Assembly (NCBI GenBank): GCA_030066985.1
Contig: JASJAN010000012.1
Span: 1-64,000, forward strand
From: Desulfobacterales bacterium
GTDB lineage: Bacteria > Desulfobacterota > Desulfobacteria > Desulfobacterales > JAHEIW01
DNA: 64,000 nt
Direction: 5' to 3'
How positions within the stretch are numbered: the first letter of the stretch is position 1; each line of letters begins with the position of its first letter. Made by a program: the position numbers and the translations under genes. Under the pieces are notes generated by a model. The model worked only from the letters and a program-made list of their open reading frames with translations, did not search any database and was not told the origin of the DNA. Below, piece after piece: positions 1 to 64,000 of the stretch.

Positions 1-1557
1 GCCCCCAAAGGCGTGCCCATTATCCAGTGGGAAAAAGATGCCACCGAAGATGCCGGTCTGGTTAAAATCGATTTGTTGGGCAACCGCAGCCTGAGCGTCA
101 TTCGCGATGCGCTGGCCAATTTGCGCGACAATGGCATCACCTTCGACGAGCTGCGCTGGGAGCCCGAAGACGACTTTGCCACCCAGGAGGCCCTGGCCCA
201 GGGTCGCACCATGGGCTGCTTCTACATCGAAAGCCCGGCCATGCGCCTGCTGCAGCAAAAATCCAAAGTCGGCGATTTTGAGCACCTGGTCATTCACAGC
301 AGTATCATCCGCCCGGCCGCCAACGAATTTATCCAGGAATACATCCGTCGCCTGCACGGCGGTCGCTGGGACCCCATTCATCCTTTTTTGGCCGAAGTGC
401 TCGCTGAAACCTTCGGCATTATGGTGTATCAGGAAGATGTTTCGCGCGCGGCAGTGGTGCTGGCCGGCTTCTCCCACGCCGAAGCCGATACGCTGCGCAA
501 AGTGATGACCAAAAAGGATCGCGAGCACCAGCTGCGAGATTTTAAACAGCGTTTTTACAGCGGTGCCCAGCAGCGCGGGGTGCCCGCCGACAAAACCGCT
601 GCGATTTGGGACATGATGATGAGCTTTAGCGGCTACTCCTTCTGCAAACCCCACAGCGCATCTTATGCCCGGGTCTCCTTTCAGGCCGCCTATCTCAAGG
701 TCCACCATCCGGCCGAATTTATGGCAGCGGTGATCAGCAACCAGGGCGGCTTTTACGGCACCTTTGCCTACGTATCCGAGGCCCGGCGCACGGGCCTGAC
801 GGTGCTGCCGCCGGATGTTAACCTAAGCCAGGTCCACTGGACCGGGCGGGCCGACACCCTGCGGGTGGGGCTGCAGTCGGTCAAAGGCCTGGGCAGCGAC
901 ACCCAGGCGCGCATCGTCTCGCAGCGCCAACACCAACCCTACAACGGTCTGCGAGATTTTTTGGAGCGCGTGCGGCCCGCCGAAGACGAGGCCCGCTCTT
1001 TGATCAACTGCGGCGCCACCGATGCCTTCAATCCCGACGGCAACCGCGCAGCCCTGCTGTGGGAGCTGGCCTGCTGGCTGAAATCCAAACGTCCCAGGGC
1101 GCCCGCTCCGTCCCTGTTTGGTGACGCCGGCCACGGCGCCGACTGCCCCCGGCCGGCACTGCCCGCCGAAGATGAGCATGAGCGGCTGCGGCGTGAGTTT
1201 TCCGTGCTGGGTTTTCTGTGCGACCGTCACCCCATGGAGCTGTTTGCCGACAGACTGCACGAGCGCCGCACCGTCAAAGCGGTTGATCTGCCGCGCTTTA
1301 TCGACCGGCGCGTCAGCCTGGCCGGCTGGCTGATCACCGGCAAGGTGGTTTCCACCAAAAAGGGGGATCCCATGGAGTTTTTAACGTTTGAAGATGAAAC
1401 CGGAATTGTCGAAACCACCTTTTTTCCCCAGGCCTACCGCCGCTTCTGCCACATCATCGACCGTCAGCGGCCCTACCTGTTGAGCGGCAAGGTCGAAGAA
1501 GACTGGGGCGCGGTGACCCTGACAGTCAACAAGACGGAACGGATTATGCGTTCATGA
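1..1557 (+). CDS. dnaE: DNA polymerase III alpha subunit (DnaE family), C-terminal half, cut by window start
   Basis: The reading frame is open from base 1, so the gene begins upstream; 518 residues are visible. It is the C-terminal half of a bacterial replicative or error-prone C-family polymerase. The segment VKIDLLG (about residue 22 from the window edge) matches the palm region that carries the third catalytic aspartate. The fingers motif MGCFYIESPAMRLL follows, then helix-hairpin-helix-like residues (SVKGLG), then a C-terminal OB fold (SLAGWLITGK ... FLTFEDETG ... YLLSGKVEEDWGAVTLTV). The protein ends right after the OB fold, without the longer tau-binding tail usual in the main replicative DnaE. 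This favours a DnaE2/ImuC-like mutagenic paralogue, but that is inference, since neither imuA nor imuB is visible. The two other catalytic aspartates lie outside the window. Confidence 0.93.
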   Translation, partial: APKGVPIIQWEKDATEDAGLVKIDLLGNRSLSVIRDALANLRDNGITFDELRWEPEDDFATQEALAQGRTMGCFYIESPAMRLLQQKSKVGDFEHLVIHSSIIRPAANEFIQEYIRRLHGGRWDPIHPFLAEVLAETFGIMVYQEDVSRAAVVLAGFSHAEADTLRKVMTKKDREHQLRDFKQRFYSGAQQRGVPADKTAAIWDMMMSFSGYSFCKPHSASYARVSFQAAYLKVHHPAEFMAAVISNQGGFYGTFAYVSEARRTGLTVLPPDVNLSQVHWTGRADTLRVGLQSVKGLGSDTQARIVSQRQHQPYNGLRDFLERVRPAEDEARSLINCGATDAFNPDGNRAALLWELACWLKSKRPRAPAPSLFGDAGHGADCPRPALPAEDEHERLRREFSVLGFLCDRHPMELFADRLHERRTVKAVDLPRFIDRRVSLAGWLITGKVVSTKKGDPMEFLTFEDETGIVETTFFPQAYRRFCHIIDRQRPYLLSGKVEEDWGAVTLTVNKTERIMRS

Positions 1558-1830
1558 TAGTTGTTTACAAGGCGATGTGAATAAATAGCAGCAACCGTTT
1601 AATATAAGGAACCGCGTTAGCGCTCTTCAAGAGGTGTAAGCCTGAGGCATACTCCGCTTTTAATCCCAATTTTGACTGCTTTTTTGACAATATTTGTCAC
1701 TATTTCAGCCCTTCAAAATTCTCTATTTTAGACAACTATCTGAAAATATTTGTACTTTTATAAACCTGGATTTTCGGCCTGGTTTTTGCACCTATCTGGC
1801 TAAAAATCTGAGAAATTCGCTTAGACTTTT

Positions 1831-1945
1831 TAAAGAAAAAGCCAAACCCATCGTGAGGTGGGGACGGAAAACCACGGGTCTGAACCAAACACAGACAGCC
1901 GGGTTGCCTTTATCCTTTAATCAGGCAATCGGGCTGTTTTTTTTT
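1831..1945 (+). promoter_or_regulatory. Cyclic-di-GMP-I (GEMM-I) riboswitch with terminator platform
   Basis: The GEMM-I landmarks appear in order: GCCAAACC (1841-1848), a P2 hairpin CCCATC-GTGA-GGTGGG closed by a GNRA tetraloop (about 1847-1862), the GACGGAAAACC joining strand, a P3 hairpin GGTCTG/CAGAC, and the 3' signature CAGCCGGGTTGCC (1896-1908). Aligned by eye to known aptamers, the ligand-reading position just before CCAAACC is G, as in c-di-GMP binders, rather than the A of cGAMP-binding Geobacter variants. The aptamer 3' strand is also the 5' strand of a terminator, so ligand binding should favour read-through (an ON switch). The controlled gene is the secreted propeller protein at 2026. 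An 85-codon open frame overlaps this region and is not a gene. Confidence 0.9.
1896..1945 (+). terminator. Intrinsic terminator of the riboswitch expression platform
   Basis: CAGCCGGGTTGCCT (1896-1909) can pair with AGGCAATCGGGCTG (1923-1936), with one mismatch and one G-U pair, followed by nine T residues (1937-1945). The left arm is the 3' strand of the c-di-GMP aptamer, so terminator and folded aptamer exclude each other. Confidence 0.85.
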
Positions 1946-2025
1946 GGATGAAATGTAATACAAAGCAATATTTTATATATACAGTTTGCGGATTTTAGAT
2001 ATTCACTTTAAAAAGGAGACGGGCC

Positions 2026-3765
2026 ATGAGAATTTTAAGAAGACCAACGGGGGGGTTGGGGCAAATTCTGGTACTGGCAGTTACGGTATTCAGCTTGCAG
2101 CTGGTATGCTCACCGGCTTTCGCAGAGCTCGGCAGTGATCAGGCCATTTTTATCGATTTTACCGGAACCGAGTGCGGGATCATCAGTGCCGATACGATGG
2201 ATGTGGTCAGTACCTTTCCTTGCGACCAGTATTCGGAAGGCATCGATGTCACCAGCGACGGGACCCGGGCCGTTATCGGCAACTGCGGTAACAACAGATT
2301 GACACTTGTCGATCTTACGGTGGACTATAATGTCGAGGGTACTGAGCCGCCACCATGGATCGATTCAGGCGTACGATGTGTCCAGGAGCTTGACATTGCG
2401 CCGGACAACAGTTTTGCCATCGCCACCGGCAGCGCCGATGGACTGATCTCCAAGTTCACGCTGGAGCCTTTCGAAGTCCTACCGGACAATCCTGCCGGAC
2501 CCTGGGATACTGAAGATATTTTTGGTGGCTCTACCCAGGATGTGCATATGAACAGCAGTGGCACCCTGGCTGTGCTGCCAACATTTCGGTCTGATTTTTT
2601 TGCGGTCGTGGATGTCACCGGAGATATACCGGAGCTGGTCAATACGATTCCAACACCGGCCAATCCCGATAATCCGGAGCAAGGCTTGAGTCACCATGGT
2701 ATCAGTCTGTCCCAATATGACGATGACACCTTCGTGGCAACGGGTACTCCCGGGCTGTTGTACATTACGATCGGTTCGCTCAGCGAACTTTTTGACCCCA
2801 TTGTTATACCGACATCAACTGATCCGGATGGTATGCCGGGTCGCCCGGAATCGGTGGATATCACCTGCGACGGCACCCGCGCGGTGGTGGAAACCTTTGC
2901 AGGCCTCATGTGGATCGACCTGGAGTCCACGCCGCCAACGGTTTTAAGCGAAAATTTCGGTCCTGCTCGAATCGATTACAACTCCACCTCGACGGTGGCT
3001 TTTTCAGCCGATGGCAGCCTGCTGTTTGTCGGTGGCCAGCAACAGATCGATATCTATGATGTCTACTCTGACCTACCGGAGCTGAGGGGATCAATCCCCA
3101 TGCTGGAAGGAGTAAGAATTTATTCGGTTGCCACTTTGCCCTGCTCAGCAATAGTGTCGAGAATCTCGGAAATTTCGGATATCGAAGTTGCCGTTGATAT
3201 CAAACCGAGAAACTGCCCCAATCGGTTAAATGTCAGGAGCAAGGGGGTAGTGAAGGTTGCCATCCTGGGCAGCGACGAATTTGACGCAACTTCCGTTGAT
3301 CCAAGCACCGTTCGATTAGAAGGAGCCAGTCCGCTGCGCTGGAAATTCAGAGATGTGGCGACGCCTTACGAAAGTGACAACATGAAGGGCGACTGTAAAG
3401 ACTGCACCCGCAAGGGACGCGATGGCTTTTTGGATCTGGAGCTTAAGTTTAAAAAGCAGGATATCGTCGCAGCCCTCGGTTCGGTCAATAACGGGGAATG
3501 CCGCGTACTGAACCTGACCGGCAAGACCGATGAAGGCACCACCATTATGGGCGATGATGTGGTCCTCATCCAAGCCAAAAAGAAGCGGTACAGCAAAAAA
3601 TGGTTTAAAAAATTCTTTTTTTCCTGGCTGAAGGCGCACAAGAAAGCCAAGAAAGGCAAAGATTGCAAAATCGAAAAGCCGCAAAAAACCAAGAAAAATA
3701 AGAAAAAGTCCAAATACTCAAAGGTTAAAAAGACACGCTGGGATCGTTATGATAAGCGTCGCTAA
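2026..3765 (+). CDS. Secreted beta-propeller protein with lysine-rich tail, under c-di-GMP riboswitch
   Basis: The 579-residue protein has a classical signal peptide (hydrophobic core about residues 14-32, cleavage near AFA-EL). Residues about 35-370 form WD40/YVTN-like propeller repeats (recurring patterns such as DVTSDGTRAVIGN, DITCDGTRAVVE, FSADGSLLFVGG). Residues about 385-515 match a domain common in exported proteins of sulfate reducers and archaea (VDIKPRNCPNRLNVRSKG, VAILGSDEFDATSVDPSTVRL, LTGKTDEGTTI). The last 60 or so residues are very rich in Lys/Arg with some aromatics. A strong ribosome site (AAGGAG) precedes the ATG. Upstream control is the GEMM-I riboswitch; a perfect terminator follows. 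A role as a c-di-GMP-induced surface or matrix protein is inference; the basic tail could bind anionic polymers or DNA. Confidence 0.85.
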   Translation: MRILRRPTGGLGQILVLAVTVFSLQLVCSPAFAELGSDQAIFIDFTGTECGIISADTMDVVSTFPCDQYSEGIDVTSDGTRAVIGNCGNNRLTLVDLTVDYNVEGTEPPPWIDSGVRCVQELDIAPDNSFAIATGSADGLISKFTLEPFEVLPDNPAGPWDTEDIFGGSTQDVHMNSSGTLAVLPTFRSDFFAVVDVTGDIPELVNTIPTPANPDNPEQGLSHHGISLSQYDDDTFVATGTPGLLYITIGSLSELFDPIVIPTSTDPDGMPGRPESVDITCDGTRAVVETFAGLMWIDLESTPPTVLSENFGPARIDYNSTSTVAFSADGSLLFVGGQQQIDIYDVYSDLPELRGSIPMLEGVRIYSVATLPCSAIVSRISEISDIEVAVDIKPRNCPNRLNVRSKGVVKVAILGSDEFDATSVDPSTVRLEGASPLRWKFRDVATPYESDNMKGDCKDCTRKGRDGFLDLELKFKKQDIVAALGSVNNGECRVLNLTGKTDEGTTIMGDDVVLIQAKKKRYSKKWFKKFFFSWLKAHKKAKKGKDCKIEKPQKTKKNKKKSKYSKVKKTRWDRYDKRR

Positions 3766-3853
3766 TGCAACCACTAATCAAGATTAATTTGTAAACGGTT
3801 GTAAGGGCAGACATTACCTAGCAAATTGACAAAATTATTAATTAAAACCCGAT

Positions 3854-3897
3854 AGCCGGGTTGCCTGAAGACAGCATTCAGGCAACCCGGCTTTTTT
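3854..3897 (+). terminator. Strong intrinsic terminator after the propeller gene
   Basis: A perfect 16-bp stem AGCCGGGTTGCCTGAA (3854-3869) with complement at 3877-3892, 7-nt loop GACAGCA, then a T6 run. The first 13 nt are identical to the riboswitch 3' strand at 1897-1909. Confidence 0.9.
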
Positions 3898-4040
3898 CAT
3901 TTAAGGCAGCCGTCTGGATCGCTAATGGCAGTTGACAACACAACGCTTTGATATTTGTCTTAATTAAAAAAGGAGGCAGACGCTCAGATATCCCTGCCAA
4001 AGTTTTAATCAAACAGATACGCCACCATTGAGAGACAAAA

Positions 4041-4794
4041 ATGGCGCTATTTTATAATCTGGACCGCTACGGTCAAGATGCGGGCAGAGTCGCCGGCCGC
4101 ATAGTGGAATTGCGCCACACCCTGCAAAACCATCCCAACGGCGCCGAGCGCAGCGTGCCGGATAAAAACGCCACCGACACCCTGTTGCTGGCCACCTGGA
4201 ATTTAAAGGAATTTGAAGGCGGCCGCAACGATAAGCGCATCGACGAATCCTACGGCGCGGGTGGCCGAGATCAAGGCGCTGGGAAAATTTCTCAAAAACC
4301 GCAGTGAAGATGAAACCGCCTGGAGCCGCAATTTGATCCTGCTCGGAGATTTCAATATCTTTGCCGCTGACCCGGCCAATGCCGCTTACAGTGCCATTAC
4401 CCAGAACGGTTTTACCATCCCGCCGGCTTTGCAAAACATCCCCCCCTCCAATGTCGGTAAAAAGAAGCGCTTTTATGATCAGATCGCCTTAAAAGTGCGC
4501 GCAAACAATCTGGCGCCCACCGGCCGCGGCGGTGTTTTTGACTATTTTGAACAGGTCTATCGCAATGAGGACTACGAGGCCTGTGTTGGGGCCATGATGG
4601 ACGGCAAGGATGCCGATGACCCGGCCAATCCGCTCACATTTAACACCAGCGGAAAAAAGCGCAGCGAAAAACAGCGTCGCCTTTATTACCGCAACCACTG
4701 GCGGCGGCAAATGTCAGATCACCTGATTATGTGGTTAGAATTGAAAATTGACTATGGCGTGGAATATCTCAATAAAAAGGCGCTTGCTTCATAA
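4041..4794 (+). pseudogene. Decayed endonuclease/exonuclease/phosphatase-family gene
   Basis: Two overlapping frames carry the two ends of an EEP-fold protein. The first frame (from ATG 4041) encodes the N-terminal strand motif LLLATWNLKEFEGG and runs to about 4253. The second frame (to 4794) encodes RVAEIKALGKFLKNR, the metal-site motif NLILLGDFNIF and the C-terminal catalytic region SDHLIMWLEL. Between DESY and RVAEIK an intact family member normally has well over 100 residues, including the conserved glutamate region (typically VQEV); these are missing. The simplest reading is an internal deletion that also shifted the frame near 4253. It is not an open gene in any frame, so I call it a pseudogene; an assembly error is the alternative. 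Confidence 0.75.
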
Positions 4795-5075
4795 TACCTC
4801 AAAACCCTTCTTCTGGTAGGTTAAGATTTTAAAGGTTGCTCTTCCAATCATGGTCGCCTAAAAATGGCTGCTATAAACCGGGCAACACCGATATACAGAC
4901 CGTAAAGCGTTCCACGTATTTTTATTATGATGTGTTGCCACCAATTTCCCCCATTATAAATCCCGTAGTTTGGTAGCCATCAACTTTTATTAGAGCTATC
5001 CATTGAAAAAAAAATTAAAATGTTTAACGTTCACGATGTAAGCTTGAAATGACACACTACTAAAGGGAGATAAAA

Positions 5076-5312
5076 ATGAAAATTGACTTAAAATGCTTTT
5101 CAACGCTTGTGAATCCAGAAACTTGCGATTTTAAAGACAGTACAGAATATGAGCTAACAGACGGGCAAACCGTTGAAGATCTGATGAATCGTGCTGGTAT
5201 TGCAACAAAGGACGTAAAGATTATGTTTGTGAATAGCCGCATAGTAGAAGCCAATGCGGTACTATCAGATGGGGATCAAGTCGGATTTGCGCCGGCAACA
5301 GGCGGCATGTAG
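5076..5312 (+). CDS. MoaD/ThiS-family sulfur-carrier-like protein ending GGM
   Basis: This 78-residue beta-grasp protein has the family pattern: an N-terminal strand, DGQTVEDLMNRAGI in the middle, MFVNSRIVEANAVLSDGDQVGFAPATGG at the end. Sulfur carriers of this family are activated at a C-terminal Gly-Gly by an E1-like enzyme and donate sulfur to molybdopterin, tungstopterin or thiamine precursors. Here one methionine follows the Gly-Gly, so either it is trimmed or the protein is not a canonical carrier. A clear ribosome site (AAAGGGAG) precedes the ATG. It stands alone with no moaE, thiG or aldehyde oxidoreductase gene beside it. Two moeA genes lie over 30 kb away, which fits use of molybdenum or tungsten cofactor but does not assign a partner. 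Confidence 0.85.
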   Translation: MKIDLKCFSTLVNPETCDFKDSTEYELTDGQTVEDLMNRAGIATKDVKIMFVNSRIVEANAVLSDGDQVGFAPATGGM

Positions 5313-5415
5313 ATTCTTTCGGCAAAACGGATTAATGGTAGCAAAAAATAAGAGAGGCTACAAAGCCGGGCAGCATTAGTTCGTCAGTAATTACTTTTCT
5401 GCTCAAATTCTAACT

Positions 5416-5444
5416 TTGCTTTACGACTTTGCAACCTCTATAAT
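5416..5444 (+). promoter_or_regulatory. Promoter-like TTGCTT-N17-TATAAT with no gene downstream
   Basis: The 310-base gap 5313-5622 separates two convergent genes. It contains TTGCTT (5416-5421) and a perfect TATAAT (5439-5444) spaced by 17 bp, reading rightwards into the 3' end of the MerR-B12 gene. No open frame with a ribosome site follows. It may drive a small or antisense RNA, or be chance in AT-rich DNA. I see nothing else in this gap. Confidence 0.3.
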
Positions 5445-5622
5445 CTTACCTGATGGTCACACATTTGTACCTTTTCGCTTGCGCCATCCATAATTAATAT
5501 GATTCTGCGTTGGCCAGTCATTACTTATCTTATCGACTGTGCTATCACTGTACGCTAAATTTTAAGGGTAAGTTAAGCGGTGACTATCATATTTTTTACC
5601 TGCATATCCTAATAAAATCAAA

Positions 5623-6588
5623 TCATTGTCCGATCTCACCAATTGGCCTGGAATTCAGCAAATAATCGAGAGCCGAATTTAGACTATTCAAATCTTTCAG
5701 AAGCTGCACACCATTGCCGTCAACACTGTCGATAATTGTCGCGGCACTCTGGCCGCCTATAAAAACGGCAATGTCATCATGTAAATATCGACGCAATTTT
5801 TGTAACTCTGCAACAAGTTGAAGATGGTTTAAACAGAATGTGATGCTTAATGCCACAGCGCGAGCATTTGTACGTTTAACGGCTGCAGCAATTTCATTTG
5901 CAGGCAAATTCGATCCAAAAAATGAAGAACGCCAGCCCGACTCTCGGGCGATCAGAGCGATTGCAAGCGCCCCCAGATCGTGATGGTGGTTCACCGGAGT
6001 CGCAACGACGATTCGAGGCGCATCGCCACAGATATCAATTGATCGCAGAAGATTCCAGAGAACTGAACGGATGACCGGCGTTGCAATGTGTTCATTGATG
6101 ATCTTGAGCTCACCCTGCCTCCAGAACTCTCCTATTTTTTTTCCCAAAGGTGTGATCACCTCATTAATCAACTTTATTTTTGTCAGATTCACAGAAGCCT
6201 GTGTTAGGGCATATTCCAGTTTTTCTGCGTCAAGCTGTAAAACAGCCTTGAGTGCCAGGTCGAGATGATATGATGGATCAGATTGCCGCTGAAAGTCCGA
6301 CTGGGGCTTATGGTCAGCTGCAAAATGCCTGTTAATGAGTCGCATCAGCGCATCGGATGACAATTTGGCTACTTGAGAAATGCTGTGCCCCGTATCGACA
6401 ACATTCTTTAGCAGTTGCAGACGTATAACATCCGCCTCGCTGTAAAGCCTTCTGTTGGAGCCTGTTCGCTCGGGTGAAACAGCTTGGTAGCGACTTTCCC
6501 ACACCCGAATGAGGTGCGTCGATAGGCCTGTTCTGTCTGCAGCATATTTAATGGAAATATAATTATTGAGCTTATCTGAATTTTTCAT
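5623..6588 (-). CDS. MerR-family regulator with cobalamin-binding domain (CarH/LitR type)
   Basis: The 321-residue protein has an N-terminal MerR winged helix (about 10-80: YAADRTGLSTHLIRVWESRY, RRLYSEADVIRL), a four-helix B12-cap bundle (about 105-190) and a Rossmann-like cobalamin domain (about 190-310). The bundle has the W-x9-EH motif of AdoCbl-dependent photoreceptors (W156, E166, H167). The B12 domain has HHHDLG (201-206), where H203 would be the lower cobalt ligand. The residue after the tryptophan, His in Thermus CarH (the light-induced upper ligand), is Arg157 here. Family members repress promoters when bound to AdoCbl in the dark. The gene is divergent from lon. The likely -10 (TATCAT at 6595-6600, complement) sits so close to the ATG that the transcript may be almost leaderless; no ribosome site is seen. 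Confidence 0.9.
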   Translation of the reverse strand: MKNSDKLNNYISIKYAADRTGLSTHLIRVWESRYQAVSPERTGSNRRLYSEADVIRLQLLKNVVDTGHSISQVAKLSSDALMRLINRHFAADHKPQSDFQRQSDPSYHLDLALKAVLQLDAEKLEYALTQASVNLTKIKLINEVITPLGKKIGEFWRQGELKIINEHIATPVIRSVLWNLLRSIDICGDAPRIVVATPVNHHHDLGALAIALIARESGWRSSFFGSNLPANEIAAAVKRTNARAVALSITFCLNHLQLVAELQKLRRYLHDDIAVFIGGQSAATIIDSVDGNGVQLLKDLNSLNSALDYLLNSRPIGEIGQ

Positions 6589-6607
6589 GTTGATATGATA
6601 ATAATTT

Positions 6608-6624
6608 TTTTGACACTGTCAAAA
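6608..6624. promoter_or_regulatory. 17-bp palindromic operator candidate over overlapping divergent -35 boxes
   Basis: TTTTGACA-C-TGTCAAAA is perfectly symmetric around one base. Each half contains TTGACA, so it can serve as a -35 element for lon (rightwards, with AT-rich -10 candidates near 6632-6638) and for the MerR-B12 gene (leftwards, -10 TATCAT at 6595-6600 on the complement, 16-bp spacing). This makes it a natural autoregulatory and lon-controlling operator. A Crp/Fnr-type factor (sulfate-reducer HcpR sites are TTGAC palindromes) is an alternative binder. Confidence 0.6.
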
Positions 6625-6674
6625 TTTTGTTTAAATTATGTCTAAGATAATTTCAGAGTGAAAGGGGTTCTAAC

Positions 6675-9164
6675 ATGAACGATACTGCTATCGAAGAAAA
6701 TTCAAAGTCTCTAATAGTCGTCGACGGAAATAAGCTTCCAGATGTACTGCCGATATTGCCTTTAAGGGACCAGGTGGCATTTCCAACGATACATACTTCA
6801 TTGGCGCTTAAGACAGATTCATCTACATTGCTTGAATCCGCTATGCAGGGAAATCGGTTGATCGGCGTCGTTGGACTAACGGGTGACGAAAAACAATCGC
6901 CCCTAACCGAGCAGGTACATAAAATCGGGACAGTGGTAAAAATCGTATACGTCACCCGCGCCTCAGAAAATACGACTATCATCGTGGTCGAAGGTCTTGA
7001 GCGTTTTCGTATAACGCAATGGCTTTCAGACAAGCCGTACCTCAAGGCTAAAATCGCTTTGGCACCCGAGGTTACCGGTGCTGATTTGGAAATAGAAGCA
7101 CTGCACCGCAGTCTGCGAGACCTTGCTATAGAGGTGTTTAGCTTGTCAATGCGGGCGCCCAAGGAAGCAGTTGAGGGATTGGCTGACATTAAAGACCCGC
7201 TACATCTGGCATACATTGCTGCTGCCTATTCTGATATTGATTTCCAGAAGCGCCAAGCTTTGCTTGAAACAGATGAATTAAAAGACAAGCTGGCTGAGTT
7301 GGTGACCATCATGTCGCACGAAAGAGAAGTGCTGGCGATGGGTAAGAAAATTAAGGATAAAGTTAGCAAGGACATGAACAAATCACAGCGCGACTATTAC
7401 CTTCGACAACAGCTTAAAGCGATCAAAAAAGAGCTGGGTGAAACAGAAAACGAAGCTGCTGAAGCTGCTGAATTCCGTCAACGGTTAGAAAAATCAGATA
7501 TGAGTGCTGAAGCCCGCACCGAGGCTTTAAAAGAGTTGGACCGCTTTGCTGAGATGACACCACAATCCGCAGAATATTCGATGGTCAGAAGCTATCTGGA
7601 ATGGTTGCTGGATTTGCCCTGGGGCACAATGAGCAAAGATCAGACCGATATCATGGCAGCTCGAAATGTGCTGGATTCAGATCATTATGGATTACAAGAG
7701 GTTAAAGAACGCATTATTGAATTTTTGTCGGTTCGCAATCTTTTGAACGTTCGTCGAGCGAATCTACCTTCAGACACTTCAGAGCCGGTATCATCCGGCA
7801 CGGGTGTCATCTTGTGTTTTGCCGGACCACCGGGTGTCGGTAAAACCAGTTTGGGTCAGAGTATCGCGCGCGCCATGGGGCGTGAGTTTACCCGCATGAG
7901 TCTTGGTGGCATACGGGATGAAGCTGAGATCCGTGGCCACCGTCGAACCTATGTCGGTGCCTTGCCCGGACGAATCATTCAGGCGATCAAAAGTGCCGGA
8001 ACTCGCAATCCGGTTTTTATGCTCGATGAAGTTGACAAACTCGGCGCCGACTGGCGCGGTGATCCCAGCAGTGCATTGCTTGAGGTCTTGGATCCGGCTC
8101 AAAACGCAGCATTTCGCGACAACTACCTAAGTGTGGATTTTGATTTAAGTGAAGTCATTTTTATCGCCACCGCCAATCAACTGGAAACGATTCCAGCCCC
8201 GCTGAGGGACCGGATGGAAATCATACAGGTGGATGGCTATACCGAATTTGAAAAACTTCAAATAGGCAAACAGCACTTGATTCCGCGGCAAATCGCAAAC
8301 CATGGCCTGGATGATAATGACATTACATTCATGGACGAAGCTGTTCGTAAAATCATAACCCACTACACTCGCGAATCCGGAGTTCGCCAGCTGGAAAGAC
8401 TGGTGGGTTCTATTTGCCGCAAATGTGTTGTCAATCTGACAACCAATGGCTGGTCGCATATTATCGTTACGCCAGAGCTGGTGGCCGACTATCTGAAGAG
8501 AGAAAAATTTGAACCTGAAGTTTCGGAGGCCATTGACATGCCGGGTGTTGCCACCGGCCTGGCGGTGACCGCCACCGGCGGTGACATTCTTTTCGTAGAG
8601 GCAACCCGGATGCCTGGAAACGGAAAGCTCAAACTGACCGGACAACTCGGCGATGTCATGCAGGAAAGCGCTCAGATTGCCCACAGTTACACTCGGGCAC
8701 AGGCAGAAGAATTGTCGATAAAACCCAAATATTTTGAGCGCTCAGACCTTCATTTGCACGTGCCGGCAGGTGCGATTCCCAAAGACGGTCCGTCAGCGGG
8801 TATCGCGATGGTGATGGCCCTGGCTAGTTTATACAGCCGTCGCAATGTGCGCAGCGATGTCGGCATGACTGGCGAGGTCACATTGCGTGGTCGGGTGCTT
8901 CCCGTGGGGGGCATAAAAATGAAGGTGTTGGCCGCTCATCGAGCGGGCCTCAAGACGGTAATTTTGCCCAAACGCAACGGGCGCGATTTAGAAGATGTAC
9001 CCGAAGAGGTTCGTAATGCCATGAAATTCGTTCTGGTTGAAAGAATCGATGAGGCCATCGATAGCGCCCTGACATCCGATGAAGCATACGTCAAAAGTGA
9101 GGATCGCAGCGCTGATTCTGATATCGGTCCGATAAACGAAAATGTGCTGGCTAAATCAAGATAA
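6675..9164 (+). CDS. lon: ATP-dependent protease Lon (LonA type)
   Basis: The 829-residue protein has the full LonA layout. The N-terminal substrate-binding domain (about 25-225) starts with [16 protein letters not shown] helical linker (about 230-330, [27 protein letters not shown]) precedes the AAA+ module, with Walker A GPPGVGKT (about 380) and Walker [10 protein letters not shown]. The C-terminal serine-lysine protease has S707 in DGPSAG and K748 in GGIKMK. It degrades damaged and regulatory proteins in the cytoplasm. A GAAAGGGG ribosome site precedes the ATG. It is followed after 78 bp by ftsH, so the pair is probably one transcript. Transcription starts in the 86-bp gap shared with the MerR-B12 regulator, which may control it. 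Confidence 0.98.
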
Positions 9165-9242
9165 TTCTGGATGGGTGACAAAAACAACTGTGCATCATGA
9201 ATTTTAATCACAACCAGTTTCCAGATAGAAGGGGTTGGTTCA

Positions 9243-11093
9243 ATGCAAAATAACAATAGATTCAAAACATTGGCCATCATTGGTGGTATCTGGCTGACAT
9301 TAATATTGTTCAACAGCCTGGCATCCAATGTAGCCTCAGAGACGATTCCATACAGTGAATTTCTGAAGCTTGCCAGAGAAGGGAAAGTGTCAGAGATCGA
9401 AGTGACCGAAAATGTCATACGGGGTAAAATGTTTAGTGAAAATAGCGCTTCTGATCAAGGCCAACCCTTCCAAACCGTAAGGGTCGATACGGCCATAACG
9501 GATGTTCTCGACCAAAACGGCGTTGAATATGCAGGTAGAATCCAGTCAAACTTTTTACCAACCCTTTTGTCTTGGATTTTTCCGGTGCTGCTTTTTATCG
9601 GCATCTGGTATTTCATTATGAAAAGGTTTCAAAGGCAGCAGGGCGGCTTTATGACCCTTGGTAAAAATAAAGCTAAAATATATATGGATGACGATGTCCG
9701 GGTACGATTTGAGGATGCCGCCGGCGTTGATGAAGCCAAACAGGAACTGGTTGAAATCATCGATTTTTTGAAAGAGCCTGAGCGCTTTACGCGCATCGGC
9801 GGTCAAATTCCCCGCGGTATCTTGCTGGTGGGCCCTCCGGGCACAGGCAAAACATTATTGGCCAAAGCAGTGGCAGGTGAAAGTGGTGTGCCGTTTTTCA
9901 GCCTTAGCGGATCAGAATTTGTCGAGATGTTCGTTGGTGTAGGAGCAGCACGGGTCAGAGACCTGTTTAAAGAGGCTAAAGACAATGCACCCTGTATCAT
10001 CTTTATCGATGAACTGGATGCGCTCGGCAAGGCGCGCGGATATGGGTCGGTAGGCGGCCATGATGAACGCGAGCAGACGCTCAACCAGCTTTTGGTTGAA
10101 TTGGACGGCTTCGATCCCAATATGGGTGTGATTTTGATGGCGGCTACCAATCGGCCGGAAATACTTGATCCGGCCTTGCTCAGACCGGGCCGCTTTGACC
10201 GTCAGATCCTTGTCGACCGACCCGATAAGATTGGACGGGCGGAAATCCTAAAGGTTCATCTTAAAAAAGTGACATCTGCTGAAAATTTGGATGTTGATAC
10301 CTTGGCAGGAATGACCGCCGGTATGGTCGGCGCCGATCTTGCCAATCTGGTCAACGAGGCTGCGTTGTTGTCGGTCAGAAGAAATAAGGCCCAGGTTGGT
10401 ATGGCCGAGTTTGGGGAGGCCATCGAACGCGTTGTTGCCGGTCTGGAAAAGAAAAATCGCCTGATCAACCCGAAGGAAAAAGAAATCGTTGCCTACCACG
10501 AATTGGGGCATGCCATTATTGCGATGTCGCTGCCCGAAACGGACCCTGTTCAAAAAATCTCTATTATTCCCCGCGGGATCGCAGCGCTCGGCTACACAAT
10601 GCAAGTGCCCACCGAAGATCGCTTTCTGATGCGGCGCACAGAATTGTTAAATCGAATAGCGACGCTACTTGGCGGTCGCGCTGCCGAGGAAATTTTCTTC
10701 GATGACATTTCCACAGGCGCGCACAATGATCTTTCAAGAGCAACTGACATCGCTCGCAGCATGGTAAAAGAGTATGGCATGAGCCGAGCCCTCGGACAGG
10801 TGTATTTTGCTCATGACAACCCAAATCCGTTTATGGTTCAAAATCAAAATGCCAGTGGTAACTACAGTGAGATGACAGCCAATCTCATTGATAAAGAGAT
10901 CAGACGCATCATCGACGAACAACACGATAGGGCCGTTGAGATCTTAAGAACTAACAGAGACATCATAAATCAAGCGGCAAAAAATTTGCTGGAAAAAGAA
11001 ATCATAGAGGGCGAGGAACTCAGAGTGCTGTCAGATGCCATCACAAAACGCAATGATGCCGTTTCAAATACCCGGCGCGAGCTTGCGGCTTAA
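9243..11093 (+). CDS. ftsH: Membrane-bound zinc metalloprotease FtsH
   Basis: The 616-residue protein has two N-terminal membrane helices (about 9-27 and 100-120) flanking a small periplasmic domain, then an AAA+ domain with Walker A GPPGTGKT (197-204), Walker [10 protein letters not shown] and the SRH arginines (RPGRFDRQ), then the M41 protease domain. The zinc motif is HELGH (419-423) rather than the usual HEAGH; the two histidines and the glutamate are kept, so activity is expected. It degrades membrane and short-lived cytosolic proteins. GAAGGGG lies upstream of the ATG. It is downstream of lon in the same direction, giving a two-protease quality-control operon that ends at the terminator near 11124. 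Confidence 0.97.
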
Positions 11094-11123
11094 AAAATCA
11101 AAATCCGCAGCATAATGACTTTA

Positions 11124-11189
11124 GGGTCATGCACAGCATGTAATTAATAAGTTTAATGGGCTATTGAGCTGTGCATGGCCCATTTTTTT
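11124..11189 (+). terminator. Intrinsic terminator after lon-ftsH
   Basis: GGGTCATGCACAGC (11124-11137) pairs with GCTGTGCATGGCCC (11168-11181) with one G-U pair, followed by T7. The loop is about 30 nt. It lies between ftsH and the convergent BNR gene. Confidence 0.8.
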
Positions 11190-11252
11190 AAAGGGATATC
11201 ACACAGCATTGATGGCGAAGTATGTAAACTTTGTCAGCGCTTGTTTCAATCG

Positions 11253-12647
11253 TTATTCGGCGACAACGCTGCTTTTCTGAGAGACATCTGCAATGCTGTC
11301 TGAAGCCGAGGTGCCCGAATCAAATCCAACGGTCCAGACTTTTACTTTGCCGGATCGGGTGGAATAGGTTTGATATCGCAGATTTCCAGTTTCTAAAAGG
11401 TAAGGGTAATCAAAATTGGTGGAGTGAACACCCAGCGTCTCGACATGGTAGGGCTGCCAGCTTAGCCCTTTGTTCAAGCTGCGGTGCAGCTTATTGTGCC
11501 CGTCCACTGCCGTAATGGTGCCGTTGGCATCTGTCAGAATTCTTGCGGGAATGGAAGCAAACGGCAGTTTCAGCGGCGAAGACCAGCCTGTCTCCGGACG
11601 CCACAATGACCACCAGGCCGTGTCGGTGCTGTTATCCGCAAAAGAGACCGCCGGGTGCCCATCTGCAATCGCTCCCACATAGCTGGTGTACCACAGGTTG
11701 CCGGCGCTGCCCGTCCAGTCGGGCCCGACGACGACATCTGCTGAGTCAAGAGTGATCGGCAATGAGTCGTATGAGGACCCGTCCGCACGTTTAAACGAGT
11801 CGCCGCCATCATCCGATAAGGCATACAGTACGTGGGTATGATAGCCCGAAGAGCCATTGCCGTCATCCACCACCCAGGTAATGTGCATGCGGTTGTTGCG
11901 ATCGAAAAAAATCCGCTGTCGATAGGGTTGATAGGCGGTGCCGTCGGCTCCGGAATCATTCCAAAAGAAGGTTTTGGCGCCATGAGGGTAGTTGGTACCC
12001 CCCAGCATCACCCAGGTCTTGGCATCAGCATCATAACGGGCGATGGCGGCGGCCATAATGCCGGGCGACCACCCCGTACCAAATTTGATGCGATGGCGAA
12101 AAGCAGCGAACAGGACGCCGTTTAAGTCCCGCGCAAAGGACGGATAGGTTATCCAGTTTCCCGGGATGGTGCGGGCCTTCTCACTGCCGACAAACGTAAA
12201 AGAAGAGATATCTTCCGGTTTATCGGATACAACATATTGCCAGGCGTATTCATAGAAAGGGTTGCCGTTTTTGGGATGATTGAAGGGCGAGTGATGCATG
12301 TTACCGGCAACGTGTATATACCCGTTTCGATCGATACCCACGGATGCGCCATTATACCAGGAAGCCGGGTCGGTCTCTTCAAAGATCACACTTTTGGTTA
12401 CCGAACCATCCGCTGACTTTTTGACGATCAGGGTCTTTAATTCCCGGTTGACATAAACGTAATAAATGGCATCGTTGTAAGTGGCCACCGGCGTTTGCCA
12501 ATCGCTACCGGTTACTTTGGAAGCATCATTGAATTCGAATTCTTTGGTTATGGTGACGGTTTCCGGTGACTGTTGCCCCCATGCCGTCATTGCATATATA
12601 CATAGAGCCACCGGAACCGCCACCAAAGCGGGGGAAAATCGCCGCAT
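11253..12647 (-). CDS. Secreted BNR_4-type seven-bladed beta-propeller protein, possible polysaccharide lyase
   Basis: The 464-residue protein is exported: MRRFSPALVAVPVALCIYAMTAWGQ is a signal peptide (basic start, hydrophobic core, cleavage near AWG). The mature part matches BNR repeat-containing family proteins: VGIDRNGYIHVAGNMHHSP, IPGNWITYPSFARDLNGVLFAAFRHR, RQRIFFDRNNRMHITWV. Several members of this fold are carbohydrate-active, including ulvan lyases whose GNMH-type histidine and a later Arg/Tyr act in catalysis; that activity here is inference. I place the start at ATG 12647, because AAGGAGA lies 6 bp upstream of it; a GTG seven codons earlier has no such site. The gene is alone and convergent with lon-ftsH. 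Confidence 0.8.
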   Translation of the reverse strand: MRRFSPALVAVPVALCIYAMTAWGQQSPETVTITKEFEFNDASKVTGSDWQTPVATYNDAIYYVYVNRELKTLIVKKSADGSVTKSVIFEETDPASWYNGASVGIDRNGYIHVAGNMHHSPFNHPKNGNPFYEYAWQYVVSDKPEDISSFTFVGSEKARTIPGNWITYPSFARDLNGVLFAAFRHRIKFGTGWSPGIMAAAIARYDADAKTWVMLGGTNYPHGAKTFFWNDSGADGTAYQPYRQRIFFDRNNRMHITWVVDDGNGSSGYHTHVLYALSDDGGDSFKRADGSSYDSLPITLDSADVVVGPDWTGSAGNLWYTSYVGAIADGHPAVSFADNSTDTAWWSLWRPETGWSSPLKLPFASIPARILTDANGTITAVDGHNKLHRSLNKGLSWQPYHVETLGVHSTNFDYPYLLETGNLRYQTYSTRSGKVKVWTVGFDSGTSASDSIADVSQKSSVVAE

Positions 12648-13265
12648 GATTGGTCTCCTTCTTACCACCTCCGACTTGCATCCGTACGGGATTGAGAACC
12701 AATGGCCCGGAAATGCCCCCCGGCTGTTTATCCGGGCTCAAGCGTCTCAAAAACGGATTGACTGGTTGGCGCTATTTTCATCTGCAAAATAGGTACCAAT
12801 TGGATTTTTCAGACCACCAACCGTTGAAAACACCCCCAGACGGCATTACTATTGGATTCCGGCTTTCAAAACATTAGTTTAATCACTTCCTTAGGCCCAT
12901 TTAAATCGCCTACTGAAGTATTTTCAGCTAAAACCCAGACCGCCGGATTTCAACAGACCCACTGGGTTTGTGTACGAAAAATTATAACTTTGCGTATACA
13001 GAATTATAAATGAAGCGGATTACTGCCCATTTCAGATAAAAAAGTCCTTTTATCGATTTGTCCGGATCATCTGAATTTTCGAAATCAGATCGCTGGTTTT
13101 TTATAATGTTGCTAAAATTGCTGTTTTGGGTGTAAAATTTAACATTGCAGGTAAGCATCTGACAAAAACGCTGCGTTGAATGTCAATATGTGCCTGCAAC
13201 GAAAAGTTCAATTTACTGTCAACCCATCCAAGCCGTCATATTAATAAATTCGAGGAGGTAACAAG
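12648..13265. other. 618-bp intergenic region without a gene
   Basis: The left part is the leader of the BNR gene (complement). It can form a hairpin with GCCCGGA and TCCGGGC arms that I cannot match to a known riboswitch. Further right is a small inverted repeat, AAACCCAG (12931-12938) against CTGGGTTT (12962-12969). The AT-rich right half leads to the DUF5679 gene. Open frames here overlap each other, lack ribosome sites and have no recognisable product. Confidence 0.5.
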
Positions 13266-13409
13266 ATGGAAGCTTACTGCGTTAAATGCAAAGCCAAACG
13301 AGAGATGAATGACCCTAAGGAAATCACAATGAAAAACGGAAGGCCCGCGACCCAGGGCGTTTGTCCAACGTGCGGCACCAAGATGTTCAGGATCGGTAAG
13401 GCCAAATAA
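13266..13409 (+). CDS. DUF5679-type small zinc-ribbon protein
   Basis: This 47-residue gene reads MEAYCVKCKAKREM, a lysine-rich middle and ATQGVCPTCGTKMFRIGKAK. The paired CxxC motifs (C5/C8 and C33/C36) predict a zinc ribbon. The whole sequence follows the DUF5679 pattern (YCVKCK, MKNGRPATQGxCPxCGTKxFRIG), a family with no established function. A strong ribosome site (GAGGAGGTAA) stands 6 bp before the ATG, and the frame closes with TAA at 13407-13409. It is probably monocistronic; a 13-bp inverted repeat follows at 13476. Confidence 0.85.
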   Translation: MEAYCVKCKAKREMNDPKEITMKNGRPATQGVCPTCGTKMFRIGKAK

Positions 13410-13475
13410 GTCGGCCGGTCTTTGACCATCTTATGCTGCCCTGGGTTGCGCCCGAGGCAAAAAACGTCCCTGTTT

Positions 13476-13508
13476 GGCGCGGTAAAACCGTCGATGTTTT
13501 ACCGCGCC
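13476..13508. repeat. Perfect 13-bp inverted repeat, 7-nt loop
   Basis: GGCGCGGTAAAAC (13476-13488) and GTTTTACCGCGCC (13496-13508) flank CGTCGAT. No T run follows on either side, so it is not a standard intrinsic terminator. It lies between the DUF5679 and DUF1330 genes and could be a transcript-end stabiliser or a protein site. Confidence 0.6.
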
Positions 13509-13613
13509 GGATAGGCGCTTGCCCCCGCCCCTCATCGAACCTTTGTGGATCACGAACAGCCAAATGTGATCTCACGCCCCAGAATGTTAGTGCCTTAAAA
13601 AGGAGGAACCCCG

Positions 13614-13904
13614 ATGTCTGCCTATATGATTGCCAGAATCAACGTGACCGACTGGGACAAATACAATCAATATATAAAAGTTACGCCGGACATTATCGCA
13701 AAATATGGGGGCCGTTTTATCGTACGCGGCGGCGACACCGTGACCTTGGAAGGTCCCGAAGAAAAATGGCGCATTGTCGTCATTGAATTTCCCGATCTGG
13801 ATAAAGCCAAGGAATTTTATCATTCGCCGGAATATGCGAATGCCAAAAAGATTCGTGCCGGCGCAGCAGAGGCCCAATTTGTCGCCATTTCAGGTGTTGA
13901 ATAG
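13614..13904 (+). CDS. DUF1330 family protein
   Basis: The 96-residue protein is a ferredoxin-like (dimeric alpha-beta barrel) DUF1330 member: MSAYMIARINVTDWDKYNQY, GGRFIVRGG, EGPEEKWRIVVIEFPDLDKAKEFYHSPEYANA, then RAGAAEAQFVAISG. Family members are small cytoplasmic proteins of unknown reaction. The AAAGGAGG ribosome site is strong. The gene is 12 bp before a GNAT gene read in the same direction, so the two are likely co-transcribed. Confidence 0.9.
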   Translation: MSAYMIARINVTDWDKYNQYIKVTPDIIAKYGGRFIVRGGDTVTLEGPEEKWRIVVIEFPDLDKAKEFYHSPEYANAKKIRAGAAEAQFVAISGVE

Positions 13905-13916
13905 AAGCCGCCAACC

Positions 13917-14420
13917 ATGAAAAAACCATCCATTCGCAGTGTCCGGCTGCAAGAGTTAGCGCAATTGCTGGCCTTAAATCAATCCAACTTGCCCCATGTC
14001 GGCTCGATCTCGCTGCCTGAAATGCAGCATCTTCACAGTCAGGCCAGCTATTTTCGGTTGGCCGAACTAACGGACCAGATCTTGGGATTTCTAATCGCTT
14101 TTGAGCCTGACGCTGATTATGGGAGTCTCAATTTTTTGTGGTTTAAAAAACGCTATCCTGAGTTTGTCTACATAGACCGCATCATCACCGCAGCCGAAGC
14201 CCGCCGCAAAGGCATTGCTTTCGCCCTGTACCGGGATCTGGAAGATTTTGCTGCGCAACGCCAGATCCCCCTGATGACATGCGAATACAACCTGCAACCG
14301 CAAAATGACATCTCGCGACAGTTTCACCAAAGATATGGTTTCAAGGAGGTGGGGACTCAAGAAACCGAAAATGGTAAAAAAACCGTCTCGCTTCAGATAA
14401 AGCCTGTCGTCAAACAATAG
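13917..14420 (+). CDS. GNAT-family N-acetyltransferase
   Basis: The 167-residue protein has the GNAT order: an N-terminal helix-rich part, a central strand IDRIITAAEARRKGIAFALYRDLEDFA containing the acetyl-CoA loop (Arg-Arg-Lys-Gly-Ile-Ala), and the C-terminal QFHQRYGFKEVGTQ motif typical of the family. Substrate cannot be told from sequence. It starts 12 bp after the DUF1330 gene. Confidence 0.85.
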   Translation: MKKPSIRSVRLQELAQLLALNQSNLPHVGSISLPEMQHLHSQASYFRLAELTDQILGFLIAFEPDADYGSLNFLWFKKRYPEFVYIDRIITAAEARRKGIAFALYRDLEDFAAQRQIPLMTCEYNLQPQNDISRQFHQRYGFKEVGTQETENGKKTVSLQIKPVVKQ

Positions 14421-14501
14421 TGGCCGGAGGGCACCGGTGCCAAAGGCCTCAGACCCCTTTTTTATTGAAAAAAGATACTTTATCTACTTCAGGAAAAATA
14501 A

Positions 14502-15668
14502 ATGACTGCCAATCAAATCAACCATCAGGCAGTGATTCGCCTGACACAGGAGTTGATAAAAATTAACTCGGTAAATCCGTCCCTCTCAGCCAAAGGCGTC
14601 GGCGAGGCAGACATTGCCAGGTATATTGGGGGTTATCTTGAAAACCTGGGATTAACCGTTGGTTATCAACGGATCCAAAAAGACCGCGTCAATGTGATTG
14701 GCATTTTGAAAGGAACAGGGGGCGGGCCCAGCTTAATGCTAAACGGTCACACCGATACAGTCAGCGTCGATCAGATGACTGCCGACCCCTTTGAAGCCCG
14801 CATCCAGGATGGTAAACTTTACGGCCGGGGTGCTTTGGATATGAAAGCCGGAGTTGCCGCGCAGATTGGCGCCATCCAAACCCTGATCGAAGCCGGCGTT
14901 AAGCTAAAAGGCGATGTGATCCTGGCGCTGGTTGCCGATGAGGAGTATGCCAGTATTGGGACTGAAGCGCTTGTAGCCGAATACGCTGCGGATGCCGCCA
15001 TTATCTGCGAGCCCACCGATCTGGATATTGTGATTGCCCATAAGGGGTTTGCCTGGATTAGAATTGACATTTCCGGCCGCGCTGCCCATGGCAGTTTGCC
15101 CCATAAAGGAGTGGATGCCATTGTCAAAGCCGCCAACCTGCTGACGGCAATTGAAGGCTATGCCAACACGCAGTTGACCCGCAAAACCCACCCTTTACTG
15201 GGGTCGCCGTCTATCCACGCCTCTTTGATAAAGGGCGGGACCGAGCTCAGCACCTATCCGGATTACTGCAAAGTCGAGCTGGAAAGACGAAACCTGCCCG
15301 GCGAAGACCGCCAGACGGTGACCGCCGAAATGCAGGCCATCTTGGAAGATATCCGCACCCGGGATGATGAATTTAAAGCCGATTTAGATGTTTTTTTCTT
15401 CCGACCGGCATTTGAAATTTCGCCCGAACAGCCCATCGTTCAGAGCATCAGCCGGGCTTTTGAAGCGACATGCCGCCGAACACCGCAATTTAAGGGGATG
15501 TGGGCCTGGCTGGATTCCGCTATTTTAGCCCAGGCGGGCATACCGGCCGTTATTTTCGGCCCCTCCGGCGAGGGCGAACATGCCGCAGTTGAATCCGTGG
15601 ATGTGGATTCGGTCATCACAACCACACAAGTGCTGGTACAAACCATAATGGACTACTGTAATCAATAG
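14502..15668 (+). CDS. M20 metallopeptidase, ArgE/DapE family deacylase
   Basis: The 388-residue protein has the zinc and catalytic motifs of the ArgE/DapE/carboxypeptidase G2 family in order: NGHTDTV (first metal His plus Asp), YGRGALDMKAG (bridging Asp), DEEYASIGTEAL (catalytic Glu pair), ICEPTD, a dimerisation domain (about 175-285), and a late histidine in GEGEHAAVESVDV. It hydrolyses an N-acyl amino acid or dipeptide in the cytoplasm. Acetylornithine or succinyl-diaminopimelate are the usual substrates, but there are no arginine or lysine genes alongside, so the substrate is open. It is followed after 7 bp by an alpha/beta hydrolase. Confidence 0.9.
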   Translation: MTANQINHQAVIRLTQELIKINSVNPSLSAKGVGEADIARYIGGYLENLGLTVGYQRIQKDRVNVIGILKGTGGGPSLMLNGHTDTVSVDQMTADPFEARIQDGKLYGRGALDMKAGVAAQIGAIQTLIEAGVKLKGDVILALVADEEYASIGTEALVAEYAADAAIICEPTDLDIVIAHKGFAWIRIDISGRAAHGSLPHKGVDAIVKAANLLTAIEGYANTQLTRKTHPLLGSPSIHASLIKGGTELSTYPDYCKVELERRNLPGEDRQTVTAEMQAILEDIRTRDDEFKADLDVFFFRPAFEISPEQPIVQSISRAFEATCRRTPQFKGMWAWLDSAILAQAGIPAVIFGPSGEGEHAAVESVDVDSVITTTQVLVQTIMDYCNQ

Positions 15669-15675
15669 ATTGCAT

Positions 15676-16500
15676 ATGAAAAAACTGATGCTGCGCCTTC
15701 CCATATATTACCTTGTTATTGTGGCCGCCATGTTTTTCTTGCAGGATTTTTTCATCTATCACCCCAATCGCTCAAACCCGGAAACCGTCGAGCAACTGGC
15801 CAAAAACAGAAACCTGCGCCTGTGGCCGGGTACCATTGACACATACCGGGGGTTTGTATCTGAGGGCACATCCAAAAAACCCCGCGGCACCATAGTGGTG
15901 TTCCATGGAAACGCAGGCTATGCCCTCAATCGCATCTACTACGTCACCGCCTTTAACAAACTTGCATATCGGGTGATTCTGGCTGAATATCCGGGTTATG
16001 GGGCCCGTCCGGGAAAACCCGGCGAGTCGCAATTCACTGCAGACGCCGTTGAAACGATTCGCCAGGCACAAGATGATTTCGGTGGTCCGATCTTTCTGGT
16101 GGGCGAATCTCTGGGGTGCGGTGTCGTGTGTGCCGCAGTGGCCAAAACAGAGGTCCCCATTGACGGTGTGGCCTTGATCACACCCTGGGACACCCTACCG
16201 AATCTGGCCCAGGATCAATATTGGTTTCTGCCGGCCCGCTGGATTGTTAAGGACCAATATGATAATGTAGCTAACTTGGCAAATTATACGGGGCCGGTGG
16301 CCATCATCATGGCGGGGCAGGACGACATTGTCCCCAACCGGTTGACCCGCAATCTTTATGAGACCTTGCCAGGGCCGAAGCGCCTGTGGATATTTCCCAA
16401 AGCAGGACACAACAGCTGGCCATCTGGCTCCCATGAGCCCTGGTGGGGTGAAATGATGCGGTTTTTGCAGCCAACTGCTGCCGGGGATGACCCCAAATAG
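15676..16500 (+). CDS. Membrane-anchored alpha/beta hydrolase
   Basis: The 274-residue protein starts at the ATG at 15676; a TTG two codons earlier is a poorer choice. An N-terminal membrane anchor (about 5-25, LPIYYLVIVAAMFFLQDFF) is followed by an alpha/beta-hydrolase fold: oxyanion strand VVFHGNAGY, nucleophile elbow GESLGCG, acid region MAGQDDIVP and catalytic histidine AGHNSWPS. The HGNAG/GYG pattern resembles the Bem46/ABHD13 branch. The catalytic domain probably faces the periplasm. The substrate is unknown. It is closely coupled to the M20 peptidase gene upstream. Confidence 0.88.
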   Translation: MKKLMLRLPIYYLVIVAAMFFLQDFFIYHPNRSNPETVEQLAKNRNLRLWPGTIDTYRGFVSEGTSKKPRGTIVVFHGNAGYALNRIYYVTAFNKLAYRVILAEYPGYGARPGKPGESQFTADAVETIRQAQDDFGGPIFLVGESLGCGVVCAAVAKTEVPIDGVALITPWDTLPNLAQDQYWFLPARWIVKDQYDNVANLANYTGPVAIIMAGQDDIVPNRLTRNLYETLPGPKRLWIFPKAGHNSWPSGSHEPWWGEMMRFLQPTAAGDDPK

Positions 16501-16575
16501 CGGCTTCAGGTCTGATGATCGTTTTCTACATTTGGTTACAATTCGGATAACATTTTTTCACGAAGGAGATGGACG

Positions 16576-16797
16576 ATGAGCGAATTCAGTGAGCGATTGA
16601 TTCAGTTACGGGCGGACAGCAAATTAACGTTAAATGAGATTTGCCACGGCGCCGGTATTCCACCATCCCGCCTGGTCGAACTGGAAAGGGGCACCCGCAT
16701 ACCCACCAGCGGCCAGATTGAACATCTGGAAAATTTTTATGAGATCGATTCAGGAGAGCTGGTCAAGCTGGCCGAAGCATTAGAAAAAACCGACTAA
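16576..16797 (+). CDS. Small XRE-type helix-turn-helix protein
   Basis: This 73-residue protein is almost entirely a Cro/C1-type HTH: FSERLIQLRADSKLTLNEICHGAGIPPSRLVELERGTRIPTSGQIEHLENFYEI. The GAAGGAGA ribosome site is strong. The following gene, a small secreted protein, starts 11 bp downstream, suggesting an operon. There is no sign of a toxin or phage genes around it. Confidence 0.88.
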   Translation: MSEFSERLIQLRADSKLTLNEICHGAGIPPSRLVELERGTRIPTSGQIEHLENFYEIDSGELVKLAEALEKTD

Positions 16798-16808
16798 AGG
16801 AAACGTGT

Positions 16809-17327
16809 ATGGCGATTCGGCAATTTTACCGGTTGACATGGCGGTTGGCAATTTCTGCCAGCGCTATTCTAGTAGCAAGTCTGCCCACCAGTGCATCTGA
16901 GATTGCCAAACTCAATTTGGACAATACCGCAGCCTTGGGCACAATTGTTTCCGCTGATCAAAAGATCAAGTTCGAAGGTAAAGGTTCAATTCGTATTTCA
17001 ACAAAATGGCCTACGACCGTCTGTTTGGGTCAAATACCAGATGTGAACATTGAAAATGCCCGCCTGGTCTACCAGGCAAAGGTCAAAACAAAGGATCTGG
17101 ACGGCGCCGCATTTTTGGAAATGTGGTGCAAAGTCGGCCCCGGTCAATACTTTTCCCGCGGATTAACTTCGACCATTTCGGGCACAAAGGACTGGCAGAA
17201 AATCAGTACGGCGTTTGTACTCAACAAGGGGCAAATAGCCCAAGTCGTCACGTTAAATCTGGTCGTTAACGGTATCGGTACGGTCTGGATTGATGACCTT
17301 CAACTCAGCAAGCAACCCTTAAATTAG
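16809..17327 (+). CDS. Small secreted protein with carbohydrate-binding-module-like fold
   Basis: The 172-residue protein has a signal peptide (hydrophobic core about 12-28, cleavage near TSA-SE). The mature part is beta-rich, with the run VYQAKVKTKDLDGAAFLEMWCKV, TSTISGTKDWQKISTAFVL and LNLVVNGIGTVWIDDLQL. The W-x-D-D-L ending and the GTKDWQ strand are typical of jelly-roll carbohydrate-binding modules (CBM4/9/22-like). No catalytic domain is attached. Two mature cysteines could form a disulfide. Its function is not known; it likely shares a transcript with the XRE gene before it. Confidence 0.65.
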   Translation: MAIRQFYRLTWRLAISASAILVASLPTSASEIAKLNLDNTAALGTIVSADQKIKFEGKGSIRISTKWPTTVCLGQIPDVNIENARLVYQAKVKTKDLDGAAFLEMWCKVGPGQYFSRGLTSTISGTKDWQKISTAFVLNKGQIAQVVTLNLVVNGIGTVWIDDLQLSKQPLN

Positions 17328-17480
17328 CGCCCCGTCTTTCTCATTCTCGAAAACCATAGTCGTCAAATCGCATTTCCACAATGATGTTGACCCAGCTGGA
17401 ATCTAGATAAGGCATTATCAAAGGATCTAGCCGCGCAAATCGGATGATTTACAATTTTTAGTAGGAATTTCGACGATTTG

Positions 17481-17489
17481 TGGTATAAT
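17481..17489 (+). promoter_or_regulatory. Extended -10 promoter TGGTATAAT
   Basis: A perfect extended -10 (TG-N-TATAAT, 17481-17489) lies 44 bp before the ATG of the MotA/FliG-like gene. No good -35 is found at 16-18 bp, which extended -10 promoters can do without. Confidence 0.6.
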
Positions 17490-17532
17490 TAAAAGATAAA
17501 TTGCCCAGCTATGGTATTTGGGAGTAGATTCA

Positions 17533-18282
17533 ATGAATTATGATTGGGAATTCAGCGAGCGCATTCAGTGCAGTGAGGCTGAAAAGAAAGAATGTATGTC
17601 ACTTGTCGCTGAAGTGGTTGCGATGGCCAACAAAGCCAAGCGCAACGGCCTGCTATCCCTTGTGCAAGAAGCTGAAGAAACGCCCCACTTTCTTTTGCGC
17701 AAAGGTCTTCAGCTCGTCTTAGAGGGTGTTAATCCCCAGATGGTCGAAACCACGATGAAGCACTATATCCTGTCAGGAAAGCACCATGGCAGGGAACTTT
17801 TGCAACGCTGCATCATCGTCGAAGGTGTTTTGGCCATCCAAAACGGGGTCAATCCCACCATCATCAGAGAGCTGGTGCTGTCATTGTTCGGTGAAGATAG
17901 CTATGCCGTCTATGAACGCGAATATGGCGACGGAAAAGCTGACCGCTTAAAAGCCTTTTTTAAAAAAATCCAAAAGTCCAAAGCCGCTACCCCCTTAAGC
18001 TCAAAACTGGGGCATACCATACTCAAGCTTAATGACCACTCTATTAAGCAATGTCTCAAAGAGATCAGCACGGTCGATTTGGCCAGGGCCCTCAAAGGAA
18101 TCGAGGGCAGTGCCCAGATAAAAGTATTTAAGAATTTGCCGAAACGATCTGCCGCCATCCTGCAGGAAACAGTCGAACACCTGGATTTGATGCGGGAATC
18201 AGAAATGAACGAAGCCCAGGAAAAAATGCTTTGGGTCATTGCTGATATGCTTAGGCAGGATAAGCTGCTCTCTCCAAATTAA
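17533..18282 (+). CDS. Soluble MotA-loop / FliG C-terminal-domain fusion-like protein
   Basis: The 249-residue protein has no membrane segment. Residues about 28-75 (MANKAKRNGLLSL, FLLRKGLQLVLEGVNPQMVE) match the cytoplasmic loop of MotA stators. Residues about 88-120 (IIVEGVLAIQNGVNPTIIRELVLSLF) match the MotA tail after its last helix. Residues about 155-247 match the FliG C-terminal domain (LNDHSIKQCLKEIS, DLARALKG, VFKNLPKRSAAIL). By eye, the E. coli FliG charged residues K264, R281 and R297 are kept (K188, R205, R221), D288 is Glu and D289 is Thr. The MotA R90 position is Lys36 and E98 is Val44. All four MotA helices are absent. I start at ATG 17533 (GGGAG upstream). No flagellar gene is near. 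A role in motor control is inference only. Confidence 0.75.
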   Translation: MNYDWEFSERIQCSEAEKKECMSLVAEVVAMANKAKRNGLLSLVQEAEETPHFLLRKGLQLVLEGVNPQMVETTMKHYILSGKHHGRELLQRCIIVEGVLAIQNGVNPTIIRELVLSLFGEDSYAVYEREYGDGKADRLKAFFKKIQKSKAATPLSSKLGHTILKLNDHSIKQCLKEISTVDLARALKGIEGSAQIKVFKNLPKRSAAILQETVEHLDLMRESEMNEAQEKMLWVIADMLRQDKLLSPN

Positions 18283-18370
18283 AAAAGCGATCTTAAAAAT
18301 GCATCTAATCCGCCTGAGGCGGACAGGCGCCCATGGGCTTTGTTCTCCAGGATAAATGGATTAGATCTTA

Positions 18371-18617
18371 GTTTTGACAGGATCTACAGGATTTTGAGGA
18401 TATTTTACTTAGTCGCTCTCCGGACGAGAGCGACTAAACTCAATCCGCTTTCAGCGGAATAAAAACCTTCGGTCATAAAATTTTACCTTGGAATAGACTT
18501 TATATTTTAAAACCATCAAATTGGTTGATAAAAGTAGGTAATGCTCGCCGCAGGCGATTGGGTTTGGCCGTTCTCATCTGGAGAACGGCCAAAAAACCTG
18601 TAAATCCTGTCTAAAAA
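18371..18617. repeat. Inverted-arm repeat element A (9-nt unit ACAGGATTT)
   Basis: This fills most of the 430-bp gap 18283-18712. The left arm holds three 9-nt units (ACAGGATCT, ACAGGATTT, TGAGGATAT; from 18378) and the right arm (18591-18617) their reverse complement. Inside are: a perfect 12-bp stem (18409-18420/18426-18437), a small hairpin starting AATCC (about 18442-18458), an AT-rich spacer, hairpin TCGCC-GCA-GGCGA followed by TTGGGTTT (18545-18565), and a perfect 13-bp stem (18563-18575/18581-18593). Read on opposite strands the two long stems share the core CTCRTCYGGAG but differ elsewhere. A further small hairpin, TCCGCC-TGA-GGCGGA, lies just outside at about 18309. No protein gene is present. 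Confidence 0.7.
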
Positions 18618-18712
18618 TTTTTTTGCGAGGTTGAACTCATCCCAAATATCGAATCGCCTATCGGAAAATGACATGACCGCACAAAGCTGAATTTTATCTT
18701 TAAAATGGGACA

Positions 18713-19879
18713 CTAGATAACGTCCAATTGAGGGTAAGGGCCGCCGTTCAGAAATTCATGCTTCAGTTCCCACCAGCGACGCCCCACTGTTGCATACAGG
18801 CTGCGGTAATCCACACTGAATTTTAAATCTTCATTTTCCAGTTCCTGCAATGAGGGCTGCCGGCCGTAAAGTCCGCCCTTGACCTTACCGCCCATGACCA
18901 AATGAGGTGCCGCCGTGCCGTGATCGGTACCGCGGCTGCCGTTTTCCGCCGGACGTCGGCCGAATTCCGAATAGGTCATCACCAGCACCTGCTCCCAAAG
19001 ACCCATCTGCTGCATCGCACGCTGAAAAGCCATCATGGCTTCGGCCAGCTGCTCAAGCAGTCGATCATGGAGGTTACGCTGGTTGGCATGGGTGTCAAAC
19101 CCGCCGTGGGATACTTTGATCACCGGAATGGCCGCGCCGCCGGCAATCAGCAGGGCCGCCGTTTGAAGGTGCCGTCCTATGATCGTTTTGGGAAAAACCA
19201 CCTCGGATGGTAGCTGAATGCTGATCTTCTGATCCAATTCCCGGGCCGAGCGGTAAACATCATTTTGGACCGCCAGCAGGTGTTTGAGGGCCGGGTTCCG
19301 GCTGCTGGCTTCGATTTGTTGCACGCGTTTGGCTTGCCGGAAAAACTGCTTCAGGTTTTTCATGATCACCAGCCGCAGGTCACCGCCGGCCAGCGGCCCG
19401 GCATCACCGCCGATGGCCGCTCCGTCGGCAATAGTCCGCGAAGGCTCGGGCAAATGCATTAATGTACGAGCCAACCATCCAGTTTGCAGATATTGACTGC
19501 TCGAAGATCCGGTTTCCCAGATCTCGATGGAGCGAAAATGCGACCGATTCGGCTGTGGATACCCGACACCGGCAATAACCGCCAGCTGCTTTTGCTGCCA
19601 GATCTCCATCAGGGCTTTCAGGCGCGGGTTAAGTCCCAAATTTTCAGATAATTGCAGGACGCTGCCACGTTTGACGGCCAGGCCGGATCGCATCTGATAA
19701 TAGCGCTGATCGGTGTAGGGCACGAGGGTATTAAGCCCGTCGTTGCCGCCTTTCAATTCGATGAGCACCAAAATCCGCTGCGAGGGCTTTTCCGCAGCGT
19801 GGACATTTGGCAACAGACGGGAATGGAGCGACCAGATAAGCGCGCCGGCTGCTATCTTTAGAAATTCTCTGCGTTTCAT
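18713..19879 (-). CDS. DUF1501 family exported protein
   Basis: The 388-residue protein starts MKRREFLKIAAGALIW, a twin-arginine-type signal, and continues with the DUF1501 pattern: ILVLIELKGGNDGLNTLVPY, GLNPRLKAL, VIAGVGYPQPNRSHFRSIEIWET, GGFDTHANQ and MTYSEFGRRPAENGSRGTDHGTA. The fold is that of the alkaline-phosphatase/sulfatase superfamily; the family's reaction is not established. It is the second gene of a leftward pair, 12 bp after the DUF1800 gene. These two families occur together in many bacteria, which suggests they act jointly outside the cytoplasm. Confidence 0.93.
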   Translation of the reverse strand: MKRREFLKIAAGALIWSLHSRLLPNVHAAEKPSQRILVLIELKGGNDGLNTLVPYTDQRYYQMRSGLAVKRGSVLQLSENLGLNPRLKALMEIWQQKQLAVIAGVGYPQPNRSHFRSIEIWETGSSSSQYLQTGWLARTLMHLPEPSRTIADGAAIGGDAGPLAGGDLRLVIMKNLKQFFRQAKRVQQIEASSRNPALKHLLAVQNDVYRSARELDQKISIQLPSEVVFPKTIIGRHLQTAALLIAGGAAIPVIKVSHGGFDTHANQRNLHDRLLEQLAEAMMAFQRAMQQMGLWEQVLVMTYSEFGRRPAENGSRGTDHGTAAPHLVMGGKVKGGLYGRQPSLQELENEDLKFSVDYRSLYATVGRRWWELKHEFLNGGPYPQLDVI

Positions 19880-19891
19880 CTACATACCTTC

Positions 19892-21301
19892 CTATTTTAA
19901 CTGATACACCGGGTCCTGCACCAACTGCGAAATCAGGTCTTGGCGATCGGTCAATGCTTGGGGTGCTGATATCGGTGGCAACGGCAACAAAACTTTGCTG
20001 ACCGTCTGATCGGTTAAATTTTCACCAAATAGCGGGCTGGATGCCATTTGGGCGCTCATGTTTGCGGCGTTTAAGCGTCCCGCCTTTTGACCGGCCTGCA
20101 GCATTTCCATACCGCGCAAGAATCGATCCAGTATCTGGTGGCGCATCATGAGTGTATCGGATGAAATCCAGTGGTTTCCGCCTGGCCAGCCTTTCACATT
20201 GGGCGGGTCCATCAGATCCTGACCCAGGCGGCGGCTGGCCAGTACGATACCGCGGCCATCACCCATGGGAAATTGAAACACCCGCAGGGTCCCCACGATT
20301 AAATCCACCGGGGATTTAATCATGACGCCCACTGTTTGCGGTTCCCTGAAGGCCTTGCTGGTCAACAGAGCCTGCATCAGCGGTTTTAATTCATATTCGT
20401 TCGAGCGCAGCACACCGGCCAGACGCTCAATTTCCTTTTCATCCACTGTTTGCGAAACAAACGCTCGCCAGAGTTTGGTGGTGATATGGATGGCCACCTG
20501 CGGCTGCTCCAGCACAATGTCGATGATGTCATCCCCGTTAAAATTGCCGGTGCGCCCCATGAAGGTTTTGGATCCGAAATCGTGGCGGCGGCGGACAAAT
20601 CTGAACTTGCCGGTGCGCCGATCGATGGTCCAGCCCGTAAATGCCCGGGCGGCTTCTTTGATATCGGTTTCGGTGTAATGGCCTTCACCCAGGGTAAACA
20701 GTTCCAGCAGCTCGCGGGCAAAGTTTTCATTGGGTTTGGCCCTCTGGTTGAAAGCATTGTCCAGATAAATGATCATGGCCGGATCTTTGGCCACCGCGCG
20801 AAGCAACTGTCGGAAATTGCCCAGCGCGTGCTGCCGTAACAGCAGGTTTTGACGGTACATTAGTTTGGGGGATTTTACTTTGCGCAGGCCCGAGGTAAAA
20901 TGATTGTGCCAAAAAAGCGTCATTTGTTCAGCGAGGGGCGCATCGGTTTCAACCATCTCGCGAAGCCACCAGGCCTTGAGCTCAAAACTGCGCCGCCGCC
21001 ATTGCTGGCGTAATTTTTTACGCTCCTCCGCACTGAGCTGTTTGATCTGTTTGCGGCTCATCAACGGTTCATTAACCCACTCCGGTGGCGGGGTTGCCGG
21101 CTTTTGACGCGGCTGTTTCAGGATGGCAGTCACGGCTTCAGTGTAATCCGTTGATTCCAGCGCCTTGATTTGTTCCGGTGTGCCGCCAAAACCGGTACGC
21201 GCCAGCAGATGCCGCGCCTCTTCAAAGCTCATTCCGAATGCGGCCCGCGACAGCAACCCCAACAACAGCAATAACAAAGAAAAAAAAAGCAAGCGTTTCA
21301 T
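19892..21301 (-). CDS. DUF1800 family exported protein
   Basis: The 469-residue protein has a signal peptide (MKRLLFFSLLLLLLGLLSRA) and the DUF1800 landmarks: FEEARHLLARTGFGGTPEQI, MTLFWHNHFTSGLRKV, AMIIYLDNAFNQRAKPNENFARELLELFTLG, EAARAFTGWTI, RHDFGSKTFMG and DPPNVKGWPGG. I choose ATG 21301 because AGAGGA lies just upstream and the signal peptide then starts correctly; an in-frame start 11 codons earlier adds a non-signal extension. It is first in the pair with the DUF1501 gene. Function is unknown. Confidence 0.92.
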   Translation of the reverse strand: MKRLLFFSLLLLLLGLLSRAAFGMSFEEARHLLARTGFGGTPEQIKALESTDYTEAVTAILKQPRQKPATPPPEWVNEPLMSRKQIKQLSAEERKKLRQQWRRRSFELKAWWLREMVETDAPLAEQMTLFWHNHFTSGLRKVKSPKLMYRQNLLLRQHALGNFRQLLRAVAKDPAMIIYLDNAFNQRAKPNENFARELLELFTLGEGHYTETDIKEAARAFTGWTIDRRTGKFRFVRRRHDFGSKTFMGRTGNFNGDDIIDIVLEQPQVAIHITTKLWRAFVSQTVDEKEIERLAGVLRSNEYELKPLMQALLTSKAFREPQTVGVMIKSPVDLIVGTLRVFQFPMGDGRGIVLASRRLGQDLMDPPNVKGWPGGNHWISSDTLMMRHQILDRFLRGMEMLQAGQKAGRLNAANMSAQMASSPLFGENLTDQTVSKVLLPLPPISAPQALTDRQDLISQLVQDPVYQLK

Positions 21302-21429
21302 GACGCGATCCTCTTTAAGCGGCAATAAAATCAAATTTGATTTTCCTGTTGTATAATAACCCGCCGGGATTGTAAAAGTTTCGCTGATGCATGAACATTT
21401 ATTTGAAATAGGGAGGAATTTTCAGAATT

Positions 21430-21655
21430 CTGCGGCTGCATAAATCATCAGTCCCGCATGAGCGGTATGCAAACTCATGCAAAAAGGCTCGTAGCAAAAG
21501 AACAGCGATCAAAAATGGAATAATGTTCGGATATGTTAATTTATCATGGTGCTATCAGGTTGCTTAACGGTTTAGCGATGTTCTTTCGCAACGATCCCTA
21601 ATGCATTCAGACAGTGCATCCCGCTCAAAGCAAGACTGATAATTCATTCCGCTTC
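21430..21655. repeat. Long imperfect palindrome (element K) upstream of the GT9 gene
   Basis: The 390-bp gap 21302-21691 contains two arms of roughly 85-95 nt that are imperfect reverse complements. Matching blocks include ATCAGTCCCGCATGAGCGG against the complement of CCGCTCAAAGCAAGACTGAT, and GTAGCAAAAGAACAGCGATC against the complement of GATGTTCTTTCGCAACGATC. As RNA it would form one long bulged hairpin with a loop of about 50 nt. No open frame is supported. Confidence 0.6.
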
Positions 21656-21691
21656 TGCCAGGGAATTTGATTGCATTTTATAAGGAGCTCT

Positions 21692-22645
21692 ATGACCGAT
21701 GCCAAACTATTAATAATCCACCAGGGCGCCCTGGGCGATGTGGTCTTAACCTTTCCGGCCATCATCGCGCTTCGCCAAAACTATGATCGCATCGATATCC
21801 TCTGCCAGAGCCAGATCGGAAAGCTGGCTGTCAGACTGGGACTGGTTGATAAAACCTATCCGCTGGAGGCGGCCTATTTTGCAACTCTTTTTTCAGATCA
21901 GGTGGATGTAAAAGTCAAAGACCTTATCAACAGTTATACCAGGATCCTTATTTTTTCATTTTCTTCCGATCTTGAGAACACCATCAATCAGATCAGCAAC
22001 AGCCCCTGCCTGCGCACCCCTCCCCGTCCGCCTGTTCAAGCCAGCATCCATGTCGCCCAACATCTGATGCAAAACATCATCAAGGGCGGGTTGATCGACG
22101 CCGTTGATTCACAGGATGTTGTCACATCCTGGCTTAGGAAACACACTGAAAAAGTAAGCCGACCGACCGACAGCCCAAAAATCATCATCCACCCGGGCGC
22201 CGGCAGCAAGCGCAAACGCTGGCCGTTCGAACGATTTTTACAACTGGCGGATGATCTCGGAAAAAAGGGGTTACAGCCGCAATTCGTGTGCGGCCCGGCG
22301 GAGCTGGATCTGATCGAAGACATACGGAATGAAAATCGACAGGTACACAAGTTTGATGAGCTGACGGATCTGGCGGATGCGCTTGAATCCGCCGGCGGTT
22401 ATATCGGCAATGATTCCGGCGTCAGTCAGCTGGCAGCGTTTTTGGGGGTGGCCAGTGTGGTCATTTTTGGCCCGGCGGATCCGCAGCGCTGGAAACCCGT
22501 GGGGCCTCGGGTGCAAATCGTGCGTCCCAAGCTAGAATGCAACCCGTGCTTTGAAATCGAAGCACAAAATTGCGATCAGCCCGCCTGCCTCGCAGATGCG
22601 ACCCTGGAATCGGTTCTCACCGCTTTTGATCAGGTGCGTGAATGA
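21692..22645 (+). CDS. Glycosyltransferase family 9 (ADP-heptose:LPS heptosyltransferase-like)
   Basis: The 317-residue protein has the GT9 pattern: N-terminal LLIIHQGALGDVVLTFPAIIALRQ, the inter-domain strand IIIHPGAGSKRKRWPFERFLQLAD, and the nucleotide-sugar site GYIGNDSGVSQLAAFLGVASVVIFGPADPQRW-PVG. GT9 enzymes add heptose to lipopolysaccharide inner core on the cytoplasmic side. The C-terminal CNPCF/C cluster is also seen in the family. I start at ATG 21692 with AAGGAG five bases upstream, rather than the TTG at 21671. The gene is single; the long palindrome lies directly upstream. Confidence 0.92.
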   Translation: MTDAKLLIIHQGALGDVVLTFPAIIALRQNYDRIDILCQSQIGKLAVRLGLVDKTYPLEAAYFATLFSDQVDVKVKDLINSYTRILIFSFSSDLENTINQISNSPCLRTPPRPPVQASIHVAQHLMQNIIKGGLIDAVDSQDVVTSWLRKHTEKVSRPTDSPKIIIHPGAGSKRKRWPFERFLQLADDLGKKGLQPQFVCGPAELDLIEDIRNENRQVHKFDELTDLADALESAGGYIGNDSGVSQLAAFLGVASVVIFGPADPQRWKPVGPRVQIVRPKLECNPCFEIEAQNCDQPACLADATLESVLTAFDQVRE

Positions 22646-22690
22646 CATAGTTGTCCGGAAAGCTGCATAACAGCATCACCGGTCGCACGA

Positions 22691-24235
22691 TCAGGATGAC
22701 AGCTTGATCGCGGCCTTGCGGGTTTTCGCGGCCAGATCACGGTAATCAACCGTAGTGAGCCGGCCCTGATCGATAATCTTTTTACCGTTCACGAAGCTGT
22801 AATCGACATAGTCATTGTGACATACGACCAGAGCGGCCACTGGGTCCGCATGGGACCCGACGAATGCATCGCGTTGCGTGTCGAAAGCAATGAAATCCGC
22901 TGACATGCCCTTGGCAAGATGACCGATATCGTCGCGCGACAGCGCCTTTGCGCCGCCCAGGGTGGCGATTTCGAGCGCTTCGCGAGCCGTCATGCCCTTT
23001 ACATCCACTTCGCGCACACGGGCCAACAGCAGCGCAAGTCTGGCTTCCTGGATAAGGTTGCTGGTATCATTGGAGGCCGAGCCATCCACCCCCAGAGCCA
23101 CTTCCATACCGGCATCCAGCATTTTTCTGATTGGGGCGGCACCGCTTGCCAGGCGCATGTTGCTGGCAGGGCAATGGCAGGCCGCCACACCCGCTCTGGC
23201 GAACATGCCGATATCTTTGTCGTCGAGCTGAACGCAATGGGCATGCCAGACCCTATCGTCGAGCCAGCCGAGGGTTTCGGTCCACGGCCCGGGCCGCATC
23301 TTGTAGTTCCTGGCCATATATTTGATGTCATCCCGATTCTCTGCCAGGTGAGTATGCAGCCCTACGCCCGCGTAGCTTTTCGCCAGCTCCGCAGACTCGC
23401 GCATGAGTTGCTCGGTAATGGTAAATGGCGAACAGGGTCCCAGCGCAATGCGCAACATCGAATGGCGGGAGTTGTCGTGGTATTGTTCGATCAGCCGTTG
23501 AGAATCTTTTAAAATATCTTTTTCTTCTTCCACCACGGAGTCCGGAGGCAATCCGCCTTTGCTCTCACCGATGCTCATGCTGCCCCGGACGGCGGTAAAA
23601 CGCATGCCGATTTCCTGCAGCGCCTGGATCTCATCATCGATCCTGCAGTCATTCGGTAGGATATAGAGATGATCGCTGGAGGTGGTGCAGCCGCTCAGAA
23701 GCAGCTCGGCGGCGGCCAGCTTGGCACTCAAGTAGATGTCACTGGAGCGCATGTTGGCCCAGATCGGGTAAAGCGCCTTGAGCCAGGGAAAGAGGGTGCC
23801 ATCCGGCTTTACCACGCGGGTCAGCACCTGGTAGAAGTGGTGATGGCAGTTGACCATCCCCGGCATGACAATATAGCGATCTTTGAAATCCAGGATCTCG
23901 TCAGCAGTTTTGGGCAGCTCTGATGTCGGTCCGATGGCATCGATGACGTTACCGCGCACAAAAAGAGCACCGTTGCGTATTTCCCGGCGCTTTTCATCCA
24001 TCGTCACAAGGGTGTGGATGTTTTTGACCAGCAGGGTCCGGTCTCCACCGCCGCCGGTTGATGTCTTGCCGGCCGCATGGGCACTGGCTGCGCCGGTCAC
24101 ACTCGAGGCCGCCGCCAGAAGCGGTGTCGCTGCCGCCAATGTGCCGCACCCTTTCAAAAATTCACGGCGCGACACCTCGCTGTTGTGCATACCACAATGG
24201 GTTTCATTTTTCATTTGTCCTCTGGTTTCGATCAT
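22691..24235 (-). CDS. Tat-exported amidohydrolase, 8-oxoguanine-deaminase-like
   Basis: The 514-residue protein carries SRREFLKGCGTLAAATPLLAA, a twin-arginine signal, so it should act outside the cytoplasm. The rest closely follows the 8-oxoguanine deaminase pattern: VMPGMVNCHHHFYQVLTR, LFPWLKALYPIWA, ELLLSGCTTSSDH, RGSMSIGESKGGLPPDSVV, LGPCSPFTITEQLMRESAELA, HTHLAE (metal His), WHAHCVQL, CHCPASNMRLASG and GVDGSASND (metal Asp). Known members deaminate 8-oxoguanine or related purines and triazines in the cytoplasm. The product could equally act on another purine-like ring. The export signal is the odd point. The gene is convergent with the GT9 gene and not in an obvious operon. Confidence 0.85.
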   Translation of the reverse strand: MIETRGQMKNETHCGMHNSEVSRREFLKGCGTLAAATPLLAAASSVTGAASAHAAGKTSTGGGGDRTLLVKNIHTLVTMDEKRREIRNGALFVRGNVIDAIGPTSELPKTADEILDFKDRYIVMPGMVNCHHHFYQVLTRVVKPDGTLFPWLKALYPIWANMRSSDIYLSAKLAAAELLLSGCTTSSDHLYILPNDCRIDDEIQALQEIGMRFTAVRGSMSIGESKGGLPPDSVVEEEKDILKDSQRLIEQYHDNSRHSMLRIALGPCSPFTITEQLMRESAELAKSYAGVGLHTHLAENRDDIKYMARNYKMRPGPWTETLGWLDDRVWHAHCVQLDDKDIGMFARAGVAACHCPASNMRLASGAAPIRKMLDAGMEVALGVDGSASNDTSNLIQEARLALLLARVREVDVKGMTAREALEIATLGGAKALSRDDIGHLAKGMSADFIAFDTQRDAFVGSHADPVAALVVCHNDYVDYSFVNGKKIIDQGRLTTVDYRDLAAKTRKAAIKLSS

Positions 24236-24421
24236 ACCGCACCTCTACTTTCTCTGGCATTTGGGTGTCCCATGCAGCGGATTGTCCAGCAAGATTGCAA
24301 AGGCCTCCCTAAAGGCAGGAGCCCGCGTTAATTTTACCAATGTAATTTTTAGTGGTGCGCCCATAAGGGCTTGTTGACAGCCATGCGTCAGGCAAAATGT
24401 AAGGGCATGTATTGGTTTTGA

Positions 24422-25744
24422 TTATTTTGTAATCACCCTTACCGAGGTGGCCGTGGCGCCCAAACCGGCACCGGCTGCAGTGACATCCTGCAGCGGCTTG
24501 CCCGTCAGTAGCGCTACACGCTCTTTGATCTTCCAGCCCCGAGCGCTCAGCGCCTTGTTGCATTCCGGCGAGGCGCTGCCTTCCAGCCACAGCTCCCGGT
24601 TTTGCGCCTGTGGATTTTTCTCAACCGCCGCAGCGATCCTGGAGGTCTCTGCAGTCCAGGCCAGATAATCAATCGGGAATGCGCCCACTAAAACACCCTT
24701 GCGGTTCATCAGCCAGACCTCATTTTCGACTTTGACGATGTCCGCCTGCCCGTTTTTTTTCTGGTAATTGAGCATCATCTCTGACATCTGGTGATAGTAG
24801 CGCGCAATGATCTTATCCGGCGCCCCTGTCGCCTGGGCCACGAAAAGATCGCGACCCTTGGTGTCTTTCATCAACCGCAGGGCTTCCACCAGCATGGTTT
24901 TCTCCATGGGGGTATAGTTGTAATTTTTAAGGAAAGGATCGATCACTTTTTTGGAAACACCCATTTTTTCAAGTTTTTCACGGTTGATCTTGGTCAGCCC
25001 CTCGGGAGGGTTGTCCAGTAATATGGCGTTCATTTCAGCGGTTAAGCTGGTTACGGTTATGATGGTGCCGACCGTAGTGCCCTCTGTCACGGCACCCATG
25101 GCCACCCCGACGGTAATACCGCCGGCAAAAGCCGCCCGGGCAACGGCCGTCAGCGCCTTTTGCAACGGTTCCCAGTCGGTATAGGGGTCCACCCCCAATT
25201 CCAGGGCAAACGCACGTTTGGTGTTCGCCCAGCCCGTCGCTGCTGAAACACCGCTTTCCTGGTAGGGATCATCGCTGGCAATCGAACGGCCGATGTTGCC
25301 CACCCAGCGGCCCACGCCCTTGACCGCCCCTTTGGTGGTCTCTACCGGCGCGGTTACAAGCGCCTTGCCCCCGCGAATAGGTGCTAGGATACCCTCTTTC
25401 ATGGCGTCGCCGAACACGCCGGCTTTACTCATCTCGTCTAAAATGATCAGGGCCCGCACCTCCTGGATCTGACGCGCCAGCTGGTAATCGCTGATGGCCT
25501 GGACATCACCGACTTCAGTCTTCAAGGTATAGGTGTTGCTGTAACCGTCATTGAGGGCCTCGGGGTCAATTTTATAGCCCTTGCCCACCATATTGCCATC
25601 CGGCACCACCAGGGCTGCATTTAACCTCAACGGCGGTTTTACATAAGCAGGCTTGTCCGCCGCCACGGCCAAAGTAAAACCCAGACCAGCAACCGCGATG
25701 GTCAAGATAATGGTCAGAATGCGCAGGTTAAATTTGGTGATCAT
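24422..25744 (-). CDS. Exported protein of unknown function
   Basis: I do not recognise the family. The 440-residue product begins MITKFNLRILTIILTIAVAGLGFTLAVAADK, a signal peptide with cleavage near VAA. I choose ATG 25744 since AAGGAGG sits upstream. Residues about 105-150 are rich in Gly and Val (GKALVTAPVETTKGAVKGVGRWVGNIG), and about 195-225 form a possible membrane-active Gly/Ala/Val segment (FAGGITVGVAMGAVTEG). The C-terminal half is helical with conserved-looking aromatic residues; it ends in a small Gly/Ala-rich part. It is divergent from the porin gene across 250 bp, so the two may share regulation in the envelope. Confidence 0.7.
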   Translation of the reverse strand: MITKFNLRILTIILTIAVAGLGFTLAVAADKPAYVKPPLRLNAALVVPDGNMVGKGYKIDPEALNDGYSNTYTLKTEVGDVQAISDYQLARQIQEVRALIILDEMSKAGVFGDAMKEGILAPIRGGKALVTAPVETTKGAVKGVGRWVGNIGRSIASDDPYQESGVSAATGWANTKRAFALELGVDPYTDWEPLQKALTAVARAAFAGGITVGVAMGAVTEGTTVGTIITVTSLTAEMNAILLDNPPEGLTKINREKLEKMGVSKKVIDPFLKNYNYTPMEKTMLVEALRLMKDTKGRDLFVAQATGAPDKIIARYYHQMSEMMLNYQKKNGQADIVKVENEVWLMNRKGVLVGAFPIDYLAWTAETSRIAAAVEKNPQAQNRELWLEGSASPECNKALSARGWKIKERVALLTGKPLQDVTAAGAGLGATATSVRVITK

Positions 25745-25993
25745 GGTTGTCCTCCTTATTAATGCGTGATTTACACAAATTGATGGGGTATTGGAATAAG
25801 GGCAGAATTCAGGGCCGGTTTCCCGCGTCACCGGAAACCATTAACCCCGAATGGCTCACAATCGTAAAAACTAAGTATCTTAAGATGCTTTTCAAGTGCA
25901 AATGAAAACTAGATGTAAGCTTGACATTGCAGACGATAACGTTTCATACCTTGGTTTAAAAATCAATTGGCAATCAGGATAAGGAGGACTCCT

Positions 25994-27295
25994 ATGGAGA
26001 AGGTATCGGTGAAAAAAAACGGCAACCGGTTGGCATTGGCACTGGTATGCGGGGCGCTGTTGTTGGTCACGCTCTCCAGTCCGGCCCTGGCAACGAATGA
26101 TGACCGCATAGCAGAACTGCAGCGTCAAATCGAAGCACAACAGGCCATGCTCGAAGAGCTAAGCAAACAGGTAAAAGAGCTGCGGCAGGCCGCCGCGAAT
26201 AAAGCGACCGGGGCGGATCAAGGGCCCAAAGGATCCAGTGACACCCAAGTGCAGGTGTTTGGCAAGGCTATCGTCACCTCTAAAGACCCCCGCTTCAAGG
26301 TCAAGATATCCGGCCAAGTCAATCGCCAGGTGGCCTATGCTGAAGATGGCAACAACAGCAAGTTTTATCACACCGACAGCGACAACAGCCCTACCCGAAT
26401 CAATATCGAGGCCCAGGGCAAAGTCAGTGAGGATCTGACCGTGGGTGCCCGAGTCGAGACCGGCTACCAGGACAACCGCCCGTTGGAAGTCAACCAGAAC
26501 AATGAAAATTCCGGTTTTGATTTCACCAGCCGCTGGCTCGAGGCCTATGTTGCCAGCCAGCGTTTTGGCAAACTGGGCGTCGGCAAAGGCTTTGCGTCCT
26601 CCTTTTATATTGATGAAACCGATCTGTCCGGCACCCAGGTGGTCAGTTTGCTCTCTCCCGGAAATCTCTTCGGCGGCCTGCTTTTTTACAGCAATGACAT
26701 CAACGACTATACCAATATCAGAGTAAGTGATGTTTTTGTCGACCTGGAAAACCTATCGATCGTCAACCGTGTGCGCTATGATTCACCGCACTTTTATGGA
26801 TTTCAGCTTTCGGGCAGCACTGGCTCCAATCAGCGCCATGACGCTACCTTACGCTATAAAAACGACATTGGTGATTTTAAATTTTCCGGCGCTTCGGCCT
26901 ACCAGAGAAACTCATTCGGCGGGCTGCTGGACTGGCGCGTCGACGGCGCTTTATCGACATTGCATAAGCCCAGCGGACTCAGTCTTACCGGCGGCGCTTT
27001 TTATGCCAGGGCCAACAGCGACAATCGCCACTTGCAAGGCTTTATCGTCAAAGGCGGCTGGCGCAAAAAATTCTTTGACTTCGGTGAAACAGCGCTGTCA
27101 ATTGATTATGTACAAAACGATGATTCCAGCGCGGATGATGAAGACGGCAAAACTTACAGTGCCTTTGTGGTACAGGACATCGAGCGCTGGGGTCTGCAGG
27201 TATATGGCGGCTACCGCTATTACGACCTCGACCGCCAGGGGCTGGATACGGAATCCATCCATGTGCCGGTGATTGGCACGCGCAAGATATTCTGA
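25994..27295 (+). CDS. Outer-membrane porin with N-terminal coiled coil
   Basis: The 433-residue protein starts at ATG 25994 with AAGGAGG upstream; an earlier ATG adds nine residues without a ribosome site. A signal peptide (cleavage near ALA-TN) is followed by a short coiled coil (IAELQRQIEAQQAMLEELSKQVKELRQ) and then about 330 residues of alternating amphipathic strands rich in Tyr, Gly and Asp, typical of trimeric porins (KVKISGQVNRQVAYAEDG, LTVGARVETGYQDN, RWGLQVYGGYRYYDLD). It ends with phenylalanine, the usual outer-membrane beta-signal. Substrate range is unknown. Confidence 0.88.
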   Translation: MEKVSVKKNGNRLALALVCGALLLVTLSSPALATNDDRIAELQRQIEAQQAMLEELSKQVKELRQAAANKATGADQGPKGSSDTQVQVFGKAIVTSKDPRFKVKISGQVNRQVAYAEDGNNSKFYHTDSDNSPTRINIEAQGKVSEDLTVGARVETGYQDNRPLEVNQNNENSGFDFTSRWLEAYVASQRFGKLGVGKGFASSFYIDETDLSGTQVVSLLSPGNLFGGLLFYSNDINDYTNIRVSDVFVDLENLSIVNRVRYDSPHFYGFQLSGSTGSNQRHDATLRYKNDIGDFKFSGASAYQRNSFGGLLDWRVDGALSTLHKPSGLSLTGGAFYARANSDNRHLQGFIVKGGWRKKFFDFGETALSIDYVQNDDSSADDEDGKTYSAFVVQDIERWGLQVYGGYRYYDLDRQGLDTESIHVPVIGTRKIF

Positions 27296-27362
27296 ATTAT
27301 AAATATGTTACTGCGGAGCACACTGAGATCACAGAGCAGAAATCAAATGAGGATTGTTAAAA

Positions 27363-28043
27363 ATGGATGTCGCCGGCAAACTGACGGCCCTGGAAAACAT
27401 ATACCGCATTTACGACGAATTTGCGGACTCGCTGGAGCTGGCATGCAAAAAACACTGCGCCCACTGCTGCACCACCAGCGTTACCCTGACCACAATCGAG
27501 GGCTATCACATCATCCAGCAGCTAAATTCAGAAAGGGATACGGACTGGCTGGGAAAAATCGTCCAGGCTGTTGAGCAGCCCCATTTCCAGCCGAAAATAA
27601 CCACCAACCGGCTGGCTCAGCTGTGCGCCCAGGGAATGGATGCGCCGCAAGAAAAATTGCCCACAAGCAATACGTGCCCGTTTTTAAGCGCTGACCTATG
27701 CCCCCTTTACACCGTCCGCCCCTTTGGCTGCCGCTGCCTGGTATCGCGCCACGATTGCGGCCGGCATGGCTATGCCGATATCGACGATTTTGCGCTTTCG
27801 GTCAACACGGTGATGCTGCAGACCATCGAGCACCTGGATGCCGATGGCTGCAGCGGCAACTTGCTGGATGTGCTTAAGATCATGTCCGGGGAAGATAATC
27901 GTCAGGCGTTTCAGCAGGGCAAATTAAACTGCGCCTCAACAGGGCTGATTGCCAATCAGCCGCTTAAGGTCCTGATGATCCCCCCAGAGCACCGCAGCCG
28001 CATGGCGCCCATCCTGCAGTCCCTGCGCGAAATTCGTTTTTGA
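27363..28043 (+). CDS. YkgJ-family cysteine-cluster protein
   Basis: The 226-residue protein has the YkgJ zinc/iron-chelate cysteine pattern: CKKHCAHCCTTSVTLT near residue 35, then CPFLSADLCPLYTVRPFGCRCLVSRHDC around 105-135. This is the CxxxCxxCC ... CPFL ... C-x-IY-x-RP-x-CR arrangement of the family, which probably binds a metal; the cellular role is unknown. I use ATG 27363 (GAGGA upstream) rather than the TTG at 27354. It lies 67 bp after the porin gene and just before repeat element B. Confidence 0.87.
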   Translation: MDVAGKLTALENIYRIYDEFADSLELACKKHCAHCCTTSVTLTTIEGYHIIQQLNSERDTDWLGKIVQAVEQPHFQPKITTNRLAQLCAQGMDAPQEKLPTSNTCPFLSADLCPLYTVRPFGCRCLVSRHDCGRHGYADIDDFALSVNTVMLQTIEHLDADGCSGNLLDVLKIMSGEDNRQAFQQGKLNCASTGLIANQPLKVLMIPPEHRSRMAPILQSLREIRF

Positions 28044-28048
28044 TTCAG

Positions 28049-28314
28049 TTCACCGCAGAGACGCAAAGCTCGCAGAGATTTAATTTTTTCATTTACCGCT
28101 GAGAGGGCGGTAAATGAAAATCCTCAGCCGCTGCGCGGCAGGATTATCATTCAAAAAGTAACCCGGTGGCAATACATATAGCGACATGCCTATATTAGCA
28201 GGGTGTGAATATTTGAACCCGCCCGCAGGGCTTGGGTTTATTTCTTTTCGGCCTCTCACCGAAAAGAAATAAGAAAAATACCCTTTGCGAACTCTGCGTC
28301 TCTGCGGTGAAAAA
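28049..28314. repeat. Inverted-arm repeat element B (9-nt unit nCGCARAGn)
   Basis: It occupies nearly the whole 309-bp gap 28044-28352. The left arm (28049-28080) is three 9-nt units, ACCGCAGAG, ACGCAAAGC, TCGCAGAGA. The right arm (28281-28314) is the reverse complement of ACCGCAGAG, ACGCAGAGT, TCGCAAAGG. Inside: a 14-bp stem (28086-28099/28107-28120) with loop TGAGAGG, a hairpin flanked by AATCCT/AGGATT (28119-28145), a spacer, a GCCCGCAGGGC hairpin followed by TTGGGTTT (28221-28239), and a 14-bp stem (28238-28251/28259-28272) with loop CCTCTCA. The two loops are exact reverse complements while the stems are unrelated. The block order equals that of element A. Confidence 0.75.
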
Positions 28315-28352
28315 TTAAAATTTCTTAAAGGGAACCAAAGATGAGATCCAGC

Positions 28353-29204
28353 TTATACAGCCAAATTGAACAGCTTGGCGGCGTTTAGACCGCAGACGTG
28401 CTGCATCTCCGCATCCGATAGTCCAGCAATTTTCATCTCATCAAAATAGCGGTCGGGCGTTAGGAGGGGATAATCACTGCCAAACAGGATCTTATCCACC
28501 CCGATCAGGTCGATGGCCAGGCGGTAGACCTTTGGATCGTATAGATAGGGAGAAGCGGCTGTATCAAAATAGACATGCGCTAAGCGCTGTTTGACCTCTT
28601 TTTTCAAAAGACTGAAAAAAAACAGCCCGCCGCCCCAGTGGGCCAGCACAATTTTATTTTGTGGAAAGCGAACAATCAATTGATAGATCTGCGCCAGCGT
28701 ATTGGCAGTTTTGCCGGGATAGGTGTGACCGATGGGTTCATTGGTGTGAATCAGAACGGGAAGGTTGGCGTCTTTGCAAATCTCCATGACCGGTTGCAAA
28801 CGGTCCTGTGCTGCAGGGTCGATCCCGCCTTGATAAAATGCCAGCTCTCCGATTCCAGATAACCCGCCCTGCCGAATGCAGCGATGGGCTTCTTCGGCAG
28901 CGCCTTTACTAGCGGGATCGAAACACCCCAGGCCGATGAAACGGTCCGGGTAGCGCTTGACCACTTCACTGATGTAATCATTGTGTTTTTTAAAAAGTGT
29001 TGCATCCTTCCAGGGAAAACCGAAAATGACAGATTGCTGCACCTGGTGCTCATCCATGGCTGCCAGCATTTCGGTTGCACCGATCAGCCGGGATTTGGGC
29101 GATTGATATAATTTTTTAAAGGCAGGCTCTTTAGAAAAATAGGTCTCCCGTTGGACACGGAATGCCTTTGGGAAAATATGGGTGTGCATGTCAATGATCT
29201 TCAA
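28353..29204 (-). CDS. Amidohydrolase-2 family (TIM-barrel metal hydrolase/decarboxylase)
   Basis: The protein contains IIDMHTHIF (metal HxH) at its start, GELAFYQGG, PVLIHTNEPIG (metal His), KIVLAHWGGG and KILFGSDYPLL (metal Asp), the order seen in the ACMSD-like amidohydrolase-2 family. Members hydrolyse or decarboxylate varied small molecules; no substrate can be given. The start is uncertain: TTG 29204 gives MKIIDMHTH with GGAG upstream (283 residues), whereas the longest frame starts at 29264 with a non-conserved extension. The gene is flanked by repeat elements B (downstream) and C (upstream). Confidence 0.88.
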   Translation of the reverse strand: MKIIDMHTHIFPKAFRVQRETYFSKEPAFKKLYQSPKSRLIGATEMLAAMDEHQVQQSVIFGFPWKDATLFKKHNDYISEVVKRYPDRFIGLGCFDPASKGAAEEAHRCIRQGGLSGIGELAFYQGGIDPAAQDRLQPVMEICKDANLPVLIHTNEPIGHTYPGKTANTLAQIYQLIVRFPQNKIVLAHWGGGLFFFSLLKKEVKQRLAHVYFDTAASPYLYDPKVYRLAIDLIGVDKILFGSDYPLLTPDRYFDEMKIAGLSDAEMQHVCGLNAAKLFNLAV

Positions 29205-29268
29205 GCTGACGCTCCGGAAGCTAAATTTTAATTTATAGTTATGCAGAAAGCTCAAGTGAAGCAACCCT

Positions 29269-29349
29269 AACCACGAAGGGCACGAAGGACACGAAAAAAT
29301 AAAAGTAAAAATATGTTTTTCCCTTTGTAATCTTCGTGTTCTTCGTGGT
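29269..29349. repeat. Inverted-arm repeat element C (9-nt unit CACGAAGGN)
   Basis: The left arm is CACGAAGGG, CACGAAGGA, CACGAAAAA (29272-29298). The right arm (29321-29349) is the reverse complement of CACGAAGAA, CACGAAGAT, TACAAAGGG. Only about 22 AT-rich bases separate the arms. It lies just upstream of the amidohydrolase gene (complement). Confidence 0.75.
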
Positions 29350-29458
29350 CAGATACATATCAGTTGTGTTCAACTTGAGTTTGCCAGATAACAGCTTTTT
29401 AATTTTGTGGCAGGTGGATATTGTTATGGAAAAGATTATCAAAATTCAAACAAAAAAA

Positions 29459-29530
29459 TAACGGCTAATCAGTTTTTTGATTAGCCGTTAAGGAGGAGAA
29501 CAGATGAAGAAATTATTAGGCTGCACTTAA
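29459..29530 (+). other. Perfect hairpin directly followed by ribosome site and an 8-codon frame
   Basis: TAACGGCTAATCA (29459-29471) pairs perfectly with 29478-29490. AAGGAGGAG follows at once, then ATG at 29504 opens an 8-codon frame, MKKLLGCT, closed by TAA at 29528. The start resembles a lipoprotein signal that stops early. It may be a leader peptide, a gene remnant or a hairpin-gated ribosome site. No coding sequence is recognisable downstream. Confidence 0.4.
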
Positions 29531-30089
29531 GGGAGTTGCAAAAGCCTTGCCAAAAACAGCCAGAATATTTTAAATTTGGTGAATTTATTTTTATATATAT
29601 AAATTTCAGAGACTTATGAATTATCAACTTGTCGCATGCGGCAGCCTACGACACCTACATAACAACAAAAAAAGGCGGGCAAAGTTCATATATTTTAACC
29701 CCAAAAGCCCGTAATTTGAAAAACCTGTTGTTTTTAAACCATTTTTTTATTATTGGGAGAGGTTCAAAATTTTGAACCTGCGCTTTTGAAAATACGCCGA
29801 AAGGCTATAACCACTTATAATTATTTTTATTAGTGTGGTTTACAGCTTTGAACGGGCCTTTATTTTGGCGAAAAAACAGCCTACCAAAGGCCTAACCACG
29901 CATGGCTAAATATAACCCCGTTCTTCTCAATGACATAAGGGGGCCGGGGGTTTCGTGAAAGGTTGCACAAGAAAAATTACCAGCCAGCCCTTTGCCTGCC
30001 GTCACCACGGCTGGTAAGACTAAAGCCATTGATATACAGAGCAATTATCAGGCCAATGATTTTTTACAGCACGATCTAACAAGAAACGA
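29531..30089. other. AT-rich intergenic region without a gene
   Basis: About 560 bases with no supported open frame. I see short inverted repeats only: CGGGC/GCCCG around 29677-29711, and TTACCAGCC/GGCTGGTAA around 29979-30017. It may hold remnants of a gene lost after the ribosome site at 29490, or promoter DNA for the MFS gene. Confidence 0.4.
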
Positions 30090-31253
30090 ATGACACCTGA
30101 AACAGACATTAAACGCAACCCGATGTTCTGGTATCTGGCGGTTTTAACCATCTGCTCCACCATTGGATTGCAGACCTGGCAAACACTGTTCAACAATTTT
30201 GCTGTCGAAATTGCCGGGCTGGATGGAGACCATATCGGCGTCATTCAGTCGGTGCGGGAAATTCCTGGATTTTTAGCCTTGTTGGCGGTCTATGTGATCA
30301 TGATCATCCGGGAACATCGCCTTTCGGCCGTATCAATTCTAATTCTGGGCATTGGGCTGGCCATCACCGGTTTACTGCCCAGTTTTGCCGGTCTGATGTT
30401 GACCACCTTGCTGATGAGCTTCGGTTTCCATTATTTTGAAACCACCAATATGTCTCTGACGCTGCAATATTTTGATATCGAAACTTCACCCTGGGTATTT
30501 GGCAAACAGCGCAGCTATGCCGCCGCTTCCGCCATCGCGGTCGGATTGGCCATTTACTTTCTGGCCTTTTTCTTCAGTTTTCCCCAGATCTATTTGCTGA
30601 TCGGTGCATTGATCATGGCCGCATCTGCCTGGGCCCTGACCCGCAAACCGGAACAGAAGGACCTGGTACCGCAGCGCAAGAAAATGGTGTTTCGCAAAAA
30701 GTACGGGCTGTTTTATTTTCTAACCTTCATGGCCGGTGCGCGGCGCCAAATTTTTATTGCTTTTTCAGTTTTGCTGATGGTGCAAAAATTCAAGTATTCG
30801 GTTCAGGAGATAACCATCCTTTTTGTGATCAACAACCTGATCAACTATTATCTGAGCCCGCTGATCGGAAAAAGCATTATCCGTTTTGGTGAACGCAAGG
30901 TGTTGACTGCCGAATATGCCAGCTTGGTGATCATTTTTGTGGCCTACGCCTTGACTGATGCGAAATGGATGGTGGCCGTACTCTATATTCTGGATCATAT
31001 CTTCTTTAATTTTGCCATTGCCATTCGAACCTACTTCCAGAAAGTAGCCGATCCGCGCGATATTGCGCCCAGCATGGCCGTCGGCTTTACCATCAATCAC
31101 ATCGCCGCCGTATTTCTGCCGGCCCTGGGAGGAATGCTATGGGTCATCGACTATCGCATTCCGTTTTTGGGCGGTGCTGCCATGGCACTCATTTCATTGC
31201 TGGCAGTGCAGGCGATCGACAAAAGCATCAGGCAAAAAGAGACGGCGGCGTAA
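30090..31253 (+). CDS. Major facilitator superfamily transporter
   Basis: The 387-residue protein has about 12 membrane helices in two sets of six, starting LAVLTICSTIGLQTWQTLFNNFAVEI and including the loop after helix 2 (REIPGFLALLAVYVIMIIREHR). A cytoplasmic basic loop (TRKPEQKDLVPQRKKMVFRKK) divides the halves. The family moves small solutes by proton coupling; the substrate is not evident. A hairpin terminator follows at 31276, and the next gene is convergent. Confidence 0.88.
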   Translation: MTPETDIKRNPMFWYLAVLTICSTIGLQTWQTLFNNFAVEIAGLDGDHIGVIQSVREIPGFLALLAVYVIMIIREHRLSAVSILILGIGLAITGLLPSFAGLMLTTLLMSFGFHYFETTNMSLTLQYFDIETSPWVFGKQRSYAAASAIAVGLAIYFLAFFFSFPQIYLLIGALIMAASAWALTRKPEQKDLVPQRKKMVFRKKYGLFYFLTFMAGARRQIFIAFSVLLMVQKFKYSVQEITILFVINNLINYYLSPLIGKSIIRFGERKVLTAEYASLVIIFVAYALTDAKWMVAVLYILDHIFFNFAIAIRTYFQKVADPRDIAPSMAVGFTINHIAAVFLPALGGMLWVIDYRIPFLGGAAMALISLLAVQAIDKSIRQKETAA

Positions 31254-31275
31254 ACATACCTACCCCAAAATACAA

Positions 31276-31308
31276 AACGCCAGCCGGGTAACAATTCCGG
31301 CTGGCGTT
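31276..31308 (+). terminator. Hairpin terminator between the MFS gene and dctP
   Basis: AACGCCAGCCGG (31276-31287) pairs perfectly with CCGGCTGGCGTT (31297-31308). The T tract is short and interrupted (TTTGGTTGTTT). It sits between convergent genes and could serve both directions weakly. Confidence 0.7.
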
Positions 31309-31356
31309 TGGTTGTTTATGAGATGTAAAGCAGTTTAACCCTGGTTACATATTAGC

Positions 31357-32514
31357 CTATGCTTTGAGAGACATCGCCTGTTGTATAACGTTAAAATAGG
31401 CGCGCTCGGACACGCTGCCCCAGGTGCCGACAACTTTTTGAAAATTGGCAAAGGACTCGGCAACCTTTTTAGCCATGGGGCTCTTAGCAGCTTCTTCCTG
31501 CACGACCTCGGTGGCCAGGCTCCGTAATGCGCTCAGGACCTCATCCGGAAACTGGATCACTTCGACTTTGTGCTTGTTGATCAGCGTCTGCAAGGCCGCA
31601 CCGTTTTGGGCATCAAATTGGGTCAGTGTCCATTGTTCGTTTTCCATACAGGCGGCATCTAATATGTGCTGCAGGTCTTTGGGCAATCCTTCATAGGCGC
31701 TTTTGTTGAAAAAATATTCCAAATAAGTGCCGGGTTCGTGCCACCCGGGATAATAGTAATATTTGGCGGCCTGATAAAATCCCATCCGCAGGTCATGCAG
31801 GGGGCCTACCCACTCGGTGGCATCGATAACGCCGCGCTCCAGGGAAGTAAAGATTTCGCCGCCGGGCAGCAGCACCACCGTTCCACCGGCCTTGGCCACG
31901 ACCTTGCCGCCCAGGCCCGGGATACGCATTTTCAAACCCTTGTAGTCATCGATGGTGTCGATCTTTTTGTTAAACCAGCCGCCCATTTGAACACCGGTCG
32001 ATCCGCCCGGACGCGGGATCAGGTTAAACGGTGCATAAGTTTCCTCCCAGAGCTTGAGCCCGTCTCCGCCGTGAAACCAGGCGCCCATACCCTGAGCATT
32101 CATGCCGAAAGGCACAGCCGCAAACCATTGGGTTGCAGGTTCTTTCCCGGCCCAGTAATAAGAAGCACCGCTGCCGACCTCAACCGTGCCGTCGGAAACT
32201 GCCTGAAAGCTTTCCAATGGGGGAACCAGTTCGCCGCCGGCAAAAACCTCGATGGTCAGGCGCCCGTCGGACATTTCATTCACCCGTTGTGCCAGACGTT
32301 CACAGCCTTCCTGCAATACCGGCAGCTTGGGCGGCCAGGTAGTGACCATTTTCCACTTATAGGTTTTTTTGGCAACCACCGCCGGCGCCTTTTCGACTGC
32401 CGGTTCAGGTTTTTTTTCTTCCTCCTTGGCGCAGCCCACCAGGCCGGCAACACCCGCTGTAGCTGCAGCAGCGGCTCCAATACCTGCCTTTTTCAGAAAA
32501 TCACGTCTCTTCAT
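31357..32514 (-). CDS. dctP: TRAP transporter substrate-binding protein DctP, Tat lipoprotein
   Basis: The 385-residue protein begins MKRRDFLKKAGIGAAAAATAG, a twin-arginine signal, followed by lipobox LVGC, so it is probably exported folded and lipid-anchored. The mature part has the DctP fold: YKWKMVTTWPPKLPVLQEG, VGSGASYYWAGKEPATQW, GLKMRIPGLGGKVVAKAGGTVVLLPGGEIFTSLERGVIDATEWVGP. The last stretch contains the conserved arginine that binds the carboxylate (RIPG) and resembles the subgroup for 2-oxo acids and other monocarboxylates. It is last in the leftward dctQ-dctM-dctP set, with a 181-bp gap that may hold its own promoter. AAAGGAGG precedes the ATG. Confidence 0.94.
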   Translation of the reverse strand: MKRRDFLKKAGIGAAAAATAGVAGLVGCAKEEEKKPEPAVEKAPAVVAKKTYKWKMVTTWPPKLPVLQEGCERLAQRVNEMSDGRLTIEVFAGGELVPPLESFQAVSDGTVEVGSGASYYWAGKEPATQWFAAVPFGMNAQGMGAWFHGGDGLKLWEETYAPFNLIPRPGGSTGVQMGGWFNKKIDTIDDYKGLKMRIPGLGGKVVAKAGGTVVLLPGGEIFTSLERGVIDATEWVGPLHDLRMGFYQAAKYYYYPGWHEPGTYLEYFFNKSAYEGLPKDLQHILDAACMENEQWTLTQFDAQNGAALQTLINKHKVEVIQFPDEVLSALRSLATEVVQEEAAKSPMAKKVAESFANFQKVVGTWGSVSERAYFNVIQQAMSLKA

Positions 32515-32587
32515 AACGATCCTCCTTTATACGTCAACTTTTGATTCTAAAACGGTTTCGACAGAAACCCACGTTAAAAAATATCTT

Positions 32588-32625
32588 GATTATTATATAA
32601 TAATCGGCCGTTGTTTCCAGCGGCC
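32588..32625 (-). promoter_or_regulatory. 18-bp perfect palindrome plus GC hairpin between dctM and dctP
   Basis: GATTATTATATAATAATC (32588-32605) is a perfect palindrome containing TATAAT on both strands. It abuts GGCCG-N10-CGGCC (32606-32625). On the complement strand the GC hairpin comes first, then the AT palindrome, 74 bp before the dctP start. It may end the dctQM transcript, start dctP, or bind a regulator. Confidence 0.45.
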
Positions 32626-32695
32626 AATGAATATCGGCTCACCTTAGTTGACTCCGCATTTGAAGTCAAGGCATGGGGGTACTTTTATCGGTTGT

Positions 32696-34021
32696 TTAAG
32701 GTCCAAAAACCAGCCGGGGCAACCAGGTGGCCAGTTTGGGAAAAAATACGACGATCATCAGCCCGATAAGCTGAAAAAGGACAAACGGAATAATACCGCG
32801 GTAGATATGGCCGGTGCTCACTTCGGGCGGTGTCACCGCTTTAAGATAAAACAATGAAAAACCGAAAGGCGGTGTTAAAAACGATGTCTGCAGGTTGACC
32901 GCCAGCAGGATGCAAAACCAGACCGGGTCATAGCCGAAATCGATCATAATCGGTGCCAGAACCGGCACGTGGATAAAGGTAATTTCGATGAAGTCCAGAA
33001 AAAATCCGATAAAGAAAATCAGGAGCATTACGATAACCAGGACCGCTGTCTGGCTGTGTTGCTCGGCGATGCCTCCCAAAAACTCACGCACGATGGTATC
33101 GCCGCCCAGACCCCGGAAAACCAGACCGAATGCCGCCGCCCCGCACAGAATAATGAACACCATACAGGTTAACCGCACAGTGGTGTGCATGACCTCGCGC
33201 AGAATTTTTAGCCTAAATTTACGGTTGACGATCGTTAGAAAAGTGGCACCCACCGCGCCAACGGCTGCCGCTTCAGTCGGTGATGCGATGCCGGCAAAGA
33301 TGGAGCCCAACACAGCCACCATTAAAACTAAAGGGGGAACGAGCGCACGACCGACGCGGGCGGCCAGCTGGCGGGGGCCGATTTCCGCCAGCTCTTCTTT
33401 TGAGATGGCCGGTGCCACACCGGGCCGCAAATAGGAAATAATAAGGATATAGACGATAAAAAGACCCACCAGCAACAGGCCCGGCAGGACCGCCCCGATA
33501 AACAGATCACCGACGGAGACCCCAACAATATCGCCGATGAGCACCAATACGATACTGGGCGGTATGATCTGCCCCAGGGTGCCAGAGGCCGATACCGTAC
33601 CGGTGGCCAATTCTTTCTGATAGCCTCGCCTTATCATGGTCGGCACCGCCAGCAGTCCCATGGTGACCACCGTCGCACCGACAATTCCGGTGGAAGCGCC
33701 CAAAAGAGCGCCGACCACAACCACTGATATGGCCAATCCACCCCGCAGGCGTCCGAAAAGCAATCCCATGGTATCCAGCAATTCTTCGGCCAGACCCGAT
33801 CGTTCCAGCATAACGCCCATAAAAACAAACAATGGTACCGCCGCTAATGTCACGTTGGTCATGCGACCCCAGATCCGCAAGGGCAGTAAATTAAAAAAAT
33901 CCCACCCAAAACCGATCAACCCAAACGTCAGCGCGGTACCCAACAGGGTGAAGGTGACCGGAAACCCACCCATCAATAAGATGGTCAGCGCTAAAAACAT
34001 CCAGGCGGCGAGATATTCCAT
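32696..34021 (-). CDS. dctM: TRAP transporter large permease DctM
   Basis: The 441-residue protein has the dozen or so membrane helices of the TRAP large subunit: LTILLMGGFPVTFTLLGTALTFGLIG, VPLFVFMGVMLERSGLAEELLDTMG, SGTLGQIIPPSIVLVLIGDIVGVSVGDLFIGA, SPTEAAAVGAVGA and FFLDFIEITFIHVPVLAPI. It carries sodium-driven transport of an organic acid delivered by DctP. Its start overlaps the dctQ stop by one base (TGATG), showing translational coupling. Confidence 0.96.
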   Translation of the reverse strand: MEYLAAWMFLALTILLMGGFPVTFTLLGTALTFGLIGFGWDFFNLLPLRIWGRMTNVTLAAVPLFVFMGVMLERSGLAEELLDTMGLLFGRLRGGLAISVVVVGALLGASTGIVGATVVTMGLLAVPTMIRRGYQKELATGTVSASGTLGQIIPPSIVLVLIGDIVGVSVGDLFIGAVLPGLLLVGLFIVYILIISYLRPGVAPAISKEELAEIGPRQLAARVGRALVPPLVLMVAVLGSIFAGIASPTEAAAVGAVGATFLTIVNRKFRLKILREVMHTTVRLTCMVFIILCGAAAFGLVFRGLGGDTIVREFLGGIAEQHSQTAVLVIVMLLIFFIGFFLDFIEITFIHVPVLAPIMIDFGYDPVWFCILLAVNLQTSFLTPPFGFSLFYLKAVTPPEVSTGHIYRGIIPFVLFQLIGLMIVVFFPKLATWLPRLVFGP

Positions 34022-34551
34022 CAGGGTTTCGCCTCCTCTGCCGTCTCAATTCCTAAAATCTGCATCAGGCTGTGGATACCCAAAGAAATGCCCTGCAGCA
34101 GCAAAAGCGTAAACCCGATGGGCAAACAACTTTTGAGTATAAACCGAAAGGGGATGCCGCCGGGATCCGGAGAGCCCTCCAAAATGGCAAATGAATTGGC
34201 CGTAAATGTCCATGAAGTTGAAATCACCATGATGCAGCCGGGTATCAGAAATAAAATCACGCCAAAAAGATTGATCCACGCCCGGGTTTTAAACCCGACC
34301 CGTTGATAGATGATATCCACCCGCACGTGGCCGTCATGCAACAGGGTATAACCGGCACCGATCAGGAAAATAAAGCCAAACAGATGCCATTCCAACTCCT
34401 GGGTAAATACGAAACTGGTGCTGAACATATAGCGCATGACCACATCGACAAATACCACCAGTACAAGGCCCAGTGTCACCCAGGCAACGCCCCGCCCAAC
34501 CCACTGATTGAGCGTATCAATTTTGGCGCTTATTTTTTGGAGTGTTTGCAT
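34021..34551 (-). CDS. dctQ: TRAP transporter small permease DctQ
   Basis: The 176-residue protein has four membrane helices with the DctQ signatures: VLVVFVDVVMRYMFSTSFVFTQELEWHLFGFIFLIGAGYTLLHDGHVRVDIIY and a later WTFTANSF segment. It forms the membrane complex with DctM. It is the first gene of the leftward TRAP set and ends within the dctM start codon region. Confidence 0.95.
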   Translation of the reverse strand: MQTLQKISAKIDTLNQWVGRGVAWVTLGLVLVVFVDVVMRYMFSTSFVFTQELEWHLFGFIFLIGAGYTLLHDGHVRVDIIYQRVGFKTRAWINLFGVILFLIPGCIMVISTSWTFTANSFAILEGSPDPGGIPFRFILKSCLPIGFTLLLLQGISLGIHSLMQILGIETAEEAKP

Positions 34552-34759
34552 CAGGCGTCCACCTCGATCCCCAAAGGATCTGGCATATAATGGTGTTTAA
34601 ATATGCGACTATAAAGAAATGGAATTTGGGAGTCAAGATTTAATCTGCTGCTTTAATTTAAGATGCTTTGGACAATCGGATGGAATGGATTTTGGGGAAA
34701 TGAAAGCCTGCGTCGTTTGGCGCCGGAAATTAAGAGGCTATGATGTGGCCAACACCAAT

Positions 34760-35773
34760 TTAATTCCAAATGCCATCAATCTTCTCACCACAGTAGGTAC
34801 AGCTGCCGTCTGTGATGTGCAGGGCGCCCACCTGAAATCCCCAGCGTTCGATGACCTTTTGACCGCAGCCGGGACAGAAGGTATTTTCGCCGTCATCACC
34901 GGGCACATTGCCGGTATAGACGTATTTAAGTCCAGCCTGCAATCCGATTTCACGCGCCCGCGCAAGTGTTTGCACTGGAGTGGCCGGACGGTCGGTCAGT
35001 TTGTATGTCGGGTGAAAACGGCTGATATGCCAGGGGGTGTCAGTTCCCAGGTCATGGGCGATAAATTCAGCCAACTGTTGCAGCTCAGCCGGATCGTCAT
35101 TAAGACCCGTTACGATCAATGTCGTCACTTCAATAAAAACGCCCGCAGCTTTCAGCCGTCTCAAGGTATCCTGGACATGGCCGAGGCGCGCACCGCATAA
35201 ATCTTTGTAATAGTCGTCACTAAAAGCCTTCAAATCCACATTGGCGGCATCCAGATACGGCTTGATCATGTCAATTGCTTCAGAGGTCATGTAACCGTTG
35301 GTGACAAAAACATTGCGGATGCCGCGGGCATGGGCCATTTTGGCAGTATCATAGGCAAATTCAAAAAACACCGTTGGCTCGGTGTACGTATAAGCGATAC
35401 TGCGGCAGCCGGATGCAGCCGCATCTTCGACAACTTGCCAGGCGGTGACCGCATTTCCCATGATTTTGCCTTTGAAATCGATCGGCATCTGGGCAATATC
35501 CGCATTCTGGCAAAATCGGCAGCGCAGATTGCACCCGACGGTGGCTATTGAATATGACAGGGTCCTGGGCAGAAAATGAAACAGCGGTTTTTTTTCAATG
35601 GGATCCACATGTCGCGCAATGAGTTTGCCATAGACCAATGTCTGGAGCTTCCCGGCTTGATTTTCACGCACAGCACACAGGCCGCGGCGGCCGTCTTTAA
35701 TCAGGCAGCGATGGTTGCACAAATTGCATTTGACCTTGCGGTCTTCTATGGCCTCATACAGATACGCTTCCAT
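34760..35773 (-). CDS. amrS: AmmeMemoRadiSam-system radical SAM enzyme (AmrS)
   Basis: The 337-residue protein has the N-terminal cysteine motif CNLCNHRCLIKDGRRGLCAVREN, then SIATVGCNLRCRFCQNADIAQ with the radical SAM CxxxCxxC cluster, YTYTEPTVFFEFAYD, VFVTNGYMTSEAID and a C-terminal CPGCGQ/CTYCG zinc-like pair. This is the AmrS pattern, found beside AmmeMemoRadiSam proteins or alone in anaerobes; its substrate is not settled. The ATG at 35773 is preferred, though a GTG three codons earlier is possible. No partner AmrA/AmrB gene is in the window. Confidence 0.92.
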   Translation of the reverse strand: MEAYLYEAIEDRKVKCNLCNHRCLIKDGRRGLCAVRENQAGKLQTLVYGKLIARHVDPIEKKPLFHFLPRTLSYSIATVGCNLRCRFCQNADIAQMPIDFKGKIMGNAVTAWQVVEDAAASGCRSIAYTYTEPTVFFEFAYDTAKMAHARGIRNVFVTNGYMTSEAIDMIKPYLDAANVDLKAFSDDYYKDLCGARLGHVQDTLRRLKAAGVFIEVTTLIVTGLNDDPAELQQLAEFIAHDLGTDTPWHISRFHPTYKLTDRPATPVQTLARAREIGLQAGLKYVYTGNVPGDDGENTFCPGCGQKVIERWGFQVGALHITDGSCTYCGEKIDGIWN

Positions 35774-35893
35774 TACAATCACATTGAGGAATGGCAGAAC
35801 TCGAGAATTAGAAGTAGACCCCTAATTTAAACTGCTGTGCGAACCTAATTGCATGATGCAATAACCGGCCGCACATCATGTTATCGCTCTGCC

Positions 35894-36679
35894 CTAATTT
35901 CCGGCGTGGTATCGCATTGTCAACGGACGCAACCTAAATTTTGGAACCAGGGATACGACCATGCCGGCAAAAGCACCAAACGGGCAACGCTGAATAATCT
36001 TGGATTGCTCCAGACTGGCGGCGATTTTTCCCGATTGAGACGGCAGCTGGCATACCGTCCGCCAGGATACGGGGGTGTGGCCGACGATTTGGCGGATTCG
36101 CTGTTTCAGTTCCCAGACACTGAAAAATTGCGCATGATTATAAATAGTCGCCGTAAACATGCCTTTTACGCGTCGCTGGATGCCTTTGATGGCATAACGA
36201 TTCAAAACACCAATAAAGATACGATCTTTAGCGACCCGACACGCCTCTTCCAACGCTTTTTGGGGGTTATCGACAAATTCCAGGGTCGTAAACAGGCAGG
36301 CATAATTAAAAGAATTATCATCAAACGGCAAATCCTCAGCATAACCCTGATACAGATCAGCACGGTTGTCGACATTTCGCGAAGCAATATCCAGCATGTA
36401 AGTCGAGGCATCCAGGCCAGTCACCTGCAAGTCCATATCCAGCAGCGCCTGCAGGCAGGCACCGGTCCCGCACCCGATATCCAATACCGATTCGCCCCTC
36501 ATGGGTTTGAGCAGGGTTTGCATCAGCTGGGTTTCCAGTTCAAATGTGGCTTTGTTCTCGGGTTTTTTTAACCACTGCTCATAAGCGATCGCATCTTTAA
36601 AATCGAATACATGCCCCATAGCAGGTAATTTAAGTAAAAAGTTGGGCTTTAGCAAGGAAGAAAACCGTACATTCAGCAT
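35894..36679 (-). CDS. Class I SAM-dependent methyltransferase
   Basis: The 261-residue protein has the nucleotide-binding motif VLDIGCGTGACLQALLD, acidic strand VTGLDASTYMLDIASRN, and AEDLPFDDNSFNYACLFTTLEFVDNPQKALEEACRV, all from the UbiE/MenG-like methyltransferase group. The substrate is unknown. The start is uncertain: ATG 36679 lacks a clear ribosome site, and a second ATG at 36619 gives MGHVFDFKDA. Confidence 0.85.
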   Translation of the reverse strand: MLNVRFSSLLKPNFLLKLPAMGHVFDFKDAIAYEQWLKKPENKATFELETQLMQTLLKPMRGESVLDIGCGTGACLQALLDMDLQVTGLDASTYMLDIASRNVDNRADLYQGYAEDLPFDDNSFNYACLFTTLEFVDNPQKALEEACRVAKDRIFIGVLNRYAIKGIQRRVKGMFTATIYNHAQFFSVWELKQRIRQIVGHTPVSWRTVCQLPSQSGKIAASLEQSKIIQRCPFGAFAGMVVSLVPKFRLRPLTMRYHAGN

Positions 36680-36738
36680 CAGGTTCTGTCAGGCGAGATG
36701 TAGGTACGCAATACAACTATAGCAGATATAGCAGAAGC

Positions 36739-38289
36739 TTAATGCTTCTTGGCCGCTTTGGCGGGTTTGGTGGGTTTGGTGTGTTTGGTGTGTTTGGCCG
36801 ATTTTGCCGGTTCAGATTTTTTGGTCGCCCGGCGGGTGCTCTTTTTTTTGCGCCGGGCTCGTTTTTTGGGGGGCGGTGAATCTGAATCTCCTGATTTCTT
36901 GGCAGCCGCGCCTTTAGCAGATTCAGGGCCAAACCCGAACAATGCACCCGGGTACGAACGGGTCTTGGTTTTTTTGGGTGCCGTTGGTGTCTGAGAGCGC
37001 CTCTTGGCTCGCTGCTGGCTGCGCTTGCGGCCAGACTTTCTGATGCGTGACCTGCGCTCGCGGGCGATGGGCTTTGATTTATCGGAAATAAACCAGTCAT
37101 TGTCCGGCCAAACCACTGGTATTTTGTATCCGAGCATTTCCTCTAAAGGCTCCAGATGGTAGACATAGTCTTCACAGGCTAAAGCAAAGGCTTTGCCGGT
37201 CTTGCCGGCCCGCGCGGTGCGGCCGATACGATGCACATAGTTTTCCGAATCCTGCGGCAGGTCATAGTTGATCACATGACTGATATCTTCAACGTGGATG
37301 CCGCGGGAGGCGACATCGGTAGCCACCAGTATTTTTATTTTGCCATTTTTAAATTGCTCCATCAGCCGGAATCGCTTGGGTTGGGGCAAATCGCCGGTGA
37401 TCCTTTCCGCCGGCCAGCCATTGCCTTTCAGTTTGCGCGTCAGCCAATCAACGCCGACTTTGGTATTCACAAATATGAGCATCCGGCGCCAGTCTTCTCT
37501 TTTGAGCAAACCCAGCAGGAGCTCCAGTTTCTTATCCGTTCCGACGTGATACAGCTGTTGGTCAATTCCCTCGACGGTGATGGTCTGGGGCGTGACGGAT
37601 ATGAATTCGGGTAAATTCATGTATTCATAAGTCAGCTCCATGACCCGGTAAGAAAGGGTTGCTGAAAAAAGCATGGATTGTCGTTTTTCATAAAGGGGCA
37701 GCTTGCGCAGCAGATAGCGCATATCCTTGGTGAATCCTAAATCAAACAAACGGTCCGCTTCGTCAATAACCAGAATTTTGATGGCTTCCGTTTTGAAAAT
37801 GCCCTTTTTGTAGTAATCAATGATGCGCCCGGGTGTGCAGATAACAATATCAACTCCCTGTCGCAGAATCTTGGCCTGGCGTTTGTAATCGACACCACCG
37901 ACAACTTCGGCAATCTTTAGATCAGAGTGCCGGCAGAGGGTACGCGCTTCTTCGTAGATTTGATGGGAAAGCTCCCGAGTGGGCGCGATGATCAGAGCCG
38001 AGGGCAAAAGCGGATTACGATCAGACAACATCAGCAGACGCGTAATCACCGTCACCAAAAAAGCAGCTGTTTTACCGGTTCCCGTCTGCGCCTGACCGGC
38101 AACATCCCGGCCGCTCAGCGATATGGGAAGCGTCTGCTCCTGGATCGGTGTGCAATGCACAAATCCGGCGTCGTTCAAAGCCGACAACATTGGCTCCGGT
38201 AGCTCAAAGGCGTCAAAGCGCTTTTCGGTTAAAAAATCCGGTTCCTCAGCCCGCGGTACCGGCGCTGGAGATTCATCCGTTTCAGACAT
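36739..38289 (-). CDS. DEAD-box RNA helicase with basic low-complexity tail
   Basis: The 516-residue protein has all helicase motifs: the Q motif (FELPEPMLSALNDAGFVHCTPIQEQTLP), AQTGTGKT, APTRELSHQ, VDIVICTPGR, VIDEADRLFD (DEAD), FSATLS, ILVATDVASRGIHV and YVHRIGRTARAGKTG. The core resembles RhlB/RhlE. About 110 C-terminal residues are basic and repetitive, with a final 9-bp-period stretch giving AKHTKHTKPTKPAKAAKKH. Such tails add nonspecific RNA binding; in this family they help in ribosome assembly or mRNA decay. It is a single gene, divergent from moeA. Confidence 0.95.
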   Translation of the reverse strand: MSETDESPAPVPRAEEPDFLTEKRFDAFELPEPMLSALNDAGFVHCTPIQEQTLPISLSGRDVAGQAQTGTGKTAAFLVTVITRLLMLSDRNPLLPSALIIAPTRELSHQIYEEARTLCRHSDLKIAEVVGGVDYKRQAKILRQGVDIVICTPGRIIDYYKKGIFKTEAIKILVIDEADRLFDLGFTKDMRYLLRKLPLYEKRQSMLFSATLSYRVMELTYEYMNLPEFISVTPQTITVEGIDQQLYHVGTDKKLELLLGLLKREDWRRMLIFVNTKVGVDWLTRKLKGNGWPAERITGDLPQPKRFRLMEQFKNGKIKILVATDVASRGIHVEDISHVINYDLPQDSENYVHRIGRTARAGKTGKAFALACEDYVYHLEPLEEMLGYKIPVVWPDNDWFISDKSKPIARERRSRIRKSGRKRSQQRAKRRSQTPTAPKKTKTRSYPGALFGFGPESAKGAAAKKSGDSDSPPPKKRARRKKKSTRRATKKSEPAKSAKHTKHTKPTKPAKAAKKH

Positions 38290-38379
38290 AAGATTTCATT
38301 ATTCTTGGAATTGTTGGGAAGGTGTCATTTTGAATCCATTTTCCTCGCGATTATACCCATTTATTGTCATGTTTTGCAA

Positions 38380-38489
38380 GGACAGAGGTCAGATGTCAGA
38401 GGTCAGAAGACAGAAAAATATGGATAGTGAAGCGCAAAAGCAGTTATACGACGCCTGGCCTCTGTCTTCTGACTTCTGCCCTCGACTCG
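38380..38489. repeat. Inverted-arm repeat element D (7-nt unit CAGARGT)
   Basis: Lies in the 309-bp gap between the divergent helicase and moeA genes. The left arm (38382-38416) reads CAGAGGT, CAGATGT, CAGAGGT, CAGAAGA, CAGAAAA, five 7-nt units. The right arm (about 38455-38485) is the reverse complement of CAGAAGT, CAGAAGA, CAGAGGC and flanking bases. About 40 bases separate the arms. No coding sequence is seen. Confidence 0.72.
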
Positions 38490-38598
38490 GCTGAGCTCGT
38501 CGCAGGCTGTCCTCTGAAACCTGCATTGAATTGCGTAACACGGTATGCTAACAATAGGTTTTCATTTTTAAATACATTGCAATGGACATCGCCAAACA

Positions 38599-39828
38599 AT
38601 GAAAGATTTCTTTAAGGTTACCGATTTAGCAACGGTATTAGACTTTCGCAGCACCTTCCCGCGGGTTGGGGTCGAGCAGGTTCCTTTACCGGAAGCCATT
38701 TCCAGAATTTTGGCCGAAGATATCACTGCCGAGGAAGATCTTCCTGATTTCCCGCGCACTATTGTCGATGGATATGCCGTTAATGGCGCTTCCACCTTTG
38801 GTGCCAGTGAAGGCAACCCTGCCTACCTGGTGGTCACCGGCAACATCGCTATGGGGCAGTCGGCGGACATTGAAATTGCTCCTGGAGAGGCCGCCCGCAT
38901 CGCCACCGGCGGAATGCTTCCGCGGGGCGCCGACAGTGTGGTCATGATTGAACATACCGAAGCCATAGATGACACCACCATCGAAGTTTACCGCAGTGTT
39001 GCCCCAGGTCAGAATATGATCGCTGTTGGAGAGGACATCAAAAAACACGCTGCTGTGCTGAGCAAGGGACAGGTCATCCGCCCGCAGGAAGCCGGACTTC
39101 TGGCAGCTCTGGGCAAACAGCAAATACCCGTTTATCAAAAACCCATGGTCGGCATCATTTCCACCGGAGATGAAATTATACCGATCAGCAAAACGCCGCA
39201 GGTGGGACAAATCCGCGACATTAACAGCTATACCCTTGCGGGCCAGATTCATCAAGCCGGTGCGGTTGCTGTGCCATATGGAATTGTGCGTGATGATTTT
39301 CAATTGCTGTTTGAAAAATGCCAGCGTGCGCTGGAACAATGCCATGTGGTGTTGATATCCGGCGGCAGTTCGGTCGGCACCCGTGACTTTACTGTCGATG
39401 TGCTTTCAGCCCTGCAGGATTCAAAAATTCTGGTCCACGGCATATCGATCAGTCCCGGCAAACCCACCATACTGGCACGGGTTGCCAATAAGTCCTTCTG
39501 GGGGATGCCTGGCCATGTTGTCTCTGCCATGATTGTTTTTTCAAAAGTGGTTAAACCCTTTGTTGATTATGTGGCTGGACAATCTGATACAGAGGACAGC
39601 GTGCAGCGCCTGCCTGCCAGATTGAGCCGGAATGTGGCCTCCAAGCAGGGCCGAGTGGATTTTATAAGGGTCCGGCTGCGCGAAGAGGACGACGGTTTAT
39701 GGGCGGATCCGGTATTGGGAAAATCCGGATTGATCAGCACCATGGTCAATGCCAACGGTCTGGTGCAGATTGATATCAATACCGAAGGGCTGGACAAGGG
39801 TGCCGAAGTGGAAGTAATCCCTATCTAG
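38599..39828 (+). CDS. moeA: Molybdopterin molybdenumtransferase MoeA
   Basis: The 409-residue protein carries the MoeA layout: PLPEAISRILAEDITAEEDLPDFPRTIVDGYAV, TGGMLPRGADSVVMIEHTE, the catalytic domain VGIISTGDEI and DINSYTL, VLISGGSSVGTRD, and HGISISPGKPTILAR plus GMPGHVVSA. It inserts molybdate or tungstate into adenylylated molybdopterin. A second, longer MoeA paralogue follows 196 bp downstream on the same strand. Confidence 0.96.
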   Translation: MKDFFKVTDLATVLDFRSTFPRVGVEQVPLPEAISRILAEDITAEEDLPDFPRTIVDGYAVNGASTFGASEGNPAYLVVTGNIAMGQSADIEIAPGEAARIATGGMLPRGADSVVMIEHTEAIDDTTIEVYRSVAPGQNMIAVGEDIKKHAAVLSKGQVIRPQEAGLLAALGKQQIPVYQKPMVGIISTGDEIIPISKTPQVGQIRDINSYTLAGQIHQAGAVAVPYGIVRDDFQLLFEKCQRALEQCHVVLISGGSSVGTRDFTVDVLSALQDSKILVHGISISPGKPTILARVANKSFWGMPGHVVSAMIVFSKVVKPFVDYVAGQSDTEDSVQRLPARLSRNVASKQGRVDFIRVRLREEDDGLWADPVLGKSGLISTMVNANGLVQIDINTEGLDKGAEVEVIPI

Positions 39829-39869
39829 TCAGAGAGTCAACAGAATGCAGGTATTAGATTTCAATCAAC

Positions 39870-40010
39870 AGGTTCAAAGGTTCAACGTTCAAAGGTTGCG
39901 AGCTTTGATGACCATAGACAGATATTGAGTGAAAGTCGCCCGGATCACTGAAGCTAGCCCTCGGAACTTGGAAACCCTGAACCCTGAACCTCTGAACCCT
40001 GAACCTGATT
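39870..40010. repeat. Inverted-arm repeat element E (7-8-nt unit GGTTCAR)
   Basis: Lies between the two moeA genes. The left arm (39871-39898) is GGTTCAAA, GGTTCAAC, GTTCAAA, GGTTGCG. The right arm (39963-40010) is the reverse complement of GGTTCAG, GGTTCAG, AGGTTCAG, GGTTCAG, GGTTTCC. About 62 bases separate the arms. The unit is the same as in element F. The right arm ends just before the ribosome site of the second moeA. Confidence 0.75.
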
Positions 40011-40024
40011 ATTAGGAAAAAATA

Positions 40025-41953
40025 ATGGAATTTAAACGCAACGTCTACCTGAAAATGAAGACCTTGGCAGAAGCCCGGGACATCCTTTTTGATACATTTG
40101 CCAACCTGCCGCCTTTGGCGAGTGAAAACCTAGCGGTGCCCGATGCCGTTGGCCGGGTGCTGGCAGAACCGATAAATGCCCGGCTGTCTTCCCCCAATTT
40201 TCACTTGGCGGCAATGGACGGACTGGCCGTTAAAGCGGACATCACTTTCGGTGCTAGCGCCGCAGCGCCCAAAACCCTGATCGTCGGACACGAAGCCTTT
40301 TATGTCAATACCGGCCAGGTCCTGCCGGATGATACGGATGCGGTTATCATGGTTGAAGATGTCAATGCGCTGGATGAAGAACACATTGAAATCGAAGCGC
40401 CCGTATTTCCCTGGCAAAACGTTCGCAGAGTCGGTGAAGATATTGTCGCCACCGAATTGCTCTTTCCCCAAAATCATGTGATCACACCTTATTGCGTCGG
40501 CGCCCTGCTCTCAGGCGGGGTGTTTCGCGTGCCAGTTAAGATCAGGCCCAGAGTGCTGATTATTCCCACCGGATCAGAACTGGTGGACTGGCGTCAACTT
40601 GAGCTCGATGCGTTTCGCCCCGGGCAGGTACTGGAAACCAATTCGTTTGTTCTGGGCAAGCTGATTGAAAAGAGCGGCGGTATATTTGAGCGCCATGAAA
40701 TGGTTGTGGACGATAGCGCTAAAATTAAAAACGCCGTCAAAGCCGCTGTGGACGAAAATTATCACATGATCTTAGTCCTCGGAGGATCTTCTGCCGGCTC
40801 TGAGGATTTTGCCAAAACCGCCATCGTTGAGCTGGGCGATATACATGTTCACGGCGTTACCATCATGCCCGGCAAACCCATTGTGATCGGATCGGTGGCA
40901 TCTAAACCTGTCTTTGGCATACCGGGTTATCCGGTTTCAGCCATTATCGCTTTTGAGAAGTTTGTCCAACCCTTGCTGCTGGCTTTGCTCGGCCAACCTG
41001 AATCGCAACGAGAAACCATTGATGTTTTGCCGACAAAAAAGATCGCTTCCAAACTGGGCGTGGAGGAATTTTTGCGCGTCAAACTGGGTGATGTCGGCGG
41101 ACGTATTGTCGCCAGCCCGCTGCCCAGAGGCGCCGGCACGATTACATCCATCACCGAAGCCGACGGCATCATTCGCATACCCAACCACATCGAAGGCATT
41201 AACGACAATGAGATCGTTTCGGCGGAATTGCTTCGCGCACTGCCAGCCATTCGCAAAACCATCGTTATCGTTGGCAGCCATGATAATTCCCTGGATGTTC
41301 TCGCTGATCAGCTCAAGGCCCGCAACAGTGAGCTAACGCTTTCCTCCAGTCATGTCGGCAGCATGGGCGGGCTGATGGCTATCAAGCGCGGCGTGTGCCA
41401 CCTGGCTGGCACCCACCTTCTGGATACCGCTGATGGAAGCTATAATGTGTCCTATCTCAAAAAATACCTGCCGGATACGCCTGCCAGGCTGGTCCATCTG
41501 GTAGAGCGCGATCAGGGTCTGATTGTCAAGAAGGGCAACCCAAAGCAAATTGGCGGTATCGCAGATCTCAGTCGCAAAGGGATTTCTTTTATCAACCGTC
41601 AAATCGGCTCTGGCACGCGAATTTTATTGGATTACAAATTAAGCCAATTGAACATCAAAGCCGCCGATATTAACGGGTATCAAAACGAAGAATTTACCCA
41701 TATGGCCGTAGCCGTATCCGTTTTGAGTGGAACCGCAGATGCCGGCCTCGGGATTTATGCCGCTGCCAAGGCACTGGATTTGGACTTTATCCCGGTCGTT
41801 ACCGAACAGTACGATCTGGTTGTTCTCCCGGAATTTTTCGAAACCGATGCCATCCGGATGCTTTTTGACATCATCAACCGCCGTGATTTTAAGCAACGGG
41901 TGGAAGATCTGGGTGGGTACAGTACCGCACGAACAGGCGAAATTATTTTATAG
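40025..41953 (+). CDS. MoeA fused to a periplasmic-binding-protein-like domain
   Basis: The 642-residue protein has a MoeA part (about 1-405: AVGRVLAEPINARLSSPNFHLAAMDGLAV, TGQVLPDDTDAVIMVED, LIIPTGSELV, LVLGGSSAGSEDF, HGVTIMPGKPIVIG, GIPGYPVSA). A PBP-like domain follows (about 410-640: IVIVGSHDNSLDVLADQL, HVGSMGGLMAIKRGVCHLAGTHLLD, LVHLVERDQGLIV, GISFINRQIGSGTRILLDY, TADAGLGIYAAAKALDLDFIPV). Such fusions are known in archaea and anaerobic bacteria (COG0303 plus COG1910), where the second domain is thought to sense or deliver the oxyanion. It has no signal peptide, so it is cytoplasmic. With the short moeA upstream it suggests two metal-insertion routes, perhaps Mo and W. uppP follows after 9 bp. 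Confidence 0.94.
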   Translation: MEFKRNVYLKMKTLAEARDILFDTFANLPPLASENLAVPDAVGRVLAEPINARLSSPNFHLAAMDGLAVKADITFGASAAAPKTLIVGHEAFYVNTGQVLPDDTDAVIMVEDVNALDEEHIEIEAPVFPWQNVRRVGEDIVATELLFPQNHVITPYCVGALLSGGVFRVPVKIRPRVLIIPTGSELVDWRQLELDAFRPGQVLETNSFVLGKLIEKSGGIFERHEMVVDDSAKIKNAVKAAVDENYHMILVLGGSSAGSEDFAKTAIVELGDIHVHGVTIMPGKPIVIGSVASKPVFGIPGYPVSAIIAFEKFVQPLLLALLGQPESQRETIDVLPTKKIASKLGVEEFLRVKLGDVGGRIVASPLPRGAGTITSITEADGIIRIPNHIEGINDNEIVSAELLRALPAIRKTIVIVGSHDNSLDVLADQLKARNSELTLSSSHVGSMGGLMAIKRGVCHLAGTHLLDTADGSYNVSYLKKYLPDTPARLVHLVERDQGLIVKKGNPKQIGGIADLSRKGISFINRQIGSGTRILLDYKLSQLNIKAADINGYQNEEFTHMAVAVSVLSGTADAGLGIYAAAKALDLDFIPVVTEQYDLVVLPEFFETDAIRMLFDIINRRDFKQRVEDLGGYSTARTGEIIL

Positions 41954-41962
41954 GATCAGCAT

Positions 41963-42790
41963 ATGGATTTGGCGGATGCGATACTACTGGGCATTGTCCA
42001 GGGCTTGACCGAATTCTTACCGGTCAGCAGCTCGGGACACCTGGTGCTGCTGCAGCAATTACTTGGGCTCAAAGAAGCCGAGCTTTTTTTTGACGTTTGT
42101 GTTCATCTGGGAACACTGGTGGCCGTTATCATCGTCTTTCGACAGGAGATTAAAGATATCGTCCTGGCGCTGTTGCGGCTAATGGCGATGACAGGTCAAA
42201 AAGAGGAGATGCGGGCTGCAATTGAATCCGATCCGCAACTAAAAATGGCCCTGCTGATCGTTATCGGATCCATCCCCACCGCAGTGCTGGGGCTGTTATT
42301 TAACAGTATAGCAGACCGGCTGTTTTCGTCGGTGATGATCGTGGGTGTGATGCTGATCGTCACCGGCTTGCTGTTATGGGCGACCCGAGGTAAAACCAAA
42401 GACGGCCCAGCGGCCGGTATCGATCGCCTCACTCCTAAAAACGCGTTTACTATCGGCATCGTGCAGGGATTGGCCATTATCCCCGGCATCTCAAGATCGG
42501 GCGCCACCATCAGTACGGGCCTCCTATTGGGTATCGACCGCGAGATTGCAGCTCGATATTCCTTTTTGCTTTCGATACCGGCCATCGTCGGCGCTGGAAT
42601 GCTGAGCCCCAAAGAGGGCTTATTCGCTGCAGGGTCGACCATTCAGATACCTTTGGTGGGCGCCATCACAGCGGCAATTGTGGGTTACGCCGCTTTAAAA
42701 GTGCTGCTGCAGGTGGTCAAAAAAGGGGGCTTGCATCTGTTTGCACCCTACTGCGGGCTGGTCGGTCTGGTAGCGATCATTTGGGGATAG
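41963..42790 (+). CDS. uppP: Undecaprenyl-diphosphatase UppP (BacA)
   Basis: The 275-residue membrane protein has the UppP signatures: LLGIVQGLTEFLPVSSSGHLVLLQ with the catalytic Glu and His, FDVCVHLGTLVAVIIVF, and GIVQGLAIIPGISRSGATISTGLL with the second PGxSRSG motif. It dephosphorylates undecaprenyl diphosphate to recycle the lipid carrier of cell-wall synthesis. It starts 9 bp after the MoeA-PBP gene, so it is probably co-transcribed, although the functions are unrelated. Confidence 0.97.
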   Translation: MDLADAILLGIVQGLTEFLPVSSSGHLVLLQQLLGLKEAELFFDVCVHLGTLVAVIIVFRQEIKDIVLALLRLMAMTGQKEEMRAAIESDPQLKMALLIVIGSIPTAVLGLLFNSIADRLFSSVMIVGVMLIVTGLLLWATRGKTKDGPAAGIDRLTPKNAFTIGIVQGLAIIPGISRSGATISTGLLLGIDREIAARYSFLLSIPAIVGAGMLSPKEGLFAAGSTIQIPLVGAITAAIVGYAALKVLLQVVKKGGLHLFAPYCGLVGLVAIIWG

Positions 42791-42853
42791 TAGGTGCTGA
42801 CGGCGGGTATTGCATTACGTGTTGCGGGTTTCGGGAACCTGGTGGTTTGAAAT

Positions 42854-42936
42854 CTCGAGGACGAGCACGAGGACGACGAGGACGAAGGCTCATGCGCTTT
42901 ATCGTACTCGTCCTCCTACTCGTCCTCGTCCTCGGT
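42854..42936. repeat. Inverted-arm repeat element G (6-nt unit CGAGGA)
   Basis: Follows uppP. The left arm (42856-42887) reads CGAGGA, CGAGCA, CGAGGA, CGACGA, GGACGA. The right arm (42902-42935) is the reverse complement of CGAGGA, CGAGGA, CGAGTA, GGAGGA, CGAGTA. The central 14 bases include CTCATGCGC. As RNA it forms a long GC-rich hairpin that could stop or protect the upstream transcript, although there is no T run. Confidence 0.78.
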
Positions 42937-43047
42937 TGTTTTCTAATTGTGCCGCGCTAAACAAATGGTTAGCTCCAAAACAGTTCCCTCATTCACCAGC
43001 AAATAGTCAGCTGCCTATTTATAGAAGCAAGAAAAATAATCAGATCC

Positions 43048-44229
43048 ATGAACATTGGCGACAAAAGAATATTTTCAACCCTTTTTTTTTCCATATTTGC
43101 CACCGTCACCGGTGTGGGTATCGTCATACCCTTGCTTCCGGTCTACGCCCATAAGCTGGGGGCCAGCGGATTTTATATCGGGATGATTTTTGGCTCTTTT
43201 TCGCTGGCGCGAATTTTTTTCCTGCCGTATTTCGGCCGTCTGTCGGACCGCAAAGGGCGTAAGCCCTTGATTGTGCCTGCACTTTTGGCCTACGCGGCAA
43301 TTTCAATGGGGTTTATCGTTTTTAAAGACATCAACGCGCTGATTGTTCTGCGGTTTTTTCAGGGGATTGCCTCGGCCATGCTGATGCCCATCATTCAAGC
43401 CTATATTGGCGATATTACACCTCCGGGCAATGAGGGGTTTAGCATGGGGCTATTTAACATGTCCATGTTCTGCGGGTTAAGTCTCGGGCCGTTTTTAGGC
43501 GGTTTCATCCATGACCGGTTCAGTCTTGAAACATCTTTTGCCTGTATGGGGCTGTTGGCCCTCATCGGTTTTTTTTTGAGCCTGTTTTTGCTGCCCCCGA
43601 CCCATAGTGAAAAATACCTCAGCAGCGGAAAATCACCGGTAAAATGGAAACAGCTATTTGCAGAGCGGGATATAACCAGTATTTTTCTGATCAGGTTTTC
43701 CCACATTCTGTGTATCGGAATTATCTGGACCTTTCTGCCACTGTATGCCAAAATTAAATATAACGCTTCAAGTTCGGCCATCGGTATACTCATCATGCTG
43801 GGTGTGCTCGTCAGCGGCATATTGCACGTGCCCATGGGGTATTTGGCCGACAAACTGAACAAACGTTGGATGGTGGTGTCCGGAGGATTGATCGTTGCGG
43901 GTGCCATTTTTTCGTTTAGGTGGGTGCCGGATTTCGCGGGGCTGGTGTGGGCCAGTATCCTTTTAGGCATCGGCGGCGGCATCGCCGTGCCGGCCTTGAT
44001 GGCCATTGCTGTCCTTAAGGGCAGTGAAACAGACTCAATGGGCTCTGTGATGGCCCTTCTGACACTGGCACACAGCCTGGGAATGCTGAGCGGCGCATTA
44101 ATCGGTGGTTTGATGATGGATGTATTTCAGCTTCAAGCCGCATTTCCGCTGGGGGCAGCGGTTATGATGATATCGGTTGCGGTTTTCCTATGGAGCACGC
44201 GTGCCCGAGACCGATTACCACAGCGTTAA
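43048..44229 (+). CDS. Major facilitator superfamily transporter, drug-efflux-like
   Basis: The 393-residue protein has 12 predicted helices and the MFS motif A GRLSDRKGRKPLI after helix 2, with ATVTGVGIVIPLLPVYAHKLGASGFYIGMIFGSFSLARI before it and LGPFLGGFIHDRFS as motif C-like. This pattern is usual in the multidrug/tetracycline (MFS_1, DHA1) group. The second half has MGYLADKLNKRWMVVSGG. The substrate is unknown. It stands alone between repeat elements G and J. Confidence 0.9.
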   Translation: MNIGDKRIFSTLFFSIFATVTGVGIVIPLLPVYAHKLGASGFYIGMIFGSFSLARIFFLPYFGRLSDRKGRKPLIVPALLAYAAISMGFIVFKDINALIVLRFFQGIASAMLMPIIQAYIGDITPPGNEGFSMGLFNMSMFCGLSLGPFLGGFIHDRFSLETSFACMGLLALIGFFLSLFLLPPTHSEKYLSSGKSPVKWKQLFAERDITSIFLIRFSHILCIGIIWTFLPLYAKIKYNASSSAIGILIMLGVLVSGILHVPMGYLADKLNKRWMVVSGGLIVAGAIFSFRWVPDFAGLVWASILLGIGGGIAVPALMAIAVLKGSETDSMGSVMALLTLAHSLGMLSGALIGGLMMDVFQLQAAFPLGAAVMMISVAVFLWSTRARDRLPQR

Positions 44230-44261
44230 ATTGACATCATATTTAGGTGCATTACTTTAGT

Positions 44262-44464
44262 CCTAAATTGAGTGTTTTAAATTTTGAAAAGGTATTAATA
44301 TGTTATTTAAATGAATTCTACCAATTAACATTTCAAAATTTAAAACCCTTCGGGCTTGTCGATTTCACCACATCTACTGCGTAAAATGCCGTTCCGCATA
44401 GTGACTATAGCGGAACGACATCTGCCTTGTAGCTGCGGCAACCTCGACAATCACTCAAATTAGG
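44262..44464. repeat. Nested inverted repeats (element J) between MFS and dnaJ
   Basis: Three layers are seen. The outer arms CCTAAATTGAGTG (44262-44274) and CACTCAAATTAGG (44452-44464) match with one mismatch. A perfect 16-bp pair, GTTTTAAATTTTGAAA (44274-44289) and TTTCAAAATTTAAAAC (44331-44346), lies inside the left part. A palindrome built on CGTTCCGC-ATAGT-G-ACTAT-A-GCGGAACG lies around 44391-44418. GTCGA/TCGAC also pairs around it. It fills the gap before dnaJ and contains no gene. Confidence 0.65.
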
Positions 44465-44494
44465 CGCAGAAATATCGATTTTTTGGAAAAAATT

Positions 44495-45610
44495 ATGAGT
44501 AACAAACGGGATTATTACGAAATTCTTAGTGTCAGCCGAAATGCCTCTGATACAGAGCTTAAAGCCGCCTACCGTCAATTGGCATTAAAATACCATCCGG
44601 ACCGAAATCCAAACGACCAAAAAGCAGAAGAAAAATTCAAGGAAGCTGCTGAGGCTTACGAGGTTCTGCGGGATCCCCAAAAGCGTTCTTTGTATGACCA
44701 ATACGGCCATGCCGGACTCGAAAATAGCGGCTTTAGCGGTTTTGGCGGCTTTGAAGATATTTTTACCAGCTTCGGTGACATTTTCGAAGATTTCTTTGGT
44801 TTCTCATCCCGCCGCCGATCAAGGAGCCGCGCCATGCCCGGTGCCGATCTGCGATATGATATCAAACTGGATTTCATGGAAGCGGTTTTTGGCATCGAAA
44901 CTGAAATCGAAATTGAAAAGCGGGAGGTGTGCCCCGAATGCGGCGGTAACGGATGCGAGAAAGACACCGAACCGGAGAACTGTCGGCATTGCAGCGGTAG
45001 CGGACAGGTTTCGCGCAGTCAGGGATTTTTTACCGTTCGCACCACCTGCCCGACATGCCGGGGCAACGGCCTGATTATTACCCATCCCTGTCCAAAATGT
45101 CGCGGAACCGGTCAGGTGATGGCCCGTAAAAAGGTTGCGGTCAAAATCCCGGCCGGTGTCGACAACGGCTCAAGGTTGCGCCTGACCGGAGAGGGCGAGC
45201 CCGGTGCTATGGGAGGCCCCCCGGGCGATCTGTATGTCTTTATCCATGTCCAGCCGCATGAGTTTTTCAGACGGCGGGATACGGATATCATTTGTGAGAT
45301 CCCCATCTCATTTGTCCAGGCAGCCTTAGGCGATAAAATCAGCGTACCGACCCTAAACGGCGATAAAATCCTCAAAGTTCCGAAAGGCACTCAACCGGGC
45401 GATGTATTTTATTTCCATGGAGAAGGTATTCCTTCTCTCAGAACGACACAACGGGGAGACCAGATCATTCAGGTTGCCGTTAAGACCCCCACACACCTTA
45501 CCAAAAAGCAGGAAACACTTCTGAAAGAGTTTGCCAAACTCGAATCAAAGAAAATATCACATAAAATAAAAAACATCCTCAAAGGCGATGCCAACAAAGC
45601 CACCGGCTAA
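44495..45610 (+). CDS. dnaJ: Chaperone DnaJ (Hsp40 type I)
   Basis: The 371-residue protein has a J domain ([25 protein letters not shown] with the HPD triad), a Gly/Phe segment ([19 protein letters not shown]), four zinc repeats ([34 protein letters not shown]) and C-terminal substrate domains. It stimulates DnaK ATPase and delivers unfolded proteins. I start at ATG 44495; the frame is open from a TTG four codons earlier. dnaK and grpE are not adjacent, and no CIRCE element is seen upstream. Confidence 0.96.
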
Positions 45611-45674
45611 TCGATTTTAGATCACGAAATGCAAATTTTAAGCATTTGAAAATGAAAGTTGAGATAAACCAAAC

Positions 45675-46046
45675 ATGTTTGAACTAAAAGTGGTCACACG
45701 TTTTGCAGCAGCGCATCAGCTAACAATGGTCGGTGCCAAATGTGAAAATATGCACGGTCACAATTGGAAAATTGAGGTGTATGTCACCGGAGACAAATTA
45801 AACGCCGGCGGCGTACTGATGGATTTTGGAGAGATCAAAGCCCATTTGGCCGATGTGATTAAAAAATTGGATCACAAATATTTAAACGAGCTCGACTATA
45901 TACCGGATGGCAAGCCGTCATCGGAGAACATCGCTTATTATGTGGCGACTGCGCTACATAGCAAAATCGGCGATAAATCGGTCCGTATCAGCCGGGTCAC
46001 TGCCTGGGAATCCGACGATGCGTGTGCCACATATATTGTGAAGTGA
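45675..46046 (+). CDS. queD: 6-carboxytetrahydropterin synthase QueD
   Basis: The 123-residue protein matches the PTPS/QueD family: RFAAAHQL (first zinc His), CENMHGHNWKIEVYV (catalytic Cys and zinc HxH), GVLMDFGEIKAHLADVIKKLDHKYLNEL, PSSENIAYYVATALHSKI and VTAWESDDACATY. It makes 6-carboxytetrahydropterin from dihydroneopterin triphosphate in the queuosine and 7-deazapurine pathway. It is 64 bp after dnaJ and may share its transcript. No other que genes are present. Confidence 0.95.
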   Translation: MFELKVVTRFAAAHQLTMVGAKCENMHGHNWKIEVYVTGDKLNAGGVLMDFGEIKAHLADVIKKLDHKYLNELDYIPDGKPSSENIAYYVATALHSKIGDKSVRISRVTAWESDDACATYIVK

Positions 46047-46110
46047 AGGCCTGGGGCTTCTTGTTTCATTAAAAGGGTTTTAGTACTTCCTAAGTTTTAT
46101 GCCACCAATC

Positions 46111-46262
46111 GGTTCCGCGTTCTGGGTTCAGAGGTTCGAGGGTTTCAGAATCAAGTATGCTTTTCGCGAACCTGCTGCTAATTGTCGCGCCTTGTTATCA
46201 AATCAGAACATGTTCTGCTGTTAATTAACCTCTGAACCTTTGAACCTTGAACCTATGAACCG
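46111..46262. repeat. Inverted-arm repeat element F (7-nt unit GGTTCAR), overlapping the pyrE end
   Basis: Lies between the convergent queD and pyrE genes. The left arm (about 46111-46148) contains GGTTCCG, GGGTTCA, GAGGTTCG and GGGTTTCAG. The right arm (46228-46262) is the reverse complement of CCGGTTCAT, AGGTTCA, AGGTTCA, AAGGTTCA, GAGGTT. It runs over the pyrE stop codon and its last codons. A perfect 14-bp palindrome CAGAACATGTTCTG (46204-46217) lies inside. The repeat unit equals that of element E, about 6 kb away. Confidence 0.72.
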
Positions 46263-46846
46263 GGCCCTTCAAAAAGGGCCTTATACCGCTCAACAAGCTC
46301 ATCCCGTGTAATAATGCTGGCAGCATTCGACACATGCTGCCGAATGTTATCAAGCCCACCTTCCTGTCGATCAACAAATATGACCGCCTTGACAACATCA
46401 AGCCCCTCGCTGCGGGCCCGCTCGATGGCCTTGATGGTGGAGCCGCCGGTCGTGGCCACATCATCGATAATGGCCACCCGCTCACCGGGTGCAACATCGC
46501 CTTCGATCCAGCGGATCATGCCATGATCCTTTTGGGTCTTACGAATAGAGAAGGCGTTGATGGGTTTGGCCTTTAATTCGGAAGCAAACGCTGTGGCCAC
46601 TGCCAGCGGGTCGGCGCCAAAAGTGAGGCCGCCAACTGCATTGACATCCTCGTCTTTGATCGACTCAAACAACAGATGTCCGGCCAGAAACATGCCCCGT
46701 GCGCTGAGAGTTACCGGTTTGCAATTGACGTAAAACTGGCTCATGCGGCCTGACACCAGTTTATAGATGGGTTCTTGGCTGAATTTGAAAGACTTCTGAC
46801 ACAACAGCTCGATTAATTCTGCTTTCATGGCGAATGTCCTGGTCAT
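46253..46846 (-). CDS. pyrE: Orotate phosphoribosyltransferase PyrE
   Basis: The 197-residue protein has the type I PRTase features: [28 protein letters not shown] at the start, [17 protein letters not shown], the flexible-loop segment [19 protein letters not shown] and the PRPP-binding motif [19 protein letters not shown]. It makes orotidine 5'-phosphate in pyrimidine synthesis. The last three codons and stop lie inside the right arm of repeat element F, so the very C-terminus (GPGS) may derive from the repeat. Confidence 0.95.
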
Positions 46847-47095
46847 GGAATGGGGGGTTATGATAGTTTTACGCTAACAATGATCATATCATTAAAAAAA
46901 GGTATAACACGAAATCGCCAAAATATAAAAACAGGAATTTTAGCCTGCAGTCCGCCACCGGGGTACCGTTATAGTCAGGTATCTTCTTTGTCACATTTTT
47001 CCGAGTAACTACAGGATTTGTTGGACGAATCGAATTATAGGATTGGAATCGCTTGCCAAGAAAATATTGATTTTAAAAGTATCATTGGATATAAA

Positions 47096-47148
47096 AAAGC
47101 CTCCACCAATAATGAAGAAGCCTGTTAATGGGATTCAGCGGAGGCTTT
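47096..47148. promoter_or_regulatory. Hairpin AAAGCCTCC/GGAGGCTTT in the pyrE-tolC gap
   Basis: The 420-bp gap between divergent pyrE and the tolC-like gene contains AAAGCCTCC (47096-47104) and GGAGGCTTT (47140-47148), separated by 35 bases that can form a smaller AGCCT/AATGGGATT pairing. No long T run follows. It may be a leader structure for the tolC-ftsEX operon. I see no small gene in this gap. Confidence 0.4.
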
Positions 47149-47266
47149 AAGCAAGGAAAACCCGAGAGGCACTCCTTGAACTCACGCAGGTTTGTAGCAA
47201 TAAAATTAGGATCGGTCAATTCGTATCTTTAAAATGCTTCGCATGCTAGCCGATAAAGGCGCCAAT

Positions 47267-48616
47267 ATGAAGATAATCAGCAAGGCTCTTCGGAATCTAT
47301 TTTTATATTTGCTCGCTGGACACATCCTGTTGATACCAGCGGTTTCAGCGACCGATGAGCAGCATCAAATGCTTTCACTCACTGATACCATCAAAGCAGC
47401 TCTGGAGGCAAATTTAAACCTGAAACGATCCCAGGAAGAAGTCAAGGCCGCCCAGGAAAACCGCAAGGCGCGCATCACTGAGTTTTTCCCGACCCTCAGT
47501 GCCTCCTATGATTATCTGCATCGAAACCGGGAGCAGACCCAGGAACTAACCGGTCTGGTCGGAGAAGACTTTGTTGTGCGTCCCGACGATGAGTATACGT
47601 TTGTGACGTCCTTTAACCAGCCGATATTCAGAGGTTTTTCAATATTTAACCAGTATCGAATCGCTGATCTGGGCCTGGATGCAGCCGAGTTTAGTGAGAA
47701 AATTACGCGGCAGGATGTGATTCTGGATGCCAAAAATGCATTTTACTCGGTACTAAAAGCCGTCAAACTGCTGGATGTTGCCAAGCAAAGGGTCAACCAG
47801 ATTGCCGCTCAAAAAGAGGTGGCCGAAAACTTCTACGAGGTGGGGATGTCCCCGCTCAACGACTTACTGGAATCCCAGGCATCGCTGGCCAATGCCCGCC
47901 AGGATGAAATAGTCGCCCTAAACGATTTGGCGATCGCCAGATCTCAATTCAATATACTTCTGCGGCGCCGGGTCAACGCAGCGGTGGAGTTGCAGGATGT
48001 CCTTGACTATACGCCGTTTGTGCATGATTTCCAATATTGCCTGGACACCGCTAAAAATGACCGCCTCGAAATCATTATAGCGGATCTGGATGTTGAAATC
48101 GCTGAAAAAGAAGTGACGCTGGCCAAAAGAGATTACATGCCATCGGTTAATTTAAGAGGTGAATATATCCGCGTCGGAGATGAGTGGAATTCGAGCGGCG
48201 GGGACGGCATTTCCGATGCGAAAAGCTGGAATATCCGGGCAACAGCTGAATGGGACTTCTGGGAATGGGGCCGCACCCATTTCGGCGTAAGAGAAAAATT
48301 GCACCGTCTTTCACAAGCGCAGTATCGCCGGGAGCAGATTTTAGACAACATAGAGCTGGAGGTTAAAACGGCCTTTCTGCGAACCCGCGAAAGTGAAAAA
48401 AATATCCTCACTGTTGAAAAAGCCATCGAGCAGGCCAAGGAAAATTTCCGTATCAACCAGGAACGGTTTAAAGAACAAGTAGCCACCACCACCGATGTTT
48501 TAGACGCCCAAACGTTGCTTTCCGATACGCTGACCAATTATTTTAATGCCCTTTACAATTTTAAGATTGCAAAAGCCACACTTTATCGTGCGATGGGGCA
48601 GGAAATCATTGAATGA
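47267..48616 (+). CDS. TolC-family outer-membrane channel protein
   Basis: The protein from ATG 47267 (449 residues) has a signal peptide (LFLYLLAGHILLIPAVSA) and the TolC/OEP duplicated pattern: MLSLTDTIKAALEANLNLKRSQEEVKAAQENRKARITEFFPTLSASY, then FYEVGMSPLNDLLESQASLANARQDEIVALNDLAIAR, and in the second half LAKRDYMPSVNLRGEYI and RFKEQVATTTDVLDAQTLLSDTLTNYFNALYNFKIAKATLYRAMG. It forms the outer-membrane exit duct of efflux or secretion systems. Its stop overlaps the ftsE start by 4 bp, which is an unusual place for a tolC gene and suggests joint translation with the divisome cluster. Confidence 0.92.
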   Translation: MKIISKALRNLFLYLLAGHILLIPAVSATDEQHQMLSLTDTIKAALEANLNLKRSQEEVKAAQENRKARITEFFPTLSASYDYLHRNREQTQELTGLVGEDFVVRPDDEYTFVTSFNQPIFRGFSIFNQYRIADLGLDAAEFSEKITRQDVILDAKNAFYSVLKAVKLLDVAKQRVNQIAAQKEVAENFYEVGMSPLNDLLESQASLANARQDEIVALNDLAIARSQFNILLRRRVNAAVELQDVLDYTPFVHDFQYCLDTAKNDRLEIIIADLDVEIAEKEVTLAKRDYMPSVNLRGEYIRVGDEWNSSGGDGISDAKSWNIRATAEWDFWEWGRTHFGVREKLHRLSQAQYRREQILDNIELEVKTAFLRTRESEKNILTVEKAIEQAKENFRINQERFKEQVATTTDVLDAQTLLSDTLTNYFNALYNFKIAKATLYRAMGQEIIE

Positions 48617-49329
48617 TGGAAACCGATGACAAGCGCTCCATAATTCGGATGTTCCATGTTCATCGCAATTACGGCACCAAAAAAGCCCTGATTGATATTA
48701 CACTCGATATTTTCAAAAATGATTTCGTATTTCTTACCGGTGCCAGCGGCGCAGGAAAAACCACGCTGCTCAAGCTGTTGTATTTGGCTGAACCGGTATC
48801 GGAAGGCCAGGTCTTGATTGATGGAATGAATCTTTCCCGCGTTCCGCGCAAGCGCCTGCCGTTCCTGCGCAGAAAATTTGGTATTATCTTTCAAGATTAC
48901 AAGCTCATCGCCAACCGTAGCGTTTTTGATAATGTTGCGCTGGTACTTGAGGCCGCCGGTAAAAAAAGACGCTTGATCCAAAAGAGGGTCAGCGGTGTGC
49001 TGCGCCTAGTCGGCATGGAAGATCGGCAAACCGCTTATCCACCCAGTCTATCAGGCGGAGAACAGCAACGGGTCGCTGTTGCCCGCGCCATCGTCGGGGA
49101 TCCGAAAATTATCCTGGCCGATGAACCCACTGGAAGCCTGGATGATGATTCCGCCCAAACTATAATGAAATTGTTAAATGGCGTGCACATCCGGGGTGCA
49201 ACCGTTGTCATCGCAACGCACGATAAAGCCCTTATTCACAAAACCGGCGGGCGGGTGTTGCTTTTAAATCAGGGGCGATTAGAAGGATCGTCAATAATCG
49301 ATAAGCAATATGATAATTCTATTTTTTAA
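48613..49329 (+). CDS. ftsE: Cell-division ATP-binding protein FtsE
   Basis: The 238-residue ABC ATPase has Walker [11 protein letters not shown], the FtsE-specific [25 protein letters not shown], signature [15 protein letters not shown], Walker [13 protein letters not shown] and switch His IATHDKAL. It pairs with FtsX to control cell-wall hydrolases at the septum. It overlaps the tolC-like gene by 4 bp and ftsX by 20 bp. Confidence 0.96.
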
Positions 49330-50191
49330 AAGAGCCCTTGAAGACTTTCGCAATAATCGGCTGCTAAATATCATCACGCTACTGACCATTTCGCTATCCA
49401 TCCTCATCGTCAGCACATTCATTCTTTTCTTTATCAACACCAGTGAAATGATGAATTTCTGGAAAAAAGGACTGCGGGTGATGGCCTATCTTAAGCCGGA
49501 TTTTCCACCGGAACAGCGCACGGGCGTATGGGATCAAATCAAGGCGATGCCCGGTGTTGAAAACGTGCGCTTTATTTCAAAAGAGATGGCGTTGCGGCAA
49601 TTGAAATCCCGCATGAAACGCCAGGCATCGCTTTTTGAAAACCTGGATAAAAACCCCTTACCCGACGCATTTGAAATCCAGTTAAACCCAAAATCCCAAA
49701 ACTGGGAAAATGCGGAAGTCCTGGCCACCCAGATTGATGCTTTGGAAGCCATCGACGAAGTTGAATACGGGCAGCGGTATCTGGGACGCTTCACTCAGAT
49801 TTTTAATCTGTTTAAATTAGCCGGATATATCATGTGCGGTATTTTCTTTATGGCAGCGGTGTTTATCGTAGCCAATACGATCCGCTTGGTCATCTATTCA
49901 CGAAGGGATGAAATTGAAATCATGCGGCTGGTGGGTGCCGCTGAGCATTTTATCAAGATTCCGTTTTACTTTCAGGGTCTGATGCAGGGCGCCGCCGGCG
50001 CGGTCATCGGGTTGGCTATCTTGTTTGGGGCTTACTGGCTGATGGCCTCCAATATCGAACAAGGCGCCTTTGCAGGATTGTTTAACATTCGTTTTCTCTC
50101 GCCGCTTATGGCGGGTCTGATCATTTTGACGAGCATGCTGATTGGCTGGTTTGGCTCTTATTTATCTCTCAAACAATATTTGAGAACTTAG
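49310..50191 (+). CDS. ftsX: Cell-division membrane protein FtsX
   Basis: The 293-residue protein has the FtsX topology: an N-terminal helix (about 20-40), a periplasmic domain (MAYLKPDFPPEQRTGVWDQIKAMPGVENVRFISKEMALRQLKSR), and three further helices with the MacB/FtsX core ANTIRLVIYSRRDEIEIMRLVGA. It transmits ATP hydrolysis by FtsE to a periplasmic EnvC-type activator, which is the next gene. Confidence 0.95.
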   Translation: MIILFFKRALEDFRNNRLLNIITLLTISLSILIVSTFILFFINTSEMMNFWKKGLRVMAYLKPDFPPEQRTGVWDQIKAMPGVENVRFISKEMALRQLKSRMKRQASLFENLDKNPLPDAFEIQLNPKSQNWENAEVLATQIDALEAIDEVEYGQRYLGRFTQIFNLFKLAGYIMCGIFFMAAVFIVANTIRLVIYSRRDEIEIMRLVGAAEHFIKIPFYFQGLMQGAAGAVIGLAILFGAYWLMASNIEQGAFAGLFNIRFLSPLMAGLIILTSMLIGWFGSYLSLKQYLRT

Positions 50192-50212
50192 CAACGAAAA
50201 CGGAATCATATC

Positions 50213-50276
50213 CTCACGCAAAGATGCCAAAGCCCTAAGATCCTCTCGCTTTGCAAAGCTTTGCGGTTTTGTGCCG
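50213..50276. repeat. Short inverted-arm repeat element H (9-nt unit nnGCAAAGn)
   Basis: Between ftsX and envC. The left arm contains CACGCAAAG and ATGCCAAAG (50216-50233). The right arm (50246-50276) is the reverse complement of GGCACAAAA, CCGCAAAGC, TTTGCAAAG. The unit resembles that of element B. It interrupts an otherwise tight operon and could be a read-through hairpin. Confidence 0.55.
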
Positions 50277-50366
50277 GATATGGCAAAATAGATCTAGCAG
50301 GTCAATCGATTGGCACAATTTAAACGAATGCCTTGTACCACCAAGGTGATCCTGGTGTCATCTAAA

Positions 50367-51545
50367 ATGAACAGATATATTCGATATTTATGCCAGATGA
50401 CAGGCTGTTTTTTGATAGTTGTCGTTGGCTCCTTGATAAATGCCCAGGAGCCAGAAGCGCCGATCGACGAATATAAGAAGAAAGCCCAGGATATCAGTCG
50501 TGAAATCGAAAAGAGCCGGGTTAAAATTCAAAAGTTCATCCACAAGGAAAGCGATATTATTCAGCAGTTAAACCGGGCGGATCGGGCGTTGAACCGCTCA
50601 CGAAAGCGCACCGCCAGTCTCAGTCGCGAAATTGATCGTCTGGATAAAATGATCACCGAAACAAAGGCGGCATCCGCTAAACTGGCGCATCAAATAGAGG
50701 CCAATGAGCGCTATGTCGCCAACCGCATGGTGGCGCTCTATAAATTGAACTGGCTGGGAAAATTCCACGTGCTGGCTTCGGCTGAAAATCTGCAAGAACT
50801 CCTCCAGCGCCAAAAGGCCATCGAGCTGATTCTTGCCCAGGATAACAAGGTGATCAGGGATTTAATTGAAAACCGGCGCGAATTTGACATTGTGCGATCG
50901 CGTCTGGAGACGCATAGAAATGAAAAGCGCCGCAGAGCCGACACTTATCAGAAACAAATCAATCGCGTGGCTACCGAGCGCAACCAACGCTCCAAACTTT
51001 TGGCCTATGTACGCAAAGAAAAATCAGCCCAGTTGGCCGCAATTGAATCATTGAAGCAGGCCGCCCAGGATCTAGATGAAAAAATTAAAATGTTGGGCAC
51101 CAGCTCAGCAGTGCCTGATGATTATCGCACAGACGAGTCGTTTGGGTCATATAAAGGCTTGCTTAAACTGCCGGTAAAGGGTAAAATAGTAAGTCTTTTC
51201 GGTGAGTTTAAAAATACCCGTTATCAGGTATTGAATTTTCGCAGCGGGATTGAGATTCAAACCGAAATAGGCGAACCGATTCAGGCTGTATTTGCCGGTA
51301 AAGTTCTTTATGCCGACTGGTTTAAAGGCTACGGAAACATGATTATCATAGATCATGGGGACAGCTACTATACGGTCTATGCCCATCTTGAAGATGCCTT
51401 TAAATCAAAGGGGGATTCGGTCGAAGCCGGTGAGGTGATTGCCACCGTGGGAGATACCGGCTCTATCAGCGGCCCTATGCTATATTTCGAAGTTCGACAC
51501 CATGGCGAACCATTGGATCCAATGCAATGGCTTGAATCCAGCTAA
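50367..51545 (+). CDS. envC: EnvC-like murein hydrolase activator (coiled coil plus LytM/M23 domain)
   Basis: The 392-residue protein from ATG 50367 has a signal segment (CQMTGCFLIVVVGSLINAQ), a long coiled coil (about 30-240, KKAQDISREIEKSRVKIQKFIHKE and onward) and a C-terminal M23 domain (LPVKGKIVSLFGEF, GIEIQTEIGEPIQAVFAGKVLYADWFKGYGNMIIIDHGDSYYTVYAHLEDAFKSKGDSVEAGEVIATVGDTG). The first zinc-ligand His of active M23 enzymes (HxGxD) is replaced by a GIEIQ stretch, as in the degenerate LytM domain of EnvC that activates amidases rather than cutting. The frame is open from 50310, but the signal segment supports the later ATG. It follows ftsEX. Confidence 0.9.
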   Translation: MNRYIRYLCQMTGCFLIVVVGSLINAQEPEAPIDEYKKKAQDISREIEKSRVKIQKFIHKESDIIQQLNRADRALNRSRKRTASLSREIDRLDKMITETKAASAKLAHQIEANERYVANRMVALYKLNWLGKFHVLASAENLQELLQRQKAIELILAQDNKVIRDLIENRREFDIVRSRLETHRNEKRRRADTYQKQINRVATERNQRSKLLAYVRKEKSAQLAAIESLKQAAQDLDEKIKMLGTSSAVPDDYRTDESFGSYKGLLKLPVKGKIVSLFGEFKNTRYQVLNFRSGIEIQTEIGEPIQAVFAGKVLYADWFKGYGNMIIIDHGDSYYTVYAHLEDAFKSKGDSVEAGEVIATVGDTGSISGPMLYFEVRHHGEPLDPMQWLESS

Positions 51546-51724
51546 TTTTTCAGTTAAGACATAACAACAACCATACAAACGAGCTTACAGTTGCTTGCCA
51601 TAGCCGATTGTTGACAAGAATTGGAAATCTCACCAAAAGCTGACGGGCTTGTCGCCCAAGATGGGCAATTGAGAACTGTTGATCACGGTGCGTTTGTGAG
51701 ACTACACTTTCAAGGAGTGCATAA

Positions 51725-53071
51725 ATGAAATTGAAAAAGATTCAAAATGTTAAGATCTGGATGATCATGGTCAGCGCCGTGGTTTTTTGGACGATTGGGG
51801 CCGGTTTTTTTGGTGATCTTGCCGCTAAAAGTGACGAATCCTACGAGGGACTCAAGATTTTTGCGGATGTTATCGAACTTATCGAAAAAGAATATGTTGA
51901 CGATGTTGAGGCAAAGGAGCTGATTGAAAAAGCGATCGAAGGTATGCTGCATAGCCTGGATCCGCATTCATCCCTGATGCCGCCAGAGGCATTTGAAGAT
52001 TTGCAAATTGATACCAAGGGCAAGTTTACGGGTATTGGGATCCATATCACCATGCGAGATGGGTTTGTCACCGTTATCTCTCCCATCGAAGACACACCCG
52101 CAGATAAGGCTGGTATTGTGGCCCAGGACCGAATTGTAAGAGTTGATGGCAAGCCGGTGAAAGATTTACGTGGCGCTGTCAATATGATGCGGGGTCCGAA
52201 AGGCACCAAAGTTGTGGTGACGATCATACGCGAAGGGGAAAAAGAACCGCTTGAGTTTGAGCTGGTTCGGGATGTTATTCCAATTATCAGTGTTAAGGCC
52301 ATCGAGCTTAAACCGGGCTACAACTACATTCGCTTGTCGCAGTTTTCAGGCAGCACTACGAAGGAGCTCGAAGCTGCATTGGATAAAATGGAATCCGCAG
52401 AGGTTCCGGTTAAAGGCCTGGTACTGGATCTTAGAAACAACGGCGGCGGTTTGCTGAATCAGGCCATCCAGGTAACCGATCTTTTTCTGGAAGATGGCAA
52501 AATTCTATCCATCAAAGGACGAAACAAGAAAAACACTAAGGTATATATGGCCACGCCGGATGAAGATATTCGCAGTTATCCGCTTGTGGTGCTGATCAAC
52601 GGTGGCAGTGCCAGCGCTTCTGAAATCGTGGCCGGTGCGCTTCAAGATCAAAAACGAGCCCTGATACTGGGCACAACATCCTTTGGCAAAGGATCCGTGC
52701 AAACCGTGGAGACATTGCGGGACGGTTCCGGGGTTAAACTGACCATTGCCAGGTATTTTACACCCAATGGGCGATCCATTCAGGCCAAGGGTATCGAACC
52801 GGACATCGTATTAAAACACAAACGGATTGACCCCAAAGATTCAAAGGACGAAGGCTTATTAAAAGAAAAAGATTTGTTAAATCATCTTGAAGCCGATCCT
52901 GGAAAAGATAAAAAGAAAAGCGACGATTCCCAAAACAGCGAGTCACAAAATCAAGAAATACAGTTTAGAGTCGGCCCATTGAATCGCGATCGACTTATGA
53001 CTGATAATCAGGTCGTCCGGGCGCTTGAAATCCTGAACAGCTATGACATCTTTAAAAGTTTGAACAGCTGA
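51725..53071 (+). CDS. ctpA: Carboxy-terminal processing protease CtpA (S41)
   Basis: The 448-residue protein has an N-terminal membrane or signal helix, helix motif MLHSLDPHSSLMPPEAFEDLQIDTKGKFTGIGI, a PDZ domain (about 100-180, IEDTPADKAGIVAQDRIVRVDGKPV), the S41 catalytic core with DLRNNGGGLL, serine region GGSASASEI (about 293-301) and lysine region TSFGKGSVQT. It cleaves periplasmic proteins at their C-terminus. In ftsEX-envC-ctp clusters it probably tunes the wall hydrolases. The last 60 residues are charged and lower in complexity. Confidence 0.95.
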   Translation: MKLKKIQNVKIWMIMVSAVVFWTIGAGFFGDLAAKSDESYEGLKIFADVIELIEKEYVDDVEAKELIEKAIEGMLHSLDPHSSLMPPEAFEDLQIDTKGKFTGIGIHITMRDGFVTVISPIEDTPADKAGIVAQDRIVRVDGKPVKDLRGAVNMMRGPKGTKVVVTIIREGEKEPLEFELVRDVIPIISVKAIELKPGYNYIRLSQFSGSTTKELEAALDKMESAEVPVKGLVLDLRNNGGGLLNQAIQVTDLFLEDGKILSIKGRNKKNTKVYMATPDEDIRSYPLVVLINGGSASASEIVAGALQDQKRALILGTTSFGKGSVQTVETLRDGSGVKLTIARYFTPNGRSIQAKGIEPDIVLKHKRIDPKDSKDEGLLKEKDLLNHLEADPGKDKKKSDDSQNSESQNQEIQFRVGPLNRDRLMTDNQVVRALEILNSYDIFKSLNS

Positions 53072-53121
53072 TCCTTTATTTCGGTCTGATGGAAACCGGT
53101 GCTCCTAACGATAGCGTTTAA

Positions 53122-54120
53122 ATGGCTAAACGAAAACCAACCCGTAAAAAACGACGACCCAAAAAACCACGCAAAAAGGCCGCCGCTAAAAGTCCATTTT
53201 ATAAAGCCTTGTCCGGACTGGTCATCTTGGCTGTGGTGGTCGCCGCTGCCGGTTTTTTGATCTATACCCTGTTGCCGCCCGGGACCCCTGTTTCTAGCCC
53301 TGCCAACACCTCGTCCGCGAAGACCAAAACAGCGCCAGCAGCCCCCAAACCGACTTTTGAGATTTATCCAAAAGAAAAGCCGCCGCCTGCCAAGCCGTTG
53401 GCTAAAGCAAAAATTCCAGAAACGATTCCCGAACCGCAGCCACACAAAAGCCTGCCATCTGTAGCGCTGATTATCGATGATTTGGGCTATGACAAAAAAA
53501 TAGCCAAAAAATTCGCGCAATTGAATGTGGTTTTGACCTTTTCTATTTTGCCCCACAGTCCTTTTCAGCAAAAAACTGTCCGGCTGGCAGAATCAAAGGG
53601 ATTGGAAATAATGCTGCATTTGCCGATGGAACCGGTTGAGTATCCCGCGGTGAACCCGGGCCCCGGAACGCTGTTGACTTCCATGTCCGCCGATGAATTG
53701 ATTGCCCAACTTGATAAAAACCTTAACTCGCTGCCGGGAGTGAAAGGCGTCAATAACCACATGGGTTCCCGGTTAACCGCAGAATCGACCCAGCTGTATC
53801 AGATATTTTCAGTTTTGAAGAAACGAGGTCTTTATTTTATTGATAGCCGTACATCGGCGGATTCTTTGTGCGAACCATCCGCACGGCTGTTTCAGATACC
53901 ATTCGCCCAGCGCGATGTTTTTCTCGACCATGACCCGACGCCGGAGTTTATCCGCAACCAGATCAAAGAACTGATACGGATTGCCAGACGCAACGGTCAG
54001 GCGGTGGGCATCCTCCACCCACACGCAACAACGTATCAGATATTACGGGAAATGTTGCCGGATCTGCAAAAAAAGGTTCATCTGGTGCCGGCTTCTAAAA
54101 TTGTGCGCCCCGTCGGATGA
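53122..54120 (+). CDS. Divergent polysaccharide deacetylase (YibQ family)
   Basis: The 332-residue protein starts with a very basic stretch (KRKPTRKKRRPKKPRKKAAAK), then a membrane helix (about 33-55), a Pro/Ala/Lys linker, and a NodB-like domain from about 112: VALIIDDLGYDKKIAKKF, LTFSILPHSPFQQKTVRLAESKGLEIMLHLPMEPVEYP, NNHMGSRLTAES, LYFIDSRTSADS and GQAVGILHPHATTYQ. This is the divergent deacetylase family commonly next to ctpA and envC. It probably acts on peptidoglycan or another envelope glycan in the periplasm. It is the last gene of the cluster. Confidence 0.93.
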   Translation: MAKRKPTRKKRRPKKPRKKAAAKSPFYKALSGLVILAVVVAAAGFLIYTLLPPGTPVSSPANTSSAKTKTAPAAPKPTFEIYPKEKPPPAKPLAKAKIPETIPEPQPHKSLPSVALIIDDLGYDKKIAKKFAQLNVVLTFSILPHSPFQQKTVRLAESKGLEIMLHLPMEPVEYPAVNPGPGTLLTSMSADELIAQLDKNLNSLPGVKGVNNHMGSRLTAESTQLYQIFSVLKKRGLYFIDSRTSADSLCEPSARLFQIPFAQRDVFLDHDPTPEFIRNQIKELIRIARRNGQAVGILHPHATTYQILREMLPDLQKKVHLVPASKIVRPVG

Positions 54121-54314
54121 AACCTCTCGATGGTAATATCCTTAAGCAATCATTAGAAATAATTCTTTGGCCTTGTATTGCCGGCCAAAAATCAGGTAAA
54201 ATGGGTCATTGGACACCCGGGAAAAACTGTCGGGACCACAGGAAAAATGTTAAATTTTTGGGACGCATTGGTGGACAGACAAAGCCTTAACACTATGCTG
54301 AGCGAGTTGTCGGC

Positions 54315-57197
54315 ATGAATGACACAGCACCTTTATACAATAGCCGTTTGATGAAGATCTATTTAGAGTTCCTCATCAAAAATTATCCAGAAGTCTCTAT
54401 TGATGCGGTGTTGGATGCTGCCAGAATGACCCGCTTTGAGGTTGAAGATCCTGCGCATTGGTTTAATCAGGGCCAGATCGACAGGTTTCATGCAGCGCTC
54501 GTAGAAAAGACCGGCAATGCCAATATTGCCCGGGATGTCGGGCGCTATTCAGCAACATCAGCGGCTGCCGGTGCTGTCAAGCAGATTATCTTGGGATTAA
54601 TGAGTTTGACGGCAACTTATCAACTTTCAGAGAAGCTGTACCCTTATATGAGTCGCGGCGCCAGCGTCAAAGCAAAAAAATTGAAGCCCAATGCTGTGGA
54701 AGTGACCGCCAAACCCAAACCCGGTGTCGCCGAAAAACCCTACCAATGTGCCAATCGGATGGGGACCCTGGAAGGTTTAGCCAAGCTGTTTACAGATACG
54801 CTGGCCACCGTTGAGCATCCTGCCTGTTTTCACAAGGGAGATGATTGCTGCCGCTACCTTATTAGCTGGACCAAACAGCCGCATTTGTTTTGGAAGCGGT
54901 TTCGCAATTATTTTTTGCTGGCCGCTGTTTTTTCCGTTCTGGTGCTTTTCTGGTTTGGATCCTCGCCGGTTTTGAGTACCGGGGCATTGTGCATCGCGCT
55001 GCTGACCGCAGCCATTTCCGTTTATTCGGAATTTCTTGCCAGAAAAGAGCTGACCCAGACACTAAAAACCCAAAAAACCGCCGCCGAAGATCATATTTTG
55101 GAAAGCAATATTCGCTACAACAATGCGTTGCTCGTACAGGAGATCGGCCAGGCGGCATCTAAAATATTGGCCATTGACGACCTGCTCAAAAGCATTGTCA
55201 GTGTTATGGAAAAGCGTCTTAATTACGATCGCGGCATGATCATGCTCGCAGAAGAGGACAAGTCCTTTTTGCGTTTCAGCGCCGGATACGGCCATACGCG
55301 CGAACAGGAAAAATTTTTAAAAAACCTTGAATTTAGCTTAACCAATCCGGAATCCAGGGGCCTATTTGTCCAGGCCATGCGGGAGGGCAAGCCGCGTTTA
55401 ATTGAAGATATCAGGGAAATTGAAGACACACTGTCTCCGCGCAGCCTGGAATTTGCCAAACGCATGGGCGGTCAATCGGTAATCTGTGTCCCTATCGTTT
55501 ACGAACAGGAACCGCTTGGGATTTTGGCTGTCGACAATATCAAATCCAAAGCACCGCTGCGGCAAACGGATGTTAATCTCTTAATCGGTGTCACATCCCA
55601 ATTGGCAACCAGCATCATCAATGCCATGTCATTTAAAAAACTTGAGCAGAGCGAAAATAAATATCGCCAGCTGGTTGAAACTGCCAATAGTATTATCCTG
55701 AGAATGAACACGCGGGGCCGGATCACTTTTTCCAATGAATTTGCGCATCGATTCTTCGGCTATGCTGAAAATGAGATCATGGGTAAGGCTGCCGGTGAGA
55801 TCATGTGGCCGCAACGCCGTATCACGCGGCAAGGTTTTGAAAATTGGATCCAAATTCTGCAAAAGGACCCAGATCGGCCCGTGGTCAGTGAAAATGAAAC
55901 CAAGCTCAAAAACAATGAAAGGGCTTGGATCGCCTGGACTTATAAACCGATATTTGATGACGATGGGCGCTTTGTGGAAATTTTATGTATTGGCAACGAC
56001 ATTACGGAGCTCAAATTAGCCGATATCGAAAAAAAGGATTTGCAGGCCCAGCTGCAACGCGCCCAAAAAATGGAGGCCATCGGTACGCTGGCCGGCGGTG
56101 TTGCCCATGATTTGAACAACATATTGTCCGGCATCGTCAGCTATCCGGAACTCATATTGATGGATTTGGAAGAAAAAAGCCCGCTGACCAAGCCCATTTT
56201 GACCATTCAAAAATCCGGCGAAAAAGCGGCGGCCATTGTACAGGATCTATTAACCCTGGCCCGCAGGGGCGTGGCGGCTACCGAAGTCGTTAATATAAAC
56301 AGTATCGTATCAGAATACTTGCTGAGCCCCGAGTATGAGAAACTGCTGCTGGACAACCCGGATGTGAAGGTCTCGCGTCAGTTAGACGCCAACTTGTTAA
56401 ATATATTGGGTTCGCCGGTTCACCTGTCCAAAACCATCATGAACCTGGTATCCAACGCGGCGGAGGCCATGCCCGATGGGGGACACATATCGATACGCAC
56501 TGAAAATCGCCACGAAGACAAACTGCTGAATGCTTTTGATGAGATTGGCAAAGGCGATTACGTTACCCTGACGGTTGAAGATACCGGTATTGGCATTTCT
56601 CCCGAAGATATTGAGCGTATATTTGAACCGTTTTATACCAAAAAAAGCATGGGACGCAGTGGCACCGGCCTGGGAATGGCAGTGGTTTGGGGAACGGTAA
56701 AAGATCACAGGGGCTCTATCGATATTAAAAGCCAGGAGGGTGAGGGTACATCCATTACCCTCTATTTTCCGGTAACCCGCCAGGAATTGGACAAAGACAC
56801 GGAGCTATTTGATATTGAAGCCATTAAGGGCAATGGAGAATCCATCCTGATTATTGACGATATAGCTGATCAGCGGCAAATTGCTTCTGAAATGCTGGAG
56901 AAATTGGGCTATACGGTAACCACTGTCTCCAGCGGTGAAGCGGCGGTCGATTACCTGGTCAATCATAAAGTGGATTTAATCGTGCTGGATATGATCATGG
57001 ACCCGGGCATAGACGGCCTTGAGACCTATCAGAAAATATTGCAAATACATCCCGGTCAAAAAACCATCATTGCCAGTGGATATTCAGAATCCGAGCGGGT
57101 CAAAGAGGCCCAACGGATTGGTGCGGGAACCTACATTAAAAAGCCGTACCTGATTGAAAAATTTGGACGTGCCGTTAAAGCAGAACTAAATCTTTAG
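54315..57197 (+). CDS. Hybrid sensor histidine kinase (sensor-TM-GAF-PAS-HisKA-HATPase-REC)
   Basis: The 960-residue protein has, in order: an N-terminal domain (about 10-190) with V4R-like features (GTLEGLAKLFTDTL, CFHKGDDCCRYLISW); two membrane helices (about 197-240); a GAF domain (about 275-435); a PAS domain (about 445-570); HisKA with H598 in GGVAHDLNN; a HATPase domain with NLVSNAAEAM, DTGIGIS and GTGLGMAVVWG; and a receiver with D892 in VLDMIMD and conserved Lys in IKKPY. The N-terminal domain is found in heme- or small-ligand-sensing proteins, but the ligand here is not known. No separate response regulator is adjacent. The 194-bp gap before it has no other feature I can support. Confidence 0.92.
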   Translation: MNDTAPLYNSRLMKIYLEFLIKNYPEVSIDAVLDAARMTRFEVEDPAHWFNQGQIDRFHAALVEKTGNANIARDVGRYSATSAAAGAVKQIILGLMSLTATYQLSEKLYPYMSRGASVKAKKLKPNAVEVTAKPKPGVAEKPYQCANRMGTLEGLAKLFTDTLATVEHPACFHKGDDCCRYLISWTKQPHLFWKRFRNYFLLAAVFSVLVLFWFGSSPVLSTGALCIALLTAAISVYSEFLARKELTQTLKTQKTAAEDHILESNIRYNNALLVQEIGQAASKILAIDDLLKSIVSVMEKRLNYDRGMIMLAEEDKSFLRFSAGYGHTREQEKFLKNLEFSLTNPESRGLFVQAMREGKPRLIEDIREIEDTLSPRSLEFAKRMGGQSVICVPIVYEQEPLGILAVDNIKSKAPLRQTDVNLLIGVTSQLATSIINAMSFKKLEQSENKYRQLVETANSIILRMNTRGRITFSNEFAHRFFGYAENEIMGKAAGEIMWPQRRITRQGFENWIQILQKDPDRPVVSENETKLKNNERAWIAWTYKPIFDDDGRFVEILCIGNDITELKLADIEKKDLQAQLQRAQKMEAIGTLAGGVAHDLNNILSGIVSYPELILMDLEEKSPLTKPILTIQKSGEKAAAIVQDLLTLARRGVAATEVVNINSIVSEYLLSPEYEKLLLDNPDVKVSRQLDANLLNILGSPVHLSKTIMNLVSNAAEAMPDGGHISIRTENRHEDKLLNAFDEIGKGDYVTLTVEDTGIGISPEDIERIFEPFYTKKSMGRSGTGLGMAVVWGTVKDHRGSIDIKSQEGEGTSITLYFPVTRQELDKDTELFDIEAIKGNGESILIIDDIADQRQIASEMLEKLGYTVTTVSSGEAAVDYLVNHKVDLIVLDMIMDPGIDGLETYQKILQIHPGQKTIIASGYSESERVKEAQRIGAGTYIKKPYLIEKFGRAVKAELNL

Positions 57198-57273
57198 CCG
57201 CCGTAACCTGCAAAACCACCTCACCTTACCGCCACAAGCGCGGTCGGTTTCAAGTGCATCGATTAGCTAACCT

Positions 57274-57936
57274 TTAGCTCTTCGCTTCACACAACATTTC
57301 GTAGAGAGATTTTGGATACAGAAAGGTAAATTCGTACCGGGCGAAACCAATGACATCCTTGTCTTTGAGCCTGACGCGTTTTTTAGCCAATCGCGAGCCG
57401 TTTATCTTGGTGCCATTAGTTGATCCGGCATCCCGAATGAAGTAGGCGCTATCTTCAATGTCAATGATGGCGTGGCGCTTGGATATGGCATAATCGGGCA
57501 TAATCATATCGTTACCGTTGATACGCCCGATATAAAAGCTTCCGCGGGGAGTTGCCGGATATTCACCTTTGACCAGCGGGTATACGGCATGTTTCAAACT
57601 CTCGGAAGCGGATATGGAGCTGCCCATACTTTTGGAGGGTTCAAAAATTTGGGTACTGTTGAGTTCTTCGCTGGCCATTCCCGATTGACTGGAAATAATC
57701 CCCGTCTTGACCGCAGAACCCACAAGCACCGGACGCTGGACAAATTTGACAAAGGCGTCAGCTTCCTCTTCCCGAGCCATCTTGCGCAAAGAAGCCAGAC
57801 TAACCCTGCCAGAAGCGCTTAATATCCTTGCCAGTCGGCCGACGGCCGAAGCACCGCCGTTTCCCTTCTTAGAGGAGGCCACCGAAGCCCCATTCTTTTT
57901 TTGTTTTTTAAAACGGGCAAATGTTCTACCCAGCAT
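57274..57936 (-). CDS. FHA-domain protein
   Basis: The 220-residue protein has a basic N-terminal part with helices (about 1-75) and a C-terminal forkhead-associated domain (about 120-210: GSFYIGRINGNDMIMPDYAISKRHAIIDIED, IRDAGSTNGTKINGSRLAKKRVRLKDKDVIGFARYEFTFL). The GR, SxxH and NG residues needed to bind phosphothreonine are present. It is convergent with the histidine kinase gene. No Ser/Thr kinase is in the window, so its partner is unknown. Confidence 0.9.
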   Translation of the reverse strand: MLGRTFARFKKQKKNGASVASSKKGNGGASAVGRLARILSASGRVSLASLRKMAREEEADAFVKFVQRPVLVGSAVKTGIISSQSGMASEELNSTQIFEPSKSMGSSISASESLKHAVYPLVKGEYPATPRGSFYIGRINGNDMIMPDYAISKRHAIIDIEDSAYFIRDAGSTNGTKINGSRLAKKRVRLKDKDVIGFARYEFTFLYPKSLYEMLCEAKS

Positions 57937-58170
57937 TTTCGTCCTCCTGTATAACCACTTTCGGCCGTTTTATATTTTACTGAGTATGGCAGGGCACTTG
58001 CGATAATGGCCGCACGGATAGTCGATCTGATTGTAAATCGAAAAATAACACAATCCAGTTAAATATCAGTGACTGTATGATAAAATCATCTAGTTATTAC
58101 AGTATATTATCTCAGAAAGACCTTAAAAAGTCAATAATCGTGCTAAAGTTTGTACAATTACAGGGCCTTA

Positions 58171-58202
58171 CGGAAACGCATCAGCGCCTGATGGTAATTC
58201 CG
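58171..58202. promoter_or_regulatory. Nested hairpin in the 5' region of the 7TM-HD gene
   Basis: In the 420-bp gap 57937-58357, CGGAA (58171-58175) and TTCCG (58198-58202) enclose CATCAG-CGC-CTGATG (58179-58193), giving a two-step hairpin 156 bp before the 7TM-HD start. I cannot match it to a known riboswitch. A 64-codon frame covering it lacks a ribosome site. The rest of the gap shows nothing further. Confidence 0.4.
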
Positions 58203-58357
58203 CCTGATTCCGACAGTATATATATCGGCAATTGTGGAGAAAAATTAAGGGGCAAAGTCGGATTTGATTGACTCAATTTGCCGGGCTTTATATGATAAAG
58301 ACCCTCATACGCAATGCTGTCAGGGATCATCAAAACGGGTAGGTTAGAGCAGGATCT

Positions 58358-60634
58358 ATGGAACGACCACTGATATCAAATTTTTTTATGAAATTACTGT
58401 TAAATGTGACGTTGATTGCATTGACGATTTTTGCCTGCTTTGTGGAAAACATCTATTTGGCCGTCAGACCGCCCAAACCTCAAAATACCGCATCGCTGTC
58501 GATCCGGGCCCGCCAGCCGTTTACTTTTGATCAGAAAAAGGCACTGAGTTCAAAGCGGATTCAGGCCCTTTCGCAGTTTATCCCGGTATTTAATTATGTT
58601 CCTGAGCGCGTCAAAGCCTCCAGAAAAAAAATGCAGGTGCTGACCAAGGAATTATTAACCTATCAGGATCGCGGGAAAAAACGCGTCGATGAACTGGTTT
58701 TATTGATCAACTCCGAATTTGGTGTGGATATCCCGGCTAAAACCATGTCCAAAGTATTGCAATATCGGGATTTGAGAAAATTACTGAAAGGCATTTTAAC
58801 CATTGAAGAGTCCATTCTTCAAAATAAAATCTATGATGACGCCAAACGGTTAAAAGGTAAAAAAACCATCGAAATCCACGATCCCACCCTCAAAGCACCG
58901 GCGATGACCCCTGTTGATGAACTGACATCGCTTCAATCCGCGCGACTGATGCTGCTGCAAAAAGTTGAGGCGCTTTTCTGGCAGGTAAACGCATCCGTCC
59001 TGGACCCGGTCTTAAAAATATCTCAGACCACCCTGCTGCCGAACCTGATTTACGACGAAAAGGAAAATACGCTGCGTCTGGACAAAATTCACCGTCAATA
59101 TCCAATCGAGACCCTCTCGTTTCAGGCCGGTGAAATTCTGGTGCCCTTTCGCAAGGTATTGAGCGAAGAAGATGTGCTGTTGTTAAACGCCTATCAACAA
59201 CAACAGATTAAAAAAATATACCGTAACGCGCCCTGGGTTGTGTTTACGGTTTTATTCATGGTTATTTTCTACAACTTGTTTCTTTCAAAGGTGCTGACAG
59301 ATGGATCGCGCAAAGCACCACCGCAGCGGCCCCTGATATCATTGTTGATTTTATGTATCGTTGTGCTCAAGGGATGCCTGCTGTTTACGCCATGGCCGAT
59401 CTACATCATTCCTTTTGCATTTTTACCCTTGATGGTCATCTCCTTAAATCATGGAAAGCTGACCGCCATCGGCACCGCTGTGGTGGGGGCCATTCTGGTC
59501 AGCCTGTTTGCCGGCCCGCAATATCCCATCGTGCTTTATCTTATTTTTGGCGGATTGGCGGCCACACTGGTGTCTGCCAATATACAAAAACGCTGGCAGA
59601 TTATCCTGCCGTCTGTGATTGTGGGATTGGTCAACGCGCTGAGCGTTATGGCCTTCAGCCTGGATTGGCAGGCGGTCTTTCCGGCAGCAACGGGCCAGCT
59701 GAATATCAGCGCCCTGCTTCAGGCAGAATCCTTCAATCCGGCCTTGATGGAACAAATCGGCTGGGCTTTTGTTGGCGGTTTGGCCGCCGGGCCCCTGGCG
59801 CTGTTGCTGCTGCCGCTGCTGGAAATTAGCTGGGATACGGCCTCCACCTTTAAACTCAATCGATACTCGGACTTGCAGCATCCGCTGTTGAAAAAATTGC
59901 AGCAAACCGCGCCCGGCACCTATCAGCATTCGATGACCGTCGCCCATCTGGCACAGGTTGTCGGTGAGGCCATCGGCGCCAATTCACTGCTTTTGCGCAT
60001 AGGTGCCTATTACCACGATATCGGCAAAATGGAAGTGCCCAAAAATTTTATTGAAAACCAATTCAACAGCCCAAATCCACATGACTTGCTGGACCCCTGG
60101 GAAAGCACTGAATTGATTATCAACCACGTTAAAAGCGGCATCAAAATCGCGATGACCGCCGGCTTGCCCAGAGCCGTGGTGGATTTGATTGTTCAGCACC
60201 ACGGAACCCAGCTGATGGAGTACTTTTTTAGCCTGGCAACCAAGGAGCAGCCCAGGGAAACCCTGGATGAACTCGACTTCAGGTATCCGGGCCCCAAGCC
60301 ACAGAGCGCGGAAGCGGCCATTCTGATGATCGTCGATTCGGTAGAAGCCGCATCCCGCACGATGCAGGACCCCACCCGCACCAAACTGAAAAAAATGGTC
60401 CAGCTTATCGTCGGCAAACGCATCGCAGATGGACAATTCAGCCAGTGCGACCTGACGACCCGCGATATCTCCAAAATAGTGCGTGTACTGGTCGATGCCC
60501 TGGAAGTGTCCTTTCATACCCGTATTCGCTACCCGTGGCAGGAGAAAGTTACCGCTCAAAGGAAATCCAGCTGGAGCTTTAGACTCGGCGGAAAAGATAA
60601 GCCACCGCCCTCCCGCAAATCCTTTAAAATGTGA
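58358..60634 (+). CDS. 7TM-HD (PgpH-type) membrane phosphodiesterase
   Basis: The 758-residue protein has an N-terminal membrane helix (about 12-32), an extracytoplasmic 7TMR-HDED domain (about 40-295), a seven-helix membrane region (about 300-510) and a cytoplasmic HD domain with GTYQHSMTVAHLAQVVGEAIGA, YYHDIGK (H553, D554), NHVKSGI and VQHHGT. PgpH-type enzymes cleave c-di-AMP; the HDIG residues needed for metal binding are present. No c-di-AMP cyclase is in the window. The charged tail is about 40 residues. Confidence 0.93.
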   Translation: MERPLISNFFMKLLLNVTLIALTIFACFVENIYLAVRPPKPQNTASLSIRARQPFTFDQKKALSSKRIQALSQFIPVFNYVPERVKASRKKMQVLTKELLTYQDRGKKRVDELVLLINSEFGVDIPAKTMSKVLQYRDLRKLLKGILTIEESILQNKIYDDAKRLKGKKTIEIHDPTLKAPAMTPVDELTSLQSARLMLLQKVEALFWQVNASVLDPVLKISQTTLLPNLIYDEKENTLRLDKIHRQYPIETLSFQAGEILVPFRKVLSEEDVLLLNAYQQQQIKKIYRNAPWVVFTVLFMVIFYNLFLSKVLTDGSRKAPPQRPLISLLILCIVVLKGCLLFTPWPIYIIPFAFLPLMVISLNHGKLTAIGTAVVGAILVSLFAGPQYPIVLYLIFGGLAATLVSANIQKRWQIILPSVIVGLVNALSVMAFSLDWQAVFPAATGQLNISALLQAESFNPALMEQIGWAFVGGLAAGPLALLLLPLLEISWDTASTFKLNRYSDLQHPLLKKLQQTAPGTYQHSMTVAHLAQVVGEAIGANSLLLRIGAYYHDIGKMEVPKNFIENQFNSPNPHDLLDPWESTELIINHVKSGIKIAMTAGLPRAVVDLIVQHHGTQLMEYFFSLATKEQPRETLDELDFRYPGPKPQSAEAAILMIVDSVEAASRTMQDPTRTKLKKMVQLIVGKRIADGQFSQCDLTTRDISKIVRVLVDALEVSFHTRIRYPWQEKVTAQRKSSWSFRLGGKDKPPPSRKSFKM

Positions 60635-60693
60635 TTTGTATGAAAATTAATGAGAAGCGGTCATTAATTTAAATGTGAACAGGTTTAGAAGAT

Positions 60694-61815
60694 ATGAGTC
60701 TTAGTTTATTAGAAGGCAACGAGGCAATTGCCCGTGGGGCCATTGCTGCAGGTTGCCGGTTTTTTGCCGGCTATCCCATCACACCGGCAACCACCATCTA
60801 TCACAACATGCTCAACTTGCTACCGCCTCTGGGTGGCATTTGTATTCAAGGTGAGGATGAGATTGCTTCGATTGGATTTTGTCTGGGCGCATCCATGGCC
60901 GGAATGAAAGTCATGACCGCCACCTCGGGTCCGGGCATCAGCCTTTACAGTGAAAACCTATCCTTTGCGATCGGCAGCGAAATACCGATCGTCATCGTAG
61001 ATGTACAACGACTGGGGCCTTCAACCGGCTCGGCCACCCGCGGGGCCGATGGCGATATTAATTTTTTACGCTGGGGCAGCAGCGGTGGCCTGCCGGTGAT
61101 TGTTCTGGCGCCGGTGGATGTGGCGGATTGTTTTGCATTGACGCTGCAGGCCTTTAATCTGGCCGAAGAATTTCGCTGTCCGGTTTTTTTGGCGTCCAAC
61201 AAAGAAATCGGTATGACGCGTGAAAGCATCGATCTTCAAAACATAGAGATCCCCGATCTTGTCGAGCGCTCCGCAGCGCCAACCGATCAGCCCCTGTTGC
61301 CTTTTGGGGTGGACCCGGGGCAGCAGGTTCCCAATTTTCTGCCCATCGGCCATGAAGTTCTCGTTCGCCAGACCTCCTCGACCCACGGCCCCGATGGATA
61401 TATCACCACCGATTCGGATGTCATCGCTCAAAATCAGGCGCGTTTAAAGAACAAGCTGCTGTCGGCCATCGACCGCTTTTCTTTTCATGAACTTTACAGC
61501 AGCGGCGATGCCGACACCTTGCTGATTGCTTATGGAGTCTCTGCCCGGGCAGCAAAAGCGGTCTTTAAAGCCCGCAAGAAAAAGGGCAAACCCATATCGC
61601 TGCTGATTTTAAAAACATTATGGCCGGTGCCGGAAAATGTGATCCGGCAAGCTGCTCGCAATGCCAAACGCATCGTCGTGGTGGAAATGAACCTGGGTCA
61701 ATATGTGCGGGAAATCCAACGGATTCTGCCTCACACGCCGGTGGACTTCTGTGGTCAAATGGATGGCCGGCTTATCACGCCTTCCCGAATAAAGGAGGCG
61801 CTTGGCCATGAATAG
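60694..61815 (+). CDS. 2-oxoacid:ferredoxin oxidoreductase, alpha subunit (KorA-like)
   Basis: The 373-residue protein has the OFOR alpha pattern: LLEGNEAIARGAIAAGCRFFAGYPITPATTIYHNM, EDEIASIGFCLGASMAGMKVMTATSGPGISLYSENLSFAIGSEIPIVIVDVQRLGPSTG, and a C-terminal transketolase-like part (YGVSARAAKAVFKARKKKGKPISLLILKTLWPVPE). It oxidises a 2-oxoacid to an acyl-CoA, reducing ferredoxin. 2-oxoglutarate is the likeliest substrate, but branched-chain acids are possible. It overlaps the next gene by 8 bp. Confidence 0.93.
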   Translation: MSLSLLEGNEAIARGAIAAGCRFFAGYPITPATTIYHNMLNLLPPLGGICIQGEDEIASIGFCLGASMAGMKVMTATSGPGISLYSENLSFAIGSEIPIVIVDVQRLGPSTGSATRGADGDINFLRWGSSGGLPVIVLAPVDVADCFALTLQAFNLAEEFRCPVFLASNKEIGMTRESIDLQNIEIPDLVERSAAPTDQPLLPFGVDPGQQVPNFLPIGHEVLVRQTSSTHGPDGYITTDSDVIAQNQARLKNKLLSAIDRFSFHELYSSGDADTLLIAYGVSARAAKAVFKARKKKGKPISLLILKTLWPVPENVIRQAARNAKRIVVVEMNLGQYVREIQRILPHTPVDFCGQMDGRLITPSRIKEALGHE

Positions 61816-63112
61816 TCTGCTAAATGCGGCAAGACCGCCGGTTTTATGTCCGGGCTGCGCACATGAACGCATTACGCACCAGCTTGACCGGGCGTTTCAA
61901 AACATGGGGTTGGCCGGCCATCAGATTGTGATGGTCAGCGATATCGGCTGTTCGGGCCTGTTTGACACGTTTTTTCACACCCATGCCATGCACGGACTGC
62001 ACGGTCGCGCTCTGACCTATGCGGCCGGGCTAAAAATTGCGCAACCGGAGCTAAACGTGGTGGTCACCATGGGAGATGGTGGTCAGGGGATCGGCGGTGC
62101 CCACCTGCTGGCAGCCTGCCGCCGCAACCTTAATCTGACTCTGCTGATTTTAAACAATTTTAATTTCGGCATGACCGGCGGCCAGTACTCGGCTACCACG
62201 CCACCGGACGCCCAGCTGGGATCGGGTTTTCTGTCTGCCCTGGAGCGGCCCCTGGATATTTGCGAGGTAGCTCGCTGCGCCGGCGCACCCTATGTGCGGC
62301 GATGCTCCGGCTATCAAAAAGACCTGCCGCAGCTTATCCAGGATGCCATTGAATACGACGGATTCGCCCTGCTGGACATCTGGGGTGTTTGCCCCGGGCG
62401 CTATACCAAAAAAAACCGGCTCACCCCCAAAATGATCGATGAGGCCCTGGCCGAATTGCCGCCGCGCGAAGGCATTGTGCCGGATAATGTGCGCCCGGAG
62501 TACGGGCAACATTATCGCCGCCTGGCCGCCGACCAGAAAAAAGTTCCGCAGCCGCCGGTCATCGAAACCCAATTTAAAGCGCCTCAAAAAGGTCGCCAAG
62601 AGGTTATTTTGCTCGGTAGCGCCGGTCAGCGGGTGATTACTGCCGGTGAGCTGCTGTGTATCGCCGGGCTGACGGCCGGTATGAAAACCACTCAAAAAAA
62701 TGAGTATAATATTACCGTCCTCAGAGGCCCCTCAATCAGCGAGCTGATTTTATCACCGCAGGAAATTGATTTTACCGGAATTGAAAATCCGAATGTGGTC
62801 GTAGCGCTGGATCAGGAAGGGGTTGAGCGGCGGCGGGAGCTATTTGCGCGCCTGGGAAAAAAAGCGCTCGTCGTTCAAATCGACGGCGTGAGTGTGCCGC
62901 ACAGCAAGGCCCGCATCCATGCGGTCGATCTAAAAGATCAGGGCATTAAACGCCCGGACTGGGCGCTGGCGTCACTGGCGGTGTTGGCTGCCATGAAGCG
63001 GGTCATCACGCCGCAAATGCTGGAGGCCGCGCTAAGGGGTCGTTTCAAAGGCAAGGCGCTGGATGCTTCTCTAAACCTCATCAAACAAATCACAACAGGC
63101 AAAGAAGCCTGA
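61808..63112 (+). CDS. 2-oxoacid:ferredoxin oxidoreductase, fused beta-gamma subunit
   Basis: The 434-residue protein joins two parts. About 1-235 is the TPP-binding beta subunit: PPVLCPGCAHERITH, SDIGCSGLFDTFFHTHAMHGLHGRALTYAAGLKIA, MGDGGQGIGGAHLLAACRRN, NNFNFGMTGGQYSATTP. About 255-425 is the gamma subunit: EVILLGSAGQRVITAGELLCIAGLTAGMKTTQ, VLRGPSISELILS, NPNVVVALDQEGVERRRELFARLG. In most bacteria these are separate genes. I start at ATG 61808, 9 bp after AGGAGG; a TTG two codons earlier is possible. A separate ferredoxin-like delta subunit is absent. Confidence 0.92.
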   Translation: MNSLLNAARPPVLCPGCAHERITHQLDRAFQNMGLAGHQIVMVSDIGCSGLFDTFFHTHAMHGLHGRALTYAAGLKIAQPELNVVVTMGDGGQGIGGAHLLAACRRNLNLTLLILNNFNFGMTGGQYSATTPPDAQLGSGFLSALERPLDICEVARCAGAPYVRRCSGYQKDLPQLIQDAIEYDGFALLDIWGVCPGRYTKKNRLTPKMIDEALAELPPREGIVPDNVRPEYGQHYRRLAADQKKVPQPPVIETQFKAPQKGRQEVILLGSAGQRVITAGELLCIAGLTAGMKTTQKNEYNITVLRGPSISELILSPQEIDFTGIENPNVVVALDQEGVERRRELFARLGKKALVVQIDGVSVPHSKARIHAVDLKDQGIKRPDWALASLAVLAAMKRVITPQMLEAALRGRFKGKALDASLNLIKQITTGKEA

Positions 63113-63228
63113 TACTGGATTTTTTTCCAGAGGCAATAAGGATGGGCCCTTCCCTCTATTTTCCCCAAATGACTGCCTTAATCAGACTATCATCGCGATG
63201 AGGTTTAAAAACTGCTATATTTAAAAGT

Positions 63229-63355
63229 GTTAAAACTCTTTCAAATGGCTGAGGGCAAGGCGTGATTCGGTGAGAAAGCGGAGCGTACACGTAAGTACGT
63301 GAGCATTTCGAAACGGATCACAACACAGCCATCAGTCATTTGAGAGGGTTTTAAC
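63229..63355. repeat. Long imperfect palindrome (element I) overlapping a gene end
   Basis: The outer arms GTTAAAACTCTTTCAAATGG (63229-63248) and TCAGTCATTTGAGAGGGTTTTAAC's reverse complement agree at 21 of 24 positions. The pairing continues inwards with bulges through GTGATTCGG / the complement of GGATCAC to a central CACGTA-AG-TACGTG (63288-63301). The whole 127 bp could fold as one hairpin. The right arm includes the stop and last eight codons of the squalene/phytoene synthase gene. Confidence 0.7.
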
Positions 63356-64000
63356 CACATCGAATTGCCCATCCTCCCAGATAAACACCTTACCCTCATC
63401 CGGCTTGCAGCGCTCAAAAGCCTTGATCACCGTTTGTTCAAGCCATTTTAAAAAGCGCGCGGTTGCCCGACGGGAAAGGACGCATTTCAGCCAGGTGACC
63501 GCACCGCGCATCAGCGTCATTCGCTCCTGTTTTTCAAACGCCGTCAGCCCGGCTTTTTGGGCGGCACGCCAGTAATAGGCATAGGTGGTGATAATCAGCA
63601 GCATGGCGGCCCCCCGGGCCCGTGAAATCGTTGCAGTTGGCATGGTATTGAAATACTTCGGAAACTCGCGGAACTGGCGCAGCGCCCGCAGCACCAGCTG
63701 CCGGCGTACTTCCAGGATACCCTGCTGACGCCGAATGCCTTCCAGGCCGGGTAGCTGCGGATGATAGAAGATGCCGCGCACGTAATCTTTTTCGATATCA
63801 CGGGTGATGTTGGCCAGCTGTATGACTTCCCCAACCACGGCACACAGCCGCAAGCGTGCATCATCGATTTGGGGAGAGAGTCCCCGGTCCAGGCGCACCA
63901 TTTCATCTGCAAAAAGCATCGGCGTGCCGAGCACATACCAGCAATAGCGCGAAAGCTGCCCCGGTGTCTTAAGAACACCGCGCTGATCGGCAAAAACGCG
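63332..64000 (-). CDS. Squalene/phytoene synthase family protein, N-terminus cut by window end
   Basis: The frame is open through base 64000 (complement), so the start is outside the window; 222 residues are visible. The second aspartate-rich motif VIQLANITRDIEKDYVRGIFYHP binds prenyl diphosphate magnesium in trans-isoprenyl synthases that join two FPP or GGPP head to head. YCWYVLGTP near the visible start matches the family's YCxxVAGxVG segment in degenerate form. A hydrophobic or amphipathic C-terminal part follows. Squalene (hopanoid) synthesis is the likeliest role in this type of organism, which is inference. The last codons (VVKTLSND, stop) lie in the right arm of repeat element I, so the tail may have come from the repeat. 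Confidence 0.88.
   Translation of the reverse strand, partial: RVFADQRGVLKTPGQLSRYCWYVLGTPMLFADEMVRLDRGLSPQIDDARLRLCAVVGEVIQLANITRDIEKDYVRGIFYHPQLPGLEGIRRQQGILEVRRQLVLRALRQFREFPKYFNTMPTATISRARGAAMLLIITTYAYYWRAAQKAGLTAFEKQERMTLMRGAVTWLKCVLSRRATARFLKWLEQTVIKAFERCKPDEGKVFIWEDGQFDVVKTLSND

Follow-up and report, generated by a model that had tools for sequence, protein, structure and literature searches.

The window, a 64,000-nucleotide stretch of a draft Desulfobacterales genome, holds two intergenic elements, A and B. We interpret them as miniature relatives of small mobile DNA elements, without cargo and in high copy number, and as probably moved in trans by GxxExxY nucleases at the DNA level; we put the probability of this reading at roughly 0.58. 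The element class concerned is bounded by inverted arrays of short (8- to 9-nt) units, and the gene-bearing members seen carry chiefly GxxExxY, the gene that was searched for.

Architecture of the elements

All the parts that had been described in the original prediction are present where it placed them, and the loops of the two long stems in each element are indeed inverted copies of each other. One small correction concerns the right arm of element A, which is built of two units instead of three.

18371-18617: element A, whole
18376-18401, forward strand: left arm, three units, GACAGGATC TACAGGATT TTGAGGAT
18409-18437: long hairpin 1, with a perfect stem of 12 bp and the loop CGGAC (TCCGGAW class)
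18444-18458: short hairpin 1 (AATCC hairpin), TCCGCTTTCAGCGGA, with CTCAA just before it
18460-18545: spacer, without an open reading frame (ORF) of at least 80 aa
18546-18565: short hairpin 2 (GCC hairpin, CGCCGCAGGCG), then A and TTGGGTTT (18558-18565)
18563-18593: long hairpin 2, with a perfect stem of 13 bp and a loop inverted relative to that of hairpin 1
18596-18611, reverse strand: right arm, two units only, ACCTGTAAATCCTGTC
28049-28311: element B, whole
28049-28077, forward strand: left arm, TTCACCGCAGAGACGCAAAGCTCGCAGAG, of a type also found beside GxxExxY genes across phyla
28086-28120: long hairpin 1, with a perfect stem of 14 bp and the loop TGAGAGG
28127-28139: short hairpin 1, core GCCGCTGCGCGGC, inside AATCCT..AGGATT
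28221-28239: short hairpin 2 (GCCCGCAGGGC), then TTGGGTTT (28232-28239), the sequence also found in element A
28238-28272: long hairpin 2, with a perfect stem of 14 bp and the loop CCTCTCA (TGAGAGG inverted)
28283-28311, reverse strand: right arm
29267-29352: third, smaller element, with CACGAAG-type arms at 29267-29287 and 29332-29352

The arms are 88% complementary in element A (18372-18395 and 18592-18615) and 90% complementary in element B (28049-28077 and 28283-28311). Each element consists of two end modules that face each other, a module comprising an arm of 8- to 9-nt units, a long hairpin whose loop is constant and whose stem varies, and a short hairpin. The window contains eight perfect stems 11 bp or longer (loop of 3 to 9), four of them the long hairpins of A and B; because none occurred in any of six dinucleotide-preserving shuffles of the window, chance does not explain them. 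A and T runs flank the perfect stems, and short REP-like palindromes are nested in some hairpins and arms.

Neither a GxxExxY gene nor an IVP gene lies inside A or B, which lack ORFs of 80 aa or more, and the IVP matches of this genome lie elsewhere. At 247 to 263 nt, the elements are too short for the 116- to 117-residue GxxExxY domain, and they are gene-less. Their arms are inverted 8- to 9-nt units of the ACC[AG]C..AG or ACAGGAT type, as in the arm classes of GxxExxY elements. The CACGAAG-type arms of the third element are those of one GxxExxY clade (that of L067), and by-eye sequence comparison found this element absent from the same spot in sister genome G002.

Copies and orthologous sites

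A lack of further copies would have counted against the original prediction, but dozens were found in the same genome and its relatives. Among the best 74 to 75 candidates scored per genome, the genome of the window yielded 44 A-end and 71 B-end matches, a few of which may count a single palindromic end twice, once per strand. Including this genome, B ends were found in 27 of 58 genomes and A ends in 21. Elements A and B are short, noncoding and many-copy, with terminal inverted repeats, as MITEs are, and they also vary in presence at orthologous sites. The site of element A in G002 is empty, with no clear target-site duplication at this one clean empty site, whose edges are AT rich. At the site of element B, G002 carries an internally deleted remnant and G001 has a larger deletion, hence no clean empty site was usable.

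Seven orthologous pairs were available, of which three were measured for identity and two for inversion. Ends were better kept than their surroundings in the three, with identical positions, gaps omitted, at 467/507 in ends, 143/189 in spacers and 2,741/3,198 in flanks. Both pairs scored for inversion proved to be inverted in place: L101/L054 gave an inverted score of 23 versus a direct score of 8 (maximum of 300 shuffles, 13.5), and L105/L007 gave 41 versus 14.5 (shuffle maximum, 15.5).

Stem variation

That stems vary while structure is kept was borne out by alignments A1 (B ends) and A2 (A ends), in which two-sided Watson-Crick changes were found at 8 of 14 B stem pairs and 10 of 13 A stem pairs. 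One-sided (G-U) states occupied 0 of 336 cells in B and 1 of 298 in A. Both alignments were built from ends picked by a perfect-palindrome filter. Of 41 B rows, A1 uses the 24 that combine a 35-nt stem with a plain arm, and A2 comprises 23 of 29 A rows; since two of the six omitted A rows have imperfect stems, the paired fraction for A is inflated. Among the filtered rows, two listed as A are not elements and four listed as B are in fact A stems; all six stayed out of A1 and A2.

A second count took the arms alone as its start, at loci that had been fetched by similarity to the elements. A perfect stem followed 41 of 52 B arms (12 bp) and 32 of 49 A arms (11 bp). The B hairpins gave 1 G-U pair versus 534 Watson-Crick pairs, and the A hairpins, several of which are chance hairpins, gave 10 G-U pairs, 429 Watson-Crick pairs and 12 mismatches. 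Some stems carry uncompensated changes (L168/L003), identical stem types are common to several loci and species, and the single orthologous site L100/L046 has different stem types. As judged from these alignments, the nearly pure two-sided changes point to maintenance of the stems as DNA rather than RNA.

Association with GxxExxY genes

The protein associated with the elements is GxxExxY rather than the Y1 (IS200/605-like) transposase that had been suggested. The draft genome of the window has only two GxxExxY genes, with CACGAAG and CGCAGATT arms, neither of A nor of B type. The idea that its own IVP and GxxExxY genes lie inside A or B ends was rejected, most of them lying within other short-unit arms. 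In other genomes, A or B ends do enclose GxxExxY: B ends surround a GxxExxY ORF at two loci (L143 and L247), and A ends or arms occur at GxxExxY ORFs at three (L145, L235 and L236). HicA/HicB-looking ORFs, recognized by eye, are other cargo at the same ends.

In a first flank test restricted to loci with full flanks (22 of 31 GxxExxY and 29 of 35 IVP loci), inverted arms were found at 15 of the 22 GxxExxY loci, compared with 1 of 44 shifted windows. Across phyla (71 of 80 loci), the figures were 56 of 71 versus 4 of 133, at least 4 of the 56 matches (L271, L279, L292 and L300) being unlike unit arms. In the first of these tests, arms also turned up when flanks from mismatched loci were paired (6 of 66 and 4 of 87 pairings). 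A long hairpin lay between the aligned arm and the gene in 4 of 77 GxxExxY elements, and other long hairpins lie within the aligned arm; because most members lack long hairpins, the GxxExxY element class does not need them.

Arm class follows the GxxExxY phylogeny across phyla. On the protein tree it changed 7 times, against a minimum of 5 and a shuffled mean of 27.0, and none of 200 shuffles was as low; this tree had 68 rows and few columns, and the arm classes were drawn up after the arms had been seen beside the proteins. Arms were recognized at 77 of 105 ORFs, which form the arm set, and 9 of these 77 were then left unclassified. The agreement between arm and protein could be mere co-inheritance of one element.

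Co-occurrence was counted in the 54 genomes common to both search sets. GxxExxY was present in all 18 genomes with at least five ends and in 16 of the 36 others (p = 4e-5, kinship uncorrected), and 3 of 26 genomes with ends (G007, G024 and G044) lacked it. Spearman correlations with the elements, also uncorrected for kinship, were 0.64 for GxxExxY and 0.62 for IVP; because IVP follows the elements nearly as closely, a general element load could lie behind the co-occurrence.

GxxExxY is predicted to be a DNA-cutting enzyme of the PD-(D/E)XK nuclease superfamily. Its structural model had a pLDDT of 93.5, and the best match in a second structural look was SSO0001 (Z = 9.3). Residues E39, D79, E89 and K91 are invariant in 7 sequences, and the same four were found in 36 (36 of the 80 loci). 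The model has the fold of the Cas4/lambda-exonuclease/RecE group, but the Foldseek E value was only 1.5e-3 at best and fold alone is not function; no sequence relative was found in the PDB.

Interpretation and alternatives

We envisage that a GxxExxY protein recognizes the units belonging to its arm type and cuts or processes the ends of the element, with the hairpins serving as processing sites, either as extruded DNA cruciforms or on single strands during replication. The constant loop would then be read by sequence and the stem by shape alone. Miniature copies would be moved in trans, and they may also flip through exchange between their own inverted arms. Of the two readings offered in the original prediction, a structured RNA or a single-strand recombinase substrate, a recombination substrate at the DNA level is the kind that fits best, and neither the RNA nor the Y1 version was supported.

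A wider proposal, which we regard as possible and put forward tentatively, is that of an undescribed class of mobile DNA with no known transposase, in which Cas4-like GxxExxY reads its own 9-nt arrays and mobilizes both its gene and cargo-less, hairpin-ended satellites, while IVP (S23p) does likewise with 7-nt arrays, in bacterial phyla and in Methanothrix MAGs (archaea). If this were true, the intervening sequences (IVSs) of 23S rRNA would be an outlying branch of the same array scheme. Either way, a previously unexplained repeat is tied to a common protein family of unassigned role, and a testable rule follows, namely, that each GxxExxY clade has its own arm unit and that IVP genes mostly have 7-nt arms. 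Two old questions, by what means the 23S rRNA IVSs move and which functions the GxxExxY and IVP genes serve, become testable in this way. A nuclease that did read its units would represent a new type of mobility enzyme, small and repeat-reading.

It is unlikely that A and B are MITEs served by an ordinary DDE transposase, whether still present or since lost, with the GxxExxY and IVP genes as passengers. Inverted ends, intergenic copies, cargo-free high-copy forms, presence/absence and the HicA/HicB-looking ORFs would all suit such elements, but a passenger would not force arm class to track the GxxExxY phylogeny, no transposase gene was seen between the ends at the loci that were read (L143, L145, L082, L235 and L236), and the one clean empty site offers no clear target duplication.

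We give little weight to the view that these are old insertions of no present function whose palindromes are kept perfect by neutral copying (template switching, quasi-palindrome correction or inter-copy exchange). Such copying predicts what was found in the stems, two-sided changes without G-U states around constant loops, and it accords with the stem types shared across loci and species and with those that differ at the L100/L046 site. It leaves unexplained the constant arms and loops, the cargo and the agreement between arm and protein, and it can act on top of the proposed GxxExxY-driven mobility.

Equally improbable are REP/REPIN-like elements mobilized on single-stranded hairpins by a Y1 enzyme (IS200/605 or TnpA_REP). 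In REP families too, hairpins keep a constant motif while their stems vary in a complementary way (excerpts of PMC3733652), REP-like palindromes are nested here, and the genome has three Y1_Tnp matches. However, A or B arms were found at none of the three Y1 loci (1.5 kb on each side), and Y1 presence was unrelated to the elements (16 of 18 versus 32 of 36 genomes; Spearman, 0.23; p = 0.09), two element-rich genomes, G013 (20 A-end matches) and G016 (34 B-end matches), having no Y1 match. Our ends are inverted arms of repeated units, whereas the excerpts of the REP paper describe GTAG/CGTC tags and frequent G-T pairs in GTAG families (PMC3733652). Linkage and co-occurrence led us to reject the Y1 transposase.

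Selection of the stems as RNA, in a structured RNA or in two-way transcription terminators, would suit the A and T runs alongside perfect stems and the better conservation of ends than flanks between species, but it is highly improbable and was rejected as the main reading by the scarcity of G-U states and the failure of any Rfam family to reach its gathering score on the elements, and a terminator needs no symmetric inverted design, variable spacers, outer arms or in-place inversion.

Comparison with known systems

Among the papers listed by literature searches on the arm sequences, on MITE with Desulfobacter, on GxxExxY and on the family accessions, none concerned these elements, and none of those listed by name or family accession was a functional study of GxxExxY. 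The family (NCBIfam TIGR04256, Pfam PF13366), whose gene sits between the same ends, has one-line entries that state neither function nor arms, and an RT paper, in the part available, mentions GxxExxY once in passing.

Cyanobacterial heptameric STRR repeats are short tandem 7-nt arrays between genes, and they resemble the arrays at IVP loci, where the best period was 7 at 17 of the 22 loci with arms. The 23S rRNA IVS of Coxiella burnetii is another comparable system. As described in excerpts of PMC4990558, it has an S23p/IVP gene between terminal inverted repeats that form a 28-bp stem, with tandem GACAGAT heptamers beside the gene, and it is termed a selfish element for which earlier authors had proposed mobility. 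The likeness, as far as those excerpts go, lies in a small gene between terminal inverted repeats with tandem short units. By the same account, IVSs lie in 23S rRNA and carry the IVP gene, whereas the window elements are intergenic and gene-less, with 8- to 9-nt units and long constant-loop hairpins; at gathering score, Rfam matched only a c-di-GMP-I riboswitch (1832-1912) in the window and no rRNA, so A and B are not rRNA insertions. Unlike IVSs, the window elements have arms in common with GxxExxY elements.

With MITEs and REP/REPIN sequences, they share a short, high-copy, intergenic, palindromic and nonautonomous look and, judging from excerpts of PMC3733652, complementary stem changes. 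A linked or co-occurring Y1 (RAYT) gene, as REPs and REPINs have, was found neither at the loci of this genome nor in genome co-occurrence. They differ from both in their arms of 8- to 9-nt units, in the constant loops on variable long stems and in that relatives carry a predicted nuclease gene at ends of the same kind. MITEs share their ends with an element encoding the transposase, and A and B ends are shared with GxxExxY genes, which may play that part.

Anatomy of elements A and B

Direct inspection of the window bore out the shared block design that the original prediction had described for two intergenic elements. Each consists of two end modules that face each other, and each module begins on the outside with an arm of 8- to 9-nt units, continues with a long hairpin whose stem is perfect and a motif resembling CTCAA or CCCAA, and closes on the inside with a short hairpin. 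Arms of three units, as first described, were found in element B and on the left of element A; on the right, element A carries a shorter arm of two units. The window contains eight perfect stems of 11 bp or longer, four of them in the two elements, and none occurred in any of six dinucleotide shuffles of the window.

18371-18617, element A; arm units GACAGGATC TACAGGATT TTGAGGAT
28049-28311, element B; arm units ACCGCAGAG ACGCAAAG CTCGCAGAG
3854-3892, 13476-13508, 29459-29490 and 31275-31309, the remaining long perfect hairpins, with loops unlike those of A or B
1832-1912, c-di-GMP-I-GGC riboswitch aptamer (73.4 bits)
18283-18366, repeat of ~80 nt directly before element A
21435-21652, intergenic inverted structure with nested arms (21435-21453/21634-21652, 21459-21471/21615-21627 and 21477-21512/21571-21606)
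29238-29392, CACGAAG mini-element enclosed by nested inverted repeats, the outer pair 20 nt long

The structure at 21435-21652 is another repeat family, with many relatives in the sister genome G002 and some in the related genome G001. The repeat before element A has many copies in G001 at 83 to 92%, and its copy in G002 is without a 19-nt GC-rich piece, implying that small palindromes also insert here. The stretch 29221-29400 had 13 matching places in G001 among the matches listed. REP-like palindromes (CCGTCGCTnnnAGCTATGGC) are nested in long-hairpin loops at loci of this genome and of G002 (L045, L050, L073, L025 and L015), as if a second element used the hairpins as targets for insertion; CCCGCTTCGCTCGAG-like pieces are present in arms.

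Covariation of the stems

The stems covary, as the original prediction had envisaged. In alignments of ends picked beforehand by a palindrome filter, with two imperfect A stems omitted, 96.7% of 336 cells were paired for B and 95.0% of 298 for A. Two-sided changes occurred in 8 of the 14 B pairs (65 cells), with no one-sided change, and in 10 of the 13 A pairs (72 cells), with one one-sided cell. All 11 unpaired B cells lay at the loop-closing pair, and the B covariation score was 0.496, against 0.145 when shuffled.

Because of the filter and the omitted stems, we repeated the count from the arms alone. A perfect 12- or 11-bp stem followed 41/52 B arms and 32/49 A arms; with up to two mismatches allowed, a hairpin followed 45/52 B arms (12/52 shuffled) and 41/49 A arms (8/49 shuffled). 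These hairpins comprised 534 Watson-Crick, 1 G-U and 5 mismatched pairs for B and 429, 10 and 12, respectively, for A, where several are chance hairpins. RNA stems are expected to evolve by way of G-U states. The near absence of G-U pairs therefore favors structure at the DNA level and speaks against a structured RNA, one of the options named at the outset. In GTAG REP repeats, according to an excerpt of PMC3733652, G-T pairs are frequent and are taken as a sign of RNA function. The pattern fits selection that acts on a hairpin or cruciform formed by DNA and also fits a copying process in which one stem arm is corrected from the other; the two are not mutually exclusive.

Spread, insertion and inversion

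DNA searches found numerous full and partial copies of both elements in the 5.07-Mb genome of origin. Two covariance models, each representing a single end, R1 (B; built from 24 ends) and R2 (A; from 23), were run with a cutoff of E up to 0.001 and the best 74 to 75 candidates scored per genome. They gave at least 71 B-end and at least 44 A-end matches in the same genome, counts that are approximate in that one palindromic end may match on both strands. The further copies sought by the original prediction thus exist here and in relatives: of 58 genomes, this one included, 27 gave B-end matches and 21 gave A-end matches. On one contig (G019:C99; L235, 3359-6450), A-type elements stand in a head-to-tail row, ~24 nt apart, beside genes of the GxxExxY family, in what looks like local amplification.

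Both insertion and inversion are observed at orthologous sites. In G002 the site of element A is uninterrupted sequence without the element, and no clear target duplication was found at this empty site. At the site of element B, inspection by eye showed an internally deleted remnant, in which the 5' flank runs into the initial nucleotides of the left arm and these are followed by the complete right arm. We aligned seven orthologous element sites with G001 or G002, leaving the seventh pair (L125/L013) out of the measurements. At the three sites in the same orientation, identity with gaps excluded was 467/507 in ends, 143/189 in spacers and 2741/3198 in flanks, so that ends are better kept than adjoining sequence. 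In-place inversion of the element is seen at two sites, as judged from spacer alignment scores (inverted versus direct, 23 versus 8, shuffled maximum 13.5; and 41 versus 14.5, shuffled maximum 15.5). Stem types differ between the two species at both ends of one pair (L100/L046), and another (L168/L003) has single stem changes without compensation.

Ends shared with GxxExxY elements

In other genomes, A and B ends surround or adjoin small genes. All four GxxExxY open reading frames (ORFs) scanned matched both NCBIfam TIGR04256 and Pfam PF13366.

Table. Ends and arms beside small genes
L143 (G028): GxxExxY ORF of 139 aa between two B ends (3074-3166 and 3678-3768)
L247 (Candidatus Desulfaltia): GxxExxY gene with arms and TGAGAGG-type hairpins to either side
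L145: A ends immediately after GxxExxY genes (PF13366 matches at these places); an A end also after an ORF pair resembling HicB and HicA (by eye)
L235: A end immediately before a GxxExxY ORF
L236: ACAGGAT arms on either side of a GxxExxY gene
L082: HicB-like ORF between a B end and, on the right, an arm-like end (by eye)

A 33-kb contig (G028:C32; L232/L233) abounds in GxxExxY genes, element ends and IVP genes (the S23p genes of 23S rRNA intervening sequences [IVSs]), like a cassette island.

The genome of origin has six IVP (PF05635) and two GxxExxY genes, most of them between inverted short-unit arms, each with a different unit; at its IVP loci, inverted arms were not found at L063 and were weak at L064. 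Order-wide, inverted arms (score of ≥13) flanked 15/22 GxxExxY and 22/29 IVP loci, compared with 1/44 and 0/58 windows shifted by 800 nt. Pairing the flanks of different loci gave arms in 6/66 (GxxExxY) and 4/87 (IVP) cases, which we read as units shared by different elements. The best arm period was 7 in 17/22 IVP cases and 9 in 10/15 GxxExxY cases. Among named genomes, mostly metagenome-assembled, inverted arms (score of ≥12) were present at 56/71 GxxExxY genes versus 4/133 shifted windows. No fewer than four of these arm pairs (L271, L279, L292 and L300) are unlike unit arms; the best period was 9 in 26 and 8 in 10 of the 56. Hosts include Desulfobacterota, Planctomycetota, Verrucomicrobiota, Bacteroidota, Chloroflexota, Acidobacteriota, Gammaproteobacteria and Methanothrix.

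Long hairpins are limited to some elements, namely, L143, L247, L251, L252 and L235 among the loci inspected and 4/77 in a separate count (L178, L181, L303 and L314). Since L178 and L181 are GxxExxY elements of another arm class (CACAGAC), the origin or spread of long hairpins may not have been a single event.

Arm class follows the protein

We sorted arm units into six classes, which were defined after the arms had been seen beside the proteins and not blind. When 68 GxxExxY proteins were placed on a tree, based on few columns (program warning), these classes needed 7 changes (minimum, 5; shuffled mean, 27.0; 0/200 shuffles as low), the shuffles assessing clustering alone. One class spans rows from different phyla, so the arms go with the protein and not with the host. 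The agreement fits inheritance as a single unit and fits recognition of the arm units by the protein as well. We favor recognition, because arm units are alike among proteins that are merely ~55 to 60% identical.

Co-occurrence was assessed in the 54 genomes common to both sets of searches, with statistics that ignore kinship. GxxExxY was present in 18/18 genomes with at least five ends versus 16/36 others (P = 4e-5) and in 23/26 with at least one end versus 11/28 without. This is support rather than proof, as kinship is uncorrected and IVP correlates almost equally well (17/18 versus 24/36). The original prediction had suggested looking for a Y1 (IS200/605-like) or other transposase that could act on the hairpins; Y1 was present in 16/18 end-rich genomes and 32/36 others, and two genomes rich in ends (G013 and G016) had no Y1 match, which argues against such a link.

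Identity and proposed mechanism

Pfam names the PD-(D/E)XK nuclease superfamily for GxxExxY, and the alignments conserve a motif Glu, Asp, Glu-x-Lys and Gln, which we take to be the pattern of these nucleases. With an AlphaFold model (pLDDT, 93.5), Foldseek gave no match below an E value of 0.001; its best rows were SSO0001 (presumably a Cas4), lambda exonuclease and RecE (E values of 1.5e-3 to 7e-3). A second structural comparison placed SSO0001 first (Z = 9.3, 96 residues, root mean square deviation of 3.0) and gave Z = 6.5 for the Holliday junction resolvase Hjc, where Z < 8 may reflect a mere common arrangement. The predicted fold similarity by itself says nothing of function.

Taken together, we propose, with a probability of roughly 0.58, that A and B are cargo-less miniature relatives of the GxxExxY class, moved in trans as DNA, most likely through recognition of the arms by the nuclease. 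Their identity as miniature relatives is the firmer part, and we hold it with good confidence; the nuclease step is tentative, at slightly under even odds. In this scheme, GxxExxY would recognize the arm units and cut DNA, the hairpins would play a part in mobilization, and the miniature elements would move in trans. Neither A- nor B-type arms were found at a GxxExxY gene of the draft genome of origin, so an active partner would have been lost, be missing from the draft or be promiscuous.

Comparison with known systems

Regarded as short noncoding repeats, A and B add a new variant to the MITE-like elements. Our searches of open-licence literature turned up no description of the wider element class; an earlier account elsewhere is possible. 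The closest plan is that of the Coxiella burnetii 23S rRNA IVS, for which an excerpt of PMC4990558 describes tandem heptamers (GACAGAT) directly before the IVP gene and terminal inverted repeats that form a 28-bp stem, and cites earlier authors who proposed IVS mobility. This arrangement of heptamers, IVP gene and inverted ends is shared by the 7-nt-armed IVP loci described here.
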